From: Pseudomonas sp. MUP55
Lineage (GTDB): Bacteria > Pseudomonadota > Gammaproteobacteria > Pseudomonadales > Pseudomonadaceae
Assembly (NCBI RefSeq): GCF_034043515.1
Contig: NZ_CP138214.1
Coordinates: forward strand, 1,364,001-1,428,000
Length of the DNA: 64,000 nucleotides
Direction: 5' to 3'
A program made the position numbers and the translations under genes. The notes under the pieces were generated by a model. It was not told where the DNA came from and ran no database searches. It saw only the letters and a list, made by a program, of their open reading frames with translations. Of this stretch, positions 1 through 64,000 are shown in pieces (the stretch's first letter is position 1; each line of letters begins with the position of its first letter).

Positions 1-824
1 TCCAGCTCCGGCGTGCGGTCGCACAGGTTCTTGAAGCTGGCCATGTAGCCGATCGGCGCGTCTAGCCACACATAGAAGTACTTGCCCGGCTCGCCTGGAA
101 TCTCGAAACCGAAGTAGGGCGCATCGCGGGAGATGTCCCATTGCTGCAAGCCGCTGTCGAGCCATTCGGAGAGCTTGTTGGCCACGGCGTCCTGCAGAGT
201 GCCGCTGCGCGTCCAGGTTTGCAGCATCTGCTGGAAATCCGGAAGCTTGAAGAAGAAGTGCTGGGAATCCTTGAGCACCGGGGTGGCGCCGGAGATGGCC
301 GACTTCGGATCCTTCAAGTCAGTCGGTGCGTAGGTCGCGCCGCATTTTTCGCAGTTGTCGCCGTACTGGTCTTCGGTGCCGCATTTCGGGCAGGTGCCCT
401 TGATGAAGCGGTCGGCCAGGAACATTTTCTTTTCCGGGTCGAAATATTGGGTGACCGACCGCTGGTCGATGTGCCCGGCTTCTTTCAATCGCAGGTAGAT
501 CTGGCTCGACAGCTCACGGTTTTCGTCGGAGTGGGTCGAATGGAAGTTGTCGAACTCCACCAGGAACTCGGCAAAGTCGGCGCTGTGTTCAGCCTGCACA
601 TTGGCGATCAGTTGTTCCGGGGTGATGCCTTCCTTTTCGGCGCGCAACATGATGGCCGAACCGTGGGCGTCGTCCGCGCAGACATAAATGCATTGGTTGC
701 CGCGATGCTTCTGGAAGCGCACCCACATATCGGTCTGGATGTACTCAAGCATATGGCCAAGATGGATGGAACCATTGGCATAGGGCAGGGCGCTGGTGAC
801 GAGGATCTTGCGTGGCTCGGACAT
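1..824 (-). CDS. metG: methionyl-tRNA synthetase, N-terminal part (runs off the left edge)
   Basis: Class I aminoacyl-tRNA synthetase that charges tRNA-Met in the cytoplasm. About 274 residues are visible from ATG at 824; the rest lies beyond position 1. The protein begins [19 protein letters not shown] and carries the HIGH-type signature as HLGH near residue 24. A four-cysteine zinc knuckle (CPKC...CEKC) follows around residues 145-161, as in the two-knuckle bacterial MetG form. The AYAPT and [10 protein letters not shown] segments are typical of the family. It is divergent from apbC across a 171 bp gap, an arrangement common in gamma-proteobacteria. Confidence 0.96.
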
Positions 825-995
825 GGGGCTCGGCTACTTGATGAAACGGAGGTCGGCCACTATAAAGCGCCGGGAAATTTATTTCACCCCGTGGTGCTGT
901 TTCAGAATTTTCGCAACCTGCAAAAGCATGCCCCTGGCCGCCTGGAACGGTTAGGATAGCCGCCTGTTTCAGTCAGTCTTTTTCGGGAGTTGCCC

Positions 996-2090
996 ATGAG
1001 CGCCGTCAATCGCGCAGCGGTGGAAGCCGTTCTTCGCCAGTACACCGACCCCTATTTGAACCAGGACCCGGTCACGGCCGGTTGTGTGCGGGCTATCGAG
1101 GTCCAGGGTGATCAGGTCTCGGTCCAGCTCGAGCTGGGCTATGCCGCCGGCCTGTTCAAGAAGGGATGGGCGCAGATGCTGCAAATCGCCATCGAGGGCC
1201 TTGACGGTGTGCGCTCGGCCAAGGTCGATATCCAGTGCGTGATCGCGCCGCACAAGGCCCAGGCGCAGATCCCTGGTCTGGCTAACGTCAAGAATGTGAT
1301 CGCCGTGGCTTCAGGCAAGGGCGGTGTGGGCAAATCCACCACCGCCGCCAACCTGGCCCTGGCCCTGGCCCGCGAAGGCGCGCGCGTGGGCATCCTGGAC
1401 GCCGATATCTATGGCCCGAGCCAAGGCGTGATGTTCGGCATTGCCGAAGGCACGCGGCCGAAGGTCAAGGACCAGAAGTGGTTTGTGCCGATCGAGTCGT
1501 TGGGCGTGGAGGTCATGTCAATGGCGTTCCTGACCGACGACAACACGCCGATGGTCTGGCGCGGGCCGATGGTGTCCGGTGCGCTGCTGCAGTTGGTCAC
1601 CCAGACCGCCTGGGGCGATTTGGACTACCTGGTGATCGATATGCCGCCTGGAACGGGCGACATCCAGCTGACTCTGGCGCAGAAAGTCCCGGTGGCCGGC
1701 TCGGTGATCGTCACCACGCCTCAGGACCTGGCCTTGCTGGACGCGAAGAAAGGCGTGGAGATGTTCCGCAAGGTCAACATTCCAGTGCTGGGCGTGGTGG
1801 AAAACATGGCGGTGCACATCTGCTCCAACTGCGGTCATGCCGAGCATCTGTTCGGTGAGGGCGGGGGCGAGAAGCTGGCGACTCAATACGGCGTTGAACT
1901 GCTGGCCTCGTTACCGCTGTCGATGGCGATTCGTGAACAGGCCGATGGCGGCAAGCCCACCGTGGCTGCCGAGCCCGACGGGCAGATCGCCATGGTCTAC
2001 CAGGAACTGGCCCGCCATGTGGGTGCTCGAATAGTGCTGCAGGAGGCGACCGCTCCGGCGATGCCAACGATTACGGTCAGCGATGACTGA
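996..2090 (+). CDS. apbC: iron-sulfur cluster carrier ATPase, Mrp/ApbC family
   Basis: Cytoplasmic P-loop ATPase that binds and transfers Fe-S clusters. It is 364 residues long. An N-terminal MIP18/DUF59-like domain (about residues 1-95) is followed by the Mrp/NBP35 ATPase domain with the deviant Walker A SGKGGVGKST near residue 108. The cluster-ligating pair CSNC lies near residue 275. I chose ATG 996 because GGGAG lies about six bases upstream; a TTG two codons earlier is less likely. It is divergent from metG. No terminator is visible directly after the stop, and the rsmZ regulatory region begins about 55 bp downstream. Confidence 0.95.
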   Translation: MSAVNRAAVEAVLRQYTDPYLNQDPVTAGCVRAIEVQGDQVSVQLELGYAAGLFKKGWAQMLQIAIEGLDGVRSAKVDIQCVIAPHKAQAQIPGLANVKNVIAVASGKGGVGKSTTAANLALALAREGARVGILDADIYGPSQGVMFGIAEGTRPKVKDQKWFVPIESLGVEVMSMAFLTDDNTPMVWRGPMVSGALLQLVTQTAWGDLDYLVIDMPPGTGDIQLTLAQKVPVAGSVIVTTPQDLALLDAKKGVEMFRKVNIPVLGVVENMAVHICSNCGHAEHLFGEGGGEKLATQYGVELLASLPLSMAIREQADGGKPTVAAEPDGQIAMVYQELARHVGARIVLQEATAPAMPTITVSDD

Positions 2091-2146
2091 ACATTGTCGG
2101 GGCGGCGCAGGCATTTAGGCTTGTTACGCTTTTGCCCAACAAGTTT

Positions 2147-2164
2147 TGTAAGCATTCGCCTACT
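2147..2164 (+). promoter_or_regulatory. GacA-type upstream activating sequence for rsmZ
   Basis: TGTAAGCATTCGCCTACT resembles the GacA box (TGTAAG-N6-CTTACA). The left half is perfect and the right half matches 4 of 6. It lies about 190 bp before the inferred rsmZ start. That matches the unusually distant box known for rsmZ in other pseudomonads, where rsmX and rsmY boxes lie close to the promoter. The AT-rich stretch between box and promoter (about 2165-2260) is the kind of linker bound by MvaT/IHF-type proteins. Confidence 0.75.
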
Positions 2165-2336
2165 TTGTCGTAAGTATTCGGTTCTTTTACAAGGTCTTAG
2201 CGTCTCGAATTGTTGAGAGGTTTTTCTAACCCTTTGAAATGAAACAATTATTTATCGACGTCTGGGCATTTTTGCCAGGCGGCCATCCGGTTGGATGCCG
2301 TTGAACTAATTCTGGGACGCTTTAACATCAGCCCTG

Positions 2337-2468
2337 TGTCCACGGATTGGCACGACCATCAAGGAACGATGGTTTGAAGGAATGTCGCAGGATGCGATTC
2401 ATCAGGATGATGAAAAGGAATACAGGGACTAGGGAAAAAATGTGGGCGGGTCATACCGCCCCTTTTTT
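2337..2468 (+). ncRNA. rsmZ: RsmZ, Gac-controlled small RNA that sequesters RsmA/RsmE
   Basis: A short non-coding RNA of about 130 nt that titrates the CsrA-family translational repressors RsmA/RsmE. It begins TGTCCACGGATTGG, close to the known P. fluorescens RsmZ. GGA motifs lie in hairpin loops, for example CCATC-AAGGAAC-GATGG (2357-2373), TCGC-AGGAT-GCGA (about 2385-2397) and TTCATC-AGGAT-GATGAA (about 2398-2414). More GGA motifs follow in AAGGAATACAGGGACTAGGG. The 3' end is an intrinsic terminator (stem about 2444-2462, then six T). A -10 element TAACAT lies at 2323-2328. It is convergent with fdxA, as in other pseudomonads. Confidence 0.92.
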
Positions 2469-2505
2469 CGTCTGTAGAAAAGTGAAACCGGCCACATAGA
2501 AACGC

Positions 2506-2530
2506 AAAAAGGCCCGCAAGGGGCCTTTTC
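2506..2530 (-). terminator. intrinsic terminator of fdxA
   Basis: AAAAGGCCC (2507-2515) pairs with GGGCCTTTT (2521-2529) around a GCAAG loop. Read on the minus strand it ends in a T-run just after the fdxA stop. Confidence 0.8.
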
Positions 2531-2544
2531 GAGCGACGACGCTA

Positions 2545-2868
2545 TCAGCGTTCGAGGTCAGCAATCTTACCGGGCTTGCCATCCCACTCCTCTGCATCGG
2601 GCAGAGCGTCCTTCTTCTCTGTAATGTTCGGCCAGACGTCTGCCAGCTCCGCATTCAGCTCAATGAAGTTCTCCATACCCGCAGGTACTTCATCTTCGGA
2701 GAAGATGGCGTTAGCCGGGCATTCTGGCTCACACAGGGCGCAGTCGATGCACTCGTCCGGGTGGATGACCAGGAAATTCGGGCCTTCGTAGAAGCAGTCC
2801 ACCGGACACACTTCTACGCAGTCGGTGTACTTGCACTTGATGCAGTTGTCGGTGACGACGAAGGTCAT
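2545..2868 (-). CDS. fdxA: ferredoxin FdxA, 7Fe type
   Basis: Small soluble electron carrier with one [3Fe-4S] and one [4Fe-4S] cluster. It is 107 residues, the usual length. The N-terminal cluster-binding segment has cysteines in [17 protein letters not shown] and the second set in [12 protein letters not shown], the pattern of Azotobacter-type seven-iron ferredoxins. The start ATG at 2868 has a GAGGAG about ten bases upstream. It lies between mutS (same strand, 142 bp upstream) and the convergent rsmZ. Confidence 0.96.
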
Positions 2869-3010
2869 TTCTAATTTTCTCCTCAGGCGGCGGCAGCGAA
2901 ACCCTTTGTGGCAGGGCTCGCGAGGTTCGGGAGCGATAGTCTGCAGGCCAGGCTAAAAGCCCGCAGCATCCCAAACCGCGCGAGAGTCTACCAGCTTGCA
3001 AGCGTCTGCG

Positions 3011-5602
3011 TTATATCCGAGTCTTCAGTGCATATAACATTTCGAGCGCTTTGCGCGGGGTCACGTCATCCAGGTCAAGCTTAGCCAACTCATCCAGTAC
3101 CGGATGAGGCAGGCTGGCGAACAGATCGCTCTGGTGCGGCGCGGCAGGTTTTTTGCTGGCCTTGGCGGGGCTGGCGACCACGTTTTCATGGGGCAGGGCC
3201 GTGGTTTCCAGGCGGCTGAGGTGCTCACGCGCGCGAGTGATCACGTCCGTCGGCACACCGGCCAACTGAGCGACCGCCAAGCCATAACTCTGGCTCGCCG
3301 GGCCCGGCAGCACATGGTGCAGGAACACAATGCGCTCGTTGTGTTCGGTGGCATTGAGGTGCACGTTGGCCACCAGCGGCTCGCTTTCCGGCAACACGGT
3401 CAATTCGAAGTAGTGCGTGGCAAACAGCGTATAGGCGCGTAAATGCGCCAGACGCTCGGCCGCCGCCCACGCCAGCGACAAGCCGTCGAACGTACTGGTG
3501 CCGCGACCCACTTCGTCCATCAGTACCAGGCTGCGGTCGGTGGCGTTATGCAGAATGTTGGCGGTCTCGCTCATTTCCACCATGAACGTCGAGCGCCCAC
3601 CGGCCAGATCGTCGCTGGAACCGATCCGGGTGAAAATCCGATCCACCAGGGACAGCTCGCAACTGGCCGCCGGCACGAAGCTGCCGATGTGTGCCAGCAG
3701 CACGATCAATGCGGTTTGGCGCATGTAGGTGGACTTACCACCCATGTTCGGACCGGTAATCACCAGCATGCGGGTGTCGTCGTCCAGCGACAGGTCGTTG
3801 GCGACGAACGGCGTGGTCAACACCTGCTCTACCACCGGGTGGCGCCCCTGCACGATGCGCATGCACGGCTCGCTGACGAACCGCGGGCAGTTCAAATCCA
3901 GGTTCAGCGCGCGTTCCGCCAGGTTGCTCAACACATCCAGTTCCGCCAGGGCGGCTGCGGTGTCTTGCAATGGCGCCAGGCGGCTGATCAAGTCTTCGAG
4001 CAGGGCTTCATAGAGCATTTTTTCCCGGGCCAGGGCGCGGCTCTTGGCCGACAGTGCCTTGTCTTCGAACGCCTTGAGCTCCGGGGTGATAAAACGCTCG
4101 GCGCCTTTGAGGGTCTGGCGACGTTGATAGTCGATGGGCGCGGATTCGGCTTGCTTGCTCGGCAACTCGATAAAATAGCCATGCACACGGTTGTAACCGA
4201 CCTTCAGGTTGGCCAGCCCGGTGCGGGCTTTTTCCCGCGCCTCCAGGTCAATCAGGAATTGCCCGGCGTTTTCGCTCAGCGATTGCAGCTCGTCCAGTTC
4301 ACTGTCGTAACCGGTTTTCAGAACACCGCCATCACGAATGATCGCCGGCGGGTTGTCGATAATGGCTTTTTCCAGCAGCGCCGCGAGGTCCGGATAGGTA
4401 CCGGCGGTGACGGCCAACTGTTGCAGGTGCGCAGTCTCCAGCTCGGTCATCGCCGCCTGCAGTTGCGGCAAGGCACCCAGCGCATCACGCAGGCGCGCCA
4501 AATCACGCGGGCGCGCATTGCGTAGGCCGATTCGCGCCAGGATGCGCTCTATGTCCCCGATTTCTTTCAACTGCGGCTGCAGCTTTTCAAAGCGATAGCT
4601 GTCCAGCAGGCAGGTAATGGACGACTGGCGCGCTTGCAGCACGCTTAAATCGCGCAGCGGACGGTTCAGCCAGCGCGTCAGCAGGCGGCTGCCCATGGCG
4701 GTCTGGCAGCGGTCGACCACCGACTGCAGGGTGTTGTCACGCCCGCCCGCCAGGTTGGTATCCAGTTCCAGGTTGCGACGACTGGCGCCATCCAGTACCA
4801 CGGTGTCGTCCAGACGCTCATGGCGCAGGCTGCGCAAGTGCGGCAAGGCAGTGCGCTGGGTTTCCTTGGCATAACTGAGCAAGCAACCGGCCGCGCCAAT
4901 GGCCAGGGTCAACGTCTCACAGCCGAAGCCCTTGAGGTCCTGCACGGAAAATTGCTGACACAGGCTTTTCAGTGCCGAATCGCGTTCGAAATCCCACGGT
5001 GCGCGCCGCTTGGTCCCACGCCGTTTCTCCGCCGGCAAGTCCTTCGGCCAGTCGTCCGGGATCAACAGTTCCACCGGATTAATACGCTCCAGCTCCGCCA
5101 GCAGGTTCTCCCAGCCCTTGATCTCCAGCACGCTGAAATTGCCACTGGTGATATCCAGTACCGAAAGACCGAACAAACGCTCATCGCCCAGAACCGCCGC
5201 GATCAAGTTATCGCGCCGCTCATCCAGCAGCGCCTCGTCGCTCACCGTCCCCGGCGTGATAATGCGCACCACCTGGCGTTCCACCGGCCCTTTACTGGTG
5301 GCCGGGTCGCCGATCTGCTCACAGATCACCACCGACTCGCCCAGCTTCACCAGCTTGACCAGATAACCTTCCAGCGAGTGGTAAGGAATCCCACACATCG
5401 GAATCGACTGCCCCGCCGATTGCCCACGGGCAGTCAGGGTAATGTCCAGCAACTTGGCGGCCTTCTTCGCATCCTCATAGAAGATCTCGTAGAAGTCGCC
5501 CATGCGATAGAACATCAACTGATCAGGGTGCTGGTTCTTCAGGCGCCAGTACTGCTGCATCATCGGGGTGTGGGAGGACAGATCGGAGGCGTTTTTACTC
5601 AT
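3011..5602 (-). CDS. mutS: DNA mismatch repair protein MutS
   Basis: Mismatch-recognition ATPase that starts methyl-independent repair with MutL. It is 863 residues, full length. The N-terminal mismatch-binding domain contains the phenylalanine/glutamate reading segment in [16 protein letters not shown] near residue 30. Connector and lever domains follow. The C-terminal ATPase has Walker [14 protein letters not shown] near residue 620 and the [15 protein letters not shown] signature with the Walker B acid. Start ATG is at 5602. In fluorescens-group genomes this gene marks the left border of the tailocin site, as it does here. Confidence 0.98.
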
Positions 5603-5785
5603 TGGGTAATAGGCAAATTCGTTGAAAGTGATGGGGCAAAGGGGGCGCTTGGCCCAGCATTTTTTGCGATGGCGGCAAGGTTAACACGCGAGGTCGGGGG
5701 TTCGCAGGTGGCAGAGGGGGAGGTAATACGCGGGAAGAAAAGCGGTTGTGCGTAAAAGGCGCACGAAGTGGAGCCTGTAGAGCCG

Positions 5786-6157
5786 TTACTTGGACCTGCG
5801 CCCACTGGCAGGAAACAAACCTCTGATGACCCCAAGAAAAGCGGCAAACAGATTGATGGACGTTGCCGTGGTGATGGCAATCAATACGTTATCCGAGAAC
5901 GGCGCTTTCCCGGAGTAGTAGGTCGACCAACCATTCCACAGCAGAAGAACCGCCCAGAAGATCACGCCACAGGCAGCAAACCAAAAGGCCCGGCCTGCAT
6001 ATTTCTTGCGCAGTTGCCTTTCGGCCTTTTGGTCTTTCAGGTTCTGGCTTCTTTCATCGTCCATGCCTACCGCGTGCTCGCCGCCAGGTTGGGAGTCCTG
6101 GTCGGGTCCTGTCGCCAGGGGCAGGGTGAGCCTGAGGTTGTCGAGTTCCTCACTCAC
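5786..6157 (-). CDS. small two-helix membrane protein, candidate toxin of a Panacea toxin-antitoxin pair
   Basis: I do not recognise a named family. From a GTG at 6157 it is 123 residues. About 65 charged N-terminal residues are followed by two strongly hydrophobic segments (AFWFAACGVIFWAVLLLWNG and about VLIAITTATSINLFAAFLGVI) and a short basic tail. The GTG overlaps the stop of the preceding Panacea gene (GTGAGTGA), which implies translational coupling. Panacea antitoxins are known to be paired with very different toxins, some of them membrane proteins. A membrane-acting toxin is therefore my inference from the context, not something the sequence proves. The ribosome-binding site is weak, so the exact start is uncertain. 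A longer in-frame start at 6313 would lie inside the upstream gene. Confidence 0.6.
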   Translation of the reverse strand: MSEELDNLRLTLPLATGPDQDSQPGGEHAVGMDDERSQNLKDQKAERQLRKKYAGRAFWFAACGVIFWAVLLLWNGWSTYYSGKAPFSDNVLIAITTATSINLFAAFLGVIRGLFPASGRRSK

Positions 6158-6644
6158 GGTTACGGCTCTGCGGGTGAATGAGTTCGGCCATTTCTTTCCA
6201 GTCCATTGCAGATCCGTCGGCGCCCCTGAGTGCCCAGGCCGTGCCGTCTTCGTGCGACAGGTTGGACAGCTGGGTTCCCGACCATTTGCCGTATTTGGCG
6301 ATGATTCGGTCAATCAGGCGATGGGCATAAGTGTCGCTGTCGGGGATCCTCGGTGTAACGAAGACAATGTCTTCATCTTCAGCGTCGGGCTTCAAGTTGC
6401 TGAGCAGCGAAGTCACCGGACGGCTGCCGTAGGATTTCAACTCATGGTACAGCGAGGGAATGACCGGGCCGTATTGCCAGCGGGCAAAGTGGTCATCCAT
6501 AAGCGGTTTATCCCGCTCGCGCAGGTGCCAGGACTGCGTGTAGAACAGCAGTTTCTGCAGCTTCATCGGCGTCAGGTCGGAAAGTTTGCCTTCCTTCGCA
6601 CGTTCAATGAAGGCGTTAGCGACAGCCAGAGCTGAATAAGCCAT
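6150..6644 (-). CDS. Panacea-domain (SocA/GepA-like, DUF4065) protein, probable antitoxin
   Basis: 164 residues with the family signature LTPMKLQKLLFYTQSWHL near residues 23-40 and the WQYGPVIPSLYHELKSYG segment that follows it in SocA-like proteins. SocA of Caulobacter is an antitoxin/protease adaptor, and Panacea domains neutralise diverse toxins. ATG 6644 is preferred because GGAGG lies five bases upstream; an in-frame GTG at 6650 would sit inside that site. It overlaps the downstream membrane-protein gene by 8 bp. It is divergent from the tailocin repressor and lies between mutS and the tailocin, so it is probably accessory cargo of this site. Confidence 0.85.
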   Translation of the reverse strand: MAYSALAVANAFIERAKEGKLSDLTPMKLQKLLFYTQSWHLRERDKPLMDDHFARWQYGPVIPSLYHELKSYGSRPVTSLLSNLKPDAEDEDIVFVTPRIPDSDTYAHRLIDRIIAKYGKWSGTQLSNLSHEDGTAWALRGADGSAMDWKEMAELIHPQSRNRE

Positions 6645-6682
6645 GAGCACCTCCGTCGTTGCTGGCTAGGTTGTTACAGAGT

Positions 6683-6711
6683 TTTATACATAGGCCCGAA
6701 ATTGTCGACAA
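6683..6711 (-). promoter_or_regulatory. candidate sigma-70 promoter of the Panacea pair
   Basis: On the minus strand TTGTCG, a 17-base spacer and TATAAA precede the Panacea ATG by about 40 bp. The match to consensus is good, but no experiment supports it here. Confidence 0.5.
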
Positions 6712-6796
6712 GCAAGGTGACTCCCAATCTGCGCCCTTTTGAATCCGGTTGCCCTGGGTGTAAGTCGAACAGCGCAGAATAGTAAAGACTGAATAA

Positions 6797-6812
6797 CTGT
6801 TCGTATATACAG
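6797..6812. promoter_or_regulatory. LexA (SOS) box
   Basis: CTGTTCGTATATACAG fits CTGT-N8-ACAG exactly with an AT-rich core. It lies in the divergent region between the Panacea pair (ATG 6644) and the tailocin repressor (ATG 6908). A plus-strand -10-like TATACA (6806-6811) lies inside it, so LexA could block a promoter reading into the repressor. It could also act on a more distant minus-strand promoter. Which gene it serves is undecided. Confidence 0.75.
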
Positions 6813-6847
6813 TAATTTGTTTCTTTTTTGCCTGTTACGGTGGTTTA

Positions 6848-6863
6848 ATGCATAGATATGCAA
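6848..6863. promoter_or_regulatory. candidate operator upstream of the tailocin repressor
   Basis: ATGCATAGATATGCAA contains two ATGCA-type half sites, 45 bp before the repressor ATG. Similar ATGCAT half sites cover the tailocin promoter at 7739-7799, so this is a plausible autoregulatory operator. Confidence 0.5.
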
Positions 6864-6907
6864 ATTAGCATTTGCCAACCTCTAAAACTCCCGTCACTAT
6901 CCGCTTT

Positions 6908-7642
6908 ATGCAAAAACGCAACGTTTCTATCGTCTTGAAAGAGCTGCTCGATCGCGACCGAATCTCTCCTACAGAGCTTCATCGGCGAACTGGCGTGCCT
7001 CAATCCACACTGTCCCGGATCCTCAGCGGCAAGATCGTTGATCCGTCGGACAAACACATCTCGCGCATCGCCGAATATTTTCGCGTCAGCACCGATCACC
7101 TGCGCGGGCGCGCAGCGGTGGGGGCTTTGCGCGATGATGGGCGCGACCCGATGCACTCGGAACTCAAGGACATAAGCCTGTGGGACGACGACACTCCCGT
7201 TAATGATGACGAGGTGTCGATCCCCTTTCTGCGCGAGGTTGAATTGGCTGCTGGATCAGGAAGATTCGTCATCGAGGAAAGCGAGAAGGCCAGCCTGCGT
7301 TTTGGAAAGCGCAGCCTGCGGCATAACGGTGTGCAGTTCGACCAGGCCAAGTGCGTGACGGTGCGCGGCAACAGCATGTTGCCGGTGCTGCGCGATGGCG
7401 CGACGGTGGGGGTCAATGCCGGCAAGAGCGGGATTGGCGACATCGTCGATGGTGACCTCTACGCCATCAACCACAATGGTCAGCTGCGGGTTAAACAGCT
7501 CTACCGCCTGCCTACCGGTATTCGCCTGCGCAGCTTCAATCGTGATGAGCACCCGGATGAAGACTATAGTTTCCAGGATATTCAGGACGAGCAGATCAGC
7601 ATCCTCGGCCATGTGTTCTGGTGGGGCATGTACGCTCGTTAA
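6908..7642 (+). CDS. LexA/CI-like self-cleaving repressor of the tailocin (PrtR-like)
   Basis: 244 residues. An N-terminal helix-turn-helix (about residues 5-65, with the segment RRTGVPQSTLSRILSGK) is followed by a C-terminal S24 peptidase domain. The expected self-cleavage site A115-G116 lies in ELAAGSGRF. The catalytic pair is S156 (RGNSMLP) and K196 (LRVKQL). In pyocin systems such repressors are inactivated by RecA filaments after DNA damage. ATG 6908 was chosen over an upstream TTG at 6872; neither has a convincing Shine-Dalgarno. It reads in the same direction as the tailocin genes but is separated from them by a terminator and the operator-bearing promoter. Confidence 0.92.
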   Translation: MQKRNVSIVLKELLDRDRISPTELHRRTGVPQSTLSRILSGKIVDPSDKHISRIAEYFRVSTDHLRGRAAVGALRDDGRDPMHSELKDISLWDDDTPVNDDEVSIPFLREVELAAGSGRFVIEESEKASLRFGKRSLRHNGVQFDQAKCVTVRGNSMLPVLRDGATVGVNAGKSGIGDIVDGDLYAINHNGQLRVKQLYRLPTGIRLRSFNRDEHPDEDYSFQDIQDEQISILGHVFWWGMYAR

Positions 7643-7662
7643 CCTCACCGCGTAAGACAAAG

Positions 7663-7686
7663 CCCGCCATTGAGCGGGTTTTTTTT
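7663..7686 (+). terminator. intrinsic terminator after the repressor
   Basis: CCCGC (7663-7667) pairs with GCGGG (7674-7678) and is followed by eight T. It isolates repressor transcription from the tailocin operon. Confidence 0.85.
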
Positions 7687-7738
7687 CGGCCGCAGAAAAC
7701 CGGCAAACCCAGTGCCTGCGTGGCGTTGCATGCGGTCG

Positions 7739-7799
7739 TGCATTTGCATGGCAAAAATAAATGCATTTGTGCATTGACTGTATATGCATACATGCATAT
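7739..7799. promoter_or_regulatory. operator cluster over the tailocin promoter
   Basis: Three related palindromes: TGCATTTGCA (7739-7748), ATGCATTTGTGCAT (7761-7774) and ATATGCATACATGCATAT (7782-7799). The last is a perfect 8-bp inverted repeat around AC. The second touches the -35 element and the third covers the spacer and reaches the -10. This is the expected layout for repression by the adjacent CI-like protein. CTGTATATGCATACAT at 7778-7793 is also one base short of a LexA box (CTGT-N8-ACAG). Confidence 0.7.
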
Positions 7800-7802
7800 T
7801 CT
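7774..7802 (+). promoter_or_regulatory. tailocin promoter
   Basis: TTGACT (7774-7779), a 17-base spacer and TATTCT (7797-7802). Transcription would begin near 7809 and read into the leader and holin. The elements are interleaved with the operator palindromes. Confidence 0.72.
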
Positions 7803-7808
7803 TCATCT

Positions 7809-8163
7809 CAAGCCAGCCAACAAGGCCTGGTGGAGGCGGCAAGGATGCTGCCAAGGAAGACAAGGAAGGCACGCAACATCGGCAAGGACGCCATCGAAGC
7901 GATGGCAGGGATGCCAGGCAACACCGGCAAGGATGCCGACGCTCTTTAGTGGTACCGCTTCAAAAACAGGCAGCGATGAACCGGCCTTAACGGTTCAGAG
8001 GGTTGGCAACTGACCCGGGTGTGCAGCGTAAAGCACCAGAAGCAGTTATCCGGCAGACAGGGATCGTGGTCGGAAAAACATTGAGGAAAGGACCGTACCG
8101 CGCCAGTAGCGCCGACAGTCCGAGGACATCATTACTGAAAAGCCCGGGCAACCGGGCTTTTTG
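7809..8163 (+). ncRNA. candidate tailocin leader RNA with clustered Rsm/Csr-type hairpins
   Basis: No convincing gene lies between the tailocin promoter and the holin (about 420 bp). The first 130 nt contain six exact CANGGANG motifs: 7840-7847, 7852-7859, 7861-7868, 7883-7890, 7906-7913 and 7928-7935. Four can be drawn as hexaloop hairpins: GGCGGC-AAGGAT-GCTGCC (7835-7852, six pairs), GGC-AAGGAC-GCC (7881-7892), TGGC-AGGGAT-GCCA (7903-7916) and CGGC-AAGGAT-GCCG (7925-7938). ANGGAN in a hexaloop is the known RsmA/RsmE target. A competing hairpin CCATCG-AAG-CGATGG (7891-7905) could disrupt two of them. More GGA motifs follow, and the RNA ends at the terminator 8141-8162. Reading it as an Rsm-binding leader or sponge is inference. 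A reading frame at 7761-7949 crosses the motifs but starts within the promoter and has no ribosome-binding site. Confidence 0.6.
8141..8162 (+). terminator. intrinsic terminator at the end of the tailocin leader
   Basis: AGCCCGG (8141-8147), a GCAA tetraloop and CCGGGCT (8152-8158), followed by a run of T to 8162 and preceded by GAAA. It lies between the tailocin promoter and the first structural gene, so read-through or antitermination must occur for the operon to be expressed from this promoter. Confidence 0.85.
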
Positions 8164-8232
8164 GAATGCCTACCTATCGAAGTATGTGCAATTGAAAAAA
8201 CGGACTATCAGTGCTCAGCCAGGAGGCGTGAC

Positions 8233-8571
8233 ATGACAAACGAACAACAAGCGTTAGCGGAAATGCCTATCTGGCTGGTGATCATATTGGCCTTGATCGG
8301 CGGGGTTTCCGGCGAAATGTGGCGCGCCGACAAGGAGGGCGCCCGCGGCTGGTCGCTGATTCGGCGCCTGGCACTGCGCTCCGGGGCGTGCATGGTGTGT
8401 GGGGTTTCGGCCCTGATGCTGTGCTACGCCGCCGGTATGTCGATCTGGACCGCCGGCGCCATTGGTTGCCTCACCGCCATGGCCGGTGCCGATGTGGCCA
8501 TCGGCCTTTATGAGCGCTGGGCGGCCAAGCGCATCGGGATCAACGAAGGTTCCCGTCAGGACCCGCAGTAA
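8233..8571 (+). CDS. tailocin holin
   Basis: 112-residue membrane protein with three hydrophobic segments: near residues 12-28 (IWLVIILALIGGVSG), 50-68 and 70-90. It ends in a charged, soluble tail (ERWAAKRIGINEGSRQDPQ). Size and topology fit the holins that open fluorescens tailocin clusters and permeabilise the inner membrane to release endolysin. ATG 8233 has AGGAGG six bases upstream. It is the first gene after the leader terminator. Confidence 0.82.
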   Translation: MTNEQQALAEMPIWLVIILALIGGVSGEMWRADKEGARGWSLIRRLALRSGACMVCGVSALMLCYAAGMSIWTAGAIGCLTAMAGADVAIGLYERWAAKRIGINEGSRQDPQ

Positions 8572-8590
8572 CTGCAAGGACGCTACTCAC

Positions 8591-9106
8591 ATGACCCTTA
8601 TCGAAAAGCCATCCCAACTCCCCCAAGCCATCGGCGTGGCGCTGCACGCGGCCTTCCCGGACCTCAGGATCGGCAGTCACCGGGATTTCCTCGGCGGCGA
8701 GGACAGCACCGGTGTGATGGTCACGGTTGAAGGCAACGGCCCGGGCATTCGTTCTCGCGAAGGGCGCAAGGCGCACGTGCTGTCTATTTCGCTCAAGGCC
8801 ATGGTTGCCCCCGGCGCGCTGCCGTTCGATGCCTGCGACCTGGCCAGCCAATTGATGGATCTGGTGCTGGATAACCGTTGGAACCTGCCGCAGTCCCAGT
8901 GCGATGTGCCAGCGAACATTGTCGCCGCGCCCTCCATGCGCACTGCAGCGGCAACGGACTACGACACGTGGACTGTGTCCTTCACCCAAACCCTCTACCT
9001 GGGACCTGCGTTGCTCAACGATCCTACAGGCCAACCGCTGTTCGCCTGCACCTGGGATGTCTTGAACATCGACGACCCCGACCAATACAAGCCACTGGCG
9101 GAGTAG
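8591..9106 (+). CDS. tailocin structural or assembly protein, function unknown
   Basis: 171 residues, no signal peptide or membrane segment. It begins MTLIEKPSQLPQAIGVALH and contains a DACDLASQLMDLVLDNRWNL helix-like stretch. I do not recognise a defined family. Its place between holin and spike corresponds to a small phage protein (Mu gp37-like) seen at this position in Mu/SfV-like tail clusters, which is only a positional comparison. The next gene starts three bases after the stop, so it is in the tail operon. A Shine-Dalgarno AAGGA lies ten bases upstream. Confidence 0.75.
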   Translation: MTLIEKPSQLPQAIGVALHAAFPDLRIGSHRDFLGGEDSTGVMVTVEGNGPGIRSREGRKAHVLSISLKAMVAPGALPFDACDLASQLMDLVLDNRWNLPQSQCDVPANIVAAPSMRTAAATDYDTWTVSFTQTLYLGPALLNDPTGQPLFACTWDVLNIDDPDQYKPLAE

Positions 9107-9109
9107 CCC

Positions 9110-9718
9110 ATGTTCGACGCGCTGTTACGCATGCAACTGGGGCCTATCGTCGAGCGCCTGGCGGAGATGGAAGCCCAGCTCGAAGACCTCTACCGGCGCG
9201 CTGAAAGCTTCTGCCGGATTGGTGTTTGCCAACAGGTCGATGCCGCCAGCAATACCTGCCGGGTCAGCCACGGTGAGTTGCTCACACCGGCCATCCGCTT
9301 TTTCAACCCCAGCGCCGGTGCGCAAACCGAAACCCGCATCCCTTCAGTGGGCGAACAATGCCTGCTGCTCAACTACGGTGGTGGGGAAGGGGGCTCGCAG
9401 TCCGTGGCTTTGTTCGGCCTCAACAGTAGTCTTTTTCCGCCAGTCTCCACGGTTCCCTCCTTGACCCGGCGGCGCCATCAAGACGGCACGCAAAGCGATT
9501 ACGACGACGCCAGTCACACCTTCAACTGGGCCAACGGGCCCACCACGTTCAGCGGCTCCCGCGAGCAGGTCGACCTCAAGGTCGGCGCCGCCAGCCTGAC
9601 CCTCAACCCGCAGGGCATCACCTTGCAGATCGGCGGCACCGCACTGCTGCTGGATGCCGGCGGTGCTCACTTCAGCGGCCCGGTAATAGACCACCAGGGT
9701 CGGGTCATCAGCCCGTGA
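9110..9718 (+). CDS. baseplate spike protein, P2 gpV-like
   Basis: 202 residues. An N-terminal coiled segment (about 1-35) leads into an OB-fold-like region (CRIGVCQQVDAASNTCRVSHGEL... PSVGEQCLLLNYGGGEGG, about 35-100). A repetitive beta region at the C-terminus (FNWANGPTTFSGSREQVDLKVGAASLTLNPQGITLQIGG) fits the triple-stranded beta-helix that pierces the outer membrane in contractile tails. It is followed in order by W, J and I homologues, as in P2 and R-type tailocins. Confidence 0.9.
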   Translation: MFDALLRMQLGPIVERLAEMEAQLEDLYRRAESFCRIGVCQQVDAASNTCRVSHGELLTPAIRFFNPSAGAQTETRIPSVGEQCLLLNYGGGEGGSQSVALFGLNSSLFPPVSTVPSLTRRRHQDGTQSDYDDASHTFNWANGPTTFSGSREQVDLKVGAASLTLNPQGITLQIGGTALLLDAGGAHFSGPVIDHQGRVISP

Positions 9719-9730
9719 CAAGGACATCCC

Positions 9731-10063
9731 ATGATCGGCATTGATCGCAACACGGGGGCAGCGGTCGATGACTGGCTGCAATTCGTGCAGCGCGCCACCC
9801 GAGCGCTGACCACACCCATCGGTACGCGGCAGAAGCGCCCGCTGTATGGCTCGCTGATCCCGCAGCTGCTCGGGCAAAACCTTGGCGATGACCTGCTGCT
9901 GCTCGCCCAGAGCCATGCCGCCCAGGCGTTCTATAACGCGCAGAACGGCATCGGCGACTTTCAGCCCCAGGTCATCGTCGCCACCCGTCAGGGTGCCGGG
10001 CTGCTGCTGCGTTTTGCCGGCACCTGGAAAAACCGCCAACAATCCTTCGAGGTCGTGACATGA
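9731..10063 (+). CDS. baseplate wedge protein, P2 gpW / T4 gp25-like
   Basis: 110 residues beginning MIGIDRNTGAAVDDWLQFVQRATRALTTPIGTR. It contains the gp25 family pattern in which a short strand is followed by RPLYGS and a helix-rich stretch. It forms part of the inner baseplate wedge next to the sheath. It overlaps gpJ by four bases (ATGA), which indicates coupled translation. The length is normal for the family. Confidence 0.88.
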   Translation: MIGIDRNTGAAVDDWLQFVQRATRALTTPIGTRQKRPLYGSLIPQLLGQNLGDDLLLLAQSHAAQAFYNAQNGIGDFQPQVIVATRQGAGLLLRFAGTWKNRQQSFEVVT

Positions 10064-11055
10064 GCATGCTGATCCCTGGCCAGAACCAACTGGCCGAGCC
10101 GGCGATTATCGCGGTCGATGAGTTCGAGCCGCTGCTCGCCGAATTCAAGGCATTCGTGGTCGACTACGTCGCCACCCGTGCCCCGCAAAGCGCTGCAAAA
10201 CTCAAAGTCAGCCTCGACAACGAAAGTGAACTGCTGACGTTGGCGCTTGAGGCGTTTTGCGTGCGCCTGCAAACCCACGAGCGCAAATACAATGCGCGTA
10301 TCAAGCAGATGCTGGCGTGGTGGGCTACCGGCAGCAACCTGGACGCACGCCTGGCTGACATGGGCCTGGAACGCCAAGTGCTCGACCCCGGCGACCCGGC
10401 GGCTTTCCCGCCCGTGCCGCCGACGCTGGAAAGCGACGACGACGCCCGCTTGCGTTACTACCTGGCACCCCACGCTCCAGCAGCGGGCTCGCGAATGCAG
10501 TATCGCCGCGAAGTGTTCACCCTCGGCGAGCGACCCACCGTAAAGGTTCAGAGCGCATCGCCGGGCGTGGTGACCGTCAACTATACCTTCGACCCGGACG
10601 GCTATGCGGCGCAGGTCAAGGACGGCAACGGCCGCCGCACCGCGCCCGGCGAGGTGATGGTGACGGTGCTGTCTCGTGAGGGCGACGGTACCCCATCTGC
10701 GGATTTGCTTGACGGTGTACGCCGACATTTCGCACGGCCCGATGTACGGCCGGAAACCGATCTGGTCACGGTCCAGGGCGCACAGATTCAGCCCTACAAG
10801 ATCCGCGTCATCGCCAAGATCAACGCCGGGCCGGACTCGGGCCTGACCCAGGTGGCGGCGCAGCAGCTGCTGCAAAACTACGCTGATTCCTGTCATCGCC
10901 TGGAAGGGCGCGTCGACCCCAGTTGGATCGACTACGCCATCCACAGTGCAGGGGCGGCGCAGCTGCAAATCCTTGAACCACTGGCGCCGATCGTCAGCAA
11001 TGCGTTCCAGGCCCCGTATTGCACGGGCGTCGAGGTGGAGGTGCGTACGCTATGA
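10060..11055 (+). CDS. baseplate assembly protein J
   Basis: 331 residues, the usual length for P2 gpJ (T4 gp6-like), which forms the baseplate wedge. The N-terminal region has the helical LLAEFKAFVVDYVATRAPQSAAKLKVSLDNESELLTLALEAF stretch broken by charged residues. The central PRYRREV-type segment appears as MQYRREVFTLGERPTVKVQSASPG, and the C-terminus has the IRVIAKINAGPDSG repeat. It overlaps W upstream and I downstream by four bases each. Confidence 0.92.
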   Translation: MSMLIPGQNQLAEPAIIAVDEFEPLLAEFKAFVVDYVATRAPQSAAKLKVSLDNESELLTLALEAFCVRLQTHERKYNARIKQMLAWWATGSNLDARLADMGLERQVLDPGDPAAFPPVPPTLESDDDARLRYYLAPHAPAAGSRMQYRREVFTLGERPTVKVQSASPGVVTVNYTFDPDGYAAQVKDGNGRRTAPGEVMVTVLSREGDGTPSADLLDGVRRHFARPDVRPETDLVTVQGAQIQPYKIRVIAKINAGPDSGLTQVAAQQLLQNYADSCHRLEGRVDPSWIDYAIHSAGAAQLQILEPLAPIVSNAFQAPYCTGVEVEVRTL

Positions 11056-11780
11056 GTGAATCTGACGCGAGTTTGTTGCCAGCCAACAGTTCACCGTTGG
11101 AAAAGGCTTTGGACCTGGGCTTCGGCAACTTGCTTGAGCGAGTCACGCCGCCGTTTCCAGCGTTGATGAACCCACTGCAAACGCCCAGCGAGTTTCTGCC
11201 TTACCTGGCCGCCGATCGGGGTGTCAGCGAATGGGATGCCGACGCCAGCGAATCGGAAAAGCGCCTGACTGTGGCCTTGTCCTGGCAGATCCAGCGTCAG
11301 GCCGGCACACCCAAGGCCTTGAGCTATGCCGTGGAATCACTGGGCTTCACTCCCAATATCAGCGCCTGGTATCAGCAGCGGCCAATCGGTACACCTTATA
11401 CCTTTGACGTGCAGGCGATCATTGGGCGCAGTTGGTCCGGTGGCGACCACAACCGGCTGATCCGGCGCATCAACGCGGCCAAGAGCGAGCGGGACCAGGC
11501 CACGATCACCATCGTGCATGAAACCACCCAGGGCCTGCGACTGGCCGGCGCGGCCGATCCTGGGTTGAGCATCGGCGAAGACAGCCCTCCCGGCGCCTTG
11601 CCCGAAGTGAAGTTAAACGGTGCGTTCTCCCTCAACAGCGCCGCTCATACCCCTCTGAGCGATGGCGAGCTGCTGCTTGAAGGCGTGCTGCCGGAACTCG
11701 GGCTTGGCGCCCGGCTAAACAGTACCGGGGTTGCCCGGCACTACACCATTAACGACTACGACCTCAGGGCGCAGCCATGA
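11052..11780 (+). CDS. tail/baseplate protein I
   Basis: 242 residues, P2 gpI-like (T4 gp7-like wedge component that also anchors the fibre). It contains the family segment ALMNPLQTPSEFLPYLAADRGVSEWD and the LTVALSWQIQRQAGTPKALSYAVESLGF stretch (broken here for length: LTVALSWQIQRQ, AGTPKALSYAVESLGF). It starts at ATG 11052 inside the gpJ stop and ends overlapping the fibre gene, so the operon continues without a gap. Confidence 0.92.
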   Translation: MSESDASLLPANSSPLEKALDLGFGNLLERVTPPFPALMNPLQTPSEFLPYLAADRGVSEWDADASESEKRLTVALSWQIQRQAGTPKALSYAVESLGFTPNISAWYQQRPIGTPYTFDVQAIIGRSWSGGDHNRLIRRINAAKSERDQATITIVHETTQGLRLAGAADPGLSIGEDSPPGALPEVKLNGAFSLNSAAHTPLSDGELLLEGVLPELGLGARLNSTGVARHYTINDYDLRAQP

Positions 11781-12325
11781 CAGATGACATCACGCGCCTG
11801 GTGCGCTTCACCTCCAAAGGTTTGGATGAAGTGCTGCAGGCAAAGAATCAGGGCCTCAAAGGCGAAATTACCCACATCGGCGCCGGTACCGGCCGCTACA
11901 ACCCCGACGGCACGGAAGAGGCCTTGCGCGATGAGCGCCAACGGGTCGCCATTGTGGATTACGAAGACCTGGGCGAACGCCAACTCCGCATGGCCGCGCT
12001 GTTTGATGGCGACGATGAGTACGAGATTGGCGAGTTCGGCTTTTACCTCGCCAGCGGGACCTTGCTGGCGGTGTATTCCGTAGCAGGGAAGTTGCTGACG
12101 TATAAAGCGGCGGCGGCTCGGGTACTGCAGAAGTTTACGCTGGATATTTCGCCGTTGCCGGTGGATAGCGTGACGGTAGTAGTTGGATCCGAGAATCTCA
12201 ATATTCTGCTTACAGAGGAGTTGGCTTCTCTTTCGGCTGCCAGCATCGACTCGATGTCTAGAGGCATCGCAATGCTCTTTCGAGTCATGGCGCTAGAGGA
12301 GAAAAAGCCCGCTATCGAATTTTAA
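11777..12325 (+). CDS. tail fibre attachment protein (short, N-terminal type)
   Basis: 182 residues. The first ~135 match the N-terminal domain found on P2-like tail fibres: MTDDITRLVRFTSKGLDEVL, then GAGTGRYNPDGTEEAL, then YEIGEFGFYLASGTLLAVYS. This domain fixes the fibre to the baseplate. A full fibre would continue for several hundred residues, but here the protein stops after a short tail. From about 12190 onward the DNA is visibly richer in A and T than the preceding genes. The distal receptor-binding part is probably carried by the next gene, giving a two-component fibre. Truncation of an ancestral longer gene is the alternative. Confidence 0.85.
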   Translation: MTDDITRLVRFTSKGLDEVLQAKNQGLKGEITHIGAGTGRYNPDGTEEALRDERQRVAIVDYEDLGERQLRMAALFDGDDEYEIGEFGFYLASGTLLAVYSVAGKLLTYKAAAARVLQKFTLDISPLPVDSVTVVVGSENLNILLTEELASLSAASIDSMSRGIAMLFRVMALEEKKPAIEF

Positions 12326-12391
12326 TTTTTCTAGGCTTGACCGATTTATAGACAGTCGATTAACCATTAACGCATACAAGGAGTTAAACCA

Positions 12392-13144
12392 TTGAGTACT
12401 GAACAGCAACTGACGGCCGTGGTCAACGCAGCGAATGCGTTGACTAATGTTGTGACAGGGAAGATTGACGAAATTGATAGGGTGCTATCGGAAGCTAATG
12501 CGAAATATGACGAACAATTGTCCAGTTTGAACAGCCGCCTACCTCGCCTGGCGGTTACTAAAAACTTCCATATGCAGCCAGACTCCACCGAAAAACTGAT
12601 TGATGGCTGGTATGTGCATACGGAAGTTACTGCCACTAAAGTTCGGACTATTACACAGCAGGCTCAATCAGCCGGGCGCCCGGATGCAGACGTTGAATTT
12701 ATGCGCCAAGTGCAAGCCGATGTGCGTGAGCAATTTCCCGATTTTGATATTAAATCTGCAGGCTATTGGCGAAACACAGTCAACGTCTGGCAAATGAAAT
12801 GGTCCGCAAACGATTCACTGACGTGGTTGGCATTCCCTGCTTCAATTGATGCGGGGCGTTTGAGCGGGACTACACCAGTGCCGTTAAATAATTGCATGAC
12901 GATGGGCGCTTTTGTTCGAGTGAACGAGGGTAGCATTGAAGGCGCTTGGGCTAACGGTAATAAAAAGGGCAAATGGCGCTGGTGTTCCACGCTGTTCTTG
13001 CCAGACAACGTCTTTGCTAATTACATGCACGTTCACCCTACCCGCAGTTCTGTAACGGGGTCGGTTGACGTAATGCTTGCTGGCGCCTGTACAGGTGTTA
13101 TTACGACGCCCAACGACTGGGGAACCTTGTTGGGCCTAGGCTAA
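12392..13144 (+). CDS. receptor-binding tail fibre/tip protein
   Basis: 250 residues from a TTG start at 12392, supported by AAGGAG eight bases upstream. A helical N-terminal part (TEQQLTAVVNAANALTNVVT, then KIDEIDRVLSEANAKYDEQL) looks like a coiled-coil stalk. The C-terminal part has no family I recognise and is rich in aromatic residues (YWRNTVNVWQMKW, KGKWRWCSTLFLP), as expected for a binding tip. Base composition is AT-richer than the baseplate genes. Position after the fibre attachment gene and before a chaperone gene makes it the probable killing-spectrum determinant. Confidence 0.78.
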   Translation: MSTEQQLTAVVNAANALTNVVTGKIDEIDRVLSEANAKYDEQLSSLNSRLPRLAVTKNFHMQPDSTEKLIDGWYVHTEVTATKVRTITQQAQSAGRPDADVEFMRQVQADVREQFPDFDIKSAGYWRNTVNVWQMKWSANDSLTWLAFPASIDAGRLSGTTPVPLNNCMTMGAFVRVNEGSIEGAWANGNKKGKWRWCSTLFLPDNVFANYMHVHPTRSSVTGSVDVMLAGACTGVITTPNDWGTLLGLG

Positions 13145-13155
13145 GGAGAATATTG

Positions 13156-13392
13156 ATGAAACCAGAATTTGTAATGCCTGATATTCACCCATTGATTAAA
13201 TGGAAACTGATCCGTACTTCGCGTGATGCGGACCTGGCTGCTAGTGATTACGCGGCTATGCCTGACTACCCTATGGCGGAAAAGGATCGCCCGGTATTCA
13301 TGGCTTACCGGCAAGGGTTGCGTGATATTCCAGACCAAGGGGCCGATCCTGATGCAGTTGTATGGCCCCCTAAACCTGAATTCTTGAAGTAA
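13156..13392 (+). CDS. small tail fibre assembly chaperone
   Basis: 78 residues from ATG 13156, with AAGGAG seven bases upstream. The C-terminal segment MAYRQGLRDIPDQGADPDAVVWPPKP is the hallmark of small phage tail-fibre assembly chaperones, which help trimerise the fibre. It is the last gene before a terminator and closes the fibre module. It shares the lower-GC composition of the preceding fibre gene, so the two are likely exchanged together. Confidence 0.82.
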   Translation: MKPEFVMPDIHPLIKWKLIRTSRDADLAASDYAAMPDYPMAEKDRPVFMAYRQGLRDIPDQGADPDAVVWPPKPEFLK

Positions 13393-13395
13393 TCC

Positions 13396-13416
13396 ACCGC
13401 GAAAGCGGTTTTTTTT
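13396..13416 (+). terminator. terminator after the fibre module
   Basis: ACCGC-GAAA-GCGGT followed by eight T. A second hairpin (CAAAGCCCCT...AGGGGCTTTG, about 13425-13449) follows. Together they divide the baseplate/fibre half from the sheath/tube half. Confidence 0.78.
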
Positions 13417-13476
13417 CGCCTCCCCAAAGCCCCTCCCGCAGGGGCTTTGGCGTTTCTCACCCGGAGAATCCTACCC

Positions 13477-13650
13477 ATGCCCACCCGCCAAACCTACACC
13501 GTCCTTATCCCTTTCCCCATCGGTAACGGCCATTGGTCTACCGCTGGCGAGGAGCTGGAACTGCTCGACGTCGAAGCATCCGCCCTGCGCACCGCCGGCC
13601 GTCTGGAACTGACCAGCGTCCTCAACTCCACCCCCAAGAAGGCTGACTAA
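13477..13650 (+). CDS. small conserved tail protein preceding the sheath gene
   Basis: 57 residues (MPTRQTYTVLIPFPIGNGHW...), acidic in the middle and basic at the end. Position and size match the small DUF2635/Mu gp38-type protein that precedes the sheath gene in Mu-like tails. I assign this by position and general look only. ATG 13477 has GGAG about ten bases upstream. The sheath gene starts two bases after its stop. Confidence 0.7.
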   Translation: MPTRQTYTVLIPFPIGNGHWSTAGEELELLDVEASALRTAGRLELTSVLNSTPKKAD

Positions 13651-13652
13651 TC

Positions 13653-14819
13653 ATGGCTGAGGTTTTGAACTTCGAGCACAACGGCATCACTGTGAATGCC
13701 ACCGAATCTCCCGAGGCCATGGGTGGCCTGGGCGATAACGTCATTGGCCTGGTGGGTACCGCCCCCAACGCCCATGCCTCGATCCCCAAAAACGCCCCGT
13801 TCCGCATCAACAGCTTCACCACTCAGGCGTTGCTGGACCCTACCGGTACCGAGTCGGGCACGCTGTTCCAGGCGGTGTACCAGATCCTCAAGGTGGTGAA
13901 GGTGCCGGTGTATGTGGTCATCGTCGAAGAAGGCGCCACCCCGGCTGATACGATCAACAACGTAATCGGCGGCAACGACCCCGTCACGGGTCGCAAACTC
14001 GGCCTGGCAGCCCTGAGCAGCGTGCCTGAAGACCTGACCATCATCGGCGCCCCAGGCTTCACCGGCCCCAAGGCCGTGGCCGGCGAGTTCGCCTCTTTCG
14101 GCAAGCGCATCAAGGCCCGTGTGGTGCTGGATGGCAAGGACGCTTCGGTCGCCGATCAGGTGACGTACAGCGGCGAACTGGGCGGTGCCGACCTCGGCTT
14201 CGACCGTTGCCTGCTGGTGCACAACATGCCGTCGGTGTATTCCAAGGCCGCGAAAAAGAACGTGTTCCTGTCGCCGTCCTCGTTGGCCATCGCCGCGCTT
14301 GCCAAGGTCAAGCAATGGGAAAGCCCAGGTAATCAGGTGACCTTCGCCGAAGACGTTTCCCGCGTCGTCGAGTACAACATCCTCGACACCTCTACCGAAG
14401 GCGACCTGCTCAACCGTTACGGCGTGAGTTACTACGCCCGCACGGTGCTTGGCGGTTTCTCACTGCTGGGCAACCGCTCCATCACCGGCAAATTCCTCAG
14501 CTACGTCGGCCTGGAAGACGCCATCAGCCGCAAGCTGGTCAAGGCCGGCCAGAAGGCCATGGCCAAGAACCTCACCAAGTCCTTCATGGACCAGGAGGTC
14601 AAGCGCATCAACGACTGGCTGCAAACCCTGGTCGCCGACGAAACCATCCCTGGCGGCAGCGTGTACCTGCACCCGGAGTTGAACAGCGTCGAGAAGTACA
14701 AGAACGGCACCTGGTTCATCGTCATCGACTACGGCCGCTACGCGCCGAACGAACACATGGTTTATCAACTCAACGCCCGCGATGAAATCATCGAGCAGTT
14801 CCTGGAGGACGTTCTCTAA
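13653..14819 (+). CDS. contractile tail sheath protein, P2 gpFI-like
   Basis: 388 residues, normal for short-tailed P2/tailocin sheaths. Recognisable features are the early NVIGLVGTAPNA segment, the central DLTIIGAPGFTG strand, a SPSSLAIAALAKVKQWESPGN region, and the C-terminal VYLHPELNSVEKYKNGTWF and FIVIDYGRYAPNEHM region that intertwines subunits. The sheath contracts to drive the tube through the target envelope. Its stop overlaps the tube start by one base (TAATG). Confidence 0.96.
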   Translation: MAEVLNFEHNGITVNATESPEAMGGLGDNVIGLVGTAPNAHASIPKNAPFRINSFTTQALLDPTGTESGTLFQAVYQILKVVKVPVYVVIVEEGATPADTINNVIGGNDPVTGRKLGLAALSSVPEDLTIIGAPGFTGPKAVAGEFASFGKRIKARVVLDGKDASVADQVTYSGELGGADLGFDRCLLVHNMPSVYSKAAKKNVFLSPSSLAIAALAKVKQWESPGNQVTFAEDVSRVVEYNILDTSTEGDLLNRYGVSYYARTVLGGFSLLGNRSITGKFLSYVGLEDAISRKLVKAGQKAMAKNLTKSFMDQEVKRINDWLQTLVADETIPGGSVYLHPELNSVEKYKNGTWFIVIDYGRYAPNEHMVYQLNARDEIIEQFLEDVL

Positions 14820-15325
14820 TGTTTACCAACCGAGTCAGACAGGCCATTGCGGCCACCCTTCAAGGCCTGCCGTTGTCGGCCACGGTCGATTCCTTTACGC
14901 CGCCGAAAATCGAGTTCGAAATGGACCAGATGACCGGCGGGCGCTTCATCGCCGAAGAGGTGGCCAAAAGCGCCAAGGCGCTGGGCGCAACCCTGGTGCT
15001 GCAAGGGGTCGGCGCGCAAGTGCTGCTGGCGCTTGGCGTCACGCAGGGGGATGACATCCTGTTGAACGTGCGAGAAGCCGGTCAGGACCAGGACGGCAAG
15101 ACCTACTTCACCTACCACACCGTAGGCGGCAAGTTGAAGTCACTGACCGAGACTGCGCTGACGATGAATGCCAAGCCCGTCACCACCCTGGAACTGTCCT
15201 GCCGCACCTATAACCGCCTGGAAAACGGTATTCCGGTGATCGATATCGACGTGCGCACCCAGAAGTTCGTGCTCAACGGTGTCGACATTCTCGGCGACGC
15301 CCGCCGCGCCGTGCTGATGCCGTAA
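14819..15325 (+). CDS. tail tube protein, P2 gpFII-like
   Basis: 168 residues, the standard length for P2 FII-type tube proteins. It contains the VDSFTPPKIEFEMDQMTGGRF segment in two parts (VDSFTPPKIEFEM, DQMTGGRF) and the C-terminal GIPVIDIDVRTQKFVLNGVD strand typical of the family. It builds the rigid inner tube. A GC-rich hairpin (GGGGGCG...CGCCCCC, about 15331-15353) follows its stop and may damp transcription between this abundant protein and the chaperone. Confidence 0.94.
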   Translation: MFTNRVRQAIAATLQGLPLSATVDSFTPPKIEFEMDQMTGGRFIAEEVAKSAKALGATLVLQGVGAQVLLALGVTQGDDILLNVREAGQDQDGKTYFTYHTVGGKLKSLTETALTMNAKPVTTLELSCRTYNRLENGIPVIDIDVRTQKFVLNGVDILGDARRAVLMP

Positions 15326-15376
15326 ACCCCCGGGGGCGGGTCAGCTCGCCCCCATACCTGATCAAGGAATTGCCCC

Positions 15377-15958
15377 ATGGCCTGGAAGCCTGCGCTACAT
15401 ATCCTGCTGTCCCCGATCACCGCCGACACCGGTGCCGTGATCGAGCAGATTCAACTCAAGCCGTTGTTCTACGCGCCACAGAAAGAAGCCCTGGCACGCG
15501 CCGGTGACGACGAGGATGACCAGTTCTTCGAACTGGCAAAACTCGCCACCGGCCTGTCGGAAAAAGAACTGGACCAGCTCAAGCGTCCGGACTACGTCAG
15601 CATTGCGCAATACGTACACGAGATGTCGACCCAGCCTGCATCGTTCTTTCTCGATCAAGCTGCTGTGCCACGAGAATCGTTGGCGGCCGAGCAGGTCGCG
15701 CTGCTGCTTCCCCTTCAAGCGAGCGGTCGCACCCTTACCCACATCACCCTGGAAATGCCTGCGCTGCGCGCCACCAAAGTGATGAAAAAACTGCCCACCA
15801 ACAAAGAGCGTGCCGAGTTCATCACCGCTCATTGCGCTGGGCTGATGATTCCTGACCTCGCCGGCCTGACCGTGCCCGACTGGACCGAACTGCAGGGGCG
15901 CATCGACGATTTTTTAAACAAACCGGCGGACTTCTTTCGGAGCGCGACATCGAAGTGA
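15377..15958 (+). CDS. tail assembly chaperone, short (gpE-like) form
   Basis: 193 residues ending SATSK. It lies between the tube and tape measure genes, where tailed phages encode the chaperone that coats the tape measure. It contains an acidic N-terminal part (RAGDDEDDQFFELAKLATG) and the helix-rich ITLEMPALRATKVMKKLPTN region. A slippery T-TTA-AAC heptamer in the zero frame near its 3' end (15913-15919) should allow -1 frameshifting into a 53-codon extension, giving the longer E' form. ATG 15377 has AAGGA about eight bases upstream. Confidence 0.88.
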   Translation: MAWKPALHILLSPITADTGAVIEQIQLKPLFYAPQKEALARAGDDEDDQFFELAKLATGLSEKELDQLKRPDYVSIAQYVHEMSTQPASFFLDQAAVPRESLAAEQVALLLPLQASGRTLTHITLEMPALRATKVMKKLPTNKERAEFITAHCAGLMIPDLAGLTVPDWTELQGRIDDFLNKPADFFRSATSK

Positions 15959-16080
15959 TCCTCGATGTAGTGCCGCTGGTTTACTTGGTAAACGAAGCGG
16001 AAATTCTCGATTGGGACGCCGGGAAAGCCTTGCGCCGCTACGACATCGCGATCAGTCGCCTTGGCGTCAAACAGGAGTAG
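15913..16080 (+). CDS. -1 frameshift site and E'-type extension of the tail assembly chaperone
   Basis: The zero frame reads TTT TTA AAC, so the canonical slippery heptamer T TTA AAC lies at 15913-15919. After a -1 slip, translation continues from 15919 for 53 codons to TAG at 16078-16080: QTGGLLSERDIEVILDVVP, then LVYLVNEAEILDWDAGKALR, then RYDIAISRLGVKQE. The fused product would be 234 residues. This open frame has no start codon of its own and fills the gap up to the tape measure gene. That is the arrangement of gpE/E' in P2 and G/GT in lambda. Confidence 0.8.
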   Translation, partial: FKQTGGLLSERDIEVILDVVPLVYLVNEAEILDWDAGKALRRYDIAISRLGVKQE

Positions 16081-16086
16081 AGCGGG

Positions 16087-18306
16087 ATGGCAGACAGTAA
16101 TCAAGCGGCTGAGTCGGCCATCGTCACGGACGGCCCGCTGACTCAGGGCCCACTGGAAAAAAGTGGTGCGCAGGCCAGCCTCAAACCTATCGCACAAACG
16201 CTGGCGAGCCCGTCTGAGGCTGTGCCGGGCAGTGCTGGCAATCTGGCGTTGGCATTGGCTGATGCCAGCCTGGAGATCAACCTTTTGGCCACCGGCCAGG
16301 CGCGGCTGGTGGACACGCTCGAGCTGTTCAACGCCTCGTTGCTCAAGCTGATGGACGCCCGGCAAATCGACGCCGCAGATGCGGCGGGGGCGAGCGATAC
16401 ACCTGCCCAAAAGGCGGCCGACTCGGTCACACCGTCGCAGTCACTGGACGCCGCGATGACCGACCTGGACCAGCTGTTGCAGTTCGCCGTGCGCGAGCGC
16501 AAGACGATGCGCGAAGCCAACCTCGCCATGGCATCCGAGCCGATGGTGGCGGCCAGTGGCGCGAGCGCCGTTGACCTTGCGAAGGTCGAGTATGTGGCCG
16601 CCAAGTTGGGTATCGGCAGCGACCGGGTTGACGCCTCTGGCGATATCGACAAAGTCGGGCGCCAGGCAGAGTTGCAACAGTTCGCCCGCGACGCCGCAAT
16701 AATGGCGACGGCCTTCAAGATCGATATCAAGAACGCCGGCGAACTCTTGGGGGGCTGGCGCGAGTCGATGCACCTCGACCGTGCACAAACCCTGGATCTT
16801 GCTGACGCCACAAACGTGTTGGGCAACGTGGTCACGCTCAAGGCCGAGTCGGCGGATATCGCGGCGATCGTACAACACCAGGGCGCTGCCGCGACGCAGG
16901 CGGGCATGAGCCCCGCGCAGGCGGCGGCGCTGTCGGCGGCGTTGCTGAGCGCGGGTAACAGCAAAGGTGCTGCTGGCTTCGGCCTGGAAAAAATCAGTAC
17001 CGCGCTGGCTAAAGGCGACAAGGCCTCCCCTGAACAGCGCAGTGCCTGGGCAGCGCTCAAACTCGATCCCGAAGCCTTGGCTGTCGGGATGAAACACGAT
17101 GCTGCGCAGACCCTGGTGACCGTGCTTGAAGCGCTCAAGTCGCAACCGGCGCAAAGGCAGGCGGCGCTGGCGACGCAGCTGTTCGATGGTAATCAAGCGG
17201 TTCTGAGCCTGGTGCCGACTATCGACCGCGTGAAGCAGGCCTTTTCGCTGGTGGCCGAACCCTCCAGCTACGCCACCTCGGTGCTGGGGGATCAAAGCTC
17301 CGTTGCCCGCCTGGCAGCGGTTCGCGCCGATTCCACCCAGGCACGCCGGCAGGCGTACGAGGCCAGCACCACTCGCCTGGATACCGCCACCGACGCCGCC
17401 CTGGCGCCCCTTGTGGATACCTCGCTGACGGCGATGACCGGCTTGGTCAATGCTGTGAGCTGGTTGGCCGAAGCCCTGCCTCAGGCCACCGCCGCGGTCA
17501 CGTTGGCAGGTGCTGCGCTGGGGCCTTTGATTGCCGGCGTGTTCGATGCCGTGAAAGACAAGGTATTTGAAAAGGTTGCGGGGAAAATTTTTGGCGAGGG
17601 CGCTGCCGGCGGCAACTCGCCCACCCGCCCGCAGCCGTCCGGCGGTAACGACGCACCTACAGGCGAACGCACGCCGGGTTCGGCGCCCCAGAGCCCGCGT
17701 AAAGCGGGGAGGGCCAGCAAAATTACCAGACAGGTTTCGTCGGGGTTGTTGCTGGCAAACGCCGCAGTCGACGTCGTCCAAGGCGCGCGGTCGGGAAATC
17801 TGGGCGAAGCGGTTGGCACCAGCGTGGGCTCGATAGGCGGCGGTGTCGCCGGTGGTTTTGCCGGTGAGTTCGCCGGCATGGCGCTGGGCCGAGCGGTGGG
17901 TACGCTTGCGGGAGCGGTGATCGGTTCGGTGGTGCCGGGTGCCGGCACCGTGCTCGGTGGCGTCATGGGAGGCGTTGCCGGGGGGGCTATCGGCAAAGTG
18001 GTGGGCGGTGCCGTGGGGACGTTCGTCGGCAGCGACGTGGGTGCCTGGCTGGCTGAAAAAGTCATGGGCTCCGAGGATCGCTTGCCGCCTGCGTCGCAGG
18101 TCAGCGACACCCTCACCAACCCTCAAGCCGATAACCGCCAAATCAACTTCGCCCCGCAAATCACTATCAACGCGCCGGAACAAGCCAGCTATGAACAATT
18201 GGCGACGCTCGTGGTGCAACAGATCGAAGCGCAATTTACGCCGCTGTCGATGGATAACCTGCTGGCGACGCGACGTGGTTCGGCACTCACCGATGGAGCT
18301 GTGTGA
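16087..18306 (+). CDS. tape measure protein
   Basis: 739 residues, which sets tail length and is short, as in tailocins. The N-terminal half is helical and alanine-rich (for example DLDQLLQFAVRERKTMREAN and a run of AATQAGMSPAQAAALSAALL). Two hydrophobic regions follow, near 455-490 and a long glycine/alanine-rich stretch around 575-660 that could enter the target membrane. It starts six bases after the chaperone extension stop, with GGAG overlapping that stop. It ends overlapping gpU (TGATG). Confidence 0.95.
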   Translation: MADSNQAAESAIVTDGPLTQGPLEKSGAQASLKPIAQTLASPSEAVPGSAGNLALALADASLEINLLATGQARLVDTLELFNASLLKLMDARQIDAADAAGASDTPAQKAADSVTPSQSLDAAMTDLDQLLQFAVRERKTMREANLAMASEPMVAASGASAVDLAKVEYVAAKLGIGSDRVDASGDIDKVGRQAELQQFARDAAIMATAFKIDIKNAGELLGGWRESMHLDRAQTLDLADATNVLGNVVTLKAESADIAAIVQHQGAAATQAGMSPAQAAALSAALLSAGNSKGAAGFGLEKISTALAKGDKASPEQRSAWAALKLDPEALAVGMKHDAAQTLVTVLEALKSQPAQRQAALATQLFDGNQAVLSLVPTIDRVKQAFSLVAEPSSYATSVLGDQSSVARLAAVRADSTQARRQAYEASTTRLDTATDAALAPLVDTSLTAMTGLVNAVSWLAEALPQATAAVTLAGAALGPLIAGVFDAVKDKVFEKVAGKIFGEGAAGGNSPTRPQPSGGNDAPTGERTPGSAPQSPRKAGRASKITRQVSSGLLLANAAVDVVQGARSGNLGEAVGTSVGSIGGGVAGGFAGEFAGMALGRAVGTLAGAVIGSVVPGAGTVLGGVMGGVAGGAIGKVVGGAVGTFVGSDVGAWLAEKVMGSEDRLPPASQVSDTLTNPQADNRQINFAPQITINAPEQASYEQLATLVVQQIEAQFTPLSMDNLLATRRGSALTDGAV

Positions 18307-18689
18307 TGCGACAACAGATGGTGTTGGGCACTTTTATTTTCGGGCTGTCACGCGGGTTCGCCTACGACACCCTTGATCGTGGAAGCAGTGGAGGCTGGGT
18401 CAACCTGGGCATCATCGCCGGCAAACCCAAGTCCAGCCAAGTGGGGCAGGACCTGGAAACGTTGACCTTGGGCGGCAAGGCGGCGCGTGCCAAGGGCATG
18501 CAGCGCCTGGATGAGTTGCGTGCCCTGCAAGGTCTGCGGGCACCATTGCCGCTGGTGGACGGTTTGGGACGTAACTGGGGATTGTGGACGATCAAGTCGG
18601 TCACCGAAAAACAAGCCGGCGTGATCGACGACGGTACGGCAATGGCGATCGCTTGGTCGCTGGTATTGGAGGAGTTCGTCAATGCGTAG
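18306..18689 (+). CDS. tail protein U
   Basis: 127 residues beginning MRQQMVLGTFIFGLSRGFAY. The WGLWTIKSVTEKQAGVIDDG segment and the closing AMAIAWSLVLEEF strand are typical of P2 gpU, the tail terminator that caps the growing tube. ATG 18306 overlaps the tape-measure stop, and its 3' end overlaps gene X by eight bases. Confidence 0.92.
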   Translation: MRQQMVLGTFIFGLSRGFAYDTLDRGSSGGWVNLGIIAGKPKSSQVGQDLETLTLGGKAARAKGMQRLDELRALQGLRAPLPLVDGLGRNWGLWTIKSVTEKQAGVIDDGTAMAIAWSLVLEEFVNA

Positions 18690-18894
18690 GGTCCGAAGTA
18701 TTGCTGGCGACTCGGTGAACCTGCTGTTGTATCGAGAGCTAGGGCGTTGTGATGATGCCGCGGAGGAAGCGCTGTGGCGCTTGAATCCGCAACTGGCGGA
18801 AAAAGGCCCGGTACTGCCCGCAGGCGTCAGCGTGCTGGTGCCTGAACTGGCGGCGCAGCCGGTCGCGAGCCGGCCGGTTTCAGCCTGGGATTAA
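18682..18894 (+). CDS. tail protein X (LysM-like)
   Basis: 70 residues. The VNLLLYRELGRCDDAAEEAL and LNPQLAEKGPVLPAGVSVLVP segments follow the P2 gpX pattern of a short LysM-like fold. It is needed for tail completion and probably binds the hub or peptidoglycan. It overlaps gpU and is followed after nine bases by gpD. Confidence 0.92.
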   Translation: MRRVRSIAGDSVNLLLYRELGRCDDAAEEALWRLNPQLAEKGPVLPAGVSVLVPELAAQPVASRPVSAWD

Positions 18895-18903
18895 GGAGCG
18901 ATC

Positions 18904-19905
18904 ATGGCACTTGGATTCACACCCGCAGTGGAGCTTTATGGCGCCAATGCCGCGTTGTTCAACGAGCGGTTAGTGGAATGGGAACATACTGACGTAGCCG
19001 GATTCGTATCCGACCAACTCAAGTTGACCCTGGATATCGAGGGCCTTGAAGGCTTGCCCGATCTGGGCGGTAAGATCGGCTTGCGCGTGGGTTACCTTGA
19101 GTCCGGCCTGGTGGATAAGGGCGTCTTCACGATCACTCAGCGTACACCGTCATTCTTCCCGATGCGGCTGGCGCTGGTGGCCACCGCGGCACCGTTCGAT
19201 GAGCCCTCCTTCAAACAGCGCCGCACCGCCAGCCATGGGCCGATAACCTTGGGCGCACTGTTTCGCCAATTGACCAGCCGCTACGGGTTTTCCCCGCGTG
19301 TGGCGCCTGAACTTGAGGGCGAACAGATCGCGCATATCGATCAGACCAATGAAAGCGACATGGCCTTTCTGACCCGGCTGGCCAAACGCTTCGATGCGGT
19401 GGCCAAGCCTGTCGACGAGCTGTATGTGCTGGGGCGCAAAGGCCAGGTCAAGTCGTTGTCGGGCAAGGCGCTGCCGGATGTGCGGTTGTCCGTAACCCAT
19501 GACAATCGCCCGGGTGAGCGCGCCTTCATCAGCGCCAAACTTACCGAAGACAGCCGCGCCAAATACAGCGGCGCGCAAACGTCCTGGTGGGATGCGGCAG
19601 CCGGCAAGAAGCAGGTCGTGGAAGTGGGCATCGCACCCTTCAAGATAGTCACTCAGCGCTACCAGAGCGAAGACGAAGCGCGCTCAGCGGCACAGGGCGA
19701 GATGCGGCGCGTGTGGCGCGAAGGGCTGCTGATCGATGTGGTATGTCCCGGTAATCCGTCGTTGGCCGCTGAAGGGTTGCTTCTGCTGGACGAATCATGG
19801 CCGGGCTTTATGCAGGGGCGCTGGTCGATCAAGAAGGTGACGGCCAGCGGTAAACGAGCAGGCGGCTATCGATGCACGATCCAGGCCAGCGGTTTGTCGG
19901 TGTAA
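18904..19905 (+). CDS. baseplate hub protein D (phage late control D family)
   Basis: 333 residues, P2 gpD-like (related to T4 gp27/VgrG N-termini), which forms the hub joining tube and spike. Features are LVEWEHTDVAGFVSDQLKLT near the start and the segment HIDQTNESDMAFLTRLAKRF near residue 140, a family hallmark. The closing RWSIKKVTASGKRAGGYRCT is also typical. AAGGAG lies six bases before ATG 18904. Despite the family name it is structural here. Confidence 0.95.
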   Translation: MALGFTPAVELYGANAALFNERLVEWEHTDVAGFVSDQLKLTLDIEGLEGLPDLGGKIGLRVGYLESGLVDKGVFTITQRTPSFFPMRLALVATAAPFDEPSFKQRRTASHGPITLGALFRQLTSRYGFSPRVAPELEGEQIAHIDQTNESDMAFLTRLAKRFDAVAKPVDELYVLGRKGQVKSLSGKALPDVRLSVTHDNRPGERAFISAKLTEDSRAKYSGAQTSWWDAAAGKKQVVEVGIAPFKIVTQRYQSEDEARSAAQGEMRRVWREGLLIDVVCPGNPSLAAEGLLLLDESWPGFMQGRWSIKKVTASGKRAGGYRCTIQASGLSV

Positions 19906-19927
19906 TCACTTATTCAGAGTAAAGCCA

Positions 19928-20485
19928 ATGCTGATGACACTTGCCCAGCTTCTGGGTGTAATGCCTGGTGCCCGCCTTCGAGCGGGCATTTTTTTGTCCC
20001 CTTTAAATGCAGCCTTCGTTCGGTACGAGATTGACAACGCCAAACGCATCGCCGCCTTCCTCGCCCAAGTCGGCCACGAATCCGCCGAACTGCGCTACGT
20101 GCGTGAACTGGGCAGCGATCAATACCTCAGCAAGTACGACACCGGCACTCTGGCTGCACGCTTGGGCAATACCCCCGAGGCGGATGGCGATGGCCAGAAA
20201 TACCGGGGGAGGGGGCTGATTCAGGTCACCGGTCGCCGTAACTACCTGTCCTGCAGCCAGGCATTATTTGGCGATGATCGCCTGCTGCAACAACCGCAGC
20301 TGCTGGAGCAGCCCGAATGGGCCTGCGAATCCGCCGCCTGGTTCTGGCAAACCAACGGCCTCAACGAATTGGCCGACAAGGACCAGTTCACCACCATCAC
20401 CCGGCGTATCAACGGCGGCTTGAACGGGCTGCAGGACCGATTGCAACTGTGGGAACGGGCGAAGGCGGTGTTATGCGTTTCCTAG
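19928..20485 (+). CDS. tailocin endolysin, glycoside hydrolase family 19 (chitinase-like)
   Basis: 185 residues. Typical GH19 lysozyme features are AAFLAQVGHESAELRYVREL with the catalytic glutamate, YRGRGLIQVTGRRNY near residue 96, and ACESAAWFWQTNGLNELAD. It cleaves peptidoglycan glycan strands once the holin opens the inner membrane. No signal peptide is visible, which fits holin-dependent release. A second in-frame ATG at 19934 is possible. The 3' end overlaps the spanin gene by 13 bases. Confidence 0.93.
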   Translation: MLMTLAQLLGVMPGARLRAGIFLSPLNAAFVRYEIDNAKRIAAFLAQVGHESAELRYVRELGSDQYLSKYDTGTLAARLGNTPEADGDGQKYRGRGLIQVTGRRNYLSCSQALFGDDRLLQQPQLLEQPEWACESAAWFWQTNGLNELADKDQFTTITRRINGGLNGLQDRLQLWERAKAVLCVS

Positions 20486-20973
20486 ACCTGTGGCGTTGGG
20501 TTGGCGTTTGCCTGCTGCTTGCGCTGGTCTGGCAGGTGCAGGCCTGGCGCTATGGTGCGCAGCTTGAGCGTCAGGCGGCCGGGCATGCGCTGGCGCTCAG
20601 TCAGCAAAACCAGGCCGCGTTCGCACAGCAGCAGGCAGACCAGCAAAAGCGTCTGGCCCTGGAACAGCAACTTAACGCCAACGATCAACACCATGCTCAG
20701 GAGTTGAGCGATGCCCAACGTAACCAAGCTGCTTTGCGCGACCGCCTGGCCACTGCTGATGTGCGGTTGTCAGTCCTTCTCGACGCCACCGACCCCGCCA
20801 GCTGCGCTGCGCTGCCCACCGCCACCACCCCCGGCGGCGTGGTTCATGCAGCCCCACGAGCCCGACTTGACCCGGCGCATGCTCAACGAATTATCCGCAT
20901 CACCGACGACGGCGATAACGCCTTGATCGCCTTGCGTGCCTGCCAGGCCTACGTGCAGGCCGTCGCGCGTTAG
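20473..20973 (+). CDS. inner-membrane spanin (Rz-like)
   Basis: 166 residues. One N-terminal membrane helix (VGVCLLLALVWQVQAW, about 10-25) is followed by a long coiled-coil-like, glutamine-rich periplasmic segment (QNQAAFAQQQADQQKRLALE) and a C-terminal domain with two cysteines. This is the i-spanin pattern. It fuses inner and outer membranes with the o-spanin that is nested within it in the +1 frame. It begins inside the endolysin gene and closes the tailocin cluster. Confidence 0.88.
   Translation: MRFLDLWRWVGVCLLLALVWQVQAWRYGAQLERQAAGHALALSQQNQAAFAQQQADQQKRLALEQQLNANDQHHAQELSDAQRNQAALRDRLATADVRLSVLLDATDPASCAALPTATTPGGVVHAAPRARLDPAHAQRIIRITDDGDNALIALRACQAYVQAVAR
20711..20926 (+). CDS. 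outer-membrane spanin (Rz1-like lipoprotein), nested in the Rz gene
   Basis: 71 residues in a different frame, wholly inside the i-spanin gene. It has a short signal peptide ending LLMCGC, a lipobox with the modified cysteine at residue 20. The mature part is proline-rich (FSTPPTPPAALRCPPPPPP), the hallmark of Rz1. AGGAG lies about seven bases before ATG 20711. The nested arrangement is the same as lambda Rz/Rz1. Confidence 0.85.
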   Translation: MPNVTKLLCATAWPLLMCGCQSFSTPPTPPAALRCPPPPPPAAWFMQPHEPDLTRRMLNELSASPTTAITP

Positions 20974-21054
20974 TCTTTTGATGCACTCTGCAACTTGCAT
21001 GGCCGATGGGCTGCTGTAGGGTAGGCGAACCCCCGCCCATTCCTGGAGACGACC

Positions 21055-21555
21055 GTGAAGGAAATCACTCAACTGGCTGCTGAACTGGGGCGCCGTTTGC
21101 AGGTGCTCAATGCCCATGTCACCACCGCCGAGTCCTGCACCGGCGGCGGGATTGCCGAAGCCATTACGCGGATACCAGGCAGTTCGGCGTGGTTCGAGGC
21201 GGGCTATGTCACCTACTCCAACCGGCAGAAGACCCGGCAGTTGAATGTGCCGGAAAAGCTGTTTGCCAAAGTGGGCGCCGTCAGCCAGGAGGTGGTGGAA
21301 GCGATGGTGCGGGGCGCACAGGAAAAAAGCCTGGCGCGCTTTGCCGTGGCGGTCAGCGGCGTGGCCGGTCCTGACGGTGGCTCGCCGGACAAGCCGGTGG
21401 GCACGGTGTGGCTGGCGTTTGGCGTGGGCGACGAGGTCACGGCCGAGCTTGTGCACTTTCCCGGCAACCGCGATGAGGTCCGCCGACAAACGGTAAAGGC
21501 TGCGCTGGAGGGCTTGTTGCGACGAGCTGCAGCAGAAATAGACAATCAGGGGTAG
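21055..21555 (+). CDS. cinA: CinA/PncC nicotinamide-nucleotide amidase
   Basis: 166 residues, the short C-terminal CinA form that hydrolyses NMN to NaMN in pyridine-nucleotide recycling. Features are [25 protein letters not shown] (read as [20 protein letters not shown] then SSAWF) with the catalytic serine, the YSNRQK segment, and [23 protein letters not shown] 21055 is the start, with GGAG seven bases upstream. It precedes recA by about 80 bp, the usual order, and marks the right border of the tailocin. Confidence 0.95.
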
Positions 21556-21582
21556 GCGATCTTCGATCTTTGTGGAACAATA

Positions 21583-21598
21583 CTGTCTACTTATACAG
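21583..21598 (+). promoter_or_regulatory. LexA (SOS) box of recA
   Basis: CTGTCTACTTATACAG matches CTGT-N8-ACAG perfectly. It lies 41 bp before the recA ATG and over the promoter region, as expected for LexA repression of recA. Confidence 0.93.
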
Positions 21599-21638
21599 GT
21601 GTTGGCCGTCAGGCCTTATTGATTACGTGAGGACTTTA

Positions 21639-22697
21639 ATGGACGACAACAAGAAGAAAGCCTTGGCTGCGGCCCTGGGTCAGATCGAACGTCAATTCGG
21701 CAAGGGTGCCGTAATGCGTATGGGCGATCACGACCGTCAGGCGATCCCGGCTATCTCCACTGGCTCTCTGGGTCTGGACATCGCGCTCGGCATTGGCGGC
21801 CTGCCAAAAGGCCGTATCGTTGAAATCTACGGTCCTGAATCTTCCGGTAAGACTACCCTGACCCTGTCGGTGATTGCCCAGGCTCAGAAAATGGGTGCTA
21901 CCTGCGCGTTCGTCGACGCCGAGCACGCCCTGGACCCGGAATACGCCGGCAAACTGGGCGTCAACGTTGACGACCTGCTGGTTTCCCAGCCGGACACCGG
22001 CGAGCAAGCCCTGGAAATCACCGACATGCTGGTGCGCTCAAACGCCATCGACGTGATCGTGGTCGACTCCGTGGCAGCGCTGGTACCGAAGGCAGAAATC
22101 GAAGGCGAAATGGGCGACATGCACGTGGGCCTGCAAGCCCGTCTGATGTCCCAGGCGCTGCGTAAAATCACCGGTAACATCAAGAACGCGAACTGCCTGG
22201 TGATCTTCATCAACCAGATCCGTATGAAGATCGGTGTCATGTTCGGTAGCCCGGAAACCACCACCGGTGGTAACGCGCTGAAGTTCTACGCTTCGGTCCG
22301 TCTGGATATCCGCCGTACCGGCGCGGTGAAGGAAGGTGACGAGGTTGTCGGTAGCGAAACCCGCGTTAAAGTGGTGAAGAACAAGGTAGCTCCACCTTTC
22401 CGTCAAGCAGAGTTCCAGATTCTGTATGGCAAGGGCATCTACCTGAACGGCGAGATGATCGACTTGGGCGTGCTGCACGGTTTCGTCGAGAAGTCCGGTG
22501 CCTGGTATGCCTACAACGGCAGCAAGATCGGTCAGGGCAAGGCCAACTCGGCCAAGTTCCTGGCGGACAACCCCGATATCGCCGCCACGCTTGAGAAGCA
22601 GATTCGCGACAAGCTGCTGACCGCAGCGCCAGACGTCAAAGCAGCCGCCAACCGCGCGCCGGTTGACGAGATGGAAGAAGTCGACACTGACGTCTGA
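21639..22697 (+). CDS. recA: recombinase RecA
   Basis: 352 residues. It polymerises on single-stranded DNA, drives strand exchange and acts as co-protease for LexA and phage-type repressors. The Walker A is GPESSGKTT near residue 66. The DNA-binding loops lie around residues 157-164 and 195-209 ([20 protein letters not shown]), and the acidic tail ends EEVDTDV. ATG 21639 follows a GAGG. It is probably cotranscribed with recX nine bases downstream. It lies next to the tailocin whose repressor it is expected to trigger. Confidence 0.99.
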
Positions 22698-22705
22698 AGC
22701 AAACG

Positions 22706-23173
22706 ATGACTGTTGTACTGGATACACTCGTCGCCGTTCGGCGCACTGCGATGGACCTGCTCGCACGCCGCGAGCATGGTCGAGTCGAGCTGACACGCAA
22801 ATTGCGTCAGCGCGGCGCAGAGCCTGAAATGATCGAAACAGCCCTCGACCGCTTGACGGAAGAGGGTTTGTTGTCGGAATCCCGATACCTCGAAAGCTTT
22901 GTGTCCTACCGCGCCCGCTCCGGTTATGGCCCTGCGCGAATTCGCGAAGAGTTGAGCCAGCGTGGCCTGCAACGTGCCGATATCGACCTCGCCTTGCGTG
23001 AGTGCGGTATCAGTTGGCAGTCGCAGTTGGAAGAGACTTGGCGCCGCAAGTTTTCAGGTCATCTTCCTATAGATGCTAAAGAGCGCGCCAAGCAAGGGCG
23101 CTTCCTGAGTTATCGTGGGTTTTCGATGGACATGATCAGTCGCTTGTTAAGCGGCCGAGACATGGATGACTGA
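22706..23173 (+). CDS. recX: RecA regulator RecX
   Basis: 155 residues. It binds and limits RecA filaments. The repeated three-helix units are visible: [20 protein letters not shown] near residue 13, then [17 protein letters not shown] [20 protein letters not shown] near 45, then [23 protein letters not shown] 22706 is used. It follows recA at nine bases and ends before a strong terminator. Confidence 0.96.
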
Positions 23174-23189
23174 ATGCCACAAAAACGAT

Positions 23190-23224
23190 AGGCCCACTAT
23201 GAAAATAGTGGGCCTTTTTTTTTG
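23190..23224 (+). terminator. intrinsic terminator of recA-recX
   Basis: AGGCCCACTAT (23190-23200), a GAAA loop, then ATAGTGGGCCT (23205-23215) and about nine T. The symmetric stem could also serve the convergent LOG gene. Confidence 0.92.
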
Positions 23225-23236
23225 CCCGCAAAAAAC

Positions 23237-24349
23237 TTACGCGGGTTGTGGCATCACGCGCTGCTGCGCTTCACCTTGGGCCTGAACCCAGTTATCCGGC
23301 AAGTTGATGTAGTCCACCAACTCGCGCAACCGCCCCTGATCGCGGCCGTTGAAGTTGAATACCAGCCGGGTCAAATGACTGAACCTGGGTTCGTCATGGT
23401 CTTCACCGGTGTAGGCAAGCTGCTGGAACTCTCCGCTCAGTCGCAGGCTGGCGAACTCATCCTGCAAATGGGCCAGGGCTTGATCACTGAGCGGATGATT
23501 CATGCGCACCACAAACTCGCGCTTCATCCAGCGCGTTGAGTGGAAGTTGGCATAAAACCGGTTGATCTCGTCCACGGCTTCTTCGGCGCTGTATACCAGG
23601 CGTATCAGCTTGAGATCGGTCGGCAGGATGTAGCGATTAGCCTCCAGCTGGCTGCGCATAAAATCCAGGGCGCCTTGCCAGAATCCGCCACCCGGTGCGT
23701 CCAGCAGCACCACCGGTACCAGCGGGCTTTTGCCGGTCTGGATCAGGGTCAGCACTTCCAGGGCTTCGTCCAGGGTGCCAAAACCACCTGGGCACAGGAT
23801 CAGTGCGTCGGCTTCCTTGACGAAGAACAGTTTGCGGGTAAAGAAGAAGTGGAAGGACAGCAGGTTATCGGTGCCATCGATGGTCGGATTGGCATGCTGT
23901 TCGAACGGCAGGGTGATGTTGAACCCCAGGCTGTGCTCCAGACCCGCGCCTTCATGCGCCGCAGCCATGATGCCGCCGCCACCGCCGGTGATGACCATCA
24001 TGTCGGAGCGCGCCAGTGTCGCGCCGACCTCTCGAGCCAATGCATACAGCGGGCTTTCTATTGGCGTACGTGCCGAGCCGAATACCGTGACTTTGCGTCG
24101 TCCCTTGAATTGTTCGAGCACACGAAAGGCATGGTCGAGCTCACGTATGGCGCGCAATGTGATCTTGGCGTTCCAGCGATCACGGTCGTCCCGGGCCATG
24201 CGCATAACAGTGAGGATCATGTCGCGATAGAGAGGAATATTGGCGCTGTTGGGGGCGATCAGCTGGAGTTGCGCGTCGACCTGCTGTGTGAGGTCAGTGC
24301 CGTTTTGTTCAAACAGCTTTAGCAGAAGGTCATTCGATTCATCAGGCAT
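23237..24349 (-). CDS. LOG-family (lysine decarboxylase-like fold) nucleotide-binding protein
   Basis: 370 residues. The Rossmann-like core contains KVTVFGSART, GGGGGIMAAAHEGA and the PGGFGTLDEALEVLTLIQTGK motif (PGGxGTxxE), the signature of LOG-type phosphoribohydrolases and cytokinin-activating enzymes. Extra N- and C-terminal regions make it longer than plant LOG proteins, like bacterial PpnN-type enzymes that cleave nucleoside monophosphates. Nucleotide 5'-monophosphate nucleosidase activity is family inference. Start ATG at 24349. It is convergent with recX. The 283 bp upstream (24350-24632) shows nothing I can name. Confidence 0.85.
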   Translation of the reverse strand: MPDESNDLLLKLFEQNGTDLTQQVDAQLQLIAPNSANIPLYRDMILTVMRMARDDRDRWNAKITLRAIRELDHAFRVLEQFKGRRKVTVFGSARTPIESPLYALAREVGATLARSDMMVITGGGGGIMAAAHEGAGLEHSLGFNITLPFEQHANPTIDGTDNLLSFHFFFTRKLFFVKEADALILCPGGFGTLDEALEVLTLIQTGKSPLVPVVLLDAPGGGFWQGALDFMRSQLEANRYILPTDLKLIRLVYSAEEAVDEINRFYANFHSTRWMKREFVVRMNHPLSDQALAHLQDEFASLRLSGEFQQLAYTGEDHDEPRFSHLTRLVFNFNGRDQGRLRELVDYINLPDNWVQAQGEAQQRVMPQPA

Positions 24350-24632
24350 TCAACTTCTCCTTCTTCACAGGGCCTGGGTAGCCGATGGGAGTCGGCAGGG
24401 GCCACGACACTGCATGTGTCGCTATTTGCCACGGGAGGGCAGGCCTCTTTTGCCCTGAAAGCGTTACAGCGCAGCATCGAGTGCTGCTGCGGGCGGGCGG
24501 ATGGAATGAAGTGATCATGGGCCGAAAAACCCATGGCTGGCAACCGCTTATTGATTGCTCGTCATGGTGTAGGCGCGGGTGGAGCGGGGAATTGCGCGCC
24601 GCAAGACAGCGACGCGCGAAGGCAAGCCAGGG

Positions 24633-25067
24633 TTACTTTTTCTTCTTGGCTGGAGCCGGGCAGTCGGCTTCGGCGAATTTTACCGAGGCGACAGGGCGGT
24701 TGGTTTTGTTCTCGGTAATTTCGTAGCGCATAACTGCGCCCTTCGCCATCAGTTCGCGATAGCCAGGGTTGGTGCATACGCTGCGGCCGAGCTGGAAATA
24801 CACCGCCTTGGGGTTGGCACGCATCTGTTCGGCGCGGTCAGGCTGCACGCTCAGATGATCGATCAGTTGCATGCCTTCAACCGTGTAGGCCACTTCCAGG
24901 GTTTTTTCGTCGATTTCCCGTGGCAGGTCCTTGTTGCTTTCGGTCGCGACGCTTTGCAGCTTCCGGTTCATTTGAGCCTCCAGCAGCGAGGCTGCATGGG
25001 CGCCCATAGGCAAGGCCAGCGCGATAGCGACGGATGGGGCAACGAGGCGCAGCATGGAACGCAGCAT
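24633..25067 (-). CDS. secreted protein of the quorum-sensing-regulated virulence factor (PA3611-like) family
   Basis: 144 residues with a clear signal peptide (MLRSMLRLVAPSVAIALALP, cleavage near AHA-AS). The mature part has two cysteines (RSVCTNPGYR and AEADCPAP) likely forming a disulfide, and ends PAKKKK. The size, two cysteines and genomic neighbourhood match PA3611 of P. aeruginosa, a periplasmic family named for quorum-sensing regulation. Its function is not established. ATG 25067 is chosen with AGGAGA upstream. It is divergent from the DTW gene. Confidence 0.75.
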   Translation of the reverse strand: MLRSMLRLVAPSVAIALALPMGAHAASLLEAQMNRKLQSVATESNKDLPREIDEKTLEVAYTVEGMQLIDHLSVQPDRAEQMRANPKAVYFQLGRSVCTNPGYRELMAKGAVMRYEITENKTNRPVASVKFAEADCPAPAKKKK

Positions 25068-25233
25068 CAAACTCTCCTGATTCGGTTACTGGTGCATAGA
25101 CCAGCCACTGCGCTGTGCGTTCAGTGGCGCGCAATTATAGGTGAGCGCTGGCCACTACAGCCAGGCGTATCGCTGGTAAACTGCCTCGACTTCAATTGCT
25201 CTCGAGTTACCCCGTGTCGATCTACCCGCTTCC

Positions 25234-25965
25234 ATGGCGCATCCAATGAGCCACGCTGTCTCCCGCTTGCGTGCCCAGCGCCTGGCCCGAGCCGTCAGGC
25301 CTTTCCTCAATCGGGGGTCGCGTGCCGAGCGGTGCGCAGGTTGCCGAGTGATTCCCGAGTATTGCCTGTGCGCCTGGCGACCAAAGGTTGAAGCCAAATC
25401 TGCGATGTGCCTGTTGATGCACGACGTCGAACCGATGAAGCCCAGCAACACCGGATGGCTGATCGCCGATGTGATCGACGACACCACCGCGTTCGCCTGG
25501 TCGCGCACCGAAGTCGATCCGGACCTGCTGACCTTGCTGGCCGATCCGCAGTGGCAGCCCTACATCGTGTTTCCTGGCGAATTCGTGGCGCCTGAGCGAG
25601 TGGTCAGCGCCGTGAGCGCAGAGGAGGGCAAGCGCCCGCTGTTCATCCTGCTCGACGGTACGTGGAGCGAAGCGCGCAAGATGTTTCGCAAGAGCCCGTA
25701 TCTGGAGCATTTGCCGGTGTTGAGTCTGGCACCGGAGCAATTGTCGCGGTACAAGCTGCGCCGCTCCAAGCGTGATGATCACTTCTGCACCGCCGAGGTT
25801 GCCGCGCTGTGCCTGGAGCTGGCCGATGATCAGCTCGCCAGCGAAGTCCTGGATGCTTACCTCGATGTGTTCAGCACGCACTACCTGGCCGCCAAGTTTC
25901 AGCTGCCTTTGAATGAGACGGACAGTGTCCACTCCCGTTTGGCGCCCTTTATCCCCGCGGTATGA
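25234..25965 (+). CDS. DTW-domain protein, probable tRNA-uridine aminocarboxypropyltransferase (TapT-like)
   Basis: 243 residues. An N-terminal cysteine cluster (CAGCRVIPEYCLC) is followed by the DTW domain with LILLDGTW-like FILLDGTWSEARKMFRKSPY near residue 135 and YKLRRSKRDDHFCTAEVAA. TapT uses S-adenosylmethionine to make acp3U at position 47 of tRNAs. The match is to the family, and activity is inferred. An alternative ATG lies four codons downstream (25246). Neither start has a strong ribosome-binding site. The convergent small gene follows 26 bp downstream. Confidence 0.88.
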   Translation: MAHPMSHAVSRLRAQRLARAVRPFLNRGSRAERCAGCRVIPEYCLCAWRPKVEAKSAMCLLMHDVEPMKPSNTGWLIADVIDDTTAFAWSRTEVDPDLLTLLADPQWQPYIVFPGEFVAPERVVSAVSAEEGKRPLFILLDGTWSEARKMFRKSPYLEHLPVLSLAPEQLSRYKLRRSKRDDHFCTAEVAALCLELADDQLASEVLDAYLDVFSTHYLAAKFQLPLNETDSVHSRLAPFIPAV

Positions 25966-25991
25966 CCAGTCGACGTTTGCATGATGGCACC

Positions 25992-26183
25992 TTAATCGTG
26001 CAACCCGCTAAAATCCCCTTGGGCGTAGTGCTTGACCCCCCAGGCCGCGCTGGGCATGCTGGGCGCCGATTGGGGCGCAAGCTTGGTTTTTCGACGTTGT
26101 CTGGCGTGTTTTTGACGTTGAGCGTGCTCCTTGGCGATGGCTGCCTGGTCGTTGCCTTGTGTACTGGCGAACCCTGAACCCAT
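25992..26183 (-). CDS. small basic hypothetical protein
   Basis: 63 residues, rich in Gln, Lys and Arg in the middle (AKEHAQRQKHARQRRKTKL) and unlikely to be membrane-bound. I recognise no family. The support is a strong ribosome-binding site, AGGGGAG five bases before ATG 26183, and the fit of the frame between the convergent DTW gene and the divergent erdR. An overlapping plus-strand frame (25962-26177) has no comparable site. The divergent gap to erdR is only 34 bp. Confidence 0.5.
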   Translation of the reverse strand: MGSGFASTQGNDQAAIAKEHAQRQKHARQRRKTKLAPQSAPSMPSAAWGVKHYAQGDFSGLHD

Positions 26184-26217
26184 CAGGGCTCCCCTAAAAA
26201 ACAGGATCATTTAATCA

Positions 26218-26868
26218 ATGGCCACATACGAAATCCTGATAGCCGATGACCACCCGCTGTTTCGCAGTGCGCTGCATCAGGCCGTAACCCTGGGGCTGGG
26301 CCCTGACGTCCGACTGGTCGAAGTCGCCAGCATTGCCGAGCTGGAAGCCCGCTTGACCGAAAAATCCGACTGGGACTTGGTGCTGCTCGACCTGAACATG
26401 CCCGGTGCCTATGGTTTTTCCGGATTGGTGTTGCTGCGCGGGCAATATCCGCAGATCCCGGTGGTGATGGTTTCGGCCCAGGAAGAGGCTGATGTGGTGG
26501 TGCGCTCCAAAGAGTTCGGCGCCAGCGGCTTCATTCCCAAGTCCAGCGCTATGCAAGACATCCAGAAGGCTGTGCGTACCGTATTGGACGGCGATGTGTC
26601 CTGGCCACCGCAAGCATTTGAAGAAATCAACGTGTCCGACGAAGCCAAGGCGGCCCGCGATGGCCTGGCCAGTTTGACGCCTCAGCAGTTTCGCGTGTTG
26701 ACCATGGTGTGCGAGGGCCTGTTGAACAAGCAGATTGCCTACGAGTTGAGCGTGTCGGAAGCCACTATCAAGGCCCATGTCACCGCGATTTTCCGCAAGT
26801 TGGGTGTGCGTACGCGAACCCAGGCGGCGCTGCTCCTGCAACAACTTGAGTCAATTTCGCAGCATTAA
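26218..26868 (+). CDS. erdR: LuxR/NarL-type response regulator ErdR
   Basis: 216 residues. The receiver domain (1-120) has the acidic pocket D10-D11 and phospho-acceptor D58 in LVLLDLNMPG. A linker is followed by a GerE helix-turn-helix (LTPQQFRVLTMVCEGLLNKQ, then IAYELSVSEATIKAHVTAIF). It matches ErdR (PA3604), which in P. aeruginosa and P. putida controls ethanol/acetate metabolism genes including acs. The following dgkA (75 bp) agrees with the PA3604-PA3603 order. No partner kinase gene is adjacent. ATG 26218 is used. Confidence 0.88.
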   Translation: MATYEILIADDHPLFRSALHQAVTLGLGPDVRLVEVASIAELEARLTEKSDWDLVLLDLNMPGAYGFSGLVLLRGQYPQIPVVMVSAQEEADVVVRSKEFGASGFIPKSSAMQDIQKAVRTVLDGDVSWPPQAFEEINVSDEAKAARDGLASLTPQQFRVLTMVCEGLLNKQIAYELSVSEATIKAHVTAIFRKLGVRTRTQAALLLQQLESISQH

Positions 26869-26943
26869 GCTGTCACCGATTCACGCTTTTTTGACTTTGC
26901 GTGCTCTAGCTTCCCCACTCCTTTGGTTCAGTTGCCTACATCT

Positions 26944-27306
26944 ATGTCGCCTTTCAAGGGTCAAACCGGTATCAAACGTATCTTCAACGCAGGGGGCTAT
27001 TCCCTCGATGGCCTGCGCGCGGCTTTCACCGGCGAGGCGGCGTTCCGTCAGTTGGTACTGCTGAACGTTATCCTGATTCCGTTGAGTTTTTTCCTGCACG
27101 TCAGCCGCGTCGAACGGGCCTTGCTGATTGCCGTGTGCCTGCTGGCGCTGATTGTGGAATTGCTCAATTCGGCGGTGGAGGCGGCCATCGACCGCATCTC
27201 CCTGGACCGCCATCCACTGTCGAAAAATGCCAAGGACATGGGCAGCGCCGCGCAATTCGTGGCCTTGACCATGATCACGCTGGTATGGGCGGTCATCCTG
27301 ATCTAG
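26944..27306 (+). CDS. dgkA: diacylglycerol kinase
   Basis: 120 residues, an inner-membrane trimeric enzyme that recycles diacylglycerol to phosphatidic acid. Three membrane helices are visible (about 28-45, 50-68, 95-118). The catalytic surface motif ELLNSAVEAAIDRISLDRHP (Glu-rich, near residue 64) is intact. ATG 26944 (MSPFKGQTG) gives the normal length; the TTG at 26923 is unlikely. Its stop nearly abuts the convergent finR gene. Confidence 0.95.
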   Translation: MSPFKGQTGIKRIFNAGGYSLDGLRAAFTGEAAFRQLVLLNVILIPLSFFLHVSRVERALLIAVCLLALIVELLNSAVEAAIDRISLDRHPLSKNAKDMGSAAQFVALTMITLVWAVILI

Positions 27307-27309
27307 CGA

Positions 27310-28236
27310 TCAGGCAATGCTCGGCAGCACGATTTCGTCGCTGCGCTGAACGCCGGCGGTAAACGCGCGGCACAGCTCCAGGAACTCGCGCATCGCCGAA
27401 GTCTGGTACTTCTGTTTGTGCCAGATAAAGTAGAACTGCCGGGTCAGGTCCAGGTCCGGGGTTTCTACCGGCACCAGGCTGCCGCGACGGAACGCATCGC
27501 GCAGCGCCAGCCGCGAAATGCACCCAATTCCCAAGCCCGACTCCACTGCCCGTTTGATCGCTTCGGTGTGTTCCAGCTCCAGGCGGATATTCAGTGCGCT
27601 GCGGTGATGGCGCATGGCCTGGTCAAACGTCAGGCGCGTCCCCGAGCCTTGTTCGCGCAGGATCCACGCCTCATGGGTCAACTCGTCCATGCTCGCCACG
27701 CCGCGCTTGGCCAAATGGTGCTGGGGCGCGCAAAACACCACCAGTTCGTCCTCAACCCAGGTCTGCACCTCGATGTCCGGATGGCTGCAGTCGCCTTCGA
27801 TTAGACCCAGGTCAATTTCGTAATGGGCCACCTGATGCACGATATGGGCAGTGTTTTGCACATGCAGTTTCACCTGGCTCTCGGGGTGCTGCTGCATGAA
27901 GCTGCCGATCAGCAGGGTCGCCAGGTAATTGCCGATGGTCAGGGTGGCGCCCACTGCCAGCGAGCCAAAGCCGGACTTGCCGTTAAGCAGGTCCTCGATC
28001 TCTTTGGCCTGGTCCAGCAGTGCCACCGCTTGAGGCAACAACTGATGCCCAAGCGCATTGAGGCTCAGGCGTTTGCCGGCGCGGTCGAATAACTGGCAGC
28101 TGGATTGACGCTCCAACTCGGTAATCGACGTGCTGGCGGCGGATTGAGATAAGGCCAGCAGGCCAGCAGCGCGGGAGACGCTTTCCTGCTGGGCGACGGC
28201 GACGAAGACTTGCAGTTGACGGAGAGTGAATCGCAT
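27310..28236 (-). CDS. finR: LysR-type regulator FinR
   Basis: 308 residues. The N-terminal winged helix-turn-helix (MRFTLRQLQVFVAVAQQESV, then SRAAGLLALSQSAASTSI) precedes a CysB/CbbR-type effector domain. It is divergent from fpr, the arrangement of finR-fpr in P. putida, where FinR activates fpr under oxidative stress and affects sulfite assimilation. The name rests on this context plus the family match. ATG 28236 is chosen because it starts the conserved MRFTLRQL; the frame stays open further upstream into the operator. Confidence 0.88.
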   Translation of the reverse strand: MRFTLRQLQVFVAVAQQESVSRAAGLLALSQSAASTSITELERQSSCQLFDRAGKRLSLNALGHQLLPQAVALLDQAKEIEDLLNGKSGFGSLAVGATLTIGNYLATLLIGSFMQQHPESQVKLHVQNTAHIVHQVAHYEIDLGLIEGDCSHPDIEVQTWVEDELVVFCAPQHHLAKRGVASMDELTHEAWILREQGSGTRLTFDQAMRHHRSALNIRLELEHTEAIKRAVESGLGIGCISRLALRDAFRRGSLVPVETPDLDLTRQFYFIWHKQKYQTSAMREFLELCRAFTAGVQRSDEIVLPSIA

Positions 28237-28249
28237 ATCGATATAACCG

Positions 28250-28260
28250 ATAACCCTTAT
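28250..28260. promoter_or_regulatory. candidate FinR operator in the finR-fpr divergent region
   Basis: ATAACCCTTAT is a palindrome with a LysR-like symmetric shape, set in an AT-rich stretch (28240-28290) between the two start codons. Confidence 0.45.
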
Positions 28261-28360
28261 CTTAATAATCCAGTTAACAGATATTGTCGCCGCCATTAGA
28301 ATACTGTGCAATTGCGCACTTCACATTTGGCGCAGACCCATTTCCAGGAGTCCCCCGTAC

Positions 28361-29140
28361 ATGAGCAACATGAACCACGAGCGTGTCCTCAGTGTTCATC
28401 ACTGGAACGACACTCTGTTCAGCTTCAAGTGCACCCGCGATCCAGGTTTGCGCTTCGAGAACGGTCAGTTCGTGATGATCGGCCTGCAACAGCCCAACGG
28501 CCGCCCGCTCATGCGCGCCTACTCCATTGCCAGCCCGAACTGGGAAGAGCATCTGGAGTTCTTCAGCATCAAGGTGCCGGATGGCCCGCTGACTTCCCAG
28601 CTGCAGCACTTGAAGGAAGGCGACGAGATCATCATCAGCAAAAAACCGACGGGCACCCTGGTGCTTGACGATCTCAAGCCTGGCAAACACCTTTACCTGC
28701 TAAGCACCGGTACGGGTCTGGCGCCATTCATGAGCGTGATCCAGGACCCGGAGACCTACGAGCGCTTCGAAAAAGTGATCCTGTGCCACGGCGTGCGTTA
28801 CGTCAACGAAGTCGCCTACCGCGAATTCATCACCGAGCACCTGCCGCAGAATGAATTCTTCGGCGAGGCTCTGCGTGAAAAGTTGATCTATTACCCCACC
28901 GTGACCCGCGAGCCGTTCGAAAACGAAGGCCGCCTGACTGACCTGATGCGCAGCGGCAAGCTGTTCAGCGACATCGGCCTGCCGCCGATCAATCCCGAGG
29001 ACGACCGCGCGATGCTGTGCGGCAGCCCAAGCATGCTGGATGAGACCAGCGAAGTGCTGAACAGCTTCGGCCTGAAAGTTTCGCCACGCATGCGTGAGCC
29101 GGGCGATTACCTGATCGAGCGCGCGTTCGTCGAGAAGTAA
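28361..29140 (+). CDS. fpr: ferredoxin/flavodoxin--NADP+ reductase
   Basis: 259 residues, FAD enzyme that moves electrons between NADPH and ferredoxin or flavodoxin. The FAD-binding motif is RAYSIASPNWEE near residue 50, the NADP-binding segment STGTGLAPFMSV near 115, and LCGSPSMLDET follows near 225. The C-terminus ends AFVEK, as in bacterial subclass I Fpr. ATG 28361 has CAGGAG ten bases upstream. Expression is expected to be controlled by the divergent finR. Confidence 0.96.
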   Translation: MSNMNHERVLSVHHWNDTLFSFKCTRDPGLRFENGQFVMIGLQQPNGRPLMRAYSIASPNWEEHLEFFSIKVPDGPLTSQLQHLKEGDEIIISKKPTGTLVLDDLKPGKHLYLLSTGTGLAPFMSVIQDPETYERFEKVILCHGVRYVNEVAYREFITEHLPQNEFFGEALREKLIYYPTVTREPFENEGRLTDLMRSGKLFSDIGLPPINPEDDRAMLCGSPSMLDETSEVLNSFGLKVSPRMREPGDYLIERAFVEK

Positions 29141-29160
29141 TCAGCCAATACACAGATGCA

Positions 29161-29259
29161 AAAAATGTGGGAGGGGGCTTGCCCCCGATTGCAGAGTGTC
29201 AGTACCACCTTCAGTGGCTGATACACCGCGATCGGGGGCAAGCCCCCTCCCACATTTTT
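29161..29259. repeat. REPIN (paired REP element, GTGGGAGGGGGCTTGCCCCC type)
   Basis: Two inverted copies of AAAAATGTGGGAGGGGGCTT... (29161-29189 and 29231-29259) enclose a variable middle. This is the arrangement of fluorescens REPINs, which are moved by RAYT transposases; none is encoded here. The element lies between the convergent ends of fpr and trmO. It is nearly identical in its arms to 48727-48821. Confidence 0.9.
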
Positions 29260-29269
29260 GTGTTCCGGT

Positions 29270-29965
29270 TTATCTGGCCGGTACCACTTCAAGCACGCAG
29301 ATAAGCCCTGCCTCGGGATAGTGCCAGCGCACATCCACATCCCAGAGCTGCGCGCCGTACTCACGCTCAGGCCCGGGTGTCTGATAGGCCGGGCGCGGGT
29401 CCTGCGCCAGGCACTGGTCAATCAACTCCACCAGCGGTTCACCCAGACGCTGGCCATGGCCCTGTGCCTGTTGCAGTGCGGTCTTGAGCCACTGCACCTC
29501 AATCAAATGTGGCGCGCCGCTGGCGATGTGGTTGGTCGCCGTATCAACGCTATCGGCATAGGGTACATACGGCTTGATATCCAGCACTGGCGTACCGTCG
29601 AGCAAGTCGATCCCGGAAATCCACAGTCGCCCCGGCTCCACCTTGTCCAGCTTCACCACCGACTGGCCGATGCCGTTTGGGCGGTGGGTCGCGCGCGTGG
29701 CAAACACGCCCATGGAGGTGTTGCCGCCCAGGCGCGGCGGGCGCACTTTAAGGCGTGGCTTGTCTTCCAGCGCCTGGTGGAACAGAAACAGCAGCCACAC
29801 ATGGCTGACCTGCTCCAGCCCCTGCACCGCATCGCCGCCATCGAACGGCGCCACCAGCTCCAGCACACCACGGGCGGCCGGCGCCAGGTGCGGCTGACGC
29901 GGGATAGCGAACTTCTCCTTGAAGCAGGAGCGGACGAAGCCGACGGGCGCGACGGAGTAAGCCAT
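29270..29965 (-). CDS. tsaA: tRNA (adenine-N6)-methyltransferase TrmO
   Basis: 231 residues. The N-terminal beta-barrel domain (VAPVGFVRSCFKEKFAIPRQ, then VSHVWLLFLFHQALE and RPPRLGGNTSMGVFATRATH, then RPNGIGQSVVKL) is characteristic of TsaA/TrmO, which methylates t6A37 in tRNA-Thr using SAM. The C-terminal part ends in the YGAQLWDVDVRWHY segment. Start ATG at 29965. A second repeat family sits just upstream. Confidence 0.92.
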   Translation of the reverse strand: MAYSVAPVGFVRSCFKEKFAIPRQPHLAPAARGVLELVAPFDGGDAVQGLEQVSHVWLLFLFHQALEDKPRLKVRPPRLGGNTSMGVFATRATHRPNGIGQSVVKLDKVEPGRLWISGIDLLDGTPVLDIKPYVPYADSVDTATNHIASGAPHLIEVQWLKTALQQAQGHGQRLGEPLVELIDQCLAQDPRPAYQTPGPEREYGAQLWDVDVRWHYPEAGLICVLEVVPAR

Positions 29966-29984
29966 TTTTGAGCCTCAAGTGGCG

Positions 29985-30022
29985 AGCTGCAAGCCGCAAG
30001 CTTTAACTTGCCGCTCGAAGCT
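29985..30022. repeat. REP-like hairpin (AGCTGCAAGCCGCAAGCT type)
   Basis: AGCTGCAAGCCGCAAGCTTT is followed by an inverted partner (CTTGCCGCTCGAAGCT). The same family recurs at 51686-51755. It lies between trmO and the DUF1456 gene. Confidence 0.65.
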
Positions 30023-30033
30023 CATCGCTGTTC

Positions 30034-30495
30034 TTAGGCTCTGACGCGCAGCGTCAGCCCCTTAAGGAAGTTGCGCAGCAACTGGTCACCACACGTGCGG
30101 TAGTTGGTGTGGCCGAACTTGCGGAACAGTGCGCTCAGCTCAGGCTTGGATACCGGGAACTCGGCGGCCTTGAGGATGGCGTGCATGTCGTCTTCCTTCA
30201 ATTCGAAGGCGACGCGCAGTTTTTTCAGAATGATGTTGTTGGTCACCGGCGTTTCGATCGGCTGCGGCGGACGGCTCTCATCCTTGCCGCGCTTGAAAAT
30301 GACCAGGCCATCGAGAAAGTGTGCCATGACCTCATCCGGGCAGAACACAAAGCCTTCTTCCTCATCTTTCTTGAGGTAAGTCAGCAAATCTTCCTTGGTC
30401 ACGTCCATGCCGCCGAGCTTGATGATCTCGACCATCTTGTTGTCGCTGATGTCGAGCATGTAGCGCACGCTGCGCAGTACGTCGTTGTGAATCAT
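30034..30495 (-). CDS. DUF1456 (YehS-like) protein
   Basis: 153 residues. Two tandem copies of the DUF1456 helical unit are visible: LRSVRYMLDISDNKMVEIIK (near residue 6) and LKKLRVAFELKEDDMHAILK (near 80). Each is followed by a domain with a conserved YLKK/LFRKFGH segment. It is a soluble cytoplasmic protein of unknown function. ATG 30495 (MIHNDVLR) is preferred over an in-frame codon three residues earlier. The gene downstream on this strand is trmO; the pseudouridine-synthase-like gene lies upstream. Confidence 0.9.
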   Translation of the reverse strand: MIHNDVLRSVRYMLDISDNKMVEIIKLGGMDVTKEDLLTYLKKDEEEGFVFCPDEVMAHFLDGLVIFKRGKDESRPPQPIETPVTNNIILKKLRVAFELKEDDMHAILKAAEFPVSKPELSALFRKFGHTNYRTCGDQLLRNFLKGLTLRVRA

Positions 30496-30563
30496 GGTGG
30501 GCAATCCTGGTTTTCAACGGGGTAGACACCGCCATCAGGCAGTGTCGGGAAAAGGGTAACGGC

Positions 30564-31274
30564 CTAGAACTTCTCTTTGCCGGACAGATAACGCCATTGG
30601 CCCACCGGCACCTTGCCAATGGAGACGCCGCCGATGCGGATGCGACGGATGGCGATGACTTTCAGGCCAACGGCTTCGCAGAAGAGCGCGATCACCCCCG
30701 GCTGCGGGTTTTTCAGCGCAAAACGCAGGCGGTTTTCGTTCTGCCAGCTGGCTTTCACGGCTGGCAGCTCCTTGCCTTTGTAGGTCAGGCCGTGGTTCAG
30801 GCGGTTGAGGCCGTGGGCCACCATGTCGCCTTCGACTTCAACCACGTATTCCTGCTCGATCTTGGCGGCATCGGCGGTCAACTTGCGCAGGATTTTCCAA
30901 TGCTGGGTGAACACCAGCAGGCCGCTGGCCTTGGCTTGCAGGTCGGCGCTGGCGGTCAGGCGCAGGAAGTGGCCCTTGAGCGGGCGCTTGCTGAAGCGGT
31001 GTTCTTCCGACAGGGTCTCGGCGCTGATCGACGCCATGGCGGTCTCGGCATCCATGCCAGCCGGGGCGTGCAGCAGGATGGTCACCGGCTCCGGCACGGT
31101 GGCTTTGGCGTCGGGATCGAGCTCGACCTTCTGGGTCGTCACCTTGAACTGCGGTTCGTCGATCACTTCACCGTCCACCGAGACCCAGCCGCCTTCGATA
31201 AACAGCTCAGCCTCCCGACGGGAGCAACCGACCAGCTCGATAAGGCGTTTGGAGAGGCGTATGGGGTCAGTCAT
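30564..31274 (-). CDS. pseudouridine-synthase-like protein with S4 domain; catalytic motif degenerate
   Basis: 236 residues. The N-terminal S4 RNA-binding domain (SKRLIELVGCSRREAELFIE near residue 7) precedes an RsuA/RluF-type domain that ends with the conserved VGLKVIAIRRIRIGGVSIGK stretch. The family's catalytic GRLDxxTxGLL motif appears here as ADLQAKASGLL, so the aspartate position is glutamine and the arginine is aspartate. Either another residue serves, or the protein binds RNA without making pseudouridine. ATG 31274 (MTDPIRLSKRL) is preferred. No frameshift or stop suggests decay, so it is probably under selection. Confidence 0.8.
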   Translation of the reverse strand: MTDPIRLSKRLIELVGCSRREAELFIEGGWVSVDGEVIDEPQFKVTTQKVELDPDAKATVPEPVTILLHAPAGMDAETAMASISAETLSEEHRFSKRPLKGHFLRLTASADLQAKASGLLVFTQHWKILRKLTADAAKIEQEYVVEVEGDMVAHGLNRLNHGLTYKGKELPAVKASWQNENRLRFALKNPQPGVIALFCEAVGLKVIAIRRIRIGGVSIGKVPVGQWRYLSGKEKF

Positions 31275-31377
31275 GACAAGGGGCCGTAACAAAATGGGGC
31301 AGCTATTGTACCTGTGTAGGGCCGGTTAATCCCGGTCCCATTTCAGTGCTGGCGCTTTTTGTGCAAGCTGCATTGCG

Positions 31378-31845
31378 TCAGCCACTGTGCGCCTGCTGCT
31401 GGCGCAGACGCATGTGGAGCAGCGGATAGGGCTGGCCCAGGCCGTCATGTTCCGTACGTGCGATCACCTCGAAGCCCAGCTTGAGGTAAAAGCCCAGTGC
31501 CTGCGGGTTCTGCTCGTTGACTTCAAGCTCATCGGCATTCAGGTGCTCGATCGCATAGTGCAGCAATTGCCGTCCAAGCCCCTGGCCCCGATGGTGCGGG
31601 TCGATGAACAGCATTTCGACCTTGCCCGCGGCCACACCGGCAAACCCGGTGATGCGTTGGTTCGTGTCCCTGGTGCAGATCAGCATCACCTTGTCCAGGT
31701 AATGGGTCAGCACCAGATTCCTCAGCAGCTCTATGTAGCTGTCCGGCAAAAAATCGTGGGTGGCCCGGACAGAGGACTCCCAGATGTCCGTCAATCTTTG
31801 ATAATCGCTGGTGTTTGGTGTGTGGATAACCGAATGCCGACGCAT
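31378..31845 (-). CDS. GNAT-family N-acetyltransferase
   Basis: 155 residues from ATG 31845. The acetyl-CoA loop is HHRGQGLGRQLL (R/Q-x-x-G-x-G/A) near residue 82. The preceding strand VEMLFIDP and the following NEQNPQALGFYLKLGFEVIA are typical GNAT elements. The substrate is unknown; the closest general type is YjaB/PhnO-like small acetyltransferases. A longer start at 31881 is possible but adds a low-complexity stretch. The reading is independent of its neighbours. Confidence 0.85.
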   Translation of the reverse strand: MRRHSVIHTPNTSDYQRLTDIWESSVRATHDFLPDSYIELLRNLVLTHYLDKVMLICTRDTNQRITGFAGVAAGKVEMLFIDPHHRGQGLGRQLLHYAIEHLNADELEVNEQNPQALGFYLKLGFEVIARTEHDGLGQPYPLLHMRLRQQQAHSG

Positions 31846-31892
31846 GCTCGCTGCCCCTGCCGATGAATGTCCATTTGGCAAACGATAGACGT

Positions 31893-31933
31893 AAAAAAGC
31901 CCCGCATCTTGATCAGGTGCAGGGCTTTTTACG
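31893..31933. terminator. bidirectional intrinsic terminator
   Basis: AAAAAGCCC...GCA pairs with TGC...GGGCTTTTT around a GATCAGG-type loop. On the minus strand it follows rimO, which ends at 31944. Confidence 0.75.
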
Positions 31934-31943
31934 TTATCGGCAA

Positions 31944-33284
31944 TCAGTCGCGCTTTTCAGCCCACAAGTCGTACTCGTCGGCATCGGTGACGGTGCACCA
32001 CACCTTGTCGCCCGGCTTCAAACCACTGGCATCGTCGATAAACACGTTACCGTCGATTTCCGGCGCATCGAAGAAGCAACGGCCAACGGCGCCTTGTTCG
32101 TCGACTTCGTCGATCAGCACTTCGATTTCCTTGCCGATGCGCAGTTGCAGGCGTGCCGAGCTGATGGCCTGCTGGTGCGCCATGAAACGCTCCCAACGGT
32201 CCTGCTTGACGTCATCCGGCACCACGGCCAGGTCCAGCAGGTTGGCCGGAGCACCTTCCACCGGCGAGTACTGGAAGCAGCCGACGCGGTCCAGCTGGGC
32301 CTCGGTCAGCCAGTCCAGCAGGTACTGGAAGTCTTCCTCGGTTTCGCCGGGGAAGCCGACGATGAAGGTCGAGCGGATGATCAGTTCCGGGCAGATTTCG
32401 CGCCAGTTCTTGATGCGCGCCAGGGTCTTGTCTTCGAAGGCCGGGCGTTTCATGGCCTTGAGCACTTTCGGGCTGGCGTGCTGGAACGGGATGTCCAGGT
32501 ACGGCAGGATCTTGCCGGCGGCCATCAGCGGGATCAGCTCGTCTACGTGCGGGTACGGGTAAACATAGTGCAGGCGCACCCACACACCCAGGCTGCTGAG
32601 CGCTTCGCAGAGCTCGGTCATGCGGGTTTTCACCGGCGCGCCATTCCAGAAGCCGGTGCGATATTTAACGTCGACGCCATAGGCGCTGGTGTCCTGGGAA
32701 ATCACCAGCAGCTCTTTCACGCCGGATTTGACCAGGCGCTGGGCTTCGTCCAGCACGTCGCCGACCGGGCGGCTGACCAGCTTGCCGCGCATCGACGGGA
32801 TGATGCAGAAGCTGCAGCTGTGGTTGCAGCCTTCGGAAATCTTCAGGTAGGCGTAGTGGCGCGGCGTCAGCTTGATGCCTTGCGGCGGCACCAGGTCGAT
32901 CAGCGGGTTGTGGTCCTGACGTGGCGGCACCACGTCGTGCACCGCGTTGACCACTTGCTCGTACTGCTGCGGGCCGGTCACGGCAAGCACGCTGGGGTGC
33001 ACGTTGCGGATATTGCCTTCTTCCACGCCCATGCAGCCGGTCACGATGACCTTGCCGTTTTCCTTGATGGCTTCGCCGATCACTTCCAGGGACTCAGCCT
33101 TGGCCGAGTCGATGAAGCCACAGGTGTTGACCACCACCACGTCCGCGTCCTGGTAAGTGGACACGACGTCATATCCTTCCATGCGCAGTTGCGTGAGAAT
33201 GCGCTCGGAGTCGACCAGAGCCTTCGGGCAACCCAGGGAAACAAAGCCAACCTTGGGGTTGGCTTTTGCGATGGTGGTGGACAT
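31944..33284 (-). CDS. rimO: ribosomal protein S12 methylthiotransferase RimO
   Basis: 446 residues. Radical-SAM enzyme that adds a methylthio group to Asp89 of ribosomal protein S12. The N-terminal UPF0004 domain begins [20 protein letters not shown] with cluster cysteines at about 20, 56 and 85. The radical-SAM motif is [11 protein letters not shown] near residue 155, and a C-terminal TRAM domain ends the protein. Start ATG 33284 follows GAGGT. The length is normal. The long plus-strand frame opposite it (31863-33290) is a shadow. Confidence 0.97.
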
Positions 33285-33571
33285 GTCTAACCTCGGTATT
33301 GAATGACGCCGCCACCGTGAAGGGCAGGCAGCGGACGGGCGCTCGGTGCGCCTCTGATCAAAAAGTGCGCAATTCTAGCGGCGGGCAACGCGCTTGACCA
33401 GCTTTATGCAGGGAAATGCGACGAGTGCTGCGCTATGCTTCGCGCCGTTGCGCGTAAGTAAAAACCTAACGTCAACAAAACGTCTGTTACGAGAAGTAAA
33501 ACAGCGCATGCTAGGGTCAGTTTGAGCACGTTGTTTATAAGAGACCTCAGGTCAAAAGGCAGGAGTGGTTG

Positions 33572-35473
33572 ATGGGTCAGGCAAGCAGTCAGGCAGCGGG
33601 TGCCGAGCATTCGAACGCTAAACCGATTGGCATGCTGGTAGCAGCTGTCGGGGTGGTGTATGGCGATATCGGCACCAGCCCGCTTTACACCCTTAAAGAG
33701 GTGTTCAACGGCGGTTATGGAGTGCAGGTCAACCATGACGGCGTATTGGGGATCCTGGCGCTGATCTTCTGGTCGCTGATCTGGGTCGTATCGATCAAAT
33801 ACATGCTGTTCGTGCTGCGCGCCGATAACCAGGGCGAGGGCGGCATCATGGCGTTGACCGCCCTGGCACGCCGGGCGGCAGGCACGCGCAGGAAATTGCG
33901 CAGCTTTCTGGTGGTGTGCGGCCTGTGCGGCGCGGCGCTGTTTTACGGCGACAGCATGATCACTCCGGCGATCTCCGTGTTGTCGGCAATCGAAGGCCTG
34001 GAGCTGGCATTCGACGGCCTGGAAAAATGGGTCGTGCCCATGGCGCTGGTGGTGCTGGTGGCGCTGTTCCTGATCCAGAAACACGGCACCGACCGTATCG
34101 GCAAGCTGTTCGGGCCGGTAATGGTCACCTGGTTTCTGGTGCTGGGTGGCCTGGGCGTGTATGGCATCACCTTGCACCCCGAAGTGCTCAGCGCGTTGAA
34201 CCCGATGTGGGCGGTGCGCTTCTTCGAGGCTCACCCCGGCATCGGCGTGGCCATCCTCGGCGCGGTGGTGCTGGCACTGACCGGTGCCGAAGCGCTGTAC
34301 GCCGACATGGGCCACTTCGGCCGCAAACCCATCGCCCGCGCCTGGTTCATCCTGGTGTTGCCGGCGCTGGTGCTCAACTATTTCGGTCAGGGCGCCATGT
34401 TGCTGGGCGATCCGGAAGCGGCTCGCAACCCGTTCTACCTGCTGGCGCCGAGCTGGGCGCTGATCCCCCTGGTGGTGCTGTCGACCCTGGCCACGGTGAT
34501 CGCCTCCCAGGCGGTGATTTCCGGTGCGTTCTCGTTGACGCGCCAGGCGATCCAGCTGGGTTATATCCCACGCATGCACATCCAACACACCTCCAGCGCC
34601 GAACAGGGCCAGATCTACATTGGCGCGGTGAACTGGTCGCTGATGGTCGGTGTGATTCTGCTGGTGCTGGGCTTCGAATCCTCCGGTGCGCTGGCCTCAG
34701 CCTATGGCGTGGCGGTGACCGGCACCATGCTGATGACCACCATCCTGGTGTCGGCGGTGATGCTGCTGCTGTGGAAATGGCCACCGATCCTGGCGGTACC
34801 GGTGTTGCTCTGCTGCCTGTTGGTGGATGGGCTGTACTTTGCCGCCAACGTGCCGAAAATCATCCAGGGCGGTGCCTTCCCGGTATTGGCCGGTATCGTG
34901 CTGTTCGTGCTGATGACCACCTGGAAGCGCGGCAAGCAATTGCTCGTCGAGCGCCTCGACGAAGGCGGCCTGCCGCTGCCGATATTTATCAGCAGTATCC
35001 GCGTGCAGCCGCCCCATCGCGTACAGGGCACGGCGGTGTTCCTCACCGCGCGGCCCGACGCCGTGCCCCATGCGCTGTTGCACAACCTGCTGCATAACCA
35101 GGTGCTGCACGAGCAAGTGGTGCTGCTGACGGTGGTCTACGAAGACATCCCGCGTGTGCCCGCGACGCGGCGTTTCGAAGTGGATGCCTATGGCGAGGGG
35201 TTCTTTCGCGTGATCCTGCACTTCGGCTTTACCGATGAGCCGGATGTGCCCGAGGCGCTGAAGCTGTGCCACCTGGATGAACTGGATTTCAGCCCGATGC
35301 GCACCACCTACTTCCTCAGCCGTGAAACCGTGATCGCTTCGCGCATCAAAGGCATGGCCCGTTGGCGCGAAGCGTTGTTCGCCTTCATGTTGAAAAACGC
35401 CAACGGCAACCTGCGCTTCTTCAAACTCCCGGTCAACCGGGTGATCGAGCTGGGCACCCAGGTCGAAATGTAA
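33572..35473 (+). CDS. kup: low-affinity potassium transporter Kup
   Basis: 633 residues. The hallmark [20 protein letters not shown] starts near residue 25, and about twelve membrane helices fill residues 20-440. A cytoplasmic C-terminal domain follows (about 450-633), ending [17 protein letters not shown]. It mediates proton-coupled K+ uptake. ATG 33572 has AGGAG six bases upstream; the TTG just before it is not needed. A perfect hairpin without a T-run (35484-35504) follows the stop. Confidence 0.97.
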
Positions 35474-35609
35474 GGCGCTGCACTGCGGGAGCCGGCAATC
35501 GGCTCCCGGTTCACTTCTGAACCCTGTGCAATCGGTTGTTGTCGACTAGGCTCTAAGCACCATGAAAGAGAGCCTTGGAGCTTGCCCACAGAACCCGAAG
35601 AGGTGCGCC

Positions 35610-36716
35610 ATGAGTCAGCTGCTCGAACCCTATACCCTGCGTCAACTCACCCTGCTCAACCGCATCGCGGTATCACCGATGTGCCAATACTCAAGCGAGG
35701 ATGGCCTGGCCAATGACTGGCATCTGGTGCATCTGGGCAGCCGCGCCGTCGGTGGCGCCGGGTTGATTTTTACCGAAGCCACCGCCGTGACCGCCGATGG
35801 CCGTATCACTGCCCAGGACCTCGGGCTGTGGAAGGACGAACAGATCGAACCGTTGCAACGCATTACCCGTTTCATTGCGGCGCAAGGCGCGGTGGCCGGT
35901 ATCCAGTTGGCGCACGCCGGACGCAAGGCCAGCACTTACCGGCCATGGATCGGCAAGCATGGCAGCGTCAAGCCACAAGACGGCGGCTGGGTGCCGGTAG
36001 GCCCATCGCCCATCGCATTCGACCCGCAGCACACCCAACCCAAACCGCTGGACGAAGGGCAGATCCAGCAAGTGATCGCCAATTTTGTCGCCGCTGCCAA
36101 GCGTGCCTTGACGGCCGGCTTTGAAGTGGTGGAGATTCATGCCGCCCACGGCTACCTGCTGCATCAGTTCCTGTCGCCCATCAGCAACCAGCGTCAGGAC
36201 CAGTATGGCGGCTCCTTCGAAAACCGCATCCGCCTGGTCCTGGAAGTGACCCGCGCGGTACGCGAGGTCTGGCCCCAGGACCTGCCGCTGTTTGTGCGCG
36301 TATCAGCCACCGACTGGGTGGAAGACGGCTGGAACCCGGATGAGACCGTCGAACTGGCGCGCCGCCTGAAAGATCTCGGCGTGGACCTGATCGACGTGTC
36401 CTCCGGTGGCACCGCCGCCAACGCCGAAATCCCCACCGGCCCCGGCTACCAGACGCGCTTTGCCGAGCGTGTGCGCAAAGAGTCGGGTATCGCCACGGGC
36501 ACGGTCGGCATGATCACCGAACCGGCCCAGGCCGAACATATCCTGCGCACCTGTCAGGCCGATATCATCTTCCTCGCCCGCGAGCTGTTGCGCGACCCTT
36601 ACTGGCCGCTGCACGCCGACGATGACCTGGGCGGGCGCAAGGCGACCTGGCCGGCGCAATATCAGCGGGCTACGCACCGCGACCAGCCGATTCATGAGTC
36701 CGATCTCAGGGATTGA
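35610..36716 (+). CDS. NADH:flavin oxidoreductase, old yellow enzyme family (YqjM/NamA-like)
   Basis: 368 residues. FMN-binding TIM barrel that reduces activated C=C bonds with NAD(P)H. Typical of the YqjM class are ISPMCQYSS-like VSPMCQYSSEDGLANDWHLV (with the active-site cysteine), HAGRKAS near residue 108, the catalytic HAAHGYLLHQFLSP near 175, and ARELLRDPYWPLHA at the end. The natural substrate (xenobiotic enone or nitro compound) cannot be told from sequence. ATG 35610 follows GAGG. It ends before a strong terminator. Confidence 0.93.
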   Translation: MSQLLEPYTLRQLTLLNRIAVSPMCQYSSEDGLANDWHLVHLGSRAVGGAGLIFTEATAVTADGRITAQDLGLWKDEQIEPLQRITRFIAAQGAVAGIQLAHAGRKASTYRPWIGKHGSVKPQDGGWVPVGPSPIAFDPQHTQPKPLDEGQIQQVIANFVAAAKRALTAGFEVVEIHAAHGYLLHQFLSPISNQRQDQYGGSFENRIRLVLEVTRAVREVWPQDLPLFVRVSATDWVEDGWNPDETVELARRLKDLGVDLIDVSSGGTAANAEIPTGPGYQTRFAERVRKESGIATGTVGMITEPAQAEHILRTCQADIIFLARELLRDPYWPLHADDDLGGRKATWPAQYQRATHRDQPIHESDLRD

Positions 36717-36740
36717 CCCCTTCGCCTATTCCTACAGAAA

Positions 36741-36767
36741 CCCACCCTGAGACGGTGGGTTTTTTTT
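36741..36767 (+). terminator. intrinsic terminator of the old-yellow-enzyme gene
   Basis: CCCACC (36741-36746) pairs with GGTGGG (36754-36759), followed by eight T. Confidence 0.9.
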
Positions 36768-36909
36768 GCGCCGAGTGACGAGTCCGGCCTGTTTATCGGC
36801 ATGCGTATGGGAATCGACTGTAGGTATTTATTACCCAAGTAATTATTTAAGTGAATACTCTAAAAAAATCCCACACGTAACCAGATTGTTTCTACGCTTC
36901 AAGGTAAGC

Positions 36910-36933
36910 CTGACTTCCGGCCCGGGAAGTCAG
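36910..36933. promoter_or_regulatory. perfect inverted repeat in the leader of the small gene at 37020
   Basis: CTGACTTCC-GGCCCG-GGAAGTCAG has nine-base arms. It lies in the 303 bp between the terminator and the next small gene. The AT-rich part (36825-36870) could hold a promoter. The palindrome could be an operator or an RNA hairpin; I cannot tell which. Confidence 0.5.
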
Positions 36934-37019
36934 TCGGTTCGCCCATGGAGCTTTACGCTTCACGGCAGGCGGGTAATGGGCAGCAGGAGTATTGGGATCC
37001 ATTTCAGGAGAAGCAGTCC

Positions 37020-37205
37020 ATGGCCAAGTCCTATGGTGTAGCGGGTGTGGTGGTGTCTTTTCTGACCCGCAGGATGTCCTTGCGTGGCGGCAGGTTGAGT
37101 TCGGATGAAGCCGAACTGCTGGCGCAATATCGCGCCCTGACCGAGAGCGATCAGGTTGCGATGCGTTATCTGATTGGGGCGATGAAAACCGTGTCACGGT
37201 TCTGA
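37020..37205 (+). CDS. small conserved-looking hypothetical protein
   Basis: 61 residues beginning MAKSYGVAGVVVSFLTRRMS. The C-terminal half (LSSDEAELLAQYRALTESDQ) resembles the last helices of XRE-type regulators but the DNA-binding part is absent. I do not recognise a named family. AGGAG lies about ten bases upstream of ATG 37020; the longer frame from 36945 is less likely. It is isolated, with a palindrome upstream and a REPIN downstream. Confidence 0.6.
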   Translation: MAKSYGVAGVVVSFLTRRMSLRGGRLSSDEAELLAQYRALTESDQVAMRYLIGAMKTVSRF

Positions 37206-37222
37206 ATGACGAAGCGGGCTAA

Positions 37223-37317
37223 CTGTGGCGAGGGAGCTTGCTCCCGCTGGGCCGCGAAGCGGCCCCAAACAATGGGACTGCTGCGCAGTCCAGCGGGAGC
37301 AAGCTCCCTCGCCACAG
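37223..37317. repeat. REPIN (GTGGCGAGGGAGCTTGCTCCC type)
   Basis: CTGTGGCGAGGGAGCTTGCT... (37223-37250) and its inverted copy (37290-37317) flank two inner hairpins (GGGCCGCGAAGCGGCCC and GACTGCTGCGCAGTC). It is a second fluorescens REPIN family, different in sequence from 29161 and 48727. Confidence 0.88.
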
Positions 37318-37359
37318 ATGATTGCCCGCTGTTGCTGCTTCTAGCTGACTGGCAGGGTG

Positions 37360-38985
37360 TCAGGTGTACTTGCGCTTGTCCGGCGCGGGCGGGAAGTACT
37401 GATACAGCCAGGTTTCACTCAAGGTGCGGTCCTGGGTACGGATAAACAGGCGCAGCTCCACCGGCTCGACGCTGTCGCTGGTGGGGTACCAGTCGAACAG
37501 AATGCGATAGCCCTTGATGTTATCGAGCACCAGCACGCTGAAATCCTTGACCTCGCCGTGGGAGCAGGTGACCACCGGCTCGATGCCCGTGCCGGCTGGC
37601 AAACGGTCCAGGCCGCCGCCCTTGAAGTCCACGGCAAAGCGACGCGCCCATACCTCTGGGTAATGCTCGCCGGGCGCCCAACCTTCGGTAAATCCCCCCA
37701 TGCCTGAGCGGGTCGCGTCGACCTGGGCCAGCGGTGTGCTCACCGGCGGCAGGGCGCTCCAGTAGAGTTTGTAGCCGTAATTGAGCGAATCACCGGCCGC
37801 CACGGGTTTTTTCGGGGTCCAGAAGGCCACGATGTTATCCAGGGTTTCGCCGGTGGTCGGGATTTCCAGCAGGTCGATCGAACCTTCGCCCCAGGCGGTG
37901 GTGGGTTCTACCCACAGGCTTGGGCGCTTGCTGTACCAGTCCACGGTGTCCTGGTAGCTGGCGAACTCATGGTCGGTCTGCACCAGGCCAAAACCCTTGG
38001 GGTTGGTGTCGGCAAAAGCGTTGAATTGCAGCTTGGCCGGGTTGTTCAGCGGGCGGCAGATCCACTCGCCGTTACCGCGCCACATGGCCAGTCGGTCCGA
38101 GTCGTGGATTTGAGGGTGAATGGTGTCGCACATGCGGCGTTCGTGGGTACCGCAACTGAACATGCTGGTCATCGGCGCAATACCCAATTGTTCGATGGCG
38201 GTGCGCGCATTGATGTGCGCGTCGATGGCCATCACCACTTGATTGGCCTGGCAGTCGATGTCAAAGCGGTAGGCGCCGGTTGCGCTGGGCGAGTCGAGCA
38301 GGGCGTAGACCACGAAGTGGGTGGCGTCCTTGTCCGGGGTTTCGAACCAGAACTGCGTGAAGTCAGGAAACTCTTCACGTTTTTTCGCGTAGGTATCAAT
38401 CGCCAGGCCGCGCGCGGACAGGCCGTACTGGCCGGTGGCATCCACGGCACGGAAGTAGCTGGCACCCAGAAACGACAACACGTCATGACGGTCCAGTTCG
38501 GGCGCCTTGAACAGTTTGAATCCGGAAAAACCCAGATCGCCGGTCAGCTGTTTGGTGTCGACCGTGGTTTTTTCATAGTTGAACAGCGAAGGGCGAAAAT
38601 GCACTTCGCGGGCCTCGCGGGTCTTGGGATCGACGCTGTGCATGCGCACCGGCGTCTTGAAACCCATGCCCACGTGGAAGAACTGAACGTCCAATTGGCC
38701 CTTCAGCTCTTTCCACAGCGAGTGGTTGCCGTCATAGCCAATGGCGTTGAAATTTTGCGGGGTCATGGTCGCCAGGGTCGGCGGCAGCACCTGTTTGGTG
38801 TCTTTGTACGCGGTGCCGGCGAGCTGCTTGGCCTGGGCTTTGAGCGCTTCGAAATCGAACGCCACGGCCTTGCCATCGGCGGCACGGTTCCCGGCCCAGG
38901 CCTGCGCGGCCAGCAGGCCACTGGCCGACAAACCTGTGTAAGCCGCAATGGCCATGGATGCTTTGAGCAAATTCCTGCGATGCAT
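37360..38985 (-). CDS. opgD: periplasmic glucan biosynthesis protein D
   Basis: 541 residues. The N-terminal twin-arginine signal ([20 protein letters not shown]) sends the folded protein to the periplasm, where OpgD/OpgG act on osmoregulated periplasmic glucan structure. The MdoG-like fold follows ([36 protein letters not shown], then [14 protein letters not shown]). OpgD rather than OpgG is indicated by the Tat signal, since OpgG uses Sec. Start ATG 38985. It stands alone on its strand. Confidence 0.93.
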
Positions 38986-39287
38986 AGAGACAACCTGTCG
39001 TGAGCAAATCCCGCGCCGTTCCTGGCACGTAATGGATCAGAAATAACGGTTCGGACATGCCTTCGGCCAAACGCAACGGACAACTAACAGACGCCGGATA
39101 GCTTAAGCGGTTCGATGATGAAGGAAAAATCATTGATGGCGGGATGATGGCGTCGCACTGCAACAAGACATTTCAGGTGCAGGGTAGGGCGTTACATCTG
39201 GAAGCACTCTAGATGAGGGCCTTTTGGCACTTAGTTTTACGCTGGGGGCCTATTGGTCCTACGAACCCAAGTATCTGGAGGTTGTGA
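38986..39287. other. divergent intergenic region opgD / DUF533 gene
   Basis: 302 bp between two divergent starts. It must hold both promoters, but I see no clear consensus pair, operator or RNA. Confidence 0.5.
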
Positions 39288-39995
39288 ATGAACACCCGTG
39301 GATTGCTCGATCAGTTGCTCAAGTCTGGTCAGGACATGTTGCAGAACAAGGCTGGCGGCCAACGCCCATCGGCCGACAAAGGTGCGCTCGGCGGGCTGCT
39401 TGGCGGCGGTGGGCTTGGCAGTTTGCTTGGTGGCGCAGGCGGTGGTGCGCTGGCGGCGGGCGCCATGGGTTTGCTGCTGGGCAATAAAAAAGCGCGAAAA
39501 TTCGGCGGCAAGGCCCTGACCTACGGAGGCCTGGCCGCCCTGGGGGTGATTGCCTACAAAGCCTATGGCAATTGGCAGGCGCAACAGGCCAGTGCGCCCC
39601 AAGGCGAACCACAAACCATCGACCGCCTGCCGCCAGCCCAGGTCGAGCAACACAGCCAGGGCATTCTCAAGGCACTGGTCGCTGCCGCCAAGGCCGACGG
39701 GCATGTGGATGAGCGTGAGCGCGCGTTGATCGAAGGCGAGTTCACCAAACTCGACAACGACCGCGAACTGCAAACCTGGCTGCACGCCGAATTGAACAAA
39801 CCCCTGGACCCCACTGACGTAGCCCGCGCTGCCAGCACGCCGGAAATGGCCGCCGAGATGTACATCGCCAGCGTGATGCTGGTGGACGAGGAAAACTTCA
39901 TGGAGAAGGCCTACCTGGACGAACTGGCGCGCCAACTCAAACTGGAGCCGGGTTTGAAGGCAGAGCTGGAGAAGCAGGTGCGCCTGAACACATGA
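39288..39995 (+). CDS. DUF533 (TerB-like) inner-membrane-associated protein
   Basis: 235 residues. A glycine-rich, hydrophobic N-terminal part (GGLLGGGGLGSLLGGAGGGA, about 35-80) may associate with the membrane. The C-terminal TerB-like helical domain contains AAAKADGHVDERERALIEGE near residue 130. YebE-type DUF533 proteins are envelope-stress responsive in enterobacteria; their function is unknown. ATG 39288 has GGAGG seven bases upstream. It is separated from wspA by a repeat. Confidence 0.9.
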   Translation: MNTRGLLDQLLKSGQDMLQNKAGGQRPSADKGALGGLLGGGGLGSLLGGAGGGALAAGAMGLLLGNKKARKFGGKALTYGGLAALGVIAYKAYGNWQAQQASAPQGEPQTIDRLPPAQVEQHSQGILKALVAAAKADGHVDERERALIEGEFTKLDNDRELQTWLHAELNKPLDPTDVARAASTPEMAAEMYIASVMLVDEENFMEKAYLDELARQLKLEPGLKAELEKQVRLNT

Positions 39996-40016
39996 CCCGT
40001 TCTGGCACGTGACAAG

Positions 40017-40154
40017 ATCGTTCCCACGCTCCCGCGTGGGAATGCAGTCCGTGAAGCTCTGCGTCACCTATTCGCAATGCCCCGAACCTGCAGCCTTAGT
40101 GGCGGGAAGCGGAGCGTCCCAAGAGCCATTCCCATGCAGAGCGTGGGGACGATC
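40017..40154. repeat. long inverted-repeat element (GATCGTTCCCACGCT type)
   Basis: GATCGTTCCCACGCTCCCGC... at 40017 is matched in inverse by ...GAGCGTGGGGACGATC ending at 40154, with internal smaller hairpins. It is a degenerate copy of a repeat widespread in pseudomonads. It lies 130 bp upstream of wspA, so it may separate that operon from its neighbour. Confidence 0.75.
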
Positions 40155-40286
40155 CTCACAGGTTACTGTTTATACTTTCGCAGGCCCACGGGGGGACTTT
40201 GTGTGCACGCCTCAAAAGCGTTGATAAACGCGGGCATCCGCTCAGCTATACTCCCCTCCATTTGAACGGCCCTGCGAGGAATTACT

Positions 40287-41909
40287 GTGAAGAACTGGAC
40301 CCTGCGCCAACGGATTTTGGCGAGCTTTGCGGTAATTATCGCGATCATGCTGCTGATGGTCGTGCTCTCGTATTCGCGCCTGTTGAAAATCGAAACCAGC
40401 GAGATCCTGGTCCGGGACGACGCCGTGCCTGGCGTATTTTTCAGCTCGATGATTCGCAGCGCCTGGGTCGACAGCTACCTGCAAACCCAGGAGTTGGTCG
40501 GGATTCACCGGAATCAGGGCATTTCCGACGACGACAAACAGGACTACAAGGCGTTCGAGGAGCGCCTCGAGCAATACATGGTGAGCTACACCAAGACGGT
40601 CAGTCTGGGGCAGGACCGTACCCAATACGATGCCTTCGAAAAGATGCACCAGAGCTATAACCAGGCCCTCGCCAAAGTGCTTGAGGCGCAGCAGAGCAAC
40701 AATGCCGCCGAGGCACTCAGGTTGTTCAACGAGCAGTTGACCCCCGTCTGGGTCGCAGGCCGCACCAAGCTCAATGACATTATCCGCGAAAACAAACAGG
40801 TCGCCGACGACGCCACTGCGGCCATCGACAATGCCGTCGAGGCGGCAAAGATCAGCATGGGCGTCTCGCTGCTGCTGGCGATTATTGCCGCTGCGCTGTG
40901 TGGCCTGCTGTTGATGCGCGCGATCATGGCGCCGATGAAGCGCATCGTCGACATCCTCGAAACCATGCGCACCGGCGACCTGAGCAAGCGCCTGAACCTG
41001 GAGCGCAAGGATGAATTCAACGCGGTCGAAACCGGCTTCAACGACATGATGACCGAGCTGACCGCCCTGGTGTCCCAGGCGCAGCGCTCGTCGGTGCAGG
41101 TCACGACGTCGGTGACCGAGATTGCCGCCACCTCCAAGCAGCAACAGGCCACCGCGACCGAAACGGCGGCCACCACCACCGAAATCGGCGCCACGTCCCG
41201 TGAAATTGCCGCGACCTCCAAGGACCTGGTGCGCACCATGACCGAAGTGTCCACCGCCGCCGACCAGGCCTCGGTCGCCGCCGGTTCCGGCCAGCAGGGC
41301 CTGGCGCGCATGGAAGAAACCATGCATTCGGTCATGGGCGCGGCCGACCTTGTCAACGCCAAGCTGGCGATCCTTAATGAAAAGGCCGGCAACATCAACC
41401 AGGTGGTGGTGACCATCGTCAAGGTGGCTGACCAGACCAACCTGCTGTCCCTCAACGCTGCCATTGAGGCCGAGAAGGCCGGTGAATACGGGCGCGGTTT
41501 TGCCGTGGTCGCCACCGAAGTACGCCGCCTGGCCGACCAGACCGCCGTGGCGACCTACGACATCGAGCAGATGGTGCGTGAGATCCAGTCAGCGGTGTCG
41601 GCGGGCGTGATGGGCATGGACAAGTTCTCCGAAGAAGTGCGCCGAGGCATGTTCGAGGTGCAGCAAGTGGGCGAGCAGCTCTCGCAAATCATCCATCAGG
41701 TGCAGGCCCTCGCGCCGCGGGTGCTGATGGTCAATGAAGGCATGCAGGCCCAGGCCACTGGCGCCGAGCAGATCAATCACGCGTTGGTGCAACTAGGGGA
41801 TGCCAGCAGCCAGACCGTGGAGTCCCTGCGCCAGGCCAGCTTTGCCATCGATGAACTGAGCCAGGTTGCGGTGGGTCTGCGCAGCGGCGTGTCGCGTTTC
41901 AAAGTCTGA
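40287..41909 (+). CDS. wspA: methyl-accepting chemoreceptor WspA
   Basis: 540 residues. Membrane helix 1 (about 10-32) and helix 2 (about 190-212) frame a periplasmic four-helix sensor. A HAMP domain ([20 protein letters not shown]) and a cytoplasmic signalling hairpin follow. The tip is [21 protein letters not shown], where AGEYG replaces the usual AGEQG as in WspA. It senses surface contact and feeds the Wsp pathway. GTG 40287 is the start, with GAGGA about six bases upstream. It overlaps wspB by one base. Confidence 0.96.
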
Positions 41910-42421
41910 TGAGCGAGCTTGCGGTTAAACGCGGCGCCGCCCCGCCAGCGAAAAAGGCGCTGTTCCTGGTGTTCCACATCGCCAGTGAACGCTTTGCCCT
42001 GAAGGCCACGGAAGTGGTCGAAGTGCTGCCGCGCCTGCCGCTCAAACCCATCGCCCATGCCCCCGTGTGGGTGGCGGGCATCTTTGCCCATCGCGGCGCG
42101 CTGGTGCCGGTCATCGACCTGAGCGCCCTGACATTCGGCGCCGCGGCCCAGGCCCGCACCAGCACGCGGCTGGTGCTGGTCAATTATCAGCCACAGCCCT
42201 GGAGCGATCCGCGTTGGCTGGGGCTGATCCTGGAACAGGCCACCGACACCCTGCGTTGCGACCCCGCCGAATTCCAGCCTTATGGCCTGGATAACCGCCA
42301 GGCGCCCTACCTGGGGCCGGTGCGCGAAGATGCGCTGGGCTTGATGCAATGGATTGGCGTGGCCGAACTGTTGACCGATGAGGTGCGCGCCTTGCTGTTT
42401 TCCAACGAGTTGAGCCTATGA
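41909..42421 (+). CDS. wspB: CheW-like coupling protein WspB
   Basis: 170 residues. A CheW fold begins at LFLVFHIASERFALKATEVV and contains VWVAGIFAHRGALVPVIDLS. It couples WspA to the kinase WspE. A C-terminal DEVRALLFSNELSL tail follows. It overlaps wspA by one base and wspC by four, so the genes are translated together. The second coupling protein, WspD, lies two genes downstream. Confidence 0.93.
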   Translation: MSELAVKRGAAPPAKKALFLVFHIASERFALKATEVVEVLPRLPLKPIAHAPVWVAGIFAHRGALVPVIDLSALTFGAAAQARTSTRLVLVNYQPQPWSDPRWLGLILEQATDTLRCDPAEFQPYGLDNRQAPYLGPVREDALGLMQWIGVAELLTDEVRALLFSNELSL

Positions 42422-43677
42422 GCAGTGATCCGCGCTTCTCGGCCTTCCTGAAGGAACGCATCGGCCTGGACGTCGCCTCGGTGGGCGAGGCAATCATCGA
42501 GCGCGCGGTGCGCCAGCGTTGCCAGTTGTCCCAGGCGCAGACGGCGGATGCCTACTGGCAGCTCTTGCACAGCTCCCATGACGAGCAGCAGGCGCTGATC
42601 GAAGCAGTGATCGTTCCCGAAACCTGGTTTTTCCGCTATCCCGAGTCCTTCGCCACCCTGGCCCGCCTGGCGCACGCGCGATTGGCCGAGATCAAGCAGA
42701 TGCGTGCCTTGCGCATTCTGAGCTTGCCGTGCTCCACCGGCGAAGAACCCTATTCGATTGCCATGGCCTTGCTCGACGCGGGGCTGGCGCCGCACCAGTT
42801 CAAAGTGCAGGGAATGGACGTCAGCCCGCTGTCTGTGGAACGTGCCCGCCGCGGCGTGTACGGCAAGAATTCGTTTCGCGGTGCCGATATCGAGTTTCGC
42901 GGCCGTCATTTCACTGAGGACGGCGGTGCTTACCGCATCAATGACCGGGTGCGTGAGCAGGTGCGCCTGCAAGTCGGCAACCTGCTCGACCCGGCCCTGC
43001 TGGCCAACGAGCCCGCCTACGACTTCGTATTTTGTCGCAACCTGCTGATCTACTTCGACCAGCCCACCCAGAAACAAGTCTTCGATGTGCTCAAGGAACT
43101 GACCCACGTCGACGGCGTGCTGTTTATCGGCCCGGCCGAAGGCGGTCTGCTGGGGCGCCACGGCATGCGCTCGATCGGTGTGCCGCAGTCCTTTGCATTC
43201 AGTCGGCATGTGGAGCCGGTCGCCCCCGCCCCGGTGTTTGTGCCGACGCCGGCCCCCAGGCCGCAGCGCAGTTCGGCGCCGGTAGCGCTCAAGCCGCGCC
43301 CGTTCAGTACGCTCAACGTCCGGCCGGCGCCGGTCATGGCGCCGCCTACCCAGGCCAGCGAGTTGCTCGACCAGATCGCCACCCTGGCCAATGAAGGCAA
43401 GAGTGAGCAAGCCCGTGCCGCCTGCGAGCGCTATTTGAGCAGCCATCCGCCGGCGGCATCGGTGTTCTATTGGCTGGGCTTGCTCAGCGATGTAGCCGGC
43501 AGCGCCCAAGAAGCCCAGAGTTATTACCGCAAAGCCTTGTACCTGGAACCGCAGCACCCGCAGGCCTTGATGCACCTGGCCGCGTTGCTTGAGTCCCAGG
43601 GCGACAGTGCCGGGGCGCGCCGTTTACAGGCGCGCGCCGCGCGTAGCGAGCGAGCTGACAGTGAGTTCAAACGATGA
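42418..43677 (+). CDS. wspC: CheR-type methyltransferase WspC with TPR domain
   Basis: 419 residues. The N-terminal CheR helical domain (about 1-70) is followed by a SAM-dependent methyltransferase core (LSLPCSTGEEPYSIAMALLD, then FKVQGMDVSPLSVERARRGV, then YDFVFCRNLLIYFD). A proline-rich linker (about 265-310) leads to a C-terminal tetratricopeptide repeat region (VFYWLGLLSDVAGSAQEAQS). It methylates glutamates of WspA and favours activation. It overlaps both neighbours by four bases. Confidence 0.95.
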   Translation: MSSDPRFSAFLKERIGLDVASVGEAIIERAVRQRCQLSQAQTADAYWQLLHSSHDEQQALIEAVIVPETWFFRYPESFATLARLAHARLAEIKQMRALRILSLPCSTGEEPYSIAMALLDAGLAPHQFKVQGMDVSPLSVERARRGVYGKNSFRGADIEFRGRHFTEDGGAYRINDRVREQVRLQVGNLLDPALLANEPAYDFVFCRNLLIYFDQPTQKQVFDVLKELTHVDGVLFIGPAEGGLLGRHGMRSIGVPQSFAFSRHVEPVAPAPVFVPTPAPRPQRSSAPVALKPRPFSTLNVRPAPVMAPPTQASELLDQIATLANEGKSEQARAACERYLSSHPPAASVFYWLGLLSDVAGSAQEAQSYYRKALYLEPQHPQALMHLAALLESQGDSAGARRLQARAARSERADSEFKR

Positions 43678-44375
43678 CTAGCCCTGACGCGCTCGACACC
43701 TCGGGCCTGGACCTGACCCTGGCCGAAACCCAAGCCATCGACGACTGCTGGAACCGTATCGGCATTCATGGCAACAAATCCTGCCCGCTGCTGGCGGACC
43801 ACATTCATTGCCGTAACTGCTCGGTGTATTCCGCCGCCGCCACGCGCCTGCTCGACCGCTATGCGCTGCAGCAGGACGACCAGCGTGCCCAGGCGGCTGA
43901 AGCAGTCGACAACCAGGTGGCCACCCGCTCCCTGCTGATGTTTCGCCTCGGTGAAGAGTGGCTTGGCATCGCCACCCGTTGCCTGGTGGAAGTGGCGCCA
44001 TTGCAACCGATTCACTCGTTGCCGCACCAGCGCTCCCGGGCATTGCTGGGGGTGGCCAACGTACGCGGGGCATTGGTGGCCTGCCTGTCGTTGGTGGAGT
44101 TGCTCGGGCTGGACAGCAGCGGGCCCGGCGCCACGGGCGGGCGCATCATGCCGCGCATGCTGATCATCGCCGCGCAGGACGGCCCGGTGGTCGTGCCGGT
44201 GGACGAAGTGGATGGCATCCATGCCATCGATGAGCGCACCTTGAGCGCCGCGTCGGCCTCCGGTACCCAGGCCAGCGCGCGCTTCACTCAAGGCGTCTTG
44301 CAGTGGAAAGGCCGCAGCCTGCGTTGGTTGGACGAGGCCCAATTGCTGTCCGCCGTGACCCGGAGCCTCGCATGA
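43674..44375 (+). CDS. wspD: CheW-like coupling protein WspD
   Basis: 233 residues. About 75 residues precede the CheW domain, including a cysteine cluster in NKSCPLLADHIHCRNCSVYS. The CheW fold starts at LLMFRLGEEWLGIATRCLVE and includes LLGVANVRGALVACLSLVEL. The N-terminal cysteines are typical of WspD. It overlaps wspC and wspE by four bases. Confidence 0.93.
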   Translation: MTSPDALDTSGLDLTLAETQAIDDCWNRIGIHGNKSCPLLADHIHCRNCSVYSAAATRLLDRYALQQDDQRAQAAEAVDNQVATRSLLMFRLGEEWLGIATRCLVEVAPLQPIHSLPHQRSRALLGVANVRGALVACLSLVELLGLDSSGPGATGGRIMPRMLIIAAQDGPVVVPVDEVDGIHAIDERTLSAASASGTQASARFTQGVLQWKGRSLRWLDEAQLLSAVTRSLA

Positions 44376-46645
44376 CCCCCGACCAGATGCGCGATGCCTC
44401 GCTGTTGGAACTGTTCAGCCTGGAAGCCGATGCGCAAACCCAGGTATTGAGCGCAGGTTTGCTGGCCCTGGAGCGCAACCCGACCCAGGCCGACCAGCTC
44501 GAGGCCTGCATGCGCGCCGCGCATTCGCTCAAGGGCGCGGCGCGGATTGTTGGCGTGGATGCTGGCGTCAGCGTGGCCCATGTCATGGAGGATTGCCTGG
44601 TCAGCGCCCAGGAGGGCCGGTTGTACCTGCAGCCCGAGCATATCGATGCGCTGCTGCAGGGCACGGACTTGCTGATGCGTATCGCCACCCCGGGCAATAA
44701 CGTTGGGGCGGCGGATATCGAAGCCTATGTGGCGCTGATGGAGCGCTTGCTCGACCCGTCGCAACCCACCGCCATGGTCGCGCCGAAACCCGAGCCAGCA
44801 CCGGCGCCGCCGATCGAAGCACTGCCGCCGGAGCCTGAGCCAGCGCCTGCCGTGATGAGCGAGCCGCCGCGCCAGGGCAAGCGTATGACCGAGGGCGGTG
44901 AGCGCGTGCTGCGGGTCACGGCCGAGCGCTTGAACAGCCTGTTGGACTTGTCCAGCAAATCGCTGGTGGAAACCCAGCGCCTCAAGCCGTACCTGGCCAG
45001 CATGCAGCGCCTCAAACGTATTCAAAGCAACAGCTTGCGTGCCCTGGACGCCCTGGATGGCCATCTCAAGGTCGTCGATTTGAACCTTGAGGCCCAGGAA
45101 GCTTTGGCTGATACCCGCCGCCTGTTGAGCGAAGCCCAGGCGCTGCTGGCGGAAAAAAATGCCGAGCTGGACGAATACGGCTGGCAGGCCGGCCAACGGG
45201 CCCAGGTGCTTTACGACACCGCACTGGCTTGCCGCATGCGCCCGTTTGCCGATGTGCTGGCCGGACAGGTGCGCATGGTGCGCGACCTTGGCCGCAGCCT
45301 GGGTAAGCAAGTGCGCCTGGAGATCGAGGGGGAAAAGACCCAGGTTGACCGCGACGTGCTGGAAAAGCTCGAGGCGCCACTGACGCACTTGCTACGCAAT
45401 GCCGTCGACCATGGCATCGAAATGCCCGAGCAAAGGCTGCTGGCGGGCAAACCGGCGGAAGGTTTGATTCGCCTGCGCGCGTCGCACCAGGCCGGCCTGC
45501 TGGTGCTGGAATTGAGTGATGACGGTAACGGCGTCGATCTCGAGCGGCTGCGCGGCACTATTGTCGACCGGCATTTGTCGCCGGTGGAAACCGCGCTGCG
45601 CCTGAGCGAGGAGGAACTGCTGACGTTCCTGTTCCTGCCCGGTTTCAGCTTGCGCGACAAGGTGACCGAAGTATCCGGTCGCGGCGTGGGCCTGGATGCG
45701 GTGCAGCACATGGTGCGTCAGCTGCGCGGCGCAGTGGTGCTGGAGCAGACGGCAGGGCAGGGCAGTCGCTTTCATCTGGAGGTGCCGCTGACCTTGTCGG
45801 TGGTGCGCAGTCTGGTGGTGGAAGTCGGCGAAGAGGCCTATGCCTTCCCCCTGGCGCACATCGAGCGCATGTGCGACCTGGCGCCCGACGACATTGTGCA
45901 GTTGGAGGGACGCCAGCATTTCTGGCACGAGGGCCGGCACGTCGGCCTGGTCGCCGCCAGTCAGCTGTTGCAGCGTCCACCGGGGCAGACCCCTTCGGAT
46001 ACCTTGAAAGTGGTGGTGATCCGCGAACGCGATGCCGTGTACGGGATTGCCGTGGAGCGCTTTATCGGCGAGCGCACCCTGGTGGTGTTGCCGCTGGATG
46101 ATCGCCTGGGCAAGGTCCAGGACATTTCCGCCGGCGCGTTGCTCGACGACGGCTCGGTGGTGTTGATCGTCGATGTTGAAGACATGCTGCGCTCGGTAGA
46201 CAAGTTGCTTAACACCGGCCGCCTGGAACGTATCGCCCGGCGCAGCCAGCAGGCCGCCGAGGCACCGCGCAAGCGGGTGCTGGTGGTGGATGACTCGCTG
46301 ACCGTGCGTGAGCTGCAGCGCAAGTTGTTGCTCAATCGCGGTTATGAAGTGGCGGTCGCGGTCGATGGCATGGATGGCTGGAACGCGTTGCGTTCCGAAG
46401 ACTTCGACCTGCTTATCACTGACATTGATATGCCTCGCATGGATGGTATCGAATTGGTCACACTTTTGCGCCGTGACAGTCGCCTGCAATCGTTGCCGGT
46501 GATGGTGGTTTCCTATAAGGATCGTGAAGAAGACCGACGCCGAGGCCTCGACGCCGGCGCCGACTATTACCTGGCCAAAGCCAGCTTCCATGACGACGCC
46601 CTGCTCGACGCGGTGGTGGAGTTGATTGGAGGCGCCCGGGCATGA
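44372..46645 (+). CDS. wspE: hybrid histidine kinase/response regulator WspE
   Basis: 757 residues. HPt domain with the phospho-histidine in MRAAHSLKGAARIVGV near residue 51. A proline/glutamate-rich linker, dimerisation helices, an HATPase domain (LTHLLRNAVDHGIEMPEQ near residue 345 and GRGVGLDAVQHM near 440) and a CheW-like domain follow. A C-terminal receiver domain (VLVVDDSLTVRELQ, acceptor in LLITDIDMPRMDGIE) completes it. It phosphorylates WspR and WspF. ATG 44372 overlaps the wspD stop. Confidence 0.95.
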   Translation: MTPDQMRDASLLELFSLEADAQTQVLSAGLLALERNPTQADQLEACMRAAHSLKGAARIVGVDAGVSVAHVMEDCLVSAQEGRLYLQPEHIDALLQGTDLLMRIATPGNNVGAADIEAYVALMERLLDPSQPTAMVAPKPEPAPAPPIEALPPEPEPAPAVMSEPPRQGKRMTEGGERVLRVTAERLNSLLDLSSKSLVETQRLKPYLASMQRLKRIQSNSLRALDALDGHLKVVDLNLEAQEALADTRRLLSEAQALLAEKNAELDEYGWQAGQRAQVLYDTALACRMRPFADVLAGQVRMVRDLGRSLGKQVRLEIEGEKTQVDRDVLEKLEAPLTHLLRNAVDHGIEMPEQRLLAGKPAEGLIRLRASHQAGLLVLELSDDGNGVDLERLRGTIVDRHLSPVETALRLSEEELLTFLFLPGFSLRDKVTEVSGRGVGLDAVQHMVRQLRGAVVLEQTAGQGSRFHLEVPLTLSVVRSLVVEVGEEAYAFPLAHIERMCDLAPDDIVQLEGRQHFWHEGRHVGLVAASQLLQRPPGQTPSDTLKVVVIRERDAVYGIAVERFIGERTLVVLPLDDRLGKVQDISAGALLDDGSVVLIVDVEDMLRSVDKLLNTGRLERIARRSQQAAEAPRKRVLVVDDSLTVRELQRKLLLNRGYEVAVAVDGMDGWNALRSEDFDLLITDIDMPRMDGIELVTLLRRDSRLQSLPVMVVSYKDREEDRRRGLDAGADYYLAKASFHDDALLDAVVELIGGARA

Positions 46646-47652
46646 GGATCGCAATCGTCAATGACATGCCCATGGCCGTCGAGGCGTTGCGTCGCGCCTT
46701 GAGCTTCGAACCGGCCCATCAAGTGGTGTGGGTGGCCAGCAATGGTTTGGAGGCGGTGCAGCGTTGCGCTGAGGTGACCCCCGATCTGATCCTGATGGAC
46801 CTGATCATGCCGGTGATGGACGGTGTGGAAGCCACCCGCCAGATCATGGCCGACACGCCTTGCCCGATTGTGATCGTCACCGTGGACCGACAGGCCAATG
46901 TCAGCCGCGTGTTTGAAGCCATGGGACACGGCGCGCTGGATGTGGTGGACACGCCGGCACTGGGCGTGGGAAACCCCCGGGATGCGGCGGCGCCGTTGTT
47001 GCGCAAAATCCTCAATATTGGCTGGCTGGTCGGTCAGCGTGGCAGCCGCGTGCGCGCTGAAACCGCCCCGCAGCGCAGTACCGGCAAGCGGCAAAGCCTG
47101 GTGGCCATTGGCTCGTCTGCGGGTGGCCCGGCGGCCCTGGAAATGCTGCTGAAGGCGTTGCCGCGTGATTTTCCCGCCGCCATCGTACTGGTCCAGCACG
47201 TGGACCAGGTGTTCGCCGCCGGTATGGCCGAGTGGTTGAGCAGCGCATCCGGCCTGCCGGTGCGCCTGGCCCGTGAAGGGGAGCCGCCGCAAAGTGGCGT
47301 GGTGTTGCTCGCTGGCACCAACCACCATATTCGCTTGTTGAAAAATGGCACGCTAGCCTATACCGCAGAGCCAGTGAACGAGATCTACCGGCCTTCGATC
47401 GATGTGTTTTTTGAAAGTGTCGCCAGCCATTGGAACGGTGACGCCGTCGGCGTATTGCTGACCGGCATGGGGCGCGACGGGGCCCAGGGCCTCAAGTTGA
47501 TGCGGGAACAAGGATATTTGACCATCGCCCAGGACCAGCTCAGCTCGGCGGTGTATGGCATGCCCAAAGCGGCGGCGGCGATTGATGCCGCTGTTGAAAT
47601 TCGCCCATTGGATAGAATTGCGCCCCGATTGCTGGAGGTCTTTGCAAAATGA
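46642..47652 (+). CDS. wspF: CheB-type methylesterase WspF
   Basis: 336 residues. Receiver domain with the acceptor aspartate in LILMDLIMPVMDGVEATRQI near residue 54. The methylesterase domain has the catalytic serine in IGSSAGGPAALE near residue 158, the histidine in VQHVDQ and the aspartate in TGMGRDGAQG. WspF is the negative regulator of the pathway, and loss-of-function mutations cause wrinkly colonies in P. fluorescens. The gene here is intact. It overlaps wspE by four bases. Confidence 0.95.
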   Translation: MRIAIVNDMPMAVEALRRALSFEPAHQVVWVASNGLEAVQRCAEVTPDLILMDLIMPVMDGVEATRQIMADTPCPIVIVTVDRQANVSRVFEAMGHGALDVVDTPALGVGNPRDAAAPLLRKILNIGWLVGQRGSRVRAETAPQRSTGKRQSLVAIGSSAGGPAALEMLLKALPRDFPAAIVLVQHVDQVFAAGMAEWLSSASGLPVRLAREGEPPQSGVVLLAGTNHHIRLLKNGTLAYTAEPVNEIYRPSIDVFFESVASHWNGDAVGVLLTGMGRDGAQGLKLMREQGYLTIAQDQLSSAVYGMPKAAAAIDAAVEIRPLDRIAPRLLEVFAK

Positions 47653-47704
47653 TCGACAACCTCCCGCCGTGCTGGTTTGCAGGTAGTAATTCAGGTGACT
47701 GCAC

Positions 47705-48706
47705 ATGAATGATTTACAGCTCGACGACTTCAAGACCGACGAAAACGCCGCCATGGTGTTGCTGGTCGACGACCAGGCCATGATCGGCGAAGCCGTGCGG
47801 CGCGGCCTGGCCCACGAAGAAAACATCGACTTCCACTTTTGCGCCGACCCGCACCAGGCGATCGCCCAGGCGATTCGCATCAAGCCCACGGTGATTCTGC
47901 AAGACCTGGTCATGCCCGGCCTCGACGGCCTGACCCTGGTGCGTGAGTACCGCAATCACCCGGCTACGGCCAACATCCCGATCATCGTGCTGTCCACCAA
48001 GGAGGATCCGCTGATCAAGAGTGCAGCGTTTGCGGCCGGGGCCAACGATTACCTGGTCAAGCTGCCGGACAATATCGAACTGGTGGCGCGTATTCGCTAT
48101 CACTCACGCTCCTACATGACCCTGCTGCAGCGGGACGCGGCTTACCGCGCGCTGCGGGTCAGCCAGCAGCAATTGCTGGACACCAACCTGGTGCTGCAAC
48201 GGCTGATGAACTCCGACGGCTTGACCGGGCTGTCCAATCGCCGGCACTTCGATGAATACCTGGAACTGGAATGGCGTCGTGCCATGCGCGATCAGACCCA
48301 GCTCTCCTTGCTGATGATCGACGTGGATTTCTTCAAGACATTCAACGACAGCTTCGGTCACGTCGAAGGCGACGAAGCCCTGCGCAAGGTCGCCGCCACC
48401 ATCCGCGAAGCCAGCAGCCGTCCCTCGGACCTGCCGGCGCGCTACGGCGGCGAAGAGTTCGCGCTGGTGCTGCCCAATACCTCGCCGGGCGGTGCGCGAC
48501 TGGTCGCCGAGAAACTGCGCATGGCCGTGGCCGCGCTGAAAATCCCGCATATCGCGCCGACCGAAGGGGCGAGCCTGACCATCAGCATCGGCTTGTCGAC
48601 CCTGACGCCGGTGCAAGGCACCGATTGCCGCCAGTTGATCATGGCGGCGGACAAAGGCCTGTATACCGCCAAGCACAATGGGCGCAATCAGGTCGGCATC
48701 GAATAA
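47705..48706 (+). CDS. wspR: diguanylate cyclase response regulator WspR
   Basis: 333 residues. Receiver domain (acceptor D67 in [13 protein letters not shown]), a helical stalk, and a GGDEF domain with the active-site motif GGEEF at 248-252. An inhibitory RxxD site (RPSD, 239-242) lies just upstream, so product feedback is expected. When phosphorylated by WspE it makes cyclic-di-GMP, which drives cellulose and biofilm formation. It is 52 bp after wspF, last in the operon, and followed by a REPIN. Confidence 0.97.
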
Positions 48707-48726
48707 CTCAAGGCTGGTTCAAAGCC

Positions 48727-48821
48727 AAATGTGGGAGGGGGCTTGCCCCCGATGGCAGTCTGTCAGTCAGTTTATCCTTAGCTGACATACCGCAATCGGG
48801 GGCAAGCCCCCTCCCACATTT
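48727..48821. repeat. REPIN (GTGGGAGGGGGCTTGCCCCC type)
   Basis: AAATGTGGGAGGGGGCTTGC... (48727-48753) and its inverted copy (48795-48821) around a short variable middle. The arms match 29161-29259 base for base over about 25 positions. Confidence 0.9.
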
Positions 48822-48945
48822 GATCTTCATGGGGCTTGGGATTGTGTACAAATCCCTGCCTTTTCGACCAGGCGGACTGCCGTTTCCAGCCGTTTGCCGG
48901 TATACTCGCCGGCTTTCAAAAGTTCGCCAACGAGTGCTGCCCGCC

Positions 48946-50041
48946 ATGGAAATCAACCCGATCCTTAACACCATCAAGGACCTGTCCGAGCGCTCCGAAA
49001 CTATTCGGGGGTATCTTTGACTACGATCAAAAGCATGAGCGTCTGACCGAAGTCAATCGCGAGCTTGAAGATCCGAGCGTCTGGAACAAACCTGAATATG
49101 CCCAGGAACTGGGCCGCGAGCGCGCTGCGCTGGCGCAGATCGTCGACACGCTCGACGAACTGAACACCGGCCTGGCCGACTGCCGCGACCTGCTGGACAT
49201 GGCCGTCGAAGAAGATGACGAAGGCGCAGTGGGCGATGTCGTCGCCGAGCTGGCCCGTCTCGAGGAAAACCTCGCCAAGCTTGAATTCCGCCGCATGTTC
49301 AGCCATGAAATGGACCCGAACAACGCCTACCTGGACATCCAGGCCGGCTCCGGTGGTACCGAGGCCCAGGACTGGGCCAACATCCTGCTGCGCATGTACC
49401 TGCGCTGGGCCGACAAACGCGGCTTCGACGCGACCATCATGGAGCTGTCGGCCGGTGAAGTCGCTGGCATCAAGGGCGCGACCGTGCATATCAAGGGTGA
49501 ATACGCCTTTGGCTGGTTGCGTACCGAGATCGGCGTGCACCGCCTGGTGCGCAAGAGCCCGTTCGACTCCGGCAACCGTCGCCATACCTCTTTTTCCGCT
49601 GTTTTCGTCTCGCCAGAGATCGACGACAAGGTGGAAATCGAGATCAACCCGGCCGACCTGCGTATCGACACCTACCGCTCCTCCGGTGCGGGTGGTCAGC
49701 ACGTAAACACCACCGACTCGGCCGTGCGTATTACCCACGTACCGACCAACACCGTGGTCAGCTGCCAGAACGAGCGTTCCCAGCACGCGAACAAGGACAC
49801 CGCCATGAAAATGCTGCGGGCCAAGTTGTACGAGCAGGAAATGCAGAAGCGCAACGCCGCTTCCCAGGCGCTGGAAGACACCAAGTCGGACATCGGCTGG
49901 GGTCATCAAATCCGTTCTTATGTGCTCGATGCGTCGCGCATCAAGGATTTGCGCACTAACATCGAACGCAGCGACTGCGACAAGGTGCTCGACGGCGATA
50001 TCGACGAATACCTGGAAGCCAGCCTGAAATCGGGCCTCTAA
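48946..50041 (+). CDS. prfB: peptide chain release factor 2, with programmed +1 frameshift
   Basis: 364 residues after frameshifting. RF2 releases peptides at UAA and UGA. The first 24 codons run from ATG 48946 to an in-frame TGA at 49018-49020. At CTT-TGA-C the ribosome slips +1 and continues [10 protein letters not shown] Shine-Dalgarno-like GGGGG lies just before the site, as in other prfB genes. The specificity motif SPF and the catalytic GGQ ([15 protein letters not shown]) are present. RF2 thus regulates its own synthesis. lysS follows after 95 bp. Confidence 0.97.
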
Positions 50042-50136
50042 AGAACCTGTAGGAGCGGGGGGGACGCCTAGTCCTTGCCTCGCGATCCCCAGCCGAAGGC
50101 TGGGGAAAACGTATCTGTGATGGAATTTCAAAAGAC

Positions 50137-51639
50137 ATGAGCGACCAACAACTCGACCCGCAAGCCCTGCAACAGGAAGAAAACTCCCTGATCGCCCTGC
50201 GCAAGGAAAAGCTTGCTGCCGAGCGCGCCAAGGGTAACGCCTTCCCCAACGACTTCCGCCGCGACAACTACTGCGATGCCCTGCAGAAACAGTACGCGGA
50301 CAAGACCAAGGAAGAGCTGGCGGAGCTGGCGATCCCGGTCAAGGTGGCGGGTCGAATCATGCTCAACCGTGGCTCGTTCATGGTGATCCAGGACATGACC
50401 GGGCGTATTCAGGTCTACGTCAACCGCAAGACCCTTTCCGAAGAAACCCTGGCCTCGGTGAAAACCTGGGACATGGGTGACATCATCGCAGCTGAAGGCA
50501 CCCTGGCCCGTTCCGGCAAGGGCGACCTGTACGTCGAGATGACCAACGTGCGCCTGCTGACCAAGTCGCTGCGCCCGCTGCCGGACAAGCACCATGGCCT
50601 GACCGACACCGAACAGCGCTACCGCCAGCGCTACGTTGACCTGATCGTCAACGAAGACGTGCGTCAGACCTTCCGCGTGCGCTCGCAAGTCATCGCTCAC
50701 ATCCGCAGCTTCCTGATGCAGCGTGACTTTCTCGAAGTGGAAACGCCGATGCTGCAGACCATCCCCGGTGGTGCTGCAGCCAAGCCGTTCGAAACCCACC
50801 ACAATGCACTGGACCTGCCAATGTTCCTGCGCATCGCGCCGGAGCTGTACCTCAAGCGCCTGGTGGTAGGCGGCTTCGAAAAAGTCTTCGAGATCAACCG
50901 CAACTTCCGTAACGAAGGTGTCTCGACCCGTCACAACCCTGAATTCACCATGTTGGAGTTCTACCAGGCCTACGCCGACTACGAAGACAACATGGACCTC
51001 ACCGAAGAGCTGTTCCGCGAGCTGGCGCAGTTGGTGCTGGGCAGCACCGACGTGCCCTACGGCGACAAGGTGTTCCACTTCGGCGAGCCGTTCGTGCGCC
51101 TGTCGGTGTTCGATTCGATCCTCAAGTACAACCCCGAGCTGACCGCCGATGATCTGAACGACATCGACAAGGCCCGTGCCATCGCCAAGAAAGCCGGCGC
51201 CAAGGTGCTGGGCTTCGAAGGCCTGGGCAAACTGCAGGTGATGATTTTCGAAGAGCTGGTGGAGCACAAGCTGGAACAGCCGCACTTCATTACCCAGTAC
51301 CCGTTCGAAGTGTCGCCACTGGCCCGTCGCAACGACGACAACCCGAACGTCACCGACCGTTTCGAGCTGTTCATCGGTGGCCGCGAAATCGCCAACGCCT
51401 ACTCCGAGCTCAACGATGCGGAAGACCAGGCCGAGCGCTTCATGGCCCAGGTGGCCGACAAGGACGCCGGTGATGACGAGGCCATGCACTACGACGCCGA
51501 CTTCGTACGTGCTCTGGAATACGGCATGCCGCCAACCGCCGGTGAAGGTATCGGCATCGACCGCCTGGTGATGCTGCTGACCAATTCGCCGTCGATCCGC
51601 GATGTGATCCTGTTCCCGCATATGCGGCCACAAGCATAA
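50137..51639 (+). CDS. lysS: lysyl-tRNA synthetase, class II
   Basis: 500 residues. An OB-fold anticodon-binding domain (about 65-150) is followed by a class II core. Motif 1 lies near [20 protein letters not shown], motif 2 in [20 protein letters not shown], and motif 3 in [20 protein letters not shown]. It charges tRNA-Lys. Its pairing with prfB is conserved in proteobacteria. It ends before a strong terminator. Confidence 0.98.
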
Positions 51640-51643
51640 AAGC

Positions 51644-51674
51644 AGCCGCCTTCTTAGCAAGGCGGCTTTTTTTT
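51644..51674 (+). terminator. intrinsic terminator of lysS
   Basis: AGCCGCC (51644-51650) pairs with GGCGGCT (51661-51667), followed by about eight T. Confidence 0.9.
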
Positions 51675-51685
51675 GACTTGGAGAA

Positions 51686-51755
51686 AGCTTCAAGCCGCAA
51701 GCTGCAAGCTTTCCATGCCCGCTTTTACTTGCCGCTTGGAGCTTGAAGCTTGCAA
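51686..51755. repeat. REP-like inverted repeat (AAGCTTCAAGCCGCAAGCTGC type)
   Basis: AGCTTCAAGCCGCAAGCTGC and its partner CTTGCCGCTTGGAGCTTGAA form a long imperfect hairpin. It is the same family as 29985-30022. It reaches into the possible start of the TetR gene. Confidence 0.75.
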
Positions 51756-52454
51756 CTCTATTCCCCTTCTTCCGTTGCCGCCTCGGTGGCTGATAGCGTC
51801 CAGTACCAAGGCCGCAAGGCCAGCCGCCGGGGCAGTGAACAGCGCCGGCAAGACATTCTCGATGCGGCCATGCGCATCGTCGTCCGCGATGGCGTGCGGG
51901 CCGTGCGCCATCGTGCCGTGGCGGCGGAGGCCGGCGTACCGCTGTCGGCGACCACCTATTACTTCAAAGACATCGACGACCTGCTCACCGACACCTTCGC
52001 CCAATACGTCGAACGCAGCGCGGCCTTCATGGGCAAGCTGTGGGTGCGCAACGAAGGCCTGCTGCGCGAGATGGTTGCCTACGGTGACGGCAGCCCGGTG
52101 TCGCGCTCGCAGCTGGCCGATGACATTGCGCGGCTGACCGCCGACTATGTACAGCGGCAACTGACCAACCGTCGCGACTACCTGATGGCCGAGCAGGCCT
52201 TCCGCCAGGAAGCCTTGTTGAACCCGCGACTTGCCGAACTGGTACGCTCCCACCAACAGATTCTGTTGCAGGGTACCGGGCAGTTTTTCCAGGTATTGGG
52301 CTCCCGCGAGCCGCAACAGGATGCCAAGGTGTTGACGGCGATTATCGGTCGGATGGAATATCAGGGCCTGTTGGGCGGCGCAGAGCCTCTGACCGGTGAC
52401 GAGATGCTGGAAATACTCAAGCGCTACATGCACCTGGTGCTGGCCTCGGTCTGA
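51750..52454 (+). CDS. TetR-family regulator
   Basis: 234 residues if it starts at TTG 51750. The N-terminal helix-turn-helix is ILDAAMRIVVRDGVRAVRHR, then AVAAEAGVPLSATTYYFKDI, near residues 35-75. The ligand domain is alanine/leucine-rich and ends RYMHLVLASV. The ligand is unknown. Position after lysS matches PA3699 of P. aeruginosa. The start is uncertain: TTG 51750 lies within the repeat, with TTGGAG eight bases upstream, while GTG 51786 (VADSVQYQG) would give 222 residues. Confidence 0.85.
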   Translation: MQLYSPSSVAASVADSVQYQGRKASRRGSEQRRQDILDAAMRIVVRDGVRAVRHRAVAAEAGVPLSATTYYFKDIDDLLTDTFAQYVERSAAFMGKLWVRNEGLLREMVAYGDGSPVSRSQLADDIARLTADYVQRQLTNRRDYLMAEQAFRQEALLNPRLAELVRSHQQILLQGTGQFFQVLGSREPQQDAKVLTAIIGRMEYQGLLGGAEPLTGDEMLEILKRYMHLVLASV

Positions 52455-52501
52455 CCACCACGCATGTTCGATAAAGGCCACGTTTTAAGAGGAAGCACCG
52501 G

Positions 52502-53779
52502 GTGGACGATTACCAGCAGACGATACGCAGCTTGTCCGATCGCATTGTGCTGGCGCAAACGCCGATCCGCGTCCTCGACGCCGTGAAGTGGGACGAGAAC
52601 ATCCGTCAGGGCTTTCTCAAGGCCAAGGGCAAGGCCATGCCTGCCGTGGACCGCGATTACTACCTGAACCGACCGTTGTCGTTCGACTCCAGCGCGGTCA
52701 AGCTGGAATTCCAGAACATCGAGCGCGACATCACCCGTCGCCTCGGCCAGTTCAGCCCGGTGGGGCAGATCATGCGCCGCATGTGCCGTGAGTACCGCAT
52801 GGTCGTGCGTATGCTCGAAGCCCGTGGCACCGAGGATTTCGGCCTGATCTCCCAGGAGCTCTACGGCGCCGCTTCCGACGCCTTCCACGCCGGCGACCCG
52901 ACCCTGGCCGACCTGGGCCTGATGCTCTCGGACTATCTGAACAACATCGACGGCCGTGGCGACCTCAAGGACGAAGCCAAGACCTTGACCGCCAAGGACG
53001 CCGTCGCCTTGCTGCAAACGCGCTTGAACAAGGTGTTCGGCGAGGCCGAAGAAACGATCCGTGTGTTCGAATCCGATGGCATCGTCGCCGACGCGGCGGC
53101 GGGCGCCGACTATATCAAGATCCGCGCTGACGCGATGTTCAACGAGCGTGACGTCCGCGCGCTGGAGGTGCACGAGGGCCTGGTGCATGTGGGCACCACC
53201 CTCAATGGCCAGAACCAGCCGATCTGCACGTTCCTGTCCAAGGGGCCACCGTCCTCCACCGTGACCCAGGAAGGCCTGGCGATCCTGATGGAAATCATCA
53301 CGTTCGCCTCCTACCCCAGCCGGCTGCGCAAGCTGACCAACCGTACCCGCGCCATTCATATGGTGGAGGAGGGCGCTGACTTCCTGCAGGTGTTCGAGTT
53401 CTTCCGCGAGCAGGGCTTTGAAATGGCGGAAAGCTATGGCAACGCCAGCCGGGTGTTCCGTGGCTCGGTGCCCAATGGCCTGCCGTTTACCAAGGATCTG
53501 TCCTATCTCAAGGGCTTCATCATGGTCTACAACTACATCCAGCTGGCCGTGCGCAAGGGCAAACTGGAACAAGTACCGCTGTTGTTCTGCGGCAAGACCA
53601 CGCTCGAAGACATGCGCACCTTGCGCCAACTGGTCGATGAAGGCCTGGTAGTGCCACCCAAATACTTGCCCGAACAGTTCCGTGACATGAACGCACTGGC
53701 GGCATGGATGTGCTTTTCCAACTTCCTCAATCACTTGAGCCTGGATCGCATCGAGGCGGATTACTCCAATATCCTCTGA
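52502..53779 (+). CDS. DUF1704/QEGLA-motif protein, putative metallocarboxypeptidase-like enzyme
   Basis: 425 residues from GTG 52502, with AGAGGAAG about nine bases upstream. The protein is annotated in bacteria as flavohemoglobin expression-modulating QEGLA-motif protein. Its DUF1704 domain holds HEGLVH at 224-229 (an HExxxH zinc motif) and TQEGLA at 255-260. The same pair of motifs forms the active site of the eukaryotic MATCAP tyrosine carboxypeptidases. A zinc-dependent peptidase role is therefore plausible, although no bacterial substrate is known to me. It follows the TetR gene by 47 bp and may be its target. Confidence 0.85.
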   Translation: MDDYQQTIRSLSDRIVLAQTPIRVLDAVKWDENIRQGFLKAKGKAMPAVDRDYYLNRPLSFDSSAVKLEFQNIERDITRRLGQFSPVGQIMRRMCREYRMVVRMLEARGTEDFGLISQELYGAASDAFHAGDPTLADLGLMLSDYLNNIDGRGDLKDEAKTLTAKDAVALLQTRLNKVFGEAEETIRVFESDGIVADAAAGADYIKIRADAMFNERDVRALEVHEGLVHVGTTLNGQNQPICTFLSKGPPSSTVTQEGLAILMEIITFASYPSRLRKLTNRTRAIHMVEEGADFLQVFEFFREQGFEMAESYGNASRVFRGSVPNGLPFTKDLSYLKGFIMVYNYIQLAVRKGKLEQVPLLFCGKTTLEDMRTLRQLVDEGLVVPPKYLPEQFRDMNALAAWMCFSNFLNHLSLDRIEADYSNIL

Positions 53780-53812
53780 CCGAATTTCATCTCCATCACG
53801 AGGCTTCAACGG

Positions 53813-54718
53813 ATGAGAATCCTCGGCATTCTTTGCCTGCTCCTCACTCTGAACGGCTGCAGCTCGTTATTGTTCTACCCCGAGCCCGGCCTGCCGTTCA
53901 CGCCGGAAAAAGCCCACCTGGCTTACCGCGACGTCACTCTCACCGCCGCCGACGGCGTGAAGCTGCACGCCTGGTGGTTGCCGGCCAAGCCCGGTGTGCC
54001 CGTCAAAGGCACGGTGCTGCACCTGCACGGCAACGGCGGCAACCTGGCCTGGCATCTGGGCGGCAGTTGGTGGTTGCCGGAGCAGGGCTATCAGGTCCTG
54101 TTGCTGGACTACCGCGGCTATGGGCTCTCCGAAGGCAAGCCGTCCTTGCCGGCCATCTATCAGGACGTGGACGCCGCCTTCAGTTGGCTGGACAAGGCGC
54201 CCGAAGTCCGCGGTCAGCCGCTGATCGTGCTTGGTCAGAGCCTGGGCGGCGCGTTGGCGGTGCATTATCTGGCGGCTCACCCCGAGCGCCAGTCCCAGCT
54301 CAAGGCCCTGGTACTGGATGGCGTGCCCGCCAGTTATCGTGACGTAGGACAATTCGCCCTGAGCACTTCCTGGTTAACCTGGCCGTTCCAGGTGCCCCTG
54401 TCCTGGCTGGTGCCGGACGCCGACAGCGCGGTCAACGCCATGCCCCGACTGACAGGCGTGCCCAAGTTACTGTTTCACAGCCTGGATGATCCGATCGTGC
54501 CCATGTCCAACGGCATCCGCCTGTACCAGGCGGCGCCACCCCCCAGGGTGTTGCAACTGACCCGAGGTGGGCATGTGCAGACGTTCGCCGACAAGACCTG
54601 GCAAACCGTGATGCTGCGTTACCTGGATGACCCGCTGCATTTCAACGGCCTGCGTCGTCTCGGCGAGATTCCGAATTATCCCGTTCCCAAAGCTGCCCCA
54701 TCAGAGACCCCGCAATGA
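53813..54718 (+). CDS. alpha/beta-hydrolase lipoprotein
   Basis: 301 residues. A lipoprotein signal ends LLTLNGC, with the modified cysteine at residue 16. The alpha/beta-hydrolase core has HLHGNGGN (oxyanion region) near residue 72, the nucleophile elbow GQSLGG near 143, and acid/histidine residues in LDDPIVPMSN and RGGHVQTF. It is related to BEM46/YfhR-type serine hydrolases. The substrate is unknown. ATG 53813 is used. It overlaps the next gene by four bases. Confidence 0.9.
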   Translation: MRILGILCLLLTLNGCSSLLFYPEPGLPFTPEKAHLAYRDVTLTAADGVKLHAWWLPAKPGVPVKGTVLHLHGNGGNLAWHLGGSWWLPEQGYQVLLLDYRGYGLSEGKPSLPAIYQDVDAAFSWLDKAPEVRGQPLIVLGQSLGGALAVHYLAAHPERQSQLKALVLDGVPASYRDVGQFALSTSWLTWPFQVPLSWLVPDADSAVNAMPRLTGVPKLLFHSLDDPIVPMSNGIRLYQAAPPPRVLQLTRGGHVQTFADKTWQTVMLRYLDDPLHFNGLRRLGEIPNYPVPKAAPSETPQ

Positions 54719-55041
54719 GTGAAGAGCGCAATATGATCCCGCTGATTCTCACTGGCATCGGCACCATTATCGGTACTGTCGGTTGCTTGTGGTACTACGG
54801 CTACCTGCACTTCGCCAAGCCGGAAGATGCGCTGTTGCTCAGCGATTTCACCATGCTCAAGACCGTGCCGGGCGAGGACTACAAAGTTTCACTGACCCCG
54901 GCCGCTCAAGTGGCGCAATGCGTAGATGGCGTGTTGGTGATGTTCGATACCGACCAGAAGGGCCTGAGCGGCGTTCTGGTGAACAACAAGAAGCAGGCGG
55001 TGCGTTGCATCGGGCAGGAAACCCCGCAACTGCAGCAGTGA
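54715..55041 (+). CDS. small membrane-anchored hypothetical protein
   Basis: 108 residues. A single N-terminal hydrophobic segment (MIPLILTGIGTIIGTVGCLW) anchors a soluble domain with two cysteines (VAQCVDG, AVRCIGQ) that could form a disulfide. I recognise no named function. Position after the hydrolase matches PA3694 of P. aeruginosa. It overlaps the hydrolase by four bases (ATGA), so the two are cotranslated. Confidence 0.8.
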   Translation: MSEERNMIPLILTGIGTIIGTVGCLWYYGYLHFAKPEDALLLSDFTMLKTVPGEDYKVSLTPAAQVAQCVDGVLVMFDTDQKGLSGVLVNNKKQAVRCIGQETPQLQQ

Positions 55042-55120
55042 GCGTTGGCCTGCCTGGCGTGGGAAAGTACCGTTATCCGCACAGCTTTAAGACCCGGTCG
55101 GCGGCTGACTGCCCCATTGA

Positions 55121-55143
55121 AACCGCCTGCACTGGCGGTTTTT
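55121..55143 (+). terminator. intrinsic terminator of the hydrolase operon
   Basis: AACCGCC (55121-55127) pairs with GGCGGTT (55134-55140), followed by a T-run. Confidence 0.75.
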
Positions 55144-55248
55144 GGCCATGAATCAAACGATCTGCCAGCGATCACGCAAATATCTGGAACCGTATTGCGC
55201 CACACGCCACACACAGCGATGTAATTTACACAAAGCGGGGCCAAGAAT

Positions 55249-55455
55249 GTGGCGATAACAGTTGCTGCAATACGTAACATGCTGGACATGGCCAGGGGGC
55301 AACAGGCGCTGGAGCGCCGAGACGCTGAGGATGATGAACTCAAGCAACTGATGCATAAGCTGTCGCAAAACGCTTATGGACCCAGAATCGAAATGCCTGC
55401 CGACGATACCCACCGCACCATTCAGTTTGGTGAGCCGAAAAAAAACCCACCGTAA
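55249..55455 (+). CDS. small hypothetical protein
   Basis: 68 residues from GTG 55249 (MAITVAAIRNMLDMARGQQA). It has a helical, charged middle (ERRDAEDDELKQLMHKLSQN). An internal ATG at 55279 is an alternative start. No family is recognised, and the ribosome-binding site is weak for either start. Its end overlaps the shared terminator. Position corresponds to the small protein PA3693. Confidence 0.6.
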   Translation: MAITVAAIRNMLDMARGQQALERRDAEDDELKQLMHKLSQNAYGPRIEMPADDTHRTIQFGEPKKNPP

Positions 55456-55467
55456 GGTGGGTTTTTT
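55441..55467. terminator. bidirectional terminator between the small gene and lptF
   Basis: AAAAACCCACC (55441-55451), a GTAA loop, then GGTGGGTTTTTT. It has T-runs on both strands and serves the two convergent genes. Confidence 0.92.
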
Positions 55468-55484
55468 CATGCAGCTTCGATCAA

Positions 55485-56270
55485 TCAGTTAGCGACGGAA
55501 GAACGTGGCTTGACTGGCTGGTTGTCGTTGGAGATGGTCACTTCAACGCGGCGGTTCATGGCGCGGCCCGATACGCTGCCGTTATCGGCAACCGGGTATT
55601 CCTTGCCGTAGCCCTGGGTCACGATGCGCGAGATGTCCACGCCTTGCTGTGCCAGTGCACGCTGTACGGAAGCCGCACGACGCTCGGACAGGCTCTGGTT
55701 GTACGAGTCGGACCCGGTGCTGTCGGTGTAGCCTTCGACGATCACTTTACGGTCCGGGTTGTCGCGCAGGAACTGAGCCAGCTTGGTGATGTTCACCAGG
55801 CCGCTGGACTTCAGGTCGGACTTGTTGGTGGCGAACAGCACGTCACCGAAGGTCACCAGGGTGCCGCGATCGGTTTGCTTGGCGTTCAGGCTGTCTTGCA
55901 GCTGCTTGATCTGTGCGTCACGGGCGTCGAGCAGGGCGCGGGCACGTTCGTCGCCAGCGTTTTTCAGCTTGGCTTCGGACTCACGCAGCGAGATGGTGTC
56001 TTTGGCGACTTCCACACGCTGGTTGGTCAGGTAGGCCAATTGGTCGACTTTCTTCTCGTCTTCCTTGTCGCGGTAGGCCTTGTCTGCCTTGTCCAGCCAC
56101 TCGCTGGCGTCTTTGGTTTCCAGCGCGGCCAGCTTGGTGGCCTGCGGGTTGGTTTGCAGGGCCGTGAAGTTGGTCCGTGCGTTTTCCAGGTTCGCGTTCG
56201 GCGGGGTGGAGCAGGCTGCCAAGGCAACGCTCATCGCCAACAGGGCAGGGATCATCAGTTGTTTACGCAT
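55485..56270 (-). CDS. lptF: OmpA-family lipoprotein LptF
   Basis: 261 residues. A lipoprotein signal ends LLAMSVALAAC with the modified cysteine at residue 20. A helical, coiled middle follows (ALETKDASEWLDKADKAYRD, then KDTISLRESEAKLKNAGDER). The C-terminal OmpA-type peptidoglycan-binding domain has DNPDRKVIVEGYTDSTGSDS and YNQSLSERRAASVQRALAQQ. It corresponds to PA3692 (LptF), an outer-membrane lipoprotein under AlgU control in P. aeruginosa. The DUF4398 lipoprotein gene lies upstream and is probably in the same operon. Confidence 0.93.
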   Translation of the reverse strand: MRKQLMIPALLAMSVALAACSTPPNANLENARTNFTALQTNPQATKLAALETKDASEWLDKADKAYRDKEDEKKVDQLAYLTNQRVEVAKDTISLRESEAKLKNAGDERARALLDARDAQIKQLQDSLNAKQTDRGTLVTFGDVLFATNKSDLKSSGLVNITKLAQFLRDNPDRKVIVEGYTDSTGSDSYNQSLSERRAASVQRALAQQGVDISRIVTQGYGKEYPVADNGSVSGRAMNRRVEVTISNDNQPVKPRSSVAN

Positions 56271-56327
56271 AGTCGTGTCGTCCTTTCAATTCGATAGTCA
56301 GGTGCGATGCAATCAAGGGGCAGCGGC

Positions 56328-56753
56328 TTACTTCTGCTGGATAGCCGCCGGGCGCATGCCTTCCTTACGCAACTCGTCAACTGCTTTCTGAGAATCCTTC
56401 ACCGCTTGCTCGGCCTTGGCAGCCTGGGCTTTACGCTCAGCAACGCGAGCGTCCCACTCGGCTTGTTCGGCCAACTGACGAGCTTTGTCGTAGTTCTTGT
56501 CATGCATGGCGATTTCGGCTTCTTTGAGCTTGTCCTGAGCCGACTTCATTTCCACGGCTGCGAACTCGGTGCCGCCGGCGCTGACCGCGCTGTTGACCGC
56601 TGATTGGGTCACTGCGTACTGCTCGGTGGGCGGGTTGCCGGCGCAACCAGCCAGGATGAAGCTGGTGCCGATTGCCAGCGCGGCCAATTTAAGCCCGCGC
56701 AGGTGGTTAAACGAGGATTTGGCAGTGCTGGTCTTCATCGTCTTCAACTCCAT
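56328..56753 (-). CDS. DUF4398-type lipoprotein
   Basis: 141 residues. The signal ends LAIGTSFILAGC, with the modified cysteine near residue 36. The mature part is one long helix-forming region (VEMKSAQDKLKEAEIAMHDK, then KARQLAEQAEWDARVAERKA), a likely coiled coil. Function is unknown. It is the upstream partner of lptF (PA3691-PA3692 order). ATG 56753 has CAGGAG seven bases upstream; the second ATG at 56738 is possible. DUF4398 is the nearest family I can name. Confidence 0.87.
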   Translation of the reverse strand: MELKTMKTSTAKSSFNHLRGLKLAALAIGTSFILAGCAGNPPTEQYAVTQSAVNSAVSAGGTEFAAVEMKSAQDKLKEAEIAMHDKNYDKARQLAEQAEWDARVAERKAQAAKAEQAVKDSQKAVDELRKEGMRPAAIQQK

Positions 56754-56818
56754 TGGTTAACTCCTGAAATACATCAAAATCCATCTTGGTGTTCGTTTGC
56801 GGGCCCGGTGCCAAAGCA

Positions 56819-56845
56819 CATGACGCCATTTCAAACGATCGTTCC
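56819..56845 (-). promoter_or_regulatory. possible AlgU (sigma-22)-type promoter of the lptF operon
   Basis: On the minus strand GGAAC, about 17 bases, then TCATG. The -35 resembles the GAACTT type, but the -10 is a poor match to TCTGA and the spacing is short. Known AlgU control of lptF in P. aeruginosa is the main reason to mention it. Confidence 0.3.
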
Positions 56846-57033
56846 AAGTGATGGCTTACTGGCTGTGACCGGATGCTTTTTTCAAAAGTTCAGCGGAGAT
56901 GGCGATTTGCCTAAAAAAATATATGACTGAATGGTCAGGTTCAGAAAAATGGAACTTTCCCTGCGTGCGGCGGTACTCCGAGCCGCTGAAAGGCCCGGAA
57001 TACAGGGGTTGGATTGACGTCAATAAGAGGTGA

Positions 57034-57378
57034 TCAGTGCTTCTGTTCGTCAGCGCTGGCTGACAAATCATGCAGATGGCGGCGGGACAACGTCAGAAAT
57101 CGTGGGGTGGGCCCGACGTCTTCATACAGCGGATCGCCTTCTTCATCGGTGGCAATCACTTGCTGGCCCTTGATGTAGGGGAAGCTGGCTTCCAGCTCTT
57201 CAAGGGCCGCGCCGATCAGTTCGCCGAGCAGTTCCTCGGGGTGGCGCTTGGGGTACATCTCGGCGAGGGCGGCCAGCCTGGCGGCGGCCTCTACGTCCAG
57301 ATGGATCGCGTATTGGGTTTTGGTCAGCTGACCCTTGGCGGTTTCTTCCCAATGCTGGGGCAAGTCTCGAATCTTCAT
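57034..57378 (-). CDS. conserved hypothetical protein of Pseudomonas
   Basis: 114 residues, soluble and acidic, with no signal peptide. It begins [20 protein letters not shown] and has an [20 protein letters not shown] stretch followed by [20 protein letters not shown]. The arrangement resembles ribbon-helix-helix-like or adaptor small proteins but I cannot assign a family. It is divergent from ppc. ATG 57378 follows GAGGT by five bases. Confidence 0.8.
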
Positions 57379-57542
57379 GGCAACCTCAATTAATGAGTGA
57401 CCAGCCGCCGGTGTGGATGACGCGGCGGCTTGATGTTGAGACTAGCTGGAAGCGGCAAGGTTTAAAGTGTCTTGTCAGAAACCGACGCCGACGGCACTCT
57501 GGGACACATTCGCGTCCCGGATTTCTGGCTGGAGATTGGCTG

Positions 57543-60170
57543 ATGAGTGATATCGATGCACGCTTGCGTGAGGATGTTCACCTGCTGGGTGAACTGTTGG
57601 GCAATACGATTCGAGAGCAGTACGGCGATGATTTTCTCGACAAGATCGAGCAGATCCGCAAGGGCGCCAAGGCTGACCGGCGCGACGCGGGTGATGAGCT
57701 CAGCACGAGCCTCAATCAGCTGCAGGAAGACGAGCTGCTGCCCGTAGCGCGAGCCTTCAACCAGTTTCTCAACCTGGCCAATATTGCCGAGCAGTACCAG
57801 TTGATCCACCGGCGCGATGAGTCGCAACCGGCACCCTTCGAGTCCCGGGTGTTGCCGGAGTTGTTGGCCCGCCTGCAAAGCGAAGGCCACAGCGATGAAT
57901 CCCTGGCCCGCCAATTGGCGCAGCTGGAGATCGAGCTGGTGCTCACCGCGCACCCCACCGAAGTCGCGCGCCGCACGCTGATCCAGAAATACGATGCGAT
58001 TGCCGCGCAACTGGCGCTGCAGGACCACCGTGACCTCACCAGCGCCGAGCGCGATCAGATTCGCGAACGCTTGCAGCGACTGATCGCCGAGGCCTGGCAC
58101 ACCGAAGAAATCCGTCGCGTGCGGCCCACGCCGGTAGATGAAGCCAAATGGGGCTTTGCGGTGATCGAGCATTCACTGTGGCACGCCATTCCCAATTATC
58201 TGCGCAAGGCCGACCAGGCCTTGCATGCCGCCACCGGTTTGCGTCTGCCGCTGACGGCCGCGCCGATTCGCTTTGCCTCGTGGATGGGCGGCGACCGTGA
58301 CGGCAACCCCAACGTCACAGCGCCGGTCACCCGCGAAGTGCTGCTGCTGGCGCGCTGGATGGCGGCGGACTTGTACCTGCGCGATGTCGACCAGCTCGCT
58401 TCCGAGCTGTCGATGCAACAGGCCAGCCCGGCGTTGCAAGCCCAGGTGGGGGAGAGCGTCGAGCCCTACCGCGCCGTGCTCAAGCAACTGCGCGAACGCC
58501 TGCGCGCCACGCGCCAGTGGGCCCATGCCTCGTTGACGGTCAGTACCCCGGCGCCGGCGCAGGTGTTGCAGGACAATTGCGACCTGCTCGGTCCGCTGCA
58601 GCTGTGCTATCAATCGCTGCATGAGTGCGGCATGGGCGTGATTGCCGATGGCCCGTTGCTCGACTGCCTGCGCCGCGCCGTCACCTTCGGCCTGTTCCTG
58701 GTGCGCCTGGATGTGCGCCAGGACTCCACCCGTCACGCCTCGGCCATGACCGAGATCACCGACTATCTGGGCCTGGGGCGTTATGAAGACTGGGACGAAG
58801 ACACGCGCATCGGCTTCCTGACCGAAGAATTGACCAATCGCCGACCCTTGCTGCCGGCTTATTTCAAGCCTTCGGACGACACCGCGGAAGTCTTGAACAC
58901 CTGCCGCGAAATCGCGGCTGCGCCTGCCGCGTCGCTGGGCTCTTATGTCATTTCCATGGCCGGCGCGGCGTCGGATGTGCTGGCGGTGCAACTGCTGCTC
59001 AAAGAGTCCGGCGTGCAGCGGCCCATGCGCGTGGTGCCGCTGTTCGAAACCCTGGCCGACCTGGACAACGCCGGGCCGGTGATGGAGCGGCTGCTGCAAC
59101 TGCCGGACTATCGCGCACGGCTGCAAGGCCCGCAGGAAGTGATGATCGGTTATTCGGACTCGGCCAAGGACGCCGGCACCACCGCCGCCGCCTGGGCGCA
59201 GTACCGGGCGCAGGAACGTCTGGTTGAGATCTGCCGCGAGCAACAGGTGGAGTTGCTGTTGTTCCACGGCCGTGGTGGCACGGTTGGCCGTGGCGGTGGC
59301 CCGGCGCATGCGGCGATCCTGTCGCAGCCGCCGGGCTCGGTGGCGGGGCGGTTCCGCACCACCGAACAAGGCGAGATGATCCGCTTCAAGTTTGGCCTGC
59401 CGGATATTGCCGAGCAGAACCTCAACCTTTACCTGGCGGCCGTACTTGAAGCCACGTTGTTGCCACCGCCGCCGCCTGAACCGGCCTGGCGTCATCTGAT
59501 GGATGAATTGGCGGCCGATGGCGTCAGCGCCTACCGCGCGGTGGTGCGGGAAAATCCGCAGTTTGTCGAATATTTCCGCCAGTCCACACCGGAGCAGGAG
59601 CTGGGACGTTTACCGCTGGGCAGTCGTCCAGCCAAGCGGCGTGCCGGCGGCATTGAAAGTCTGCGCGCCATTCCCTGGATCTTCGGCTGGACCCAGACGC
59701 GCCTGATGCTGCCCGCCTGGCTCGGCTGGGAAGCGGCATTGAGCAAGGCCCTGGAGCGCGGCGAGGGTGAGTTGCTGGGGCAGATGCGTGAGCAGTGGCC
59801 ATTCTTTCGCACGCGCATCGACATGCTGGAGATGGTGCTGGCCAAGGCCGATGCCGACATTGCCCGTCTTTATGATGAGCGCCTCGTGCAGCCTGATTTG
59901 CTGCCATTGGGCGCGCATTTACGCGACCTATTGTCGCAGGCCTGCGACGTGGTGCTTGGCCTGACCGGGCAGTCGCAGCTGTTGGCCCATAGTCCGGACA
60001 CCCTGGAGTTCATCCGCCTGCGCAACACCTACCTCGACCCCTTGCACCTGTTGCAGGCCGAACTGCTCGCTCGCTCGCGTCAACGCGAAGCGGCGCAAGA
60101 CAGCCCTCTGGAACAGGCGCTGCTGGTGTCCGTCGCCGGTATTGCCGCAGGTTTGCGCAACACCGGTTGA
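57543..60170 (+). CDS. ppc: phosphoenolpyruvate carboxylase
   Basis: 875 residues. It carboxylates phosphoenolpyruvate to oxaloacetate to refill the TCA cycle. The catalytic motif [20 protein letters not shown] (His near residue 138) and [20 protein letters not shown] (Lys near 540) are intact. The glycine-rich [20 protein letters not shown] lies near residue 578, and the C-terminus ends [10 protein letters not shown] as in the family. ATG 57543 gives the usual length; the frame stays open 50 codons further upstream, but those codons are not family-like. Confidence 0.98.
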
Positions 60171-60210
60171 GGTTTTTCGCGTGTTCTCAACAGCTTGCGG
60201 ATAAACCGCG

Positions 60211-60240
60211 ACGACCGCCCTGAACAGGGCGGTCGTTGTT
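60211..60240 (+). terminator. intrinsic terminator of ppc
   Basis: ACGACCGCCCT, a GAAC loop, then AGGGCGGTCGT, followed by a short T-rich stretch. Confidence 0.75.
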
Positions 60241-60366
60241 TGAGGGGCTGGGTTGCGCTCAGGCAAACCCGCTGGCTGACGCATGCCTGGCGCGGGTTTC
60301 TCCTACTTTTGGCGGCTTGTATGGTGAGGTCCTGCTGTGTATCTTGATCAGCCTTTGGCCGTTTGA

Positions 60367-61098
<732 letters not shown>

Positions 61099-61119
61099 TG
61101 CGTTGATCGGCTGCACTGA

Positions 61120-61148
61120 CAACGGCCCGCTTGCGGGCCGTTGTTGTT
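61120..61148 (+). terminator. intrinsic terminator of adk
   Basis: CAACGGCCCGC-TT-GCGGGCCGTTG followed by TTGTTT. The stem is symmetric. Confidence 0.85.
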
Positions 61149-61188
61149 TATACTGGCGCACTTTTTTTCGACTTGGACACCCACACCC

Positions 61189-61875
61189 ATGAGCACCCTG
61201 CTGGCCCTGGACACCGCGACTGAAGCTTGCTCCGTTGCCTTGCTGCACGATGGCAAGGTAACGAGCCACTACGAGGTGATCCCGCGCCTGCACGCGCAGA
61301 AGCTGCTGCCGATGATCAAGCAACTGCTGGAAGACGCCGGCACCCACCTGGGGGCCGTGGACGCCATCGCTTTCGGCCGTGGCCCGGGCGCGTTTACCGG
61401 CGTGCGCATTGCCATTGGCGTGGTGCAGGGCCTGGCGTTTGCGTTGGAGCGTCCGGTATTGCCGGTCTCCAACCTCGCTGTGCTGGCCCAGCGTGCGCTG
61501 CGTGAGCATGGCGCCTCGCAAGTGGCCGCGGCGATTGATGCGCGCATGGATGAAGTCTATTGGGGCTGCTACCGCGAGAACGCCGGTGAAATGCGCCTGG
61601 TGGGTGCAGAAGCCGTGCAGGCGCCGGAGTCATCGGTTTTGCCTGCTGATGCCAGCGGCGGCTGGTTTGGCGCTGGCACGGGTTGGGGATATGGCGAGCG
61701 CATGGGTGTACAACCGGCGAGTCAGGACGCTGCAATGCTGCCCCATGCGCAAGATCTGCTCACGCTTGCGCGCTTTGCTTTCGAGCGCGGCGAGGCGATT
61801 GCGGCGGATTTGGCAGCGCCCGTCTACCTGCGCGATAAAGTCGCACAGACCAAGGCGGAGAGAGGGATTATTTGA
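61189..61875 (+). CDS. tsaB: tRNA N6-threonylcarbamoyladenosine biosynthesis protein TsaB
   Basis: 228 residues, ASKHA-fold partner of TsaD/TsaE in making t6A37 of tRNAs. It begins MSTLLALDTATEACSVALLH. The GRGPGAFTGVRIAIGVVQGL stretch near residue 62 is the family hallmark. It lacks the metal-binding histidines of TsaD, as is normal. ATG 61189 has only a weak ribosome-binding site. Position after adk matches PA3686-PA3685. Confidence 0.96.
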   Translation: MSTLLALDTATEACSVALLHDGKVTSHYEVIPRLHAQKLLPMIKQLLEDAGTHLGAVDAIAFGRGPGAFTGVRIAIGVVQGLAFALERPVLPVSNLAVLAQRALREHGASQVAAAIDARMDEVYWGCYRENAGEMRLVGAEAVQAPESSVLPADASGGWFGAGTGWGYGERMGVQPASQDAAMLPHAQDLLTLARFAFERGEAIAADLAAPVYLRDKVAQTKAERGII

Positions 61876-62035
61876 CGCCAGATTTGTAGTAAATCTGCGG
61901 CAAAAATCGCCAATCGTCAGAATTTGCATCGGCTTTTAAACCTTTTACAAATTATGTGTTCTAGTTATCACCAGAGCATTTGCGCGCTACGGATTGCGCC
62001 ACTAAAATGCCACCACTGATAGCGAGTTCGCGCCC

Positions 62036-62326
62036 ATGCGTATTGATGGCTTTTCCTCACAGTCGTACCCGATCAAGCGTAAGCCGCGTAAGGCAAACGC
62101 CACTGTGGACGATTCAGTCGAGGACTCGCCGGACTTCATCGAGGTCCAATCGGATGCGCAGGCCAGCAGCCAGGCCCGCATCAGTGGTCTTCCCGCCCGT
62201 CAGCAAGACATGGTCTTCCCCCGCTCCATGAGCAAAAGTGTCGCCACCGCCCTGGCCAGCTACCTGACCACCGCCGGCTTTGTCGAATGGGATATGGAAG
62301 TGCTGGGTCTCGACATTCACATCTGA
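62036..62326 (+). CDS. conserved hypothetical protein
   Basis: 96 residues. It begins MRIDGFSSQSYPIKRKPRKA, with a charged, disordered N-terminal half and a hydrophobic C-terminal part (SKSVATALASYLTTAGFVEW). No family is recognised. It resembles short Pseudomonas proteins found beside tsaB. Its stop overlaps the following DUF72 start (TGATG), so the two are cotranslated. Confidence 0.8.
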   Translation: MRIDGFSSQSYPIKRKPRKANATVDDSVEDSPDFIEVQSDAQASSQARISGLPARQQDMVFPRSMSKSVATALASYLTTAGFVEWDMEVLGLDIHI

Positions 62327-63186
62327 TGCATCTGCCTTACTACATCGGCTGTCCGTCCTGGAGTGAAAACGCTTGGCGAGACTATCTGTACCCGGTCGAT
62401 GCGCGCGCCAGCGATTACCTCGCGCTCTATTCCCAGGTCTTCAACGCGGTTGAAGGCAACACCACGTTCTATGCACGTCCCTCGGCCGCCACGGTGCAGC
62501 GCTGGGCCGAAATCATGCCCGAGCATTTTCGATTCACCGCCAAGTTCCCCGGTGATATCAGCCATGCCGGCGACTTGCGTGAGCAGTTGCCGGCGGCGGA
62601 AAGTTTCGTCGGGTTGATGAGCCCTCTGGGCGAGCGCGTTTCGCCGCTGTGGCTGCAGCTGTCGAAGGGCTTTACGCCGCAACGCCTCGGCGAACTGGCC
62701 GGGTTCCTGGATGGCATTGATCGTCCGCTGGCGGTCGAAGTCCGTCACGATGAGTTCTTCGCCAAAGGCGACGCCGAGCGCATGCTCAATCGCCTGTTGC
62801 GTGACCGCGGCGTGGAGCGTATCTGCCTCGATCCGCGCGCCCTGTTCAGTTGCACCTCCACCTCGGCTGCGGTACTGCATGCCCAATCAAGAAAACCCAG
62901 GGTGCCGCCGCGCCCGGCAGCCTTGACTCAATTCCCCCAGGTGCGCTTTATCGGGCATCCGGAGCTTGAAGCCAACGACCCGTTCCTGGCGCCGTGGGTC
63001 GAAAAGATCGGCGCCTGGATCGAAGAGGGGCGCACTCCATACATGTTCCTGCACACCTCGGACAACCGTCTCGCCGCCCAACTGGCCTTGCGCTTCCACG
63101 ACCAACTGATGGCGCGTTTGCCCGGGCTCGCGCCGTTGCCGACCTTGCATCGAGAACCCGTCGCGGAGCAATTGGGGTTACTCTGA
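62326..63186 (+). CDS. DUF72 (YecE-like) protein
   Basis: 286 residues. TIM-barrel-like DUF72 features are YYIGCPSWSENAWRDYLYPV near residue 4, FNAVEGNTTFYARPSAATVQ near 38, and FRFTAKFPGDISHAG near 68. The C-terminus has YMFLHTSDNRLAAQ. The function is unknown. ATG 62326 overlaps the stop of the upstream gene. The neighbours suggest no specific pathway. Confidence 0.92.
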   Translation: MHLPYYIGCPSWSENAWRDYLYPVDARASDYLALYSQVFNAVEGNTTFYARPSAATVQRWAEIMPEHFRFTAKFPGDISHAGDLREQLPAAESFVGLMSPLGERVSPLWLQLSKGFTPQRLGELAGFLDGIDRPLAVEVRHDEFFAKGDAERMLNRLLRDRGVERICLDPRALFSCTSTSAAVLHAQSRKPRVPPRPAALTQFPQVRFIGHPELEANDPFLAPWVEKIGAWIEEGRTPYMFLHTSDNRLAAQLALRFHDQLMARLPGLAPLPTLHREPVAEQLGLL

Positions 63187-63213
63187 GGCTCCTTTTCCCG
63201 CCTGGAACCCGTC

Positions 63214-64000
63214 ATGGATGCCCAAACCCTTCGCGCCGAAACCTTCAAAGCTCTGCATGAGCGGGACCGTGCCTTTGTCATGCCCAATCCTTGGGATGCG
63301 GGGTCAGCCATCATGCTTGCCAGCCTTGGCTTCGAAGCGTTGGCCACCACCAGCGCGGGCTTTGCGTTCAGCCTGGGGCGGCCGGATGCCGAAGGCGCGC
63401 TGTCGCTGGAAGATACCCTGGGCAATGCCGGCGCCATCGCCCGAGCAACGTCGCTGCCGGTCGCCGCTGACTTGGAAAACGGCTTCAGCGACACCCCCGA
63501 TGGCTGCGCCCAGACCATCCTGCGTGCCGCCGCCACCGGTATCGTCGGCGGCTCCATCGAAGACGCCACGGGCGTTGCCGTCGATCCGATCTACCCCTTT
63601 GACCTGGCCGTCGAGCGCGTCGAGGCTGCCGTCGCTGCCGCCCGCAGCCTGGGCTTTCCCTTTACGTTGACGGCGCGCGCAGAAAACCTGCTGCAGGGTC
63701 GCCTGGATTTGCCCGACACCATTCGCCGCCTGCAAGCCTATGCCGAGGCGGGAGCCGATGTGCTGTATGCGCCGGGCCTGCGCAGTGCCGAAGAGGTGTT
63801 GGCGGTGGTCAAGGCAGTCGCGCCCAAGCCGGTGAATGTGTTGATGTCCGGTGGCTTGAATCTCAGCGTCGCGCAGCTGAGCGAGCTGGGCGTGCGTCGC
63901 ATCAGCGTGGGCTCGGCCCTGGCGCTGGCGGCCTATGGCGAGTTCTATCGGGCCGCGCAGGAGGTCTACGGGCTGGGCACCTTTACCTTTACCGAACGCA
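63214..64000 (+). CDS. isocitrate lyase/PEP mutase-family protein (runs off the right edge)
   Basis: At least 262 residues; the 3' end lies beyond position 64000. The TIM-barrel core begins FVMPNPWDAGSAIMLASLGF and has the metal-site strand PVAADLENGFSD and the SIEDATG segment near residue 115. The C-K-K-C-G-H motif of true isocitrate lyases is absent, so it is nearer the PEP mutase/oxaloacetate-decarboxylase-like group. The substrate is unknown. ATG 63214 is used, 27 bp after the DUF72 gene. Confidence 0.85.
   Translation, partial: MDAQTLRAETFKALHERDRAFVMPNPWDAGSAIMLASLGFEALATTSAGFAFSLGRPDAEGALSLEDTLGNAGAIARATSLPVAADLENGFSDTPDGCAQTILRAAATGIVGGSIEDATGVAVDPIYPFDLAVERVEAAVAAARSLGFPFTLTARAENLLQGRLDLPDTIRRLQAYAEAGADVLYAPGLRSAEEVLAVVKAVAPKPVNVLMSGGLNLSVAQLSELGVRRISVGSALALAAYGEFYRAAQEVYGLGTFTFTER

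Follow-up and report, generated by a model that had tools for sequence, protein, structure and literature searches.

The locus described here raises the question of why the leader of a phage-derived killing operon should carry six copies of a GGA motif of the kind bound by RsmA and RsmE, and what these sites would do there. The window, a stretch of 64,000 nt that was analysed as a whole, lies in the 5.95 Mb chromosome of a member of the genus Pseudomonas, Pseudomonas sp. MUP55, whose genome contains three CsrA-family genes. It contains a contractile-tail tailocin between mutS and cinA/recA/recX, as the initial annotation proposed and as the gene content by Pfam and PHROGs confirms. The genes after the leader encode a holin, baseplate, sheath, tape measure and tail protein, a GH19 endolysin and an Rz spanin (Pfam, PHROGs). 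The interval between mutS and cinA/recA is described as a tailocin site with PrtR in the excerpted text of PMC7815802. The following features are found in the window:

2335..2469, + strand: host RsmZ RNA gene, outside the tailocin (Rfam RF00166, 117.9 bits)
3011-5602, minus strand: mutS, named by eye from its translation
6872..7642, + strand: PrtR-type repressor with Cro/CI helix-turn-helix and peptidase S24 domains (Pfam, PHROGs); the ORF is taken from a TTG and its start is provisional
7762-7773 and 7785-7796: TGCATACATGCA-type palindromes overlapping the promoter, read from the sequence
7774..7802, + strand: sigma-70-like promoter TTGACT-17-TATTCT (consensus scan; 0.4 such sites expected in that stretch)
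7835..7852, + strand: hairpin GGCGGC-AAGGAT-GCTGCC with site 1 as hexaloop; pairing kept through changes in 41 sequences
7840..7935, + strand: array of six CANGGANG Rsm-type sites (motif search, conservation, simulation, covariance model, predicted fold)
7890..7906, + strand: hairpin GCCATCGAAGCGATGGC between sites 4 and 5; at one pair, U-A is replaced by C-G in 3/41 sequences and by C-A in 2/41
7925..7938, + strand: hairpin CGGC-AAGGAT-GCCG with site 6 as hexaloop; stem invariant in 41 sequences
7940..7948, + strand: boxA-like CGCTCTTTA, a candidate NusB/S10 site
7968..8074, + strand: conserved structured core RNA of ~107 nt, a candidate nut/put-like antitermination element
8137..8162, + strand: hairpin with U5, intrinsic-terminator-like (GAAAAGCCCGGGCAACCGGGCTTTTT)
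8233..8571, + strand: holin, Phage_holin_3_5, the first gene 3′ of the leader (Pfam, PHROGs)
13396..13416, + strand: terminator-like hairpin with a T run inside the operon, just 3′ of an unnamed ORF
19928-20485: endolysin ORF
19967..19995, + strand: terminator-like hairpin with a T run, inside the 5′ end of the endolysin ORF
21055-23173: cinA/recA/recX

The leader runs from the promoter to the five-T hairpin, and its outline agrees with what had been claimed: the promoter-like element is overlapped by palindromes that are probably PrtR operators, the terminator-like hairpin precedes the holin, and an RsmZ gene lies upstream. The terminator hairpin is absent from the consensus-scan list, probably because its Ts sit inside the stem.

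Exact CANGGANG motifs start at 7840, 7852, 7861, 7883, 7906 and 7928 on the + strand (motif search of the window), which are the six copies within 96 nt (7840-7935) that the initial annotation considered too dense for chance. The motif itself is hardly enriched in the window, whose two strands together have 52 matches where 41 would be expected (a count reached in one shuffle of 100), and it is therefore the cluster that matters. The claim stands: across 60 simulated runs of 200 kb (12 Mb, one strand, first-order Markov model from the window), the best 96-nt cluster contained three motifs, in one run.

A covariance model of the array scores at least 142 bits in 65 of 398 Pseudomonas genomes, MUP55 counted, among them P. 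simiae, P. lactis, P. poae and P. rhodesiae; seven other genomes match the model only at 24-27 bits. A second, partial copy is present in one genome (G120:C1:2434348-2434442, locus L358; 88.8 bits). Pattern scans of viral and genome contigs, relatives and three phage records together yielded at least 266 copies of the conserved leader block, at least 233 of them distinct. Within these 233, a sample picked by core motif among the matches listed, 47 core-bearing leaders have an array of four to six motifs (L041, whose upstream sequence is cut off and which has one motif visible, is scored as non-array); arrays without the core are detectable only via the covariance-model search, whose filters can lose weak matches. 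By these counts the array is not a general trait of fluorescens-group tailocin leaders; it is an optional insert in a far wider leader type.

PrtR lies close upstream in all 43 array leaders with enough sequence, and the array is found in none of the 56 leaders without PrtR. In a PrtR tree of 133 of the 163 PrtR-bearing distinct loci (37/43 with the array, 96/120 others), all 37 sampled array loci form one clade with a support of 0.986, and the array label changes once, compared with at least 28 times in 200 shuffles. One clade and a single label change suggest that the array was probably gained once and then kept.

The 43 distinct arrays derive from 46 of the 47 array loci, L218 being left out for its short upstream sequence. 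Parsimony assigns 41 changes to the 12 N positions of the motifs (3.42 per position), six to the 24 A/GGA positions (0.25), four to the 12 C and G flanks (0.33) and 90 to the 84 other array positions (1.07). The contrast between N and fixed positions is matched by none of 20,000 random placements of six motifs. Departures from the major allele follow the same order, at 14.1% for N, 1.2% for fixed motif positions and 3.7% elsewhere. Selection on the Rsm consensus as such would be expected to spare A/GGA and to let N change, as is observed. On this evidence from sequence evolution, the array is very probably a selected target of Rsm proteins. The exact motif is kept at sites 1 to 6 in 42, 35, 41, 43, 42 and 42 of the 43 arrays, site 2 (7852-7859) being the least conserved (35 versus 41-43 for the other sites). 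Two deletion variants of the array, L039 and L071, are also found.

Across the six sites the GGA is unpaired with a probability of 0.79-0.98 in the predicted ensemble. Mean openness is 0.883, against 0.558 (sd 0.105) in motif-fixed shuffles, none of 500 being as high, and 0.859 over 41 natural arrays. The initial annotation had proposed four ANGGAN hexaloops. Two of these are favoured, with closing-pair probabilities of 0.52 at site 1 (7840) and 0.51 at site 6 (7928), while at the other two, as at every remaining site, the value is below 0.04. Forcing all four hexaloops together has a predicted cost of ~6.3 kcal/mol, and hexaloop closure summed over the sites is ordinary, as 52/500 shuffles reach the same level. 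Sites 2 and 3 are predicted to be single-stranded, and sites 4 and 5 to be mostly opposed in an internal loop on the rival hairpin. RsmE has high affinity for ANGGAX hexaloops and also binds single-stranded GGA, according to the excerpted text of PMC4005645.

This rival hairpin had been noted earlier (as 7891-7905) as competing with hexaloops at two sites, and it holds up well. In an alignment of 41 of the 43 arrays (A1; L039 and L071 left out), 98.4% of its cells are paired, three sequences carry one compensatory pair, and sites 4 and 5 remain open in its internal loop. The check on stem covariation that had been suggested gives a weak result for the array as a whole, in which one pair has changed on both sides, a level reached by 172/500 shuffles. 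The changes are too few for covariation to serve as proof of the array stems. The consensus fold also hinted that the AAGGA sites might mask boxA, a suggestion to which ensemble calculations lend no support. Holding the Rsm sites open has no consistent effect on boxA accessibility. For 7941-7949, a segment shifted by one base from boxA, the value moves from 0.47 to 0.67 in a short piece and from 0.55 to 0.49 when the leader is folded whole.

Downstream of the array, boxA CGCTCTTTA is exact in 47/47 array leaders. Within one mismatch it occurs in 73/120 PrtR leaders, 44/56 other leaders and 1/206 control windows, and 42/120 PrtR leaders are without it at two mismatches. It agrees with the GYTCTTTA part of the gamma-proteobacterial consensus GYTCTTTAANA given in the excerpted text of PMC5725501; the trailing AANA is not matched. 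The most conserved part of the leader is the core block at ~7968-8074, rather than the array. An exact 17-mer of the core is present in 219/398 Pseudomonas genomes, and the core is found both in tailocins and in phages, e.g. PseuP_224, Orimi01 and Aurca01. It has no match in Rfam at E 10. In an alignment of 33 diverse sequences from the 233 blocks (A2), core helices are paired in 98.2% of cells and contain 32 double changes versus 7.8 in shuffles, with 0/500 shuffles having as many and slid structures giving 0-4; the search motif is common to all blocks by construction, and the shuffles ignore relatedness. A covarying leader RNA corresponding to 7968-8074, often with boxA, is thus seen genus-wide in tailocins and temperate phages (L034, L037, L279, L280, L320). 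The core follows a CI gene on the same strand in PseuP_224 and Aurca01; the repressor-like gene annotated in Orimi01 lies on the opposite strand.

The terminator was surveyed in 226 of the 233 loci. A 3′ hairpin with a T run of at least four is present in 47/47 array leaders, in 86/114 other PrtR leaders (the hairpin itself in 93) and in 7/65 leaders classed as other (the hairpin itself in 30), a class which includes loci with short upstream sequence; six of those seven have at most 311 nt upstream, which makes their class uncertain. By these frequencies the U tract of the leader terminator looks tailocin-specific. Leaders that keep the terminator and have no GGA sites, which the initial annotation held to speak against an Rsm role, are therefore found outside the array clade, in those 86 PrtR leaders; within the clade there are none, as 37/37 keep the array.

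Two terminator-like hairpins inside the operon (13396-13416 and 19967-19995) were singled out because each has seven or eight Ts in a row; overall the operon has no excess of terminator-like sites, at 14 versus 19.4 in shuffles. The second hairpin falls in the first endolysin codons (19928-19995); the actual start of the gene may be further 3′, or the hairpin may act as a gate on lysis. In the Q8r1-96 tailocin (L278; EU982300.1, 2025-2998), a Com-like gene and a further gene lie between leader and holin, and the stretch annotated as Com extends over the last part of the conserved leader block.

In lambda nutL and HK022 putL, the leader of the operon after cI carries a structured RNA, with boxA in nut and a terminator behind. 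The tailocin leader has the same position, a boxA (as in nut only), a structured RNA with a terminator behind and, the opposite-strand gene of Orimi01 apart, a place beside a CI-type repressor gene. What sets it apart is the core, a longer covarying RNA of another kind that has no match in Rfam. The reading best supported by position, boxA, covariation and the in-operon hairpins is that the boxA-core part acts as a processive antitermination site, and we consider this reading probable. The boxA-core leader looks like a candidate antitermination RNA family without prior description. The initial annotation had also suggested that Rsm proteins bound to the leader let transcription through the terminator; the readthrough idea is better carried by boxA and core, which are present in most tailocins without the array.

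Loci that have lost their tail genes offer a view of the two parts separately. The 66 array loci come from 65 genomes and include the partial second copy in G120, the seven weak matches (24-27 bits) being left out. In five of them (L321, L322, L323, L359 and L360) cinA lies within 1.5 kb of the array, and in these stretches of 9 to 19 kb there is no match to baseplate, sheath, tape measure, tail protein or endolysin. PrtR, holin and cinA are all present in the five, one of which has a stop in the PrtR alignment, and L359 retains a fragment of Rz. Array (with five or six motifs), boxA, terminator and holin are preserved in every one of the five. The core RNA is lost or degraded in three of them and in none of the 61 other array loci, of which 51 have a tail gene in reach and 10 have neither marker in reach (Fisher's exact ~2e-4 by hand, a post hoc value that ignores relatedness). 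The core thus tends to accompany the long operon, as an antitermination element should. The loss of the core along with the tail genes while the array is retained indicates that the role of the array seems to lie outside tail synthesis, in an RsmZ-like decoy function or in lysis control, although the array may have had too little time to decay since the tail genes disappeared.

Taken as a whole, the best explanation is that the array is an SOS-induced Rsm decoy and boxA-core an antitermination element, combined in one leader; we give this an even chance of being right. Upon SOS induction PrtR would leave the promoter and a leader of ~355 nt would be transcribed. The six-site array would bind dimers of host RsmA, RsmE or RsmI, a step for which sequence evolution provides strong support. 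BoxA and the structured RNA in the nutL/putL position would render polymerase resistant to the leader and in-operon terminators, as their position, boxA, covariation and joint loss with the tail genes suggest. Leader-terminated transcripts, together with the 5′ ends of readthrough transcripts, would then serve as a decoy that lowers free Rsm as RsmZ does, and with less free Rsm the exoproducts under Gac/Rsm control would be released as the cell commits to lysis.

Of these steps the decoy is the least certain, and titration as the main effect of the array has a chance of at best one half, perhaps slightly below. Sequestration requires multiple GGA motifs according to the excerpted text of PMC2375449, and the number of sites in the array fits sequestering RNAs, which typically have five to six; RsmZ takes up to five RsmE dimers (PMC12047976/PMC13287468, in excerpt). 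For SBW25, PMC8544851 (in excerpt) describes the tailocin holin PFLU1169 as linked to the SOS response and as costly to the cell, and notes a LexA site upstream of its operon. Of 50 genes whose expression rose with both plasmids, only six were lowered by a gacS mutation, so that Gac control of the tailocin is not shown in the excerpted part of that study.

The main rival is cis control, in which Rsm bound to the array would alter leader stability, the antitermination complex or holin translation, with lysis and tailocin output following Gac/Rsm and no meaningful titration. We regard this as a serious alternative whose probability is nonetheless somewhat under one half. A holin follows all 47 array leaders, the array stays with PrtR and holin in the five tail-less loci, and it sits directly upstream of boxA. 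Both 5′-end protection by CsrA and leader control are known mechanisms that favour it; known cis leaders, though, usually have fewer than six sites, which weighs the other way. In Serratia ATCC 39006 an rsmA mutant has raised prophage expression and phage release, a precedent for Rsm restraint of phage operons, and no RNA array is mentioned in the excerpted text (PMC4046660). Against cis control, the sites are ~300-390 nt from the holin start with the terminator in between, boxA accessibility shows no consistent response to open Rsm sites, and core and terminator occur without any array in the majority of the tailocin leaders sampled.

Alternatively, the array could be a by-product of repeat expansion without an Rsm role, either a duplicated short purine-rich unit or a DNA-level site. 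The units are alike (GGCAAGGAYGCC) and the deletion variants L039 and L071 exist, but changes hit the N positions and spare A/GGA, GGA openness exceeds that of shuffles, and the array is kept in 37/37 sampled clade members as well as in the three loci with a decayed neighbouring core RNA; this makes a by-product improbable. A small peptide is barely credible, since the ORFs that cross the array stretch in the window are not preserved among the 43 copies (array length is 138-141 nt in 40/43 with single-base differences, stops close every reading frame in 17-24 of 43, and the motif phases are mixed at 1,1,1,2,1,2), in line with the earlier statement that no gene explains the array.

Compared with known systems, the decoy reading places the array closest to RsmX/RsmY/RsmZ (CsrB-type), which in the same hosts have five to six exposed ANGGA in loops and linkers within ~130 nt. 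Unlike these RNAs, the array forms the 5′ portion of a tailocin mRNA leader, downstream of a PrtR-type promoter, and is followed by boxA, core RNA and a distant terminator. It also has no GacA box within three mismatches. With the consensus TGTAAG-N6-CTTACA and up to three mismatches, such boxes occur at eight places in the window, none of them near the leader, and a two-mismatch box at 2147 lies upstream of RsmZ. The Rfam RsmZ model RF00166 scores 22.2 bits on the array, below the cut-off of 44, and a genome-wide search with the RsmZ family does not list it. In five further array loci the RsmZ model is listed for two (22.9 and 19.7 bits), and the rsmX model scores 22.6-30.1 bits in five loci without the array. 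Homology to RsmZ by Rfam was accordingly rejected, the scores being weak and within noise. Among phage records, the array stretch has six weak matches only, at E 0.1 or worse.

The leader of the Salmonella fim operon is an mRNA leader that titrates CsrA. It resembles the array in belonging to a structural operon and in having GGA sites that may lower free CsrA; the array has more sites, belongs to a phage-derived killing operon and shares its leader with an antitermination-like module. The AlpA-controlled operons of P. aeruginosa are likewise DNA-damage-linked death operons with leader terminators that need antitermination, but AlpA is a protein with a putative promoter DNA element and the tailocin leader a candidate RNA element (PMC7969949, in excerpt). 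RsmQ is another case of a mobile element tapping the host Rsm system, in P. fluorescens, although as a plasmid-borne Rsm protein instead of an RNA array (PMC9928087, in excerpt). Among the matches listed from open-licence PMC papers (titles and abstract starts), none concerns an Rsm array in the leader of a tailocin or phage, or Gac control of such a leader, and, likewise among matches listed, none describes a leader RNA or boxA site for tailocins or Pseudomonas phages; the excerpted texts of PMC4353343, PMC7937890, PMC4499122 and PMC11893012 contain nothing bearing on an Rsm array in a tailocin leader.

The array is a candidate multi-GGA Rsm RNA, of a known type, at an unexpected place. As a tentative account, held at clearly less than even probability, in one tailocin lineage an RsmZ-like decoy was inserted into an otherwise phage-type antitermination leader, after the promoter and ahead of boxA. 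One SOS-induced RNA would then license the long operon via a new genus-wide nut/put-like RNA and disarm host Rsm, and after tail loss the antitermination RNA would decay while the decoy survives with the holin. If the decoy reading is true, a phage-derived element has evolved its own Rsm decoy, and one leader RNA joins DNA-damage-induced kin killing to the Gac/Rsm network of plant-associated Pseudomonas. A genome of P. simiae, presumably a relative of SBW25, carries the array, and the question is therefore probably testable in a tractable SBW25 relative. Via the tailocin leader, lysis triggered by DNA damage may be coupled to the Gac/Rsm network.
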